Positions 1-24,619 of a DNA stretch of 24,619 bases are shown one piece after another. A program made the translations under genes and the position numbers. The stretch covers positions 1 through 24,619 of the IMG/VR virus record IMGVR_UViG_3300017740_000079. One strand, 5' to 3'. The stretch comes from a virus. Position 1 is the stretch's first letter; each line of letters begins with the position of its first letter. Under the pieces are notes generated by a model. It was given only the letters and a program-made list of their open reading frames with translations, searched no databases and had not been told where the DNA came from.

Positions 1-7
1 CTTTAGC

Positions 8-46
8 TTTATTATATAGGGTATAAACAACCCTTTGTGAACCCTT
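8..46 (-). promoter_or_regulatory. Left copy of a repeated 39-bp promoter/operator-like element
   Basis: The plus strand reads TTTATTATATAGGGTA, six bases, ACCCTT, five bases, ACCCTT. The same arrangement, with the same spacing, is found at 21062-21100. On the minus strand it gives two AAGGGT half-sites exactly 11 bp apart (one helical turn), then TACCC and a TATAAT-like sequence. It lies just downstream of the last gene of the presumed lysis cassette, so if it is a promoter it would drive genes beyond the left edge of the window. In this copy the inner ACCCTT can also pair with AAGGGT at 51-56, giving a third, inverted half-site. The function is inferred; the repeat is directly visible. Confidence 0.5.
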
Positions 47-57
47 TGGCAAGGGTT
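40..57 (-). terminator. Hairpin directly after the lysis cassette
   Basis: AACCCTT at 40-46 and AAGGGTT at 51-57 form a 7-bp stem with a TGGC loop, starting three bases beyond the stop codon of the DUF5675-type gene. There is no T run after it on the minus strand, so it is not a textbook intrinsic terminator. It may act as an RNA 3' end stabiliser or be part of the operator element that overlaps it. Confidence 0.3.
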
Positions 58-59
58 AA

Positions 60-542
60 TTAATTATTAGTAAAGCTGTCTATATGTATATATTCTATAA
101 ACACTTTCTCTCCTTTTTCTAAAGCATCTAAAATTGGAGGATAAATTCTTTTATAAGCCTGTGAAGATTTGCCTATAAATCCATTAGAAATTAATCCGTT
201 ATTTTCTTGATTGTCGCCAACGAGTAAACAGCCTGAAGTATGTTCATCAGTATTGCCACAATGTATGAGAATATGCTCAAAATTAGGAACATCAACGATA
301 TGCAACATACCATTATGTATATTAGAAAATCTTTCGCTATATTTTTTATGAAATCCACCCTCTTTTCTTAATTTAATTTCGTAACACCCATAAGGTATCA
401 TAGTTTCTCCTTTTACCTTACTTACCCTATACTCATCTTCTAGCGTATAACAAAGAAAGTCATAGCCATTTGTAGTCTTTTGCAATAACATTCCGTTAGT
501 GCTATCATTTTGTAAATTATATCTTAATACAACTAATTCCAT
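60..542 (-). CDS. DUF5675-type protein, candidate cell-wall-active lysis protein
   Basis: This 160-residue protein resembles the DUF5675 family, frequent in Bacteroidota phages and often placed next to lysis genes. Visible hallmarks are the early motif LEDEYR (35-40), then GETMIPYG (45-52), GGFHKKY (62-68) and a strongly conserved-looking segment IHCGNTDEHTSGCLLVG (93-109). That segment has a His and a Ser-Gly-Cys in an arrangement reminiscent of the L,D-transpeptidase active site, so action on peptidoglycan is possible, but this is inference. There is no signal peptide, so a holin would be needed for export. The ATG at 542 overlaps the stop of the upstream gene as TAATG; a TTG two codons earlier is a worse start. 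It is the last gene of the cassette. Confidence 0.7.
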   Translation of the reverse strand: MELVVLRYNLQNDSTNGMLLQKTTNGYDFLCYTLEDEYRVSKVKGETMIPYGCYEIKLRKEGGFHKKYSERFSNIHNGMLHIVDVPNFEHILIHCGNTDEHTSGCLLVGDNQENNGLISNGFIGKSSQAYKRIYPPILDALEKGEKVFIEYIHIDSFTNN

Positions 543-763
543 TACCAAGCCTTGTTTTTATTAACTTTGATTTTGCCGTGTTCTGAATGATTGTGATTAC
601 ACCACTTGCAGTCCTGATGAAATGTTTGTATTTCTATTTGTTGTATTCTGTAATCTACAAGCTGACTATCTTTATCCAACCTATAAAGCGTAGAGCCACA
701 CCAACAAAGCAAAGCAATACTTATTGCCTGTATTACATTGTTTAAATTTAACTCTAATTTCAT
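542..763 (-). CDS. Small membrane-anchored protein with a Cys/His cluster
   Basis: This 73-residue protein has one hydrophobic segment near the N-terminus (about residues 10-26, VIQAISIALLCWCGSTL), then a polar region ending in a compact Cys/His cluster, CKWCNHNHSEHG (52-63). The CxxC followed by three His could bind a metal ion. The single membrane span and its place between a holin-like gene and the DUF5675 gene suggest a lysis role, for example a spanin-like or holin-accessory protein, but no known family was recognised. The start ATG overlaps the stop of the upstream cysteine-rich gene (TAATG), and its own stop overlaps the next start in the same way. Confidence 0.6.
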   Translation of the reverse strand: MKLELNLNNVIQAISIALLCWCGSTLYRLDKDSQLVDYRIQQIEIQTFHQDCKWCNHNHSEHGKIKVNKNKAW

Positions 764-942
764 TAGCTACCACAATTTTCGCAATCTTCTTGGTTCTCGA
801 TATTGCAAGTTGGTTGTTCTTCTTCTTCTAATACGTTTATCCACGCATCAAAACCATTAACAACAGTTTCAGCAGTTTCAGCAGTTTCAGCAGACTTTGC
901 ACAATTACACTTTTTTAAATTTTTATTGCAATTACAATTCAT
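763..942 (-). CDS. Cysteine-rich 59-residue protein with AET repeats
   Basis: This 59-residue reading frame holds seven cysteines, four in the N-terminal NCNCNKNLKKCNC segment (2-14) and three near the C-terminus (46, 54, 57). Between them are three tandem Ala-Glu-Thr triplets encoded by a perfect 9-bp repeat at 865-891. The ATG at 942 overlaps the upstream stop codon (ATGA), and the stop at 763-765 overlaps the next start (TAATG). This exact fit between neighbours is the main evidence that it is real. There is no membrane segment. Paired Cys clusters suggest metal binding or disulfides. No family is recognised and no function is claimed. Confidence 0.6.
   Translation of the reverse strand: MNCNCNKNLKKCNCAKSAETAETAETVVNGFDAWINVLEEEEQPTCNIENQEDCENCGS
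865..891. repeat. Three tandem 9-bp repeats inside the cysteine-rich gene
   Basis: The unit AGTTTCAGC occurs three times without mismatch and encodes Ala-Glu-Thr three times on the minus strand. Its core CAGTTTCAG is the same 9-mer that lies inside the four 11-bp repeats at 23579-23622. Confidence 0.85.
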
Positions 943-1151
943 TTTTCTTTATCTTTTATAAATTCTAAAATAATATTTAATTTTTCTTTAACATCATTCA
1001 TTTGCTGATGCAAAACTTCGTGCCTTTTTTCAAAACCTACTTTTACTTCTTTAATACTAAAAAAAGTAAATTGATATAAAGCGTATAAAGAGCCTATTAA
1101 TAAAACCATAGACAAACCATACTGCTGTATTAATTCAAATATTTGTTCCAT
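939..1151 (-). CDS. Holin-like small membrane protein
   Basis: This 70-residue protein has a short N-terminal amphipathic stretch, one membrane span (about residues 13-30, LSMVLLIGSLYALYQFTF) and a charged helical C-terminal half likely to form a coiled coil, ending in lysines. The layout resembles BhlA/UviB-type phage holins, which are single-span proteins with a charged tail. In such a role it would oligomerise in the inner membrane and permit lysis. The ATG at 1151 follows the XhlA-like gene by 36 bp, and its TGA overlaps the next ATG. The family assignment rests on topology and context only. Confidence 0.5.
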   Translation of the reverse strand: MEQIFELIQQYGLSMVLLIGSLYALYQFTFFSIKEVKVGFEKRHEVLHQQMNDVKEKLNIILEFIKDKEK

Positions 1152-1187
1152 ATTTTTTTTGCGTTTGTAATTGTTATTTTTTTATTT

Positions 1188-1427
1188 TTACACTTTAAAA
1201 AGAAGACTAACAATAGCGGTAATAACAATGATGTATAAAGACCACATAGCCCTGCTTATTAATTTTCTAGCTTGTGTATTTTGATTTACACGAGAAACTA
1301 CACCAACATCAGGGTCAAGAAGTTTCTTAGTTAGGTTGTCTAGCTTAGCATCTACCCCCCCTAGTTTATCTTCCATTGATTCCATTTTCTGTTTCATTAG
1401 TGCTATTTCTTGTGCTGTTGATGCCAT
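1188..1427 (-). CDS. XhlA-like coiled-coil membrane protein
   Basis: This 79-residue protein has an N-terminal coiled coil (about 1-40, with repeated Lys/Met/Leu heptads such as IALMKQKMESMEDKLGGVDA) and a C-terminal membrane span (about 59-77, AMWSLYIIVITAIVSLLFK). This is the layout of the haemolysin XhlA family, small membrane-associated proteins that work with holins in phage and defective-prophage lysis. It is the first gene of the presumed lysis cassette, two bases after the virion appendage gene. The arrangement fits, but the sequence match is by architecture, so an unrelated membrane-tethered coiled coil is possible. Confidence 0.5.
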   Translation of the reverse strand: MASTAQEIALMKQKMESMEDKLGGVDAKLDNLTKKLLDPDVGVVSRVNQNTQARKLISRAMWSLYIIVITAIVSLLFKV

Positions 1428-1429
1428 AT

Positions 1430-2047
1430 TTAATCGTTATATACAACCTCTATTGTTGAGTTAAATCTAACAACAGTTGATGCTGCTGCTGTTGGTTTTA
1501 GTGTTACTATTAAAATATCTCCTGCTGAAAAAGAAGACGAAGAACTCAAAGACCCTGTTCCAAAAACATTAGGTGTAGTATTTCCCTCTCCCGTTTCAGT
1601 TGCAGTATCTCCTAATTGAGTAAGAGTAAATCCTGAACTGCTTTCATCCGTTGGAGTTCCTTTGTAAATTCTAATTTCAACACTTCTACCGCTTGTTATT
1701 GCTATAACTCCTTGAAAAGCATTTACATAGCCATTTCTAATACAGTATAACTGTGAATGTGCAACTGCTTCTTGTGCATCAGAAAGTGTTGTTCCTGATG
1801 AAAAATTTACAACAGTATCGAAAGAGTGTTGCGTACCACTAGCGTAAGTAGGTGCAAACTCACTTGATGCGGATTTACTCATAAAACCACCAACCCTTAC
1901 AAATTGGCTACGTCTTAAATTATCGTCAGCCCAAATTAAATCATTGCTTCCATCTTTTGTTAAAACGGTATTAGCTGAAGCCGAACTAAAATCTTTAGGA
2001 ACGTGAAGCTGACTATTGTCTAGTCCACTATGCTCATTACTTGCCAT
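1430..2047 (-). CDS. Virion appendage or tail-fibre-type protein
   Basis: This 205-residue protein begins with a segment (ASNEHSGLDNSQLHVPKDFS, 2-21) of a kind seen at the N-terminus of many short Bacteroidota phage virion proteins, where it probably docks the protein on the particle. The rest is rich in Ser, Thr, Gly and alternating hydrophobic residues, typical of beta-structured fibres or tip proteins, with a Ser-rich loop near 168-174. It lies at the end of the head gene block, next to the lysis genes, a common place for appendage proteins. A receptor-binding role is inferred, not shown. Confidence 0.55.
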   Translation of the reverse strand: MASNEHSGLDNSQLHVPKDFSSASANTVLTKDGSNDLIWADDNLRRSQFVRVGGFMSKSASSEFAPTYASGTQHSFDTVVNFSSGTTLSDAQEAVAHSQLYCIRNGYVNAFQGVIAITSGRSVEIRIYKGTPTDESSSGFTLTQLGDTATETGEGNTTPNVFGTGSLSSSSSFSAGDILIVTLKPTAAASTVVRFNSTIEVVYND

Positions 2048-2053
2048 ATCTTA

Positions 2054-2515
2054 CTACTTTTTGTTTCTATCGTAAGCCCAATTTTTCAAAGCAATGTAAT
2101 TTTTAGAGTATGGGCAATCTTTACTCACGTTTTTGCCTTGTGGTTGTTTTATAGCTCTTGCTATATACGCAATAGCTTTTCTAGCTTCGGTTGCGTTTGC
2201 AGAAGTCCAATCAGCTTTCTTCTTAGAGAGTAATGTTAGATTTCTGTTTATTGCGGTTCTACCTATACTAGCTTTCTTGCTACACTCAGTTTCAGACCAT
2301 CTCTTTAATTCAGAGTAGCTCATATTAACAGACGACTTGTATTCCGTATATGTTTCGTCTATTTCTTCTTGTGAAAAGTTGTAAGGCTCAGGGTGTTCCC
2401 TACCACACATCCAATTTCCGTCAGGCATTTGATGCTCATATCCATCAGGACAGTCATCATTTTTTCTTACATTTTGATTAAATATTTGCTTTATGTAATA
2501 TATTACACTATCCAT
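2054..2515 (-). CDS. Conserved phage protein with Cys motif, unknown role
   Basis: This 153-residue protein has an N-terminal segment CPDGYEHQMPDGNWMCG (22-38) with two cysteines that could form a small metal site or disulfide. A basic helical C-terminal region follows, with the pattern GRTAINRNLTLLSKKKADWT and ending in SKNYIALKNWAYD. Similar C-terminal blocks seem to recur in phage structural gene clusters, but I cannot name the family with certainty. It overlaps the connector gene by TAATG and precedes the appendage gene by six bases, so it is co-expressed with head genes and is probably a minor virion or head assembly protein. Confidence 0.5.
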   Translation of the reverse strand: MDSVIYYIKQIFNQNVRKNDDCPDGYEHQMPDGNWMCGREHPEPYNFSQEEIDETYTEYKSSVNMSYSELKRWSETECSKKASIGRTAINRNLTLLSKKKADWTSANATEARKAIAYIARAIKQPQGKNVSKDCPYSKNYIALKNWAYDRNKK

Positions 2516-3042
2516 TAGTAAAAAATTATACCGTTTAACTTACTAGCTATATCTTGATCAGGCATAGAGCTATCCCCATCTGTTCCATATAAAGGAAACT
2601 TATTTACTTGGTCTTCGTGAGTTATAAAAGCAATCATATCATCAAGAAAAACTTTAGCTTTTCTAAAAGTATCAGACTTCATCTGATTAAATTGCTCTAC
2701 GTTTGCAGGACTGCTAAACTCCGAAATATTTACAACTAAACCTGCTGAGGTTGTATTGTACTGTATCTCATTCATAACCTCAAAACGAGTAAACCAATAT
2801 AAAGCAGGTTTTAGATAATGCGTCATAAGTGCCTGATTATCAGTAGTTAGTGTGCTGTTATGATTTTGTATTTTTAATTCTTCGTAGAAGTCCAAACCAA
2901 GCTCAGGCTTAATGTGTGCAAGTTCAGCAATATCTAAAATACTATCAGATATAAGTGCTGTATCAGTAGCCTGATTAGTAAAAGCATTTGCTATTACCTC
3001 TGATGCTGTTACAAAATTATTGTACTGTCTTACATTTGCCAT
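2515..3042 (-). CDS. Head-tail connector protein (DUF6712-like)
   Basis: This 175-residue, mostly helical protein directly follows the portal gene with one base between them. Its central motif LKPALYWFTRFEVMNEIQYN (76-95) and the later segment with Lys-rich helices and a hydrophobic end (LNGIIFY) resemble the DUF6712-type proteins found beside portal genes in Bacteroidota phages. These are thought to be adaptor proteins that bind below the portal ring and prepare it for tail joining, similar to HK97 gp6. The assignment combines recalled sequence style with location and is moderately secure. Confidence 0.55.
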   Translation of the reverse strand: MANVRQYNNFVTASEVIANAFTNQATDTALISDSILDIAELAHIKPELGLDFYEELKIQNHNSTLTTDNQALMTHYLKPALYWFTRFEVMNEIQYNTTSAGLVVNISEFSSPANVEQFNQMKSDTFRKAKVFLDDMIAFITHEDQVNKFPLYGTDGDSSMPDQDIASKLNGIIFY

Positions 3043-3043
3043 A

Positions 3044-4339
3044 TTAACTTACGTTTGTTGTTGTTGTTTTTTCTACTCTAATTAACTGTCTGTCTGAAAT
3101 CAATAGTTCCCCGTCTTCAATATTAGGTAAGTCTTTGTTAAGCATTGCTCTTTGCTCATTAACAGTAAGAACTTGTTTAGGGTCTATGTCAGCTAAGAAT
3201 GAAATAGGTGGTTCATAAACAACAGATAAGTCCGAAGTGTCTATGCCTAATTCCCTGTTTATAACGCTTTTTATAGGAGAAAGAAGCATGTTAGTAGTAT
3301 CTCTAATAACCGTACTCATCGCCAAGTCATAAGCAATTCTTATTTCGCTACCTGTATTATTCATCTTTCCTGATGAAACGATACCACTCAAAGCAGGTTG
3401 CCACCTATGAGCAGTAATTATGTTTTGGTCTGTTAATTTCTGTAAATCTAAGAAATCTCCATCCTCCTTGTTGTTTAAAATTTGAACGTCTGTGCTATTT
3501 GCATCATCTCCATTCTTTACTAAGAAAAGTATCTTAGAGTTATTACCACTACCCGTAAGAGTGTCTTTAGCAGTTTCAACAAACTTCTCTGCTTCAGCTT
3601 CGCCAAAATCTCCATTTACAGTAACAATAGCAGATGGGCTAAATCCGTTTTTAAAAGCTGTGTGATTGTATTTACCAATCTCATAGTCTATCGCTATATG
3701 TTCCAATGCAGCAACGTAATCAGGCAATCCGTAAAAGTTAAATGTACTCTCGTAGTCCTTGTAATGTATTATAAATCTACTTGCCGATATGTTAGGATAT
3801 ATAGGTATTCTTTGTGTTTTTTGTTTAGTTCTCTTGTAGTTAGACCAATCAGGATTAAAGTAAACGTGAGTTTTACTTTTTGATAGTCTTGCAGTAGAAG
3901 CATCCTTATGATAAAAATTAATACCACCATCGTAAACAACCCCCTCTAAGAAAGCATTACCATAAGTATAGTAGTCGTCTGCTAATTTCTTAAAACAGTC
4001 CTTTAAACTCTCTCCATTTGCGTTTACATCTTCTATAAAGCCTTTAAGTTCTTCATTTTCAGTTGTAAAACCTGCACCTGTTGTAAAAGTTGTTTTTTGT
4101 GCTAATACAGAACGATGAGTTGAAGATTGTCTTTTTAACTCAGCAAGATATTGTGGAAACAAATTGTCTTTACCAAATGGCATCCAATCTTCTCTTAGTC
4201 TATCTAAATCTTTTACCTCAGAAGAAACCTGCGGAGTAGAAAGATTAACAAAAGCGTACTTAGCACCGAAACTACTCTTTATCTGAGGATTTGCTTTTTG
4301 CTTTTTTTGCTTTTGAGTTTGTTTTTTTTGATTCTGCAT
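3044..4339 (-). CDS. Portal protein
   Basis: This 431-residue protein has the features of an HK97-type portal: a WMPFGKDNLFPQYL segment (52-65), a long helical and beta middle with FKNGFSPSAIV (230-240), and a C-terminal stem region including AHRWQPALSGI and the conserved-looking MNNTGSEIRIAYDLAM, which in Bacteroidota portals lines the channel. It would form the dodecameric ring at one head vertex through which DNA is packaged by the terminase. The N-terminus is a Lys/Gln low-complexity tail overlapping the end of the upstream gene by 68 bp in another frame. Unusually, it lies after the capsid gene, not next to the terminase. Confidence 0.85.
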   Translation of the reverse strand: MQNQKKQTQKQKKQKANPQIKSSFGAKYAFVNLSTPQVSSEVKDLDRLREDWMPFGKDNLFPQYLAELKRQSSTHRSVLAQKTTFTTGAGFTTENEELKGFIEDVNANGESLKDCFKKLADDYYTYGNAFLEGVVYDGGINFYHKDASTARLSKSKTHVYFNPDWSNYKRTKQKTQRIPIYPNISASRFIIHYKDYESTFNFYGLPDYVAALEHIAIDYEIGKYNHTAFKNGFSPSAIVTVNGDFGEAEAEKFVETAKDTLTGSGNNSKILFLVKNGDDANSTDVQILNNKEDGDFLDLQKLTDQNIITAHRWQPALSGIVSSGKMNNTGSEIRIAYDLAMSTVIRDTTNMLLSPIKSVINRELGIDTSDLSVVYEPPISFLADIDPKQVLTVNEQRAMLNKDLPNIEDGELLISDRQLIRVEKTTTTNVS

Positions 4340-4472
4340 CTTCTACTTTGGTTACAAAATTAGTAAATCCCAAGTCATAAACTTTTTTAAGTTCTTCTTG
4401 GGTTGCTTTAGACCAACTAACTTTAAAATCATTAAAGAATGTTGTTCCTTTGTTTAAATTGGATTTATACAT
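4272..4472 (-). CDS. Small protein overlapping the portal gene
   Basis: This 66-residue protein has a folded-looking N-terminal part with the motif ATQEELKKVYDLGFTNFV (23-40) and a lysine/serine-rich disordered tail. Short proteins of this style accompany capsid or portal genes in Bacteroidota phages; no function is known to me. The last 68 bp overlap the portal start in a different frame, so the Lys-rich tail and the Lys/Gln-rich portal N-terminus are encoded by the same A-rich DNA. It is the first gene after a strong intrinsic terminator, and TATATTTA lies four bases before its ATG, suggesting that a new transcript starts here. Confidence 0.6.
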   Translation of the reverse strand: MYKSNLNKGTTFFNDFKVSWSKATQEELKKVYDLGFTNFVTKVEDAESKKTNSKAKKAKSKSSDKE

Positions 4473-4486
4473 ATTGTAAATATAAT

Positions 4487-4531
4487 AAAAAGGGAGTAAA
4501 GTGCAAAAAAATACACTCTACACTCCCTTTT
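4487..4531 (-). terminator. Intrinsic terminator after the tail tube gene
   Basis: AAAAGGGAGT (4488-4497) pairs perfectly with ACTCCCTTTT (4522-4531), and the stem can extend inward past a small bulge (AAAGTG with CACTCT). On the minus strand the stem ends in a T-rich stretch (TTTTTATTATATTT). It stands between the probable tail tube gene and the 66-residue/portal unit, separating the highly expressed capsid and tube genes from the portal genes. Confidence 0.75.
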
Positions 4532-4540
4532 AGTTAATTA

Positions 4541-5104
4541 TTATGATAAAGTTGCAGTTCCCGCAGAAGTATCAAGTGTGATAGTGTTAGCACATACTCT
4601 TGGTAGTTCTCCTGATTGAGCAGTAATAGTTACTGTCAAGCCATTTTCATCTCCTAAAGCAGCACCCGTACCACCCTCTATTGCAGAAAGTCTTGCTCTC
4701 ATTTGAACATTACCTAGCGTACTGTCTTCAAGACCAAAAGCCTTAGACATACCTAATGTAAACTTATTAGTATCATATCCTTGTCCTACAACAACTATAT
4801 CTTGGTCTTTTAATGTTTCTAAAGCTCTCAAGTGAGCAGAAGAACAGTTAGGAACGTAGAATGAAACCGTGTGTTCAAACATAATTGTTCCCCCCTCTTT
4901 AGAACCACTTGTAGCCAAAGAACCTGTACCTTGTTTAAGGTCAAAAAGCTCTAAAGCAGAAGCAGCAGTATAAGAAACGGTATGAGCATCAGCATCTACA
5001 AATACCATTGCAGAAGCATCTGATAAAAGACCTATTGCAATGTATTGCAGTCCACCTCTAACCTCTAAGTCAGAATGTGCTATGCTTAAATTTTCTATTG
5101 CCAT
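4541..5104 (-). CDS. Probable major tail tube protein
   Basis: This 187-residue protein follows the major capsid gene. It is beta-rich, with the stretch LRALETLKDQDIVVVGQGYD (93-112), followed by LEDSTLGNVQMRARLSAIEG and a C-terminal DENGLTVTITAQSG. This organisation of small beta protein, a Gly/Asp turn and a final Leu-Thr-rich strand is typical of the tail tube proteins of Bacteroidota siphophages. If so, many copies stack into the tail tube around the tape measure. It has its own hairpins on both sides, consistent with separate and strong expression. A head decoration protein is the main alternative. Confidence 0.5.
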   Translation of the reverse strand: MAIENLSIAHSDLEVRGGLQYIAIGLLSDASAMVFVDADAHTVSYTAASALELFDLKQGTGSLATSGSKEGGTIMFEHTVSFYVPNCSSAHLRALETLKDQDIVVVGQGYDTNKFTLGMSKAFGLEDSTLGNVQMRARLSAIEGGTGAALGDENGLTVTITAQSGELPRVCANTITLDTSAGTATLS

Positions 5105-5133
5105 TTTATTATTATTTAAAAGTTAAAAATTAC

Positions 5134-5153
5134 GGGGGAGTATTTCATCCCCC
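5134..5153 (-). terminator. G/C-tract hairpin between capsid and tail tube genes
   Basis: GGGGGA (5134-5139) pairs with TCCCCC (5148-5153) around an eight-base loop, in the 63-bp gap after the capsid stop codon. On the minus strand it is followed by GTAATTTTTAAC, so a T run is present but offset by four bases. It could act as a leaky terminator or an RNA-stability element that sets the capsid to tube ratio. Confidence 0.5.
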
Positions 5154-5167
5154 ATTAATTATATTAA

Positions 5168-6199
5168 TTATGCTAAAGCATCAGCAGTATAAACAACAGC
5201 TAATTTAGCATCAGCTAAAGCTACACCACACATATAAGATACACGGAATCTGTAAGACTTGTTGTCTTGAGAATACCATTGTTCCATTGCACTTTCGCTA
5301 AAGTCAGTACCTACGATGATTGCATCACGAGTAGTCAATATAGCTCTGTGAGTTTCAACAGCAGCAGAAGCACCGTTAATAATAGCAAAGTCAGAAGCAA
5401 TAGCTACATCCCAATCTCTACGAACCATTACAGGAATACCTCTAAAAGTTAAGTTTGGAATACCGTTTACAAGTACAGAGTGTCCTGCCGCAGCATAACC
5501 CGTACCCTCTAAGTATTCAGTATATCTGTCGTAAATATCGCCTGATACAAAGAATACGTGATTTCCTGCACTTAATAATTCAGGAGTAGCAGCGTCATAC
5601 ATTGCTTGTAAGATTGTTACACCATCAGCAGCTTCGCCAAGAGCTTCTCCATCAGCAACACCCGCAATGTCAGTAACATCTAATTTTTGAGCAGCAGCTA
5701 AAGTATCTTTACATACTTCGAATATACCGTCATAAGAGTTGTAGTCTAAGTAATCTCCACCCGTTGTAAGAGCAGCGTTTCCTAAGAATAACTGTCTGTT
5801 AAAGTCAGCCTTGATTCCTTGTGCGATTAAGTCGATAAGTACATTCTTAACAGCAGTACCGTCAATGTTATCGAACTCAAAGTTACCTTTCATTAATTGA
5901 GCTTTTACTTTCCCGAATAGAGAGTTAGAGTAAAATTCAATTTCAGCTTCAACTCTTGCAGGAGTAATAGTAACACCTGAGAAAGTACCCGTAGTTTCTC
6001 CTGCGAAAGCACCTGCTGTAAAAGCCTTAGTAATTTTTGATAATGACCCTAAGTGGTCAATTTTTGTTACTCCCTTAATGTCAGGAAGAACATTCATATA
6101 CTCCATATAGTCTTGTCCTAAGAACAAAGGAGAAATAATGCTTTGGTTAGCATCCATCTGCGTAAACGCAGGTAAGTTGTTTGTATTTGGAAATGCCAT
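5168..6199 (-). CDS. Major capsid protein
   Basis: This 343-residue protein lies directly after the protease/scaffold gene and has the composition of an HK97-fold capsid protein: many Ala, Gly and Asp, no Cys clusters, an N-terminal arm, a long loop segment around FTAGAFAGETTGTFSGVTIT (60-79), a central helical region (120-140) and a C-terminal domain ending in a Val-rich strand. The segment RGIPVMVRRDWD (254-265) is typical of P-domain strands in such proteins. It would assemble into the icosahedral shell. It is followed by a G/C-tract hairpin, consistent with a high-level transcript. Identification rests on position and overall features. Confidence 0.75.
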   Translation of the reverse strand: MAFPNTNNLPAFTQMDANQSIISPLFLGQDYMEYMNVLPDIKGVTKIDHLGSLSKITKAFTAGAFAGETTGTFSGVTITPARVEAEIEFYSNSLFGKVKAQLMKGNFEFDNIDGTAVKNVLIDLIAQGIKADFNRQLFLGNAALTTGGDYLDYNSYDGIFEVCKDTLAAAQKLDVTDIAGVADGEALGEAADGVTILQAMYDAATPELLSAGNHVFFVSGDIYDRYTEYLEGTGYAAAGHSVLVNGIPNLTFRGIPVMVRRDWDVAIASDFAIINGASAAVETHRAILTTRDAIIVGTDFSESAMEQWYSQDNKSYRFRVSYMCGVALADAKLAVVYTADALA

Positions 6200-6228
6200 A
6201 ATACTAAAAGTTTAGTTAATTTATATTA

Positions 6229-6609
6229 TTATTTTAAAATTGATTTAGCAAAGCTATCCCACTCATTTACTACTGCTTCTTCAGTAACAATAGTAGGGTC
6301 GCTTTCAGCTTCAACAACAGTTTCAGTAGCTTCGCTTTTTGCTAGTTTAGCTTCTAATTCAGAATTCTTGTTAGTTAGTTCAGCAATAACGCTTTCTTTT
6401 TCTCCAACAAGACCTGCTAGTTCTTCTTTTTCTTCTCTTAAAGAGATAGCGTTATCTTCAAGTTCTTCTAACTTGTTTACTACTTCTTCATTGTCAGAAA
6501 AAAGAACTGAAACTTCTTTAGCAGGAGATGAAACTACATCCTCTCCTTTAACAGCGTTTAAGATTTCCTCTTTAACACCATTAAACCAAGTTTTTAATTC
6601 TTCGGTCAT
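6229..6609 (-). CDS. Possible nested scaffold from an internal start
   Basis: An in-frame ATG (codon 211 of the protease gene) sits at the junction between the protease and coiled-coil domains, preceded by the A-rich sequence CATTAAAA that suits Bacteroidota initiation. It would produce a 126-residue scaffold alone, as with the lambda C/Nu3 arrangement. The evidence is position and leader composition only. Confidence 0.3.
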   Translation of the reverse strand: MTEELKTWFNGVKEEILNAVKGEDVVSSPAKEVSVLFSDNEEVVNKLEELEDNAISLREEKEELAGLVGEKESVIAELTNKNSELEAKLAKSEATETVVEAESDPTIVTEEAVVNEWDSFAKSILK

Positions 6610-7239
6610 TTTTAATGATTTTTGGTTATTAATTAATCCTAGTTTGTCGTTCACCTCTTTTTCATTCACATTAGTAAATTTAGAAAGGTCAAACGATGCA
6701 GCTACTTTCATTGCTTCTGTTATGTTATTAACAAAACCAAATTCAACAGCTTCTTGACTTGATAACCAAGTTTCTTTATCCATCATACTAGACAACTCAT
6801 CATAAGTTAAGTTAGTCTTTTTCATATAAATTTCGATAATTTCACTTTTTATCTTGTCAAGTAAATCAGCAGTCTTACGCATATCAACTGCTTCTCCTGC
6901 CGATTGTCCGAATGGGTTGTGTATCATAAAAAATCCGTTCTCAGACATTTCAATATTATCTCCCGCCATTGCAATAACAGTAGATATTGAAGCAGCCAAG
7001 CCCTCAATCTTAATGTTTACATACCCTCTATGAGAGCGTAAAGTATTGTAAATAGCAAGTCCATCAAAAACACTACCACCAACAGAGTTGATTCTTAATG
7101 TAATATCTCTTTCGCTAACACTCTTTACTTCTTCTATAAAGTCTTTAGCAGAAGTTCCGTAGTCGCCTATCTCATCGTAAATTGAGATTTCAACTGAACT
7201 ACTTTCTGCCTTGTTTTCTATTGAGTACCATTTGTTCAT
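6229..7239 (-). CDS. ClpP-type prohead protease fused to a scaffold domain
   Basis: This 336-residue protein joins two parts. Residues 1-190 match the ClpP-like phage prohead proteases (S14 type): INSVGGSVFDGLAIYN (50-65), the nucleophile Ser84 in GLAASIS, His107 in MIHNP, and an Asp (154) before WLSSQEAVEFGFV. Residues 211-310 form an acidic coiled coil (KLEELEDNAISLREEKEELA), the expected scaffold. The C-terminal WDSFAKSIL probably contacts capsid subunits. It would guide shell assembly and then cleave itself and the scaffold. The consensus box TATATTTG lies five bases before the ATG, suggesting a leaderless promoter. An internal ATG at codon 211 may give a separate scaffold. Confidence 0.85.
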   Translation of the reverse strand: MNKWYSIENKAESSSVEISIYDEIGDYGTSAKDFIEEVKSVSERDITLRINSVGGSVFDGLAIYNTLRSHRGYVNIKIEGLAASISTVIAMAGDNIEMSENGFFMIHNPFGQSAGEAVDMRKTADLLDKIKSEIIEIYMKKTNLTYDELSSMMDKETWLSSQEAVEFGFVNNITEAMKVAASFDLSKFTNVNEKEVNDKLGLINNQKSLKMTEELKTWFNGVKEEILNAVKGEDVVSSPAKEVSVLFSDNEEVVNKLEELEDNAISLREEKEELAGLVGEKESVIAELTNKNSELEAKLAKSEATETVVEAESDPTIVTEEAVVNEWDSFAKSILK

Positions 7240-7244
7240 AGTTG

Positions 7245-7252
7245 CAAATATA
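7245..7252 (-). promoter_or_regulatory. TAnnTTTG -7 box before the protease gene
   Basis: TATATTTG on the minus strand matches the Bacteroidota -7 consensus exactly and ends five bases before the protease ATG, which would give a leaderless or nearly leaderless transcript. No good -33 TTTG is seen at the usual spacing, so a phage activator may be needed. Confidence 0.4.
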
Positions 7253-7294
7253 TATATAGTTATTATAGACTTTGCGAAAAAAGTTGTAAAACCT

Positions 7295-7615
7295 TTATCT
7301 TATGTTATTTTCATTCTTAAATTTATGTTTTCCTCTATAAACAATGCTTTGAGCAGTTCTGTCAGATATGTCATATTTGATAGACAAATCCATAAAAGTA
7401 AACGTCTTATGCCCTGCGTTTTCTTCTATAATTTTATTGTAATCATATATTACCATATAATCTCTCAACTGCTTAGGGTCTATAAGACCGTTTTCTGCTA
7501 AGTGATACAGAACATTCTTTATTCCCGCATCTTCAGAATACTTTAATTTTAGTTCTTCGTATATATTATCTACGAATTCTAATACTATTTCTTTTTTATT
7601 TTGTCTTATAGCCAT
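7295..7615 (-). CDS. Small helix-turn-helix protein inside the structural cluster
   Basis: This 106-residue protein has a helical N-terminal part and a C-terminal segment FTFMDLSIKYDISDRTAQSIVYRGKHKF (72-99) that reads as a helix-turn-helix: a helix (DLSIKY), a turn (DIS) and a recognition helix (DRTAQSIVYRG) followed by basic residues. It lies alone between the tape measure and the protease, without the stop-start overlap seen elsewhere. A DNA-binding regulator of late transcription, in the manner of Mor-type activators, is plausible. A role in DNA packaging or virion assembly cannot be excluded. The start is ATG, with TATATTG four bases before it. Confidence 0.5.
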   Translation of the reverse strand: MAIRQNKKEIVLEFVDNIYEELKLKYSEDAGIKNVLYHLAENGLIDPKQLRDYMVIYDYNKIIEENAGHKTFTFMDLSIKYDISDRTAQSIVYRGKHKFKNENNIR

Positions 7616-7626
7616 TGTGCAATATA

Positions 7627-10452
7627 CTAAAAAGTAGCTTGACTTTCAATATTGGAAACTCTACTTTGTGTTCTAGTTACATCACTCTCTACCATTACAA
7701 CTTGTGTAGAGCCACCTGCACCACTAATCATTTGTTGTACGTCAGCAACTTCTCCACCCATTGCAAACTTCTCTCCTGTTGATAAAAACCCACCGTTAGC
7801 GAATTTAACACCACCTCCTGCTTGATTTATAGCAGATAGCATTGGTTTAAACATTGCAGTAGAACGCTTGTTTATAATAGCTTCTCCACCTTCTGCTTCG
7901 TGTATTCTTCCACCTACTGCAAACTTAACACCACCGTTAGCGTGTGAAGCACCTTTAAACATCCCTCCGTTTGTAAGTCCACCGTTAGCAAACTTACTTC
8001 CACCTACGCTTCCCATTAGGTTGCTTATTAATGGCGTTATCAAACTTTTCATTCCAACAGCTATACCAACTTTAGCGAGAAAAGGAAGTGTTTTGTCTTT
8101 AAACAAACTAGCCATAGCTTCAAGTAATATTTCATTTACTTTCTGACTTAAAAGCTGTGATATTGCTTCCTGAGCAGTTGCAGCGTGTAAAATAGTTGTT
8201 TGTATATTTTTTAATTCCTGTTCTTCTTTTTTATTTAGAGCTTCTACTTCCGCATCAGATTGTAGTTTCTTTTTATTTGCAACTGCTTCGTCTGCTGCTT
8301 TTTCTTTTGTTTTTAAATCTATATACCTTTCTGATGCTTCAAGATGAGCGGCTGAACTCATATTTACTAAATTTAATTCTTTATTATAGGTATCTAGTTT
8401 TAAATCAAATATAGCTTGTTGCAATTCTGCTTCAGTAGAAATCTCTCCATCAATATATTTTTGTTTTAAATCCGTTGTTCCATCTGCAATTATTTGCTCT
8501 AACTCTTTTATTCTGCTAAGAACATCAGCAGGTTTGGGAATAATAAATGTTTCATCAACAGGAGTTCCTTTTGTTGGAGGAGTGGTTGTGGTTTTTTTAT
8601 CATCCTGCTTGTCTAACTCAATGTTTAAGTCTTTCATTAATGCTAATTTTTGTTCTTCAAGCAAAGAAGTTTCATTTGCTAACTCAAGCATTTTTTGTTC
8701 AGCATTATTTAGTTGTCGCATATTCAAAAGCATACTTTCTACTTCTGAATCCCTACCTCCTATATTATTATCTCGATTTTTTTGTTTTATTCTTTCTGCT
8801 AAGTCATCAGCTTGTTCCTGAAGCGTAAGACCTTCTTTTAAGGATAAATTGTGTTTGTCTGATAGCCTTGCAATATCTGCTTCTAAATCTTTTGCTTTCT
8901 CTCTTTTTTTAGATATAGCATCAGCTTCATCTTGAGCCGCTTCTAGTATCTTTTCGTCTTCTTTTTGTAAGAGTATCTTATTAACAAGCATATCATTAAC
9001 TCCTTGTAATGATTTTTTTAATTGGTCATTACTTACTTTTTCTGCATCTATGTTTTTTAAATAATCAGGATATTGTGATTTTAACTCTTTTATTAGTTTT
9101 ACTCTATTAGCTTGACTTAAATTTGCATCACTCAATCTTGCTTCGTAACCAATTAAAGCAATTCTATCATTTTCTAATTCCTCGCTAAGTTTAGTGTCTG
9201 CTGCTTGTGTAATGAGAGAAACAAATTTTGTAAAACCTTCTGTTACCGAAGTAATAATAGGTGCAATTTTTTCTGTTAAAACAATAGCTAATCCTTGCAT
9301 TGCAGACTTAAACCTAAGCATTGCACCTTCAAGGTTGTCGCCAACAATGTCAGCCATATCTTTTGCTGCACCTGCACTATTTTCATAAGCACCAATCTGT
9401 CTTTCAAGTACATCTATGTTTTCAATCATTGTAGATATAGCGGCTACCTGTCTTACATCAACAATCTCAAGCATTTTTTCAACATTAACCCCTTCTTTAG
9501 CCATTCTCTTAAACTGAACAACCATATCTTCCCCTGAGTTTACTGTAAATCCAATAGACTTAGCTAAATCAGAAGACGGGTCGCCTAATTTTAAGAATAT
9601 ATTACGAAGCGAAGTACCTGCAATAGATGCTTCAATACCTGAATCTGTAAGAACACCTAGAGTTGCGGTAGTGTCTTCTAAAGACATACCTAATATCTTT
9701 GCAACAGGTGCAACCTTTGTCATTGCTGTTTGGAACTTTTCAAGTGTTAATGCCGAACCCGTAAAAGATGCAGCCATAACATCTGAAACTCTACCCGCTT
9801 CACTAGCATCAAGACCAAAACCCCTAAGTGTAGAACCAATTACCGTTGCTGTTCTTGCTAAATCTTCTCCTGTTGCGATAGCAGTATTAAGAGCAGCTTC
9901 TTGTGCGTTAAGAGTTTCTTTTGCTGTAAAACCTAGCTTGGAAAAATTTATTTGCAGGTTTGCTACTTCTTCCGCAGTAAAAAATGTTGTACGACCCAAA
10001 TCTTGAGCAGACTTGTCTAAAGCCTTAAATTCAGATTCAGTAGCACCTGAAATTGCTTTTACCTTAGACATGGCAAATTCATACTTTTTGAAAGTTTCAA
10101 CACCTCCTACAATAGCCTGAGTTACCGCCCTTGATATTTTTTGAAAAGCACTAGCAGCTAAAGTTGCAACAGTAAAAGCACCTGCCATCTTACCTATAAA
10201 ACCAATACCTTTCTTACTAGAAGTATTCATTCCTTTTAAAGACTTCTCGGCTTGATTTAACTCTTTACGAGTAGCTTTTATAGAGCTAGAAAGTTCTTGA
10301 TACTTCTTAGCTTGTCCGCTAGTCATACCATCTTTCGTTTCTTTCTTAACCTTTTTTAAGGATTGTTGGTAGCCATCTAACTCTTTTCTTAATTTAATTA
10401 AGTCGCTAGTACCTTCAATCTGTATTCTGTGTATAGTGGTGTTCTTTGCCAT
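7627..10452 (-). CDS. Tape measure protein
   Basis: This 941-residue protein is the longest in the window. After a coiled-coil N-terminus (20-75) and a hydrophobic segment (85-105), residues about 125-330 carry the TP901-type tape measure core: KVKAISGATESEF, LGRTTFFTAEEVANL, KLGFTAKETLNAQEAALNTA and SLRNIFLKLGD. Residues about 430-760 are largely coiled coil. The C-terminal part has several Gly-rich FANGG-type repeats, typical of such proteins. At about 0.15 nm per residue the tail would be near 140 nm, which suits a siphovirus. It overlaps the gp10-like gene by TAATG. Its position before the head genes is unusual. Confidence 0.92.
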   Translation of the reverse strand: MAKNTTIHRIQIEGTSDLIKLRKELDGYQQSLKKVKKETKDGMTSGQAKKYQELSSSIKATRKELNQAEKSLKGMNTSSKKGIGFIGKMAGAFTVATLAASAFQKISRAVTQAIVGGVETFKKYEFAMSKVKAISGATESEFKALDKSAQDLGRTTFFTAEEVANLQINFSKLGFTAKETLNAQEAALNTAIATGEDLARTATVIGSTLRGFGLDASEAGRVSDVMAASFTGSALTLEKFQTAMTKVAPVAKILGMSLEDTTATLGVLTDSGIEASIAGTSLRNIFLKLGDPSSDLAKSIGFTVNSGEDMVVQFKRMAKEGVNVEKMLEIVDVRQVAAISTMIENIDVLERQIGAYENSAGAAKDMADIVGDNLEGAMLRFKSAMQGLAIVLTEKIAPIITSVTEGFTKFVSLITQAADTKLSEELENDRIALIGYEARLSDANLSQANRVKLIKELKSQYPDYLKNIDAEKVSNDQLKKSLQGVNDMLVNKILLQKEDEKILEAAQDEADAISKKREKAKDLEADIARLSDKHNLSLKEGLTLQEQADDLAERIKQKNRDNNIGGRDSEVESMLLNMRQLNNAEQKMLELANETSLLEEQKLALMKDLNIELDKQDDKKTTTTPPTKGTPVDETFIIPKPADVLSRIKELEQIIADGTTDLKQKYIDGEISTEAELQQAIFDLKLDTYNKELNLVNMSSAAHLEASERYIDLKTKEKAADEAVANKKKLQSDAEVEALNKKEEQELKNIQTTILHAATAQEAISQLLSQKVNEILLEAMASLFKDKTLPFLAKVGIAVGMKSLITPLISNLMGSVGGSKFANGGLTNGGMFKGASHANGGVKFAVGGRIHEAEGGEAIINKRSTAMFKPMLSAINQAGGGVKFANGGFLSTGEKFAMGGEVADVQQMISGAGGSTQVVMVESDVTRTQSRVSNIESQATF

Positions 10453-10940
10453 TATATTTCTTTTGGTAGTTTAGTAAATAATATTTCTATGTCTTTTCCG
10501 ACAGCAGTCTGAATATCTTTTGTTATTTGTTTTCTGTTTGTATTTATAACTTGCTCAATAAATCCTGTCCTTCTTTTGTTTTTACTGTATTTAAAAGCAC
10601 CCTTAGTAGGAGTACCTTCTAGCTTTATTCGTCTTATAATAGCGTAAGCTATTTCGTGTTTTTCTTGCTCATTAGAATACGGGATTGTATCTTTTCTATC
10701 TTCTATCCAATCTAAAATGTTTTGTAGTTTAGGAGAATGTGATTTCTGACCTTCGTTAAGTGCGTGAATGTAATCTTTGTTTGTAAACACATCTAAACCC
10801 ATTATAGACGTTTTAAATGCTATTCCATCTATTACACTATCTGACTTAGAAGCCCTGTGTCCTTGTTGCTCTAGTTCTCTTTTAAATTGAAAAACTAGCT
10901 TCTTTCCTATTTCTTTAAATACTTTTTGTAGGTTCTTCAT
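10452..10940 (-). CDS. Tail completion protein (HK97 gp10-like)
   Basis: This 162-residue protein has the pattern of gp10-like tail completion or minor tail proteins: an N-terminal amphipathic helix, a beta-rich middle ending in DYIHALNEGQKSHSPKLQNI (56-75), WIEDR, then an AYAIIRRIKLEGTPTKGAF motif (98-116). Such proteins join the tail tube to the head connector. Usually the gene sits between the head connectors and the tail tube gene. Here it directly precedes the tape measure gene, overlapping it by TAATG. The motif match is reasonable; the precise role is inferred. Confidence 0.6.
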   Translation of the reverse strand: MKNLQKVFKEIGKKLVFQFKRELEQQGHRASKSDSVIDGIAFKTSIMGLDVFTNKDYIHALNEGQKSHSPKLQNILDWIEDRKDTIPYSNEQEKHEIAYAIIRRIKLEGTPTKGAFKYSKNKRRTGFIEQVINTNRKQITKDIQTAVGKDIEILFTKLPKEI

Positions 10941-11866
10941 TATATACCTTTAGCCTTATTAATAGAATTTATTATTGAGTTTTCAATAACTTCTAGGTTG
11001 TTGCTTATATGACCGTTAAAAACAGAGAAGTGATATATAGAACCGTTAAAGAAAAAGTCAGTATTGTTACCCAACTTCCCAACTTGGTCAAATGTAAAGT
11101 CATTAGAATAACTAGAGCCATTAACTATTTCCGTCTTATTTTCTCTTATTGTTAAGGTAGTTCCTTTTCTTTGTATTGTTATTAAGAGTTTTTTGCTGCT
11201 AGGCGACCAATACGTTCCATTAGCGTTTACTTCGGTGCTTGTAGAGCCATCAAAACTTAATTTGTATGATTTTCCCGATGATTCCCCTATTGATAAAAAC
11301 ATATTGTTGTCATCACTTTTTCCTAATAGTCTTTGATACTTAATAACAGGATTTGGTATCGGCTCTATGTAAAAGAACATTGTAAAATATCCTGACAAAG
11401 TAATAGCTGAGTCTAAAGACATAAAGTCAGATTCATCATTATTAAAGTATATGGGAGTAAATCCGTTTACACCGCTACCATTAATACCTAAAGATGGTCT
11501 ATTGGCTGAAGTTGATTGACTTAGCGTAGGACTACTGTATGAACTTTTCCATCTTTCGACATTGCCACTAACATCATAAACCTTTGCAAAAAAATCAAAA
11601 ACACAAACAGGAAGTACGGTTGTTGTAACTTCGTTTTCAGTTTCTAAAAATCTTTTACTCAAGTTTAATTTTGATTTAGAACCTCTTTGAGATGAAATTC
11701 GTTTTTTGTTTGTAATATATAAGTCATTCAAATAACTGTATTCTTCTCCACTAGAGTAAGAGTTTTCCGAGTACCTATAAACAACAGGTGTTTTAACTCC
11801 GTCAATAGTGCAATACACCTTATTAGACAATAACTTATTTTCCTCTTTGCTATATATTTTCCCCAT
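10940..11866 (-). CDS. Tail protein with a lectin-like (LamG) C-terminal domain
   Basis: This 308-residue protein has a basic N-terminal part (1-90) and a C-terminal half that reads as a concanavalin A-like/LamG beta-sandwich: VSGNVERWKSS, FTPIYFNNDESDFMSLDS, LSGYFTMFFYIEP, YQRLLGKSDDNNMFLSIGES, then LLITIQRKGTTLTIRENKTE and FNGSIYHFSVFNGHIS. Such domains commonly bind glycans. It lies between the large baseplate-type gene and the tail completion gene, each joined by TAATG overlaps, so it is probably a tail-tip or baseplate protein that contacts host surface sugar. It does not share obvious linear similarity with the lectin part of the 391-residue protein. Confidence 0.6.
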   Translation of the reverse strand: MGKIYSKEENKLLSNKVYCTIDGVKTPVVYRYSENSYSSGEEYSYLNDLYITNKKRISSQRGSKSKLNLSKRFLETENEVTTTVLPVCVFDFFAKVYDVSGNVERWKSSYSSPTLSQSTSANRPSLGINGSGVNGFTPIYFNNDESDFMSLDSAITLSGYFTMFFYIEPIPNPVIKYQRLLGKSDDNNMFLSIGESSGKSYKLSFDGSTSTEVNANGTYWSPSSKKLLITIQRKGTTLTIRENKTEIVNGSSYSNDFTFDQVGKLGNNTDFFFNGSIYHFSVFNGHISNNLEVIENSIINSINKAKGI

Positions 11867-14457
11867 TATAAATTCAGTCTATCTTTTATGTTCATAACTT
11901 GTCCTGCGTTATCACTAACACCTAAATCAAAATATTCTACCAACTCTACCTTTGTGCTTTCTTTTAGATGTGGTTTAAAATCAATTATTTTATTTATTCT
12001 GTAATAAATTCCATCTAAGTAAACAAGTCTTTGGAAGTCTAAAACAGCAATGTCTTTTTTATCTAAACTTATATGTATATTCTTTATTCTTGGTTTCTGT
12101 TTTAACTGCTCAACCATTTTAGAGTAAAAGTGATGATACAATCCTTTCATATTATATTCGTTAGTGTCTGAATTTATGTTATCAAAAAGAATATCGTTAA
12201 AAGACAGATTAGGGTCTATTTCTACTAAACTTCCATTATAAGTTCCAATACTCAACTTCATAAAATTTCCAAATACATCTGCATCATCAGCATTGTTTCT
12301 AGCATTATCTAAATGAAAAAAGTTTGCTCTACAAAAATCTTTTTGAAAAACATTAGATGGTATAACTTCGTTATTTGTACTCCTAGAATATCCCGTTATT
12401 TTTCCCGTCTGCGAACTTAAATATTGTCTTGTTCCTGCCGAAACAGGTAGAGTTACTAAAACCCTAGCACCTACATTAAAATCTTTCTCAGGTCTTTCTG
12501 TATTAACAGATGTATCTAAGTTGCTTACTTCTTTGTGATAAATAGGTATAAATGGTCGCCTAGAGTATTGGTGTAAAGCAGGTTGATCTATGTAGTCTGA
12601 TTCGTACCAATTAAAAGTAGGAGAGAAAAACTTGTTTTCCACCACATACTCTCCATCAGAAAAAAGACCGCTTTCATCAAGCTCTCTGTAAGCACCCCAA
12701 TCTGTATCATTCTTTTTGTTGTATCTTTCCAAAAAAGCATCTCCCGAAGCATCTTTGTATTGAAATTTAAGATCAGATTTTATATCGTGTATAAATTCAT
12801 CTTGAATCGACTTAGAATAATCTATCTTATCAGACCAATCAACAGAATCGGTAAAGTCCTTGTAGAAATAATCGTAAGGCTCAATTTTTACGGTTTTTGA
12901 CGCAACATCTGTTTGAAACTGAAGATTAAACATTTGTGCAACTCCCGATACAAAATCTGACTGCTTTCCTCTAGGAAGAAAATATTGTATGTCGTCTAGT
13001 GTTTCTCCCGTTTCTATTTCTGAATTGCCTGATATTTCAAAAGTTCCACCTTTCCAACCAAAATCAAGATTAGAGCTATTTCCAACAGGAGGATTGTTAA
13101 AATCAATAACTCGAACCGCAACAGTAAAAATATATTTATCTTCTGAATCTCCAAACACATCAACATCTCCTGAAAAGTTATGAACCCTGTCGTAATCTGT
13201 GTTTTCTTCAAAATCAAAATTTTCACTTATCCAAACTCTTTCTATGTTTGGGTTTGTATTAGTACCTAATTCAGTTGCTTCAACAGCACCGTAAAAGTTA
13301 GTTATATCATCATCAAAATTATCATCAAATTTCCAAACCTCTCCAATAAGCCTATATTTAATTTTAGCAAAAGAATTTGCTTCTCCACTACACCTAAAGT
13401 CTATATTAAAATTTATTGTATGACTACCTGAGTTTGTTTTTACAATTAAAGAGCTGCCCGATAAATTACCGTTGCCATTAGTTCCTTTCTGTACGTTTCC
13501 CGTATCATCTGACGAGGGTACATTTGCATCGTCAGTAATCGTAGCACCATTAAAAGGGTATCTAGCTAAAACATTAGAGGTTAAATCATCACCCTCATCT
13601 ACTAAAAAACCATTGCTTCTATTTACTGCGTATTCATTCCAACCAATATGTGCAACTTCTAAAGAATCTGAATTAGTTTCTGCAAATTGCGTTAAATCAA
13701 CATAAGTATCAGACTTTTCAATCTTTCCGTATTTAAAGTTTACTTGCTCTGATTGCTTTTGAAAGTTAAAAGGAACTACAAGTGATTTAAAAAAAGTGCT
13801 ATTACAAAACTCACTTTCAACAGTATATCCTTGTTGTGAGAATATCTTATCCCAAACATTCTTTAAATATATTGCAGGTGCGAAGTCGCCATCAAAAACT
13901 TGATTCCTTGAACTAACTCCCTCCCCATAAGAAGACAAAGGATATAGTATCTTGTCGGAAGAACTGTCTTGTTGATTGTAATCTCTGTTGTTGCCGCTAA
14001 GACCCTGAACATTATCGAAAACATAGTCCGAGCCATCGGATTTTGCAAAAGTAAGTTCTTTTAGCTCTAGGTTTTTTATGCTAGAAGCCCAATCCATATT
14101 GTCGCCTAAAAAAATACCCTCATACTCCAAAACCTCCGTTTGCTTCAATGCTTTTGTTAATCTTAAAGTACCTGTAATTATTGGAACATTCTCTAAATAT
14201 ATTGTAGATGGTATCTCTTTTCTAACATTTTTAACATCAATGTTACCGTCTTTATATATGTGGTTGAATAATAGATTGTTGTTCTTTGTAGCAGGAATCT
14301 TAAAAGTCTTACTAAAACTACCACCCCTAGAGTTAAAGTTTCTTATGTCAAAGTTTTGATAGGTCAAAGATAAAGGAAAATTATCACTAGATGTAATATC
14401 AACATTACCCAATATTCCATTAGATTCATCTCTTAACTCTAGTCTTATTTCATTCAT
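11866..14457 (-). CDS. Large tail/baseplate hub-like protein
   Basis: This 863-residue protein starts with a beta-rich N-terminal domain containing NFNSRGGSFSKTFKIPATKN (40-59), followed by a segment (IPIITGTLRLTKALKQ) and EYEGIFLGDNMDWASSI. This style is common in Bacteroidota phage baseplate or tail-hub genes near the tape measure. The long middle is Asp/Asn/Ser-rich, and a C-terminal part with KVELVEYFDL suggests a beta-structured hub. It is likely part of the tail tip, but I cannot assign it to a named family. It is coupled by TAATG to both neighbours. The alternative is a large fibre-type protein. Confidence 0.55.
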   Translation of the reverse strand: MNEIRLELRDESNGILGNVDITSSDNFPLSLTYQNFDIRNFNSRGGSFSKTFKIPATKNNNLLFNHIYKDGNIDVKNVRKEIPSTIYLENVPIITGTLRLTKALKQTEVLEYEGIFLGDNMDWASSIKNLELKELTFAKSDGSDYVFDNVQGLSGNNRDYNQQDSSSDKILYPLSSYGEGVSSRNQVFDGDFAPAIYLKNVWDKIFSQQGYTVESEFCNSTFFKSLVVPFNFQKQSEQVNFKYGKIEKSDTYVDLTQFAETNSDSLEVAHIGWNEYAVNRSNGFLVDEGDDLTSNVLARYPFNGATITDDANVPSSDDTGNVQKGTNGNGNLSGSSLIVKTNSGSHTINFNIDFRCSGEANSFAKIKYRLIGEVWKFDDNFDDDITNFYGAVEATELGTNTNPNIERVWISENFDFEENTDYDRVHNFSGDVDVFGDSEDKYIFTVAVRVIDFNNPPVGNSSNLDFGWKGGTFEISGNSEIETGETLDDIQYFLPRGKQSDFVSGVAQMFNLQFQTDVASKTVKIEPYDYFYKDFTDSVDWSDKIDYSKSIQDEFIHDIKSDLKFQYKDASGDAFLERYNKKNDTDWGAYRELDESGLFSDGEYVVENKFFSPTFNWYESDYIDQPALHQYSRRPFIPIYHKEVSNLDTSVNTERPEKDFNVGARVLVTLPVSAGTRQYLSSQTGKITGYSRSTNNEVIPSNVFQKDFCRANFFHLDNARNNADDADVFGNFMKLSIGTYNGSLVEIDPNLSFNDILFDNINSDTNEYNMKGLYHHFYSKMVEQLKQKPRIKNIHISLDKKDIAVLDFQRLVYLDGIYYRINKIIDFKPHLKESTKVELVEYFDLGVSDNAGQVMNIKDRLNL

Positions 14458-16688
14458 TACTGTATTGTTTTTTTGTTTTTACTTTCAATGTAGCTTATAG
14501 TCATAGTTGATTGATTTTCGCTATCAAAACTTGTAGATGAACCATCTTTAATGTTTACGGGAACGTAGTAATTTCTATTAAGTGTGCTATACCAACCCTG
14601 AGTATTTGGCAAGTCGCTTTCGTATTCTCTAACTACAATATAATCTATAAAAGATTTTCCTGCCGCATCGTTGTAATTCATTGCAAACATAGGAGAAAAG
14701 AACTTAACGTCTTCGTGTGCTTTAGATGCAAAATTAGCATTATCTCTAGGGAATGTAAACGATTCTGATTCTCTTAATCCTGTAATATATCCCCTATGAA
14801 CCTCCCACTCATCATCTGCTGTTTGAACATAACCACTTAAAGTAATGTAATGTGCATTGGAAGTTGAGTCAGCACCCGTTGTACTTACCCTTGTTGTTTT
14901 ATCGGCTTTGTAACCTGTAAGACCACAATAAGTATTTCCTGAGCCTAACTCTCTTTTTACCCTTACCTCAACCTCATAAATTTTATCAGGATTGTATTGA
15001 AAAAGTTTTTTGCTAGTAGCCCAAACCTCATCATCTCCTGAGTTGTTTCCCTTAAAATAAGTGTTAGTTCCTGTTGTATGCCCGTCAGCAGAAGAAACCC
15101 CTCCATCGGTTGTGAAATCTCCATCAACTAAAGTCCAATCATCCGTAGTAGGAATTGAACTAAAATCTTCTCTAAATATCTCTCTACCTACCCAACCTCT
15201 TTCTATCCAAACATTAGGAGATGATAATAAATCTTCCATCATTCCTTTTTGCTCTCTTGGGTATGGTCGTGAAACCGCCTGACCCTCTCTAAAGGCTTTT
15301 ACGGTAGATTTGCTGATACTTCTGTATTCATCTGACGTAAGACCCCCGATTCTATTTTGCAAAGCACCATAGGCATCTGAGGTGTTTTCATTCTCAACTC
15401 CACTATAAAAACTTGCATTTCCTGAGCTGCTTCCTAGCTGTGCGTTAAATTGTGGGTATATAGATTGCTCATACATTTTTGACTTTACGCTTATGCTTTC
15501 TGAGGACATATTGTCAAACGTATAGCTGTCAATACCTCCTAGTCTGCTTTGCCAATGAAATCTTACAGACCTACCAAAATACCTTTTCATTTCTGAATCG
15601 TGATCTATGTGATAAGTTAGTGTTTGTCCTATTGCAGCAATAGAGCCGCCCGTACTTCTTGTATAAACTGTGTATGAAGCTATATTAGACCAATCTCCTA
15701 TTGGGGGTTTTCCGTCTTCAGTTCTTGAAGTCCAACCGATAAAAGTTTCTTTTATGTTCCTTGTTCCTACTCCAAACTGAAAGACACCTCTAGTAATAGT
15801 GTTGTTTCCATAAGAGTTGTCAGCTTCAACACCTCCCCAAGCAAAAATCGTAGCATTACTATAAGTTCCATCCCCTTGAGCGGAATAGTCTATATTTAAG
15901 TTTAGTGTGTTTCCTTGACCATCTTGAAGTATGCTTCCATCTTTTAATGTAAATTGTATCTGAACTATTGGGTCGCCACTTGCATTGTCCGCTATCATAG
16001 AAACATATTCACATTCATCAACACCTATTATTCTATGATTTGGCTTTAATGTAAGATATTTTACTCTACCCGTCTTGTTTGAGAAGCTATGTGTAAATGC
16101 TTTATCTAAAGCACTATTTTGTTCGTTAGACGAACTGCCCGTTAAAAGTGTGTTCGCAAGAGTAAGACTGTTTAGTTCTTCGTCAGAAAGAGCTACATTT
16201 GCAGCCATAGCGTTGTTTGTAACATCTACGCTTTGATTAAGAGTTGCATCCTCTATTAAAGCACCGTCTGCATCTATTTTCTCTGCTATAACGGTTAGTG
16301 CATACTTTACAAACATATTTGTAGATGGAGTAGATTGAGTTATATCTCTAGTTATTCCACTACTTGTATCTTGAGTACACGGTCTTATGTTGTAAGAAAC
16401 AAAATCTCTTAGTATGCTGCTTACATCCAAAGAAAAATCGTGTGTTGTTGATACATTACCCCCTGATGTTGATGCAATGTTTGGTATTGATAAACTAGGC
16501 TGAACCCTTATTTTAATTTGCTTATCTGTTTCAAGAGTATTTGTGTAAGGATTTCTAGGTGTTATCTGAAATATAGCACTTTTGTATTCTAAGTTAGTGT
16601 CTGACGATATTCTGTACGAGTATTTTATCGGTTCGTGAACAGATGTTATCCCGCTAGATGGTTGTGAAAATAGTTCTGATGCTGCCAT
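14457..16688 (-). CDS. Large tail protein with carbohydrate-binding-like domain
   Basis: This 743-residue protein has a beta-rich N-terminal half (1-450) with alternating strands and HDFSLDVSSILRDFVSYN (83-100), likely a tail-tip scaffold. Residues about 505-690 read as a jelly-roll of the CBM4/9 kind: REDFSSIPTTDDWTLVDGDF at its start, then YEVEVRVKRELGSGNTYCGL and a final strand SFIDYIVVREYE. Such domains bind polysaccharides. Its context between the lectin-fused gene and the hub-like gene supports a role in host surface contact. No catalytic motif is seen. The domain call comes from strand and aromatic patterns and needs structure prediction. Confidence 0.5.
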   Translation of the reverse strand: MAASELFSQPSSGITSVHEPIKYSYRISSDTNLEYKSAIFQITPRNPYTNTLETDKQIKIRVQPSLSIPNIASTSGGNVSTTHDFSLDVSSILRDFVSYNIRPCTQDTSSGITRDITQSTPSTNMFVKYALTVIAEKIDADGALIEDATLNQSVDVTNNAMAANVALSDEELNSLTLANTLLTGSSSNEQNSALDKAFTHSFSNKTGRVKYLTLKPNHRIIGVDECEYVSMIADNASGDPIVQIQFTLKDGSILQDGQGNTLNLNIDYSAQGDGTYSNATIFAWGGVEADNSYGNNTITRGVFQFGVGTRNIKETFIGWTSRTEDGKPPIGDWSNIASYTVYTRSTGGSIAAIGQTLTYHIDHDSEMKRYFGRSVRFHWQSRLGGIDSYTFDNMSSESISVKSKMYEQSIYPQFNAQLGSSSGNASFYSGVENENTSDAYGALQNRIGGLTSDEYRSISKSTVKAFREGQAVSRPYPREQKGMMEDLLSSPNVWIERGWVGREIFREDFSSIPTTDDWTLVDGDFTTDGGVSSADGHTTGTNTYFKGNNSGDDEVWATSKKLFQYNPDKIYEVEVRVKRELGSGNTYCGLTGYKADKTTRVSTTGADSTSNAHYITLSGYVQTADDEWEVHRGYITGLRESESFTFPRDNANFASKAHEDVKFFSPMFAMNYNDAAGKSFIDYIVVREYESDLPNTQGWYSTLNRNYYVPVNIKDGSSTSFDSENQSTMTISYIESKNKKTIQ

Positions 16689-17863
16689 TATATGTTGTAT
16701 TTATGTTTTAAGTATGTGCTTACTTTTGTTATTTGTTCTTCTGATAAATCATCGTTAAAGACTATCATTTCCTGCATTTTAAACGCTAAAAATTTATTTA
16801 AACCTAATTCACTAGCACCCATAACCATAGCTCTAGTATTATCATAATTATCAAAACTGTCAAAATGATTTGCGGAATCGTGATAAACTTGAGTTCCGTT
16901 TCTAAAAACTTTAACTTCCTTGTTGTGAAATTTTATAGCGTAAACGGCTGTATCGCTCAGGTCGTCTGTTCCTACTGCTTGTGCAACATCCGTATCATCA
17001 TCTGAGTATGTAGAGTTCAACGCATTAAAGCTACCCGTGTTTCTTGATTCAATAACAAATCTAGGTAAATTGCTTGATGAACCATCTTTAGTTAATATAT
17101 ATCCACTAACCGCATCTTGTTCAACCTTTGGAACTATAAATATCGTGTGGTCGTGTGATATACCACGTCCATCTTCACTTATACCTCCGTTTACACATTG
17201 CAAGAAATCATCTGTTCCGTCAAAACTTACATAAGGATAGCCATTCGTAGTGTCTTCATATTCGTAAGACGGCTGTTTTGTTGAGGTTGTTTGTACAAAG
17301 TCGTTAGAATTACCACTTTGGTCTTTCCACCTTTTAACAACTTCGTTTCCTCCAAACATCTGCGTTTTAACACCTAAGTCAGACCTCAACCAAACTCTAG
17401 GGCTAAGATTTGTAATAGATATGTCGTCATAGTGTGAGAAGTGATGTGAGAAAGCATTAAGAGTAAAAGTAAGCCTAACTTGTATCAACTTGTCATTATA
17501 TAGTTCTTTTTCTCGTTCAACTGATATACTGTTAGGGCTTAAAATTACTTCTTTATTTGGGTAGCTGTCTAAGACTCTTTGCAACCAAGTCAATGCTTCT
17601 TGCTCTAGTAGTGAAAACACTACATCAAGAGAACCTGTCTGATTTTGAAAGTATGGTTTTACTATTAAACACTCGAAAGTGTAGTCCTCTTTACTTCCAC
17701 CCTCTGTTTCAGGAAGCTCTGATATTGGAGGTAAAGCAACAAGCAATGGGTAGTCGTTATTATGGTTTTCGTTTATTTCATTCTCATAACCAAAAATAAA
17801 ACCACCATTTATCCATTGCTGCTCAAACCTATCTCTTATTTCTCTTAGCTTTTTAAATGCCAT
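16688..17863 (-). CDS. Tail-terminator-like domain fused to a LamG lectin fold
   Basis: This 391-residue protein has two parts. Residues 1-145 are an alpha/beta domain (NDYPLLVALPPISELPE, then LLEQEALTWLQRVLDSYPN) that resembles the tail terminator-type proteins of Bacteroidota phages. Residues 152-391 are a concanavalin A-like/LamG domain: LSPRVWLRSDLGV (153-165), KRWKDQSGNSNDFVQ (177-191), YVSFDGTDDFLQ (211-222), and a C-terminal MIVFNDDLSEEQITKVSTYL. The DQSGN and FDGTDD motifs are classic for this fold. A lectin domain on a tail protein made right after the chaperone is unusual. It is coupled by TAATG on both sides. Confidence 0.6.
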   Translation of the reverse strand: MAFKKLREIRDRFEQQWINGGFIFGYENEINENHNNDYPLLVALPPISELPETEGGSKEDYTFECLIVKPYFQNQTGSLDVVFSLLEQEALTWLQRVLDSYPNKEVILSPNSISVEREKELYNDKLIQVRLTFTLNAFSHHFSHYDDISITNLSPRVWLRSDLGVKTQMFGGNEVVKRWKDQSGNSNDFVQTTSTKQPSYEYEDTTNGYPYVSFDGTDDFLQCVNGGISEDGRGISHDHTIFIVPKVEQDAVSGYILTKDGSSSNLPRFVIESRNTGSFNALNSTYSDDDTDVAQAVGTDDLSDTAVYAIKFHNKEVKVFRNGTQVYHDSANHFDSFDNYDNTRAMVMGASELGLNKFLAFKMQEMIVFNDDLSEEQITKVSTYLKHKYNI

Positions 17864-18168
17864 TATTTTATTGTTTTCTGTTGTTCTTTGTTTACAGCTA
17901 TTTCATAATCTGTTTTAGCTGTTTTCCAAGCCATAAAAGTAAATACCTTATACAACTTTTCATCTTTAACGCTTTGTATTGCATCTTTACCATTTTTAGT
18001 AAAAACACCGCTTATTGCTAAGTCGTAAAGAGTATTTAACCAACCAAATGGCTTCATAATTTTACTTGCTTTCGCAACAGCTATATTGTCAGTTCCTCCC
18101 CTAAAAAGGTTTGGATAAGACTTGCTGATGTTATTGTTCGTTTGTTCAAAAAAAAACTGAACTCCCAA
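17863..18168 (-). CDS. -1 frameshift extension of the tail assembly chaperone
   Basis: This open frame has no ATG or GTG at its beginning (only a TTG, and a stop codon just upstream) but continues the chaperone gene in the -1 frame. Both frames cross a run of nine T (plus strand 18148-18156), where the zero frame contains the slippery heptamer T TTT TTT. Slipping back one base there would join residues 1-191 of the shorter product to about 95 residues of this frame, giving a protein near 286 residues. The extension has a basic, helical sequence (KPFGWLNTLYDLAISGVF). This matches the G/GT-type tail chaperones of siphophages. It ends with a TAATG overlap. Confidence 0.7.
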   Translation of the reverse strand: MGVQFFFEQTNNNISKSYPNLFRGGTDNIAVAKASKIMKPFGWLNTLYDLAISGVFTKNGKDAIQSVKDEKLYKVFTFMAWKTAKTDYEIAVNKEQQKTIK

Positions 18169-18722
18169 ACTACATCCATTGTTAATTTCTTAAAAAGCTC
18201 TGCTTTCTCGTCAATATTATCTAAATCTACTTCTTCATCAACTTTTTTACACAAAATAGCCATTTGTTCGGGTAAAATGTCAAATCTACCATTTTTTAGG
18301 TACTGTGTGTTCATTTCTAGCTGACTTGATTCAATATACTCCCCAAAAGTTCCTGTTCTTAGAAAATCCATTGGAAAATAGTATATTTCGTGGTTTAACT
18401 CAAAATGTGTAATTCCTTTTGGCTTATATTCGTCCATAATGTTGTCTAGGCATTGCATTACAGCTTCTATGTCGCTAATTGGAACTTTATCTATTATTTC
18501 GTTGTCAATTTTTGTCATATAAACAAAAAGTTCACGATACATCTTTGTTTCTTGTACAAAAAAGTATTTCAAAAGGTCTTTCCCCTCATCTTCTTTTTGT
18601 TGTTCTTCACTACGCTGATATTTTTTTAATATCTCAAATATACCGCAGTAGTATTCTAAAGTCATTTCAGACCACTCATTCGGAATACTATAATTCTTTT
18701 TGTTTATTGTTAAGTTTAACAT
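18081..18722 (-). CDS. Tail assembly chaperone (short form)
   Basis: This 213-residue acidic protein begins with a short beta segment and WSEMTLEYYCGIFEIL (18-33), a pattern seen in tail assembly chaperones of Bacteroidota phages, followed by helical repeats and FPMDFLRTGTFGEYIE (116-131). In other siphophages the chaperone is made in a short (G) and a long, frameshifted (GT) form that bind the tape measure and recruit tube protein. The last 22 codons lie after the slippery T9 run, as expected for a chaperone with a programmed frameshift. It begins one base after the stop of the upstream gene. Five other genes separate it from the tape measure, which is not usual. Confidence 0.65.
   Translation of the reverse strand: MLNLTINKKNYSIPNEWSEMTLEYYCGIFEILKKYQRSEEQQKEDEGKDLLKYFFVQETKMYRELFVYMTKIDNEIIDKVPISDIEAVMQCLDNIMDEYKPKGITHFELNHEIYYFPMDFLRTGTFGEYIESSQLEMNTQYLKNGRFDILPEQMAILCKKVDEEVDLDNIDEKAELFKKLTMDVVWEFSFFLNKRTITSASLIQTFLGEELTI
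18148..18156 (-). other. Slippery run of nine T, probable -1 frameshift site
   Basis: On the minus strand the codons AGT TTT TTT TTG contain the heptamer T TTT TTT in the correct phase for tandem -1 slippage. It sits where the two chaperone frames overlap. No strong downstream stem was seen. Confidence 0.65.
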
Positions 18723-18723
18723 A

Positions 18724-19107
18724 TTATATATTTAATTCTTTTTCTTCTTGTACGGCATCTGATATAAGACCTATTGCTTCCATAGTCGATAACATTATGT
18801 TTTCACAAACTTTATCCACTACTAGAATATTTCTTTTATTTTTAATACCCGCCAAGAACCCCATAAATGAGTACATTGTCAAATTTGGCAACATATAAAT
18901 CCATTCTTCCATACTTTGCTCATCGTGAACAGCGTATTTCTTGAAATCAACATAATATGACACAATATCTTCTAAAACTTCTTCAAAATCGTGATATTTA
19001 CCGTTATCACAATGTTCAGTTACCGTGTATAGCTGTTTCTTTACAAAAGTCAAGTAATCTGTTAAGATTTTCGTATGCTTCTCGCTTACACCATCAATTT
19101 TAGTCAT
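18724..19107 (-). CDS. Unknown acidic helical protein after the terminase
   Basis: From the ATG at 19107 this protein has 127 residues. It is acidic and helical, with a hydrophobic stretch MLPNLTMYSFMGFLAGIKN in the second half, and it ends in Glu-rich residues. No family is recognised. I chose this ATG because it is preceded by ATTTGCAACT, a sequence also found immediately before the protease ATG at 7239; a TTG 19 codons upstream would extend the frame but lacks such support. It lies between the large terminase and the tail chaperone, so it may be a tail or DNA-packaging accessory protein. Confidence 0.55.
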   Translation of the reverse strand: MTKIDGVSEKHTKILTDYLTFVKKQLYTVTEHCDNGKYHDFEEVLEDIVSYYVDFKKYAVHDEQSMEEWIYMLPNLTMYSFMGFLAGIKNKRNILVVDKVCENIMLSTMEAIGLISDAVQEEKELNI

Positions 19108-19177
19108 AGTTGCAAATTTGTTAATAGTTCTGTTAATAATTACGCAATTTTCGTATTTTTTCAATTTTATAGCCTAT

Positions 19178-20605
19178 CTAGCCAAAGAATACTACATTAT
19201 TGCCCTTAAAGTGATGATTTAATGCCATTACAAGGCAATCTACCATATCATCGTGCTTTGCAGCAGGAAACTGCTGACATTGCATTAAGAATTCTTCGTT
19301 CCAATGTCCTTTTAGCAAAGACACTCTGCCCGTTTCGCAGGTAGCACTTATGTCTTGTACTCTTGCGACTTTATCTTTTGTTGGTGGTTTGTCTTCTTTT
19401 ACGTTCAATCCTGTTTCTCTTATTAGGGTTTGAACTATTGATTTACCACTTGCTTTTGGTTCTACATATATTTTTGATTGGCTAGTATATCCGTTTTTGT
19501 GTACGAACTTGCCAATATGCTTAACTAGGTCGGGAAATTCAAGTCTTACATTCTGAACTTCTCTTATTTGCCACTTTCCGTCTTTAAATGTATAAGCCAT
19601 CAATGCTGACGGGTCATTTTTCTGACTTGCAGTATATGCGGGGTCAATAACAAAGTTTACTACATCATCTACTTTCTCATCATCAATCTTAAACCAATTT
19701 TTCTGTATCATACCGCTATCGGCAGGTGTAGGTCGCTGTTGTAGCTGTCCTGCATATCCATAAGAGCCTAAAGCTGATTTATAGTCATCAAGTATGTGTT
19801 TAGAGAATCTTTCTTTCCAAAACAAGCCATCTTCGTAATGTTCGGCAAGATATTTAGGTTTTAGGTCGTCAGACAATTCAGCAGGAATACATATATGCTG
19901 ATGCTTGTCAGGAGAGTTGTATAGAAGATAACCGCTTAGGTCGTCTTCGTGTACTCTTTGCATAATAATTATCCTAACTCCTTTTGTAGGTTCGTTAAGC
20001 CTTGAGTATAGAGTTGATTTATACCATTCATTCGCATTATCTCTTTCTGTTTCCGATGCAGCGTTTTTTGGAGATGTAGGGTCATCGACTAATATTATAT
20101 CTCCCCCCTGTCCTGTTACCGAACCTCCGACAGATGTTGCTCTCCTAACTCCTAGAAAAGTATTTTCGTATCTAGCTTTTAGGTTTTGGTCTTTTTTAAT
20201 TTGATATTTTTCTCCCCAATGACTTTGATACCATTCGCTATTTATTATATCTCTCGACTTTGTTGCGTGTTCAATACTAATCTCCGCAGAATAAGATGCT
20301 GTAATAAACCTCATCTTTGGATGTACTGCCCAACACCAAGCGGGAAACAGAACTGTTACCAATAATGACTTCGTGCTACGGAAAGGAATATTAATAATTA
20401 TGTCCTTATCCTTTTCTCTACCTGCAATTATCCTTTCGGCTTCGCCTTGTAGAATATCGCAAAGGTATTTATGGTGAAAATTTGTTGATAGGGGAACAGA
20501 TGGCTCTGCTATAACAAAAGCCTTAATGAAGAACTCGTAAAAGGACTTCTCGCAAATGGCTTTTTCCATTGCTTGTAGCATTTGTTTTTTAGTAGCCTTA
20601 TCCAT
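19178..20605 (-). CDS. terL: Large terminase subunit (TerL)
   Basis: This 475-residue protein has both terminase domains. The ATPase part shows the motif NIPFRSTKS (72-80) at the Walker A position, in which the usual Gly before Lys is replaced by Thr, and a Walker B motif DIILVDDP (169-176). The nuclease part shows FVIDPAYT (318-325), EPKASGKS (382-389) and HDDMVDCLVMALNH (451-464), giving the acidic residues Asp321, Glu382 and Asp452/453 expected of RNase H-like terminase nucleases. It cuts concatemeric DNA and drives it into the prohead through the portal. It overlaps the small subunit gene by eight bases. Confidence 0.95.
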   Translation of the reverse strand: MDKATKKQMLQAMEKAICEKSFYEFFIKAFVIAEPSVPLSTNFHHKYLCDILQGEAERIIAGREKDKDIIINIPFRSTKSLLVTVLFPAWCWAVHPKMRFITASYSAEISIEHATKSRDIINSEWYQSHWGEKYQIKKDQNLKARYENTFLGVRRATSVGGSVTGQGGDIILVDDPTSPKNAASETERDNANEWYKSTLYSRLNEPTKGVRIIIMQRVHEDDLSGYLLYNSPDKHQHICIPAELSDDLKPKYLAEHYEDGLFWKERFSKHILDDYKSALGSYGYAGQLQQRPTPADSGMIQKNWFKIDDEKVDDVVNFVIDPAYTASQKNDPSALMAYTFKDGKWQIREVQNVRLEFPDLVKHIGKFVHKNGYTSQSKIYVEPKASGKSIVQTLIRETGLNVKEDKPPTKDKVARVQDISATCETGRVSLLKGHWNEEFLMQCQQFPAAKHDDMVDCLVMALNHHFKGNNVVFFG

Positions 20606-21002
20606 CTAAATCTTCAAATTCTATATCCTCAATATCATCTTCTCTTTCCAACGCTTCCATTTTAGCTTTTAGGTCATCAATACTGATATTGTTGTCTAAA
20701 TTTATTTCTATTTTTTTACTACTCTGTGCTGTAATCTCTGTCGATTGTAGCTTAGGCATTGCATAGTTAAGCAGCTTAGCGATTGCACCGATATATGCTT
20801 CGGGATTCTTCTGTGCTAGTTTCTCCAAAGCATCACGAACATTAACCTCCTGCCCTGCTAACGCATTGGCAAGTATTTCTCTTGTTATTTTGGTATTCTT
20901 TCTTATGCTACCTTTTTGTTTACCGACAGCATTATGGTTTCCGAAAGTTCGCTTTGGCAATGTCTTACCATCCATTTCTTTCTTTGCATCATCTTCATTC
21001 AT
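20598..21002 (-). CDS. terS: Small terminase subunit (TerS)
   Basis: This 134-residue protein has the features of the Bacteroidota phage small terminase: a basic N-terminal segment NHNAVGKQKGSIRKNTKITR (22-41) for DNA binding, a helical centre with DALEKLAQKNPEAYIGAIAKLLNYAMPKLQ, and a very acidic C-terminus. It would bind the packaging site and hand DNA to the large subunit, whose gene it overlaps by eight bases. I prefer the ATG at 21002; a TTG five codons earlier extends the frame but lies within the TATATTTG box. This gene opens the structural transcription unit. Confidence 0.8.
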   Translation of the reverse strand: MNEDDAKKEMDGKTLPKRTFGNHNAVGKQKGSIRKNTKITREILANALAGQEVNVRDALEKLAQKNPEAYIGAIAKLLNYAMPKLQSTEITAQSSKKIEINLDNNISIDDLKAKMEALEREDDIEDIEFEDLDG

Positions 21003-21006
21003 ATTA

Positions 21007-21014
21007 CAAATATA
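21007..21014 (-). promoter_or_regulatory. TAnnTTTG -7 box before terS
   Basis: TATATTTG on the minus strand matches the Bacteroidota -7 consensus and ends four bases before the terS ATG, as at the protease gene. The -33 region does not show a clear TTTG. Confidence 0.4.
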
Positions 21015-21061
21015 CAAAAATAATGTAAAACTATAACTATATCCTTATCCATAGCTTTATC

Positions 21062-21100
21062 TTTATTATATAGGGTACACTATACCCTTCACATACCCTT
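21062..21100 (-). promoter_or_regulatory. Right copy of the repeated 39-bp promoter/operator-like element
   Basis: The same TTTATTATATAGGGTA, N6, ACCCTT, N5, ACCCTT arrangement as at 8-46, about 60 bp upstream of the terS ATG. On the minus strand it places two AAGGGT half-sites 11 bp apart before TACCC and a TATAAT-like sequence, directed toward terS. It is therefore a candidate activator-dependent late promoter. Confidence 0.55.
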
Positions 21101-21175
21101 AAATCTATAAAATAGACTTTTAAAATTTTTTTTGTGTAATATGGGGGTCTGTTTTTACACAAAAGTTGCGTAAAT

Positions 21176-21440
21176 ACTTTTTACACTTTTTACTAACTTA
21201 CGGATGTTTTGCAACGATGAATAAACGCACCCCAAAGCAATACATAATCATACAATATCATACAACAAATATAATACCCTAATTAGTATATAAAATTGGA
21301 TTTAAAATTCTAGTGGTTATATAGGGTTGGCAATAGTAGGTAGAACGCAAATTTGACGGTATTTTTTTCTTAAAAATATCTAGTTTTTCAACAATTTTAA
21401 CACGATTTCGGCAAATGTTAGTAACTTATGTGTAAAAAGT
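21176..21440. repeat. Long interrupted inverted repeat
   Basis: The left arm ACTTTTTACAC, four bases, TACTAAC (21176-21197) is mirrored by the right arm GTTAGTA, six bases, GTGTAAAAAGT (21417-21440). That is 18 matched bases in two blocks, with about 220 bp between the arms. Both arms are followed or preceded by further TTTACAC/GTGTAAA motifs, so they look like paired protein-binding sites and not a simple stem-loop. Confidence 0.6.
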
Positions 21441-21524
21441 TTGTGTAAATAAAGAAATTTTGCAAGATATTCGACCAATTACAAAAAGCAGCAGCAAATC
21501 AAATATATTTTTACAATTATAAAC

Positions 21525-21550
21525 AAAAAAAAACCCCTAAAAAAGGGGCT
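21525..21550 (-). terminator. Intrinsic terminator closing the early gene block
   Basis: CCCCT (21534-21538) pairs with AGGGG (21544-21548), and on the minus strand the stem is followed directly by a run of nine T. It lies after the 18-codon peptide frame and the 62-residue gene and before the gene-free control region. Confidence 0.75.
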
Positions 21551-21576
21551 TGATTTGTTAGTAATTAGATTAGATT

Positions 21577-21633
21577 TTAGCTACAAAAACTTATTAATAT
21601 AGCTAATAAAATAAATGTTAATGGTACTTTCAT
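21577..21633 (-). CDS. Tiny hydrophobic peptide with a lipobox-like Cys
   Basis: An 18-codon frame, MKVPLTFILLAILISFCS, starts three bases after the stop of the 62-residue gene and ends 26 bp before the terminator. It reads as a minimal signal-like peptide: Lys, a hydrophobic core, then Ile-Ser-Phe-Cys. It could be a membrane microprotein, an entericidin-like lipopeptide or a chance frame. Close spacing to the gene upstream is the main support. Confidence 0.35.
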   Translation of the reverse strand: MKVPLTFILLAILISFCS

Positions 21634-21636
21634 TTT

Positions 21637-21825
21637 TTAGAATCTTTCTAACATGATATTGGTATACCTTCCACGATCCAAGCCTTTTAAATATCTTTTG
21701 TAAACTTTTGTTTGTTCAGCACCTCGAAAAGAAACGGCTTTTATTGTTTCTTTAAAATAGTAGGAATGGAAAGGATTATGCTTAACACTTATTTTAAATA
21801 GTTTTTTTTCTTTTTTGTTTTTCAT
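21637..21825 (-). CDS. Small basic protein, unknown
   Basis: This 62-residue protein is very basic, with many Lys and Arg (KNKKEKKLFKISVKHN at the N-terminus), an aromatic segment HSYYFKE and a C-terminal YLKGLDRGRYTNIMLERF. The charge suggests nucleic acid binding. No family was recognised. It starts eight bases after the stop of the 200-residue gene upstream and precedes the tiny peptide and the terminator, so it is part of the same early transcript. Confidence 0.5.
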   Translation of the reverse strand: MKNKKEKKLFKISVKHNPFHSYYFKETIKAVSFRGAEQTKVYKRYLKGLDRGRYTNIMLERF

Positions 21826-21832
21826 TGTATTG

Positions 21833-22435
21833 TTATTTTAATTTGTTAATGTTAGATTGAGCCGATAACCAAATTATCGCTTGTAGCTCGTAACCTTTTA
21901 ATCCTAGCTTATTAGCTTTTTTAATTGTTAGGCTCTTAATTTGCTCGTAGGCAACTTTCCCAACTTGGGCGTTGCTAATGCTTTTAAACTGCCTTAAACA
22001 GGCGCGCAAGTGCCAAATATCAATCGTTAAATGTTTATTAGATAGGTGAGCAATATTATTGACAAAATTGTAGGTTTTGGGACTATCTTTGTTTATTTCC
22101 TGCAATCCTTTTGCAATGTTAAAAGCCTTAAATTTATTCTTATGAAAGGTACAAACTTTTATTTGTTCGGGTTCTTTGCCGTCTTTTATTGCTTGCAATA
22201 CTTTTGTAGTATCTTTTAGGTTCTGACTCCATTTGTTGTGTGGACTTAGTGCCGATACAATAGATGCAACGATAAACGGGCTTGTGTCGTATTTATTAGC
22301 CGTATCTATGCAAAATTTATTCGCTACCTTATACCACTCTTTACCCTCTTTAATTTCTTTATTTGTTGCAAGATTAAAAAAATAATCGAGATTTTTGCTA
22401 ATCTTTTTTAGTTTATAACTACTTAGTTTCCTCAT
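21833..22435 (-). CDS. Conserved phage protein, helix-hairpin-helix glycosylase-like
   Basis: This 200-residue helical protein has motifs that I associate with a widespread phage family of unknown function (DUF7178-like, with a resemblance to HhH-GPD DNA glycosylases): VASIVSALSPHNKWSQN (56-72), KTYNFVNNI (120-128), LTIDIWHLRA (136-145) and ELQAIIWLSAQ (183-193). An Asp in a TID/H motif near a helix-hairpin-helix-like region would suit a base-excision or DNA-binding activity, but this is inference. The ATG at 22435 is preferred to a TTG six codons upstream. It overlaps the preceding gene by 17 bp, which suggests translational coupling. Confidence 0.55.
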   Translation of the reverse strand: MRKLSSYKLKKISKNLDYFFNLATNKEIKEGKEWYKVANKFCIDTANKYDTSPFIVASIVSALSPHNKWSQNLKDTTKVLQAIKDGKEPEQIKVCTFHKNKFKAFNIAKGLQEINKDSPKTYNFVNNIAHLSNKHLTIDIWHLRACLRQFKSISNAQVGKVAYEQIKSLTIKKANKLGLKGYELQAIIWLSAQSNINKLK

Positions 22436-22622
22436 CTTTAAATATTTTATCAAATTTCTCTTTATCGTTACAACTTAAATAATCTTTTAGTTGCTCGATA
22501 GTTTCAGCTTTATTAACGCATTCGTTGTGTATTGTGTAAAATTTTAACGGGGTTCTTATTGCTTTTGATTTTAATACGCTCAGGGGGTTGATATATCCCC
22601 CTCCTGAATTTAAATTTTCCAT
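22419..22622 (-). CDS. Small early protein, unknown
   Basis: This 67-residue protein starts with NSGGGYINPLSVLKSKAIRTP (with three Gly codons made from a G tract) and has a charged helical C-terminal half with two Cys (TIHNECVNKAE, YLSCNDKEK). No family was recognised. The G tract pairs with a C tract within its first 15 codons (22583-22601), so its own translation may be controlled by RNA structure. Its stop overlaps the start of the 200-residue gene by 17 bp. It lies five bases after the membrane-protein gene. Confidence 0.5.
   Translation of the reverse strand: MENLNSGGGYINPLSVLKSKAIRTPLKFYTIHNECVNKAETIEQLKDYLSCNDKEKFDKIFKDEETK
22583..22601 (-). promoter_or_regulatory. G5/C5 hairpin just inside a gene start
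   Basis: GGGGG (22583-22587) pairs with CCCCC (22597-22601) around a nine-base loop, about 20 bases after the ATG of the 67-residue gene. In such AT-rich DNA a five-pair GC stem at this place could slow initiation. Confidence 0.35.
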
Positions 22623-22626
22623 AGTT

Positions 22627-22764
22627 TTAAAAGTTTGTTTTAATTAATGCGTTAATGAATGGTAAAATGAAAATAATTGTAAAGGATAGTAACAAAATTA
22701 CGTCCGTTAAATTAACTTTTTTTGTTGGTCTGTCTAGGTGTTTGGGGTTCGTGTAAAGTTTCAT
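22627..22764 (-). CDS. 45-residue single-span membrane protein
   Basis: This short frame encodes a basic, polar N-terminus (KLYTNPKHLDRPTKKVNLTD) and one membrane span (about residues 21-41, DVILLLSFTIIFILPFINAL), ending in KTNF. The positive N-terminal half suggests that it stays in the cytoplasm. The start codon lies inside a 21-bp sequence that is repeated exactly before the 65-residue gene (22969-22989), which supports its being a real gene. No family was recognised; host membrane modification or superinfection exclusion are possible. Confidence 0.5.
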   Translation of the reverse strand: MKLYTNPKHLDRPTKKVNLTDVILLLSFTIIFILPFINALIKTNF

Positions 22765-22779
22765 AATAGTATTAAATTA
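22759..22779 (-). repeat. Leader repeat, copy 1
   Basis: A 21-bp stretch (core TAATTTAATACTATTATGA on the minus strand) covering the start codon of the 45-residue membrane protein. It is identical to 22969-22989. Confidence 0.85.
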
Positions 22780-22974
22780 AATTGATTTTTTTATATCGTC
22801 TTGTGCTATTCTTTGAATAATTTGTTGGTAATCATCAAAGTGCTTTTCTAGTTTTTGTACTCTTTCGAATACCTCCTCTAATTTTTCGAGGTCGTCCCAA
22901 TAAGCTATATTATCTTGGTGCTTTATATTTTCTAGTGTTAATTTTAGTCTTTCGCTTATTGTGTAATTTTTCAT
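22777..22974 (-). CDS. Small coiled-coil protein, unknown
   Basis: This 65-residue protein is almost entirely predicted coiled coil or long helix, with heptad-like Leu/Ile/Phe spacing (LEKLEEVFERVQKLEKHFDD, 29-48) and an acidic/basic mix. It may oligomerise or bind a host protein. No family was recognised. Its start codon is covered by the 21-bp leader repeat shared with the downstream membrane-protein gene, and a G/C-tract hairpin lies 27 bp upstream. Confidence 0.5.
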   Translation of the reverse strand: MKNYTISERLKLTLENIKHQDNIAYWDDLEKLEEVFERVQKLEKHFDDYQQIIQRIAQDDIKKSI

Positions 22975-22989
22975 AATAGTATTAAATTA
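22969..22989 (-). repeat. Leader repeat, copy 2
   Basis: Identical 21 bp to 22759-22779, covering the start codon of the 65-residue coiled-coil gene. Identity over a non-coding leader suggests duplication or a shared translation or regulatory signal. Confidence 0.85.
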
Positions 22990-23000
22990 GTTTGTTTTAA

Positions 23001-23021
23001 GGGGGGGGATATTTTCCCCCC
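23001..23021 (-). promoter_or_regulatory. G/C-tract hairpin between early genes
   Basis: A run of eight G (23001-23008) can pair with six C (23016-23021) around a seven-base loop, between the 71-residue and 65-residue genes. There is no T run next to it on the minus strand, so it is more likely an RNA-stability or processing element than a terminator. Confidence 0.45.
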
Positions 23022-23035
23022 TGTTAAATTAGTTT

Positions 23036-23251
23036 TTAGTTTATTGTAGAAAAAAATTGAACTTGTATTTTTCCATTGTGTAAACTTGAGCAAGTGTTTT
23101 TATCTTGATAAAGTAATTTTAAAAAACCACTTGTTGCATCTGTTAAATAGATTTTTTCATTGATAAAATCAACTTCAATCGTATTATTGTTTATTCCGTA
23201 TCCTTTTACTAATAATTGGATTTTCTCTAGTGTTTCGTTAAAGTTTAACAT
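23036..23251 (-). CDS. Small early protein, unknown
   Basis: This 71-residue protein has an N-terminal helix (FNETLEKIQLLVKGYG, 4-19), then alternating beta-like segments (NTIEVDFINEKIYLTDA and KIQVQFFST). A small alpha/beta fold is likely. No family was recognised. The leader consists of four tandem TTTTG/CAAAA units (plus strand 23252-23271), and a consensus TATATTTG box lies about 80 bp upstream. It is followed by a G/C hairpin and the 65-residue gene. Gene confidence rests on the clean ATG, spacing and leader composition. Confidence 0.5.
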   Translation of the reverse strand: MLNFNETLEKIQLLVKGYGINNNTIEVDFINEKIYLTDATSGFLKLLYQDKNTCSSLHNGKIQVQFFSTIN

Positions 23252-23329
23252 TTTGTTTTGTTTTGTTTTGGTTGTTATTTAGAACCATTCTAAATAAGGT
23301 GCTTGATTGATTTCTCTCTCATTGCTTGG

Positions 23330-23337
23330 CAAATATA
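23330..23337 (-). promoter_or_regulatory. TAnnTTTG -7 box upstream of the 71-residue gene
   Basis: TATATTTG on the minus strand matches the Bacteroidota -7 consensus. A TTTG lies upstream at 23352-23355, but the spacer of 14 bases is shorter than the usual 19-21. Promoter for the small-gene run to the left is likely. Confidence 0.4.
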
Positions 23338-23522
23338 TAAAAAAATTAATACAAATTTAAAAAACTTTAACTCCTTACACATTCTTTTTTAATATCCTAA
23401 CAAAAAATGATTTTTTTTTTAAAAATTTAACTTTCCAATATAAGTACACGCAAATAACAAATTTTTTTAATGTCACAAGAAAAAAAGCAAAAAGTTATTA
23501 ACAAGTTATCAACAATGCGATA

Positions 23523-23541
23523 GGGTGGGGGAGGGGGGGGG
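23523..23541 (+). other. G-rich tract with G-quadruplex potential
   Basis: Three G runs of three, five and nine residues, separated by a single T and a single A, lie in AT-rich DNA. They can supply four tracts of at least three G and so could form a G-quadruplex on the plus strand. CACCCC at 23546-23551 can alternatively pair with the first G run. Confidence 0.55.
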
Positions 23542-23578
23542 ATCGCACCCCATAAGGTAAGAATCTAAAATACCTATG

Positions 23579-23622
23579 GCAGTTTCAGGGCAGTTTCAGG
23601 GCAGTTTCAGGGCAGTTTCAGG
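23579..23622. repeat. Four tandem 11-bp repeats (iteron-like)
   Basis: The unit GCAGTTTCAGG occurs four times without mismatch, with two further bases of a fifth unit. Eleven base pairs is about one helical turn, so each unit presents the same face to a binding protein. The two DnaA-box-like sites 65 bp to the left are also spaced by 11 bp. Confidence 0.85.
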
Positions 23623-23624
23623 GC

Positions 23625-23654
23625 AAAAAAAAGGAGTAGAAATTAATCTACTCC
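23625..23654 (-). terminator. Intrinsic terminator of the 96-residue gene
   Basis: GGAGTAGA (23633-23640) and TCTACTCC (23647-23654) form a perfect 8-bp stem with a six-base loop, and on the minus strand the stem is followed by eight T. It lies 48 bp after the stop codon of the 96-residue gene and shields the iterons from transcription. Confidence 0.85.
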
Positions 23655-23701
23655 AATTCACAAAACAAATTTTCCAAACAAAATTGAAAAACAAAACAAA
23701 A

Positions 23702-23992
23702 TTAATCTCTTAATAAGAAATATCTTTTTTCATTATATCTTATATAAACTATATCATCTATGTTAAGCTGTAAAAACGACTGATTGCTTATATTAAAGAC
23801 TTCTAACGAATTATATTCGCTCTCATTATAACTTCTATCCAAACCTTGCTTAAATGCCTTTAAACCTGTCTTACAAAGTGCATCAGTTCGTTCTCCAAGT
23901 TCTTTTTCATATTGCAAAAAAAACATTTTATTGTTTAGTTTTAGCTTATGCAATAAGTATTTTAGTTTATTTCTTTTAATTATCTTATTCAT
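23702..23992 (-). CDS. Small basic early protein, unknown
   Basis: This 96-residue protein has a strongly basic N-terminal third (KIIKRNKLKYLLHKLKLNNK, 3-22), a central helical part with GERTDALCKTGLKAFKQGLD and a C-terminal beta-like end (IDDIVYIRYNEKRYFLLRD). The basic start suggests nucleic acid binding. It ends at a strong terminator next to the iterons, so a link with the origin is possible but is only positional. A long G/C-rich leader structure precedes it. No family was recognised. Confidence 0.5.
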   Translation of the reverse strand: MNKIIKRNKLKYLLHKLKLNNKMFFLQYEKELGERTDALCKTGLKAFKQGLDRSYNESEYNSLEVFNISNQSFLQLNIDDIVYIRYNEKRYFLLRD

Positions 23993-24015
23993 TGTTTATA
24001 TTATTAAGGTAGTAA

Positions 24016-24095
24016 GGGTAGGAGGATTTTGGTTTTGCTCATTACATTTTCGAGTACAATAAGAACGATTACCCCCTACCCCCCCCTAGTACCCC
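24016..24095 (-). promoter_or_regulatory. Structured, G-rich leader of the 96-residue gene
   Basis: On the minus strand GGGTAGGGGG (from 24072-24081) can pair with CCTCCTACCC (from 24016-24025), ten pairs with a single G-U, enclosing a 46-base loop. The 5' arm is also part of a G-rich stretch (runs of four, eight and five G, 24072-24095) that could form a quadruplex. The two structures exclude each other, which is the layout of a switch, though this is speculation. Confidence 0.4.
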
Positions 24096-24099
24096 TAGC

Positions 24100-24300
24100 T
24101 TATTCGCAGTATCTATCTCTTAATCTTTCATCATATTCAAATTGTTCTATCATATCAGGATATGCACTATCACATTCCGTACATACTGATACTAATTCAT
24201 CATCTATCATTGTGCTATGTTCTTCTGCACCACAACAAGATGTAACATCATCATTGTACTCAGGTGCTTCTAATTTCCATTGGTCGTAACTTCTACTCAT
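24100..24300 (-). CDS. Small zinc-ribbon-type protein
   Basis: This 66-residue protein begins SRSYDQWKLEAPEYNDD and carries the paired-cysteine motifs CCGAE (22-26) and CTEC (40-43), separated by 14 residues, which would form a four-Cys zinc ribbon. The rest is acidic. Small zinc-ribbon proteins of this style are common among early genes of Bacteroidota and other phages, and their function is largely unknown. The C-terminus is rich in Arg, Asp and Glu. The ATG at 24300 is the only good start. Confidence 0.65.
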   Translation of the reverse strand: MSRSYDQWKLEAPEYNDDVTSCCGAEEHSTMIDDELVSVCTECDSAYPDMIEQFEYDERLRDRYCE

Positions 24301-24333
24301 TGTCTTGTTTTTTTAAAATCAAATATTTAAAAA

Positions 24334-24594
24334 TTATATTATTACCTTTTCGTGTGCCTCTTTTTCTATATCTTCTATAAAATCAGCCTCTATAAAATCC
24401 CAATACAAGTCTGTAATATCAGTAGCTACAAAAATTCCGTTTTTATCCTTAGATTGCAACCAAACCTCTACTACCTCTAGTTCTCTGCTTTCTTTGTTTT
24501 CGTAAAGTTCGCATTCGTAATAATAAACATAACTCACTACCATTTGGTAATTGTCTGAATCTATAATGTAATCTCCCGTAACTTTTCTAGTCAT
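24334..24594 (-). CDS. Acidic early protein, unknown
   Basis: This 86-residue, very acidic protein contains a Tyr-rich beta-like centre (YQMVVSYVYYYECELYENKE, 16-35) and an acidic helical C-terminus (DFIEADFIEDIEKEAHEKV). Acidic small phage proteins can act as DNA mimics that block host nucleases or restriction enzymes, but nothing in the sequence proves this. It is the most upstream gene in the window, 33 bp before the zinc-ribbon gene, so it is part of a small-gene run that continues off the right edge. Confidence 0.5.
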   Translation of the reverse strand: MTRKVTGDYIIDSDNYQMVVSYVYYYECELYENKESRELEVVEVWLQSKDKNGIFVATDITDLYWDFIEADFIEDIEKEAHEKVII

Positions 24595-24619
24595 TTTTTT
24601 TGTGTTTTTATTGTTGTTA

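Follow-up and report, generated by a model that had tools for sequence, protein, structure and literature searches.

A candidate iteron replication origin in an uncultivated phage and its relatives

Iteron plasmid origins, for example those of F and P1, combine iterons, DnaA-type boxes and AT-rich DNA. Among phages, lambda has 4 iterons and the Stx phages have 6 (PMC7466680). In E. coli DnaA, the recognition helix (residues 434-451) reads the TnCACA part of the DnaA box, and Arg399 reads the TTA (PMC5742627).

The window analysed here, that is, the whole stretch of DNA, is a phage record of 24,619 bp in which TerL, TerS and the structural genes all run leftward. Two leftward genes near its right end are separated by a gap of 450 bp. 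Read leftward, this gap contains in order the terminator with its run of eight T, four copies of GCAGTTTCAGG, the G tract, two boxes of the TTATNAACA type, an AT-rich stretch, the TATATTTG element and a dyad (Table 1); all the elements named by the initial annotation of this DNA were recovered in their places. The gap is best read as an iteron-type origin of replication in phages that probably infect Bacteroidota, a reading to which we assign a probability of about 0.65.

Table 1. Features of the gap and of the genes that border it (positions in the window)
Feature	Position	Strand	Remark
First small gene of the left operon leading to TerS and TerL	23036..23251	-	ORF
Operator-like dyad TTATTTAGAACCATTCTAAATAA	23275..23297	.	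Half-site TTCTAAATAA common in relatives
Candidate -7 element TATATTTG for a left-operon promoter of Bacteroidota type	23330..23337	-	Motif match
AT-rich stretch, 88% AT, candidate unwinding region	23331..23430	.	Least stable 100 bp of the window
Recurrent sequence TATAAGTACACGCAAATAAC	23439..23458	+	Recurs in relatives
Box 1, TTATTAACA, one change from the DnaA box TTATNCACA	23495..23503	+	Sequence; also in relatives
Box 2, TTATCAACA, 11 bp from box 1	23506..23514	+	Pair kept in L022, L017 and L027
G tract GGGTGGGGGAGGGGGGGGG	23523..23541	+	Sole + strand G-quadruplex-type motif of the window (motif scan)
Four perfect direct repeats of 11 bp, GCAGTTTCAGG (putative iteron array)	23579..23622	+	Same array in at least 119 IMG/VR stretches
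Terminator hairpin GGAGTAGATTAATTTCTACTCC, 8-bp stem, ending the right-hand operon	23633..23654	-	T8 at 23632-23625
96-aa gene upstream of the terminator	23702..23992	-	55% identical to the array-adjoining gene in G011

The four copies of the array are perfect, follow each other in 11-bp steps and lie 65 bp from the boxes, exactly as first annotated; allowing at most one mismatch, GCAGTTTCAGG has 7 matches in the window against 0.25 expected, and none of the shuffles reached 7. Scanning IMG/VR with GCAGTTTCAGGGCAGTTTCAGG returned 32 stretches and with GCAGTTTCANNGCAGTTTCA at least 119. In the 134 array contigs (window counted) the units are almost always intergenic, few of them overlapping any open frame, and an array has 2-7 units, mostly at 11-bp steps, an excess that is inflated by the search pattern used to collect the arrays. 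The conserved neighbouring gene families run against the strand of the array almost without exception, and the flank between the array and the 3' end of the right-hand gene is short (median 59 bp).

The bias of collecting loci by their arrays was avoided by fetching them through a gene instead, either that of a small HTH protein or that of a DnaA domain IV protein; these loci partly overlap with the array-first set, and both come from IMG/VR. Every one of the 45 HTH loci that extend 1.5 kb or more downstream has the array, as exact units in 32 and as one-mismatch units in 13, and in none of the 45 is it missing or reversed. It is also found, always in one orientation, in all 19 of the loci with a DnaA domain IV-only protein and at least 5 kb of flank. 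Conservation in related phages, proposed by the initial annotation as a check, is thus strongly borne out. Among the 13 one-mismatch loci, 12 have arrays of the GCAGTTACTTG type and one has four copies of GCAGTCTCATG; units within one phage are mostly of one variant, some arrays mixing variants. Such switching of a whole array to GCAGTTACTTG or GCAGTCTCATG in some relatives is as expected of arrays of putative binding sites.

No array was found in bacterial and archaeal genomes totalling 257 Gb, where units paired by chance only; candidate host or prophage arrays in bacterial genomes were rejected as chance two-unit pairs, with three units in one GC-rich locus. Most complete phage genomes have one array; in one sublineage, about 14 loci carry a second. 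The second array, often of the AACAGTTTCG type, follows a gene of ~93 aa located ~1.6-2.6 kb left of the main array (L007, L020, L060, L061, L063, L080, L092, L099, L109, L122, L123, L134, L138, L148). As a genome-wide polar Chi-like motif GAAACTGC was discarded: although its sense-strand count is 29 against 9.5, it is outscored by 56 other 8-mers. A separate repeat of the window, ACAGTTTCAGCAGTTTCAGCAGTTTCAGCAG at 863-893, consists of 9-bp repeats of one 9-mer and falls within a Cys-rich frame of 59 aa (ETAETAET) close to the lysis genes; G003, G005, L069 and L093 have similar repeats.

In relatives the array forms the 3' edge of a replication module, whose PHROG matches are to replication initiation families (Rep) and DnaC-like loader families. 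Where more than 5.5 kb is available to the right, the Rep initiator is encoded in 49/49 loci and the DnaA domain IV family in 44/49, the DnaC-like loader family being present in only 15/49. The window itself has neither the Rep nor the DnaA domain IV gene because the contig stops 1 kb past the array on the right; the initial remark that no initiator gene is in view holds for the window, and relatives carry both genes to the right of the array, among them G011, whose TerL is 96% identical to that of the window.

The phage DnaA domain IV proteins exceed the Pfam cut-off of Bac_DnaA_C, have as best PDB match 1J1V (domain IV of E. coli DnaA), and consist of this domain only, lacking the AAA+ domain. 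One arginine is invariant, position 434 is mostly histidine, D433 is usually replaced by H or N and T435 usually by A, a pattern that fits a predicted reading of the changed box described below. Rep has two unrelated-looking types of N-terminus on a shared C-terminus (e.g. L082, L110), and since both go with the same array, the array-binding protein cannot be assigned from them. The small HTH protein has a match to HTH_3 and weak matches to phage regulators; its AlphaFold model has three helices at middling confidence (pLDDT 71), and its profile gave no convincing match against PDB. Covariation of its recognition helix with the array variant was considered and rejected, the helix being the same in loci with TTTC arrays as in those with TTAC arrays, so the small HTH protein is not identified in this way as the array binder.

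No near relative at the DNA level, and no match to the DnaA domain IV protein, was found among 50,697 phage records, in which the nearest TerL is that of Croceibacter phage P2559Y (45%). This match and the TAnnTTTG promoter element, the -7 box of flavobacteria (PMC9723704), suggest that the hosts are Bacteroidota.

The two 9-mers resembling DnaA boxes stand, as annotated, in 11-bp tandem on the + strand. TTATNAACA is above chance across the whole window (10 against 3.2 expected), and therefore one box by itself is weak evidence; what counts is the tandem arrangement of the pair and its preservation in relatives. Tandems of two or three boxes at 11-12 bp, with varying N position, occur in the window, L022, L017 and L027. 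Among 67 non-redundant relatives, TTATTAACA is found in 11 on the + strand and 12 on the - strand (~1.4 expected per strand), and TTATNAACA has 20 and 17 sites respectively (3.0 and 4.2 expected); TTATNCACA shows no enrichment in the same set. Fewer than half of the relatives have TTATNAACA boxes, and their presence does not follow the subtype of the DnaA domain IV protein, nor did box type give a clear pattern with it. The window boxes are TTATNAACA and do not match TTATNCACA, so that, the strict DnaA-box consensus failing, the gap is not filed as an oriC-type origin. A tentative and rather doubtful extension is that of a private DnaA-box system, where the phage protein made of domain IV alone, with its altered base-contact residues at D433 and T435, would read TTATNAACA and not TTATNCACA and would mark the phage origin apart from host DnaA control. 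The literature searched contained nothing relevant on TTATTAACA with DnaA or on GCAGTTTCA with phage.

The remaining parts of the gap differ in how well they are conserved. The AT-rich tract reported initially has the lowest nearest-neighbour stability of all 100-bp windows in the contig, and its counterpart falls within the four lowest-stability sites of the record in 11 of 15 partly overlapping records; in relatives this stretch also holds a promoter, which accounts for some of its AT richness. The G tract is present as annotated and is not a conserved part, being absent from L017 and L027. Alternating purine-pyrimidine tracts of the CACGCATACACGCACATA type lie left of the array in relatives such as L002, L009 and L016, roughly at the place of the window's G tract, and the C-rich run CCCCCTACCCCCCCCTAGTACCCC at 24072-24095 of the window is a G-quadruplex-type motif on the - strand. 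The terminator annotated beside the repeats is indeed there, on the - strand, and is conserved in L017, L022 and L027; judged by sequence alone, such a terminator is close to what chance would give (0.9 expected, 1 found). In L006, L031, L059, L069, L077, L084, L090, L093, L142 and L144 the terminator stem-loop includes one unit of the array, which would hence be in the RNA.

The main rival, which we judge unlikely as the sole function of the array and which may overlap with the origin, is that the array is a transcription control site, through which a phage regulator such as the small HTH protein would activate or block a leftward late promoter. A leftward TTG-N18..21-TAnnTTTG stands left of the array in 36/67 relatives, against 0.8 expected from mononucleotide shuffles and 4 on the other strand (the window itself has no good -33 element to go with its candidate -7 element TATATTTG); because of this promoter the gap region probably controls late transcription too, and origin and control region may be one. 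The region moreover stands between the replication genes and the terminase operon and contains an operator-like dyad, the HTH_3 match and the weak matches to phage regulators agree with such a role, and phages with two arrays have both in inter-operon gaps. However, the distance from promoter to array, most often 80-130 bp, ranges from about 80 to 400 bp in relatives; neither TTATNAACA boxes nor a partner with DnaA domain IV would be expected at a promoter; most complete genomes have a single array; and the HTH recognition helix is the same whichever of the two array variants is present.

A packaging site (pac or cosB-like) for the small terminase subunit is improbable. Repeats of one direction and uneven spacing do look like terminase-binding sites, the gap is upstream of terS, and one TerS family is encoded in 35/37 loci with enough left flank; but the array lies 1.9-4.8 kb from TerS with variable genes between, not within or next to terS, contig ends (a poor proxy for genome ends) do not cluster at it, and the DnaA-like boxes would be left unexplained. 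Least probable of all is an action in RNA, with TGAAACTGC transcript units as the site of an antitermination or other RNA-binding factor, since, despite the unit within the terminator stem-loop in 10/67 relatives, the start of the window array 2 bp after the T run and the roughly threefold enrichment of GAAACTGC on the gene sense strand (29 against 9.5), most loci have the array downstream of the terminator or no visible terminator, the Rfam search gave no match, and here too the boxes find no explanation. A tRNA search also came out empty.

The origin reading is the best supported of these. Several direct repeats of one unit stand at regular steps, as in iteron origins; easily unwound AT-rich DNA adjoins them, holding in relatives the promoter too; and a phage initiator gene is linked, in relatives only. 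The skew test proposed earlier lends no support: no GC-skew switch occurs at the array in seven relatives, and third-position skew shows none either. Such a test has little power in a genome of ~34 kb whose genes almost all point in the same direction. Against an origin, then, count the missing skew switch, the boxes in fewer than half of the relatives, the promoter inside the AT-rich stretch, the second arrays of one sublineage and the two types of Rep N-terminus that go with one and the same array.

If the gap is an origin, either Rep or the small HTH protein would assemble, as the DNA-binding protein of the phage, on the GCAGTTTCA units along one helix face, and the TTATNAACA boxes would be occupied by host DnaA or by the domain IV protein of the phage. 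Unwinding would then occur in the AT-rich stretch that separates these boxes from the left operon, Rep and the helicase loader would recruit the helicase, and the terminator would shield the array from transcription of the replication operon. Replication of these uncultivated phages appears to be unstudied. The origin reading, if true, would give a signature recognisable from sequence for a large group of them, probably infecting Bacteroidota; it would connect a phage protein that is a free-standing DnaA domain IV with an iteron array, and make phage-evolved DnaA-box specificity a testable question.

Compared with known systems, the locus resembles the lambdoid ori-lambda in its at least four direct repeats beside an AT-rich tract and in its phage initiator and helicase loader (PMC7466680); it differs in the 11-bp step, in the added DnaA-like boxes and in its position in a gap ~2.8 kb from the rep gene, whereas the lambda iterons are inside gene O. 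With bacterial oriC it shares 9-mer boxes near TTATNCACA, an AT-rich unwinding element (PMC5742627) and a homologue of DnaA domain IV; the boxes here are TTATNAACA, one change from the consensus. Unlike bacterial DnaA, the phage protein lacks an AAA+ domain, and it has other residues at the positions matching D433 and T435. The iteron plasmid origins of F and P1 are similar in bringing together iterons, DnaA-type boxes and AT-rich DNA; here, in contrast, the replicon is a phage with structural genes, its initiators match phage families, and the repeat unit has another sequence and length.
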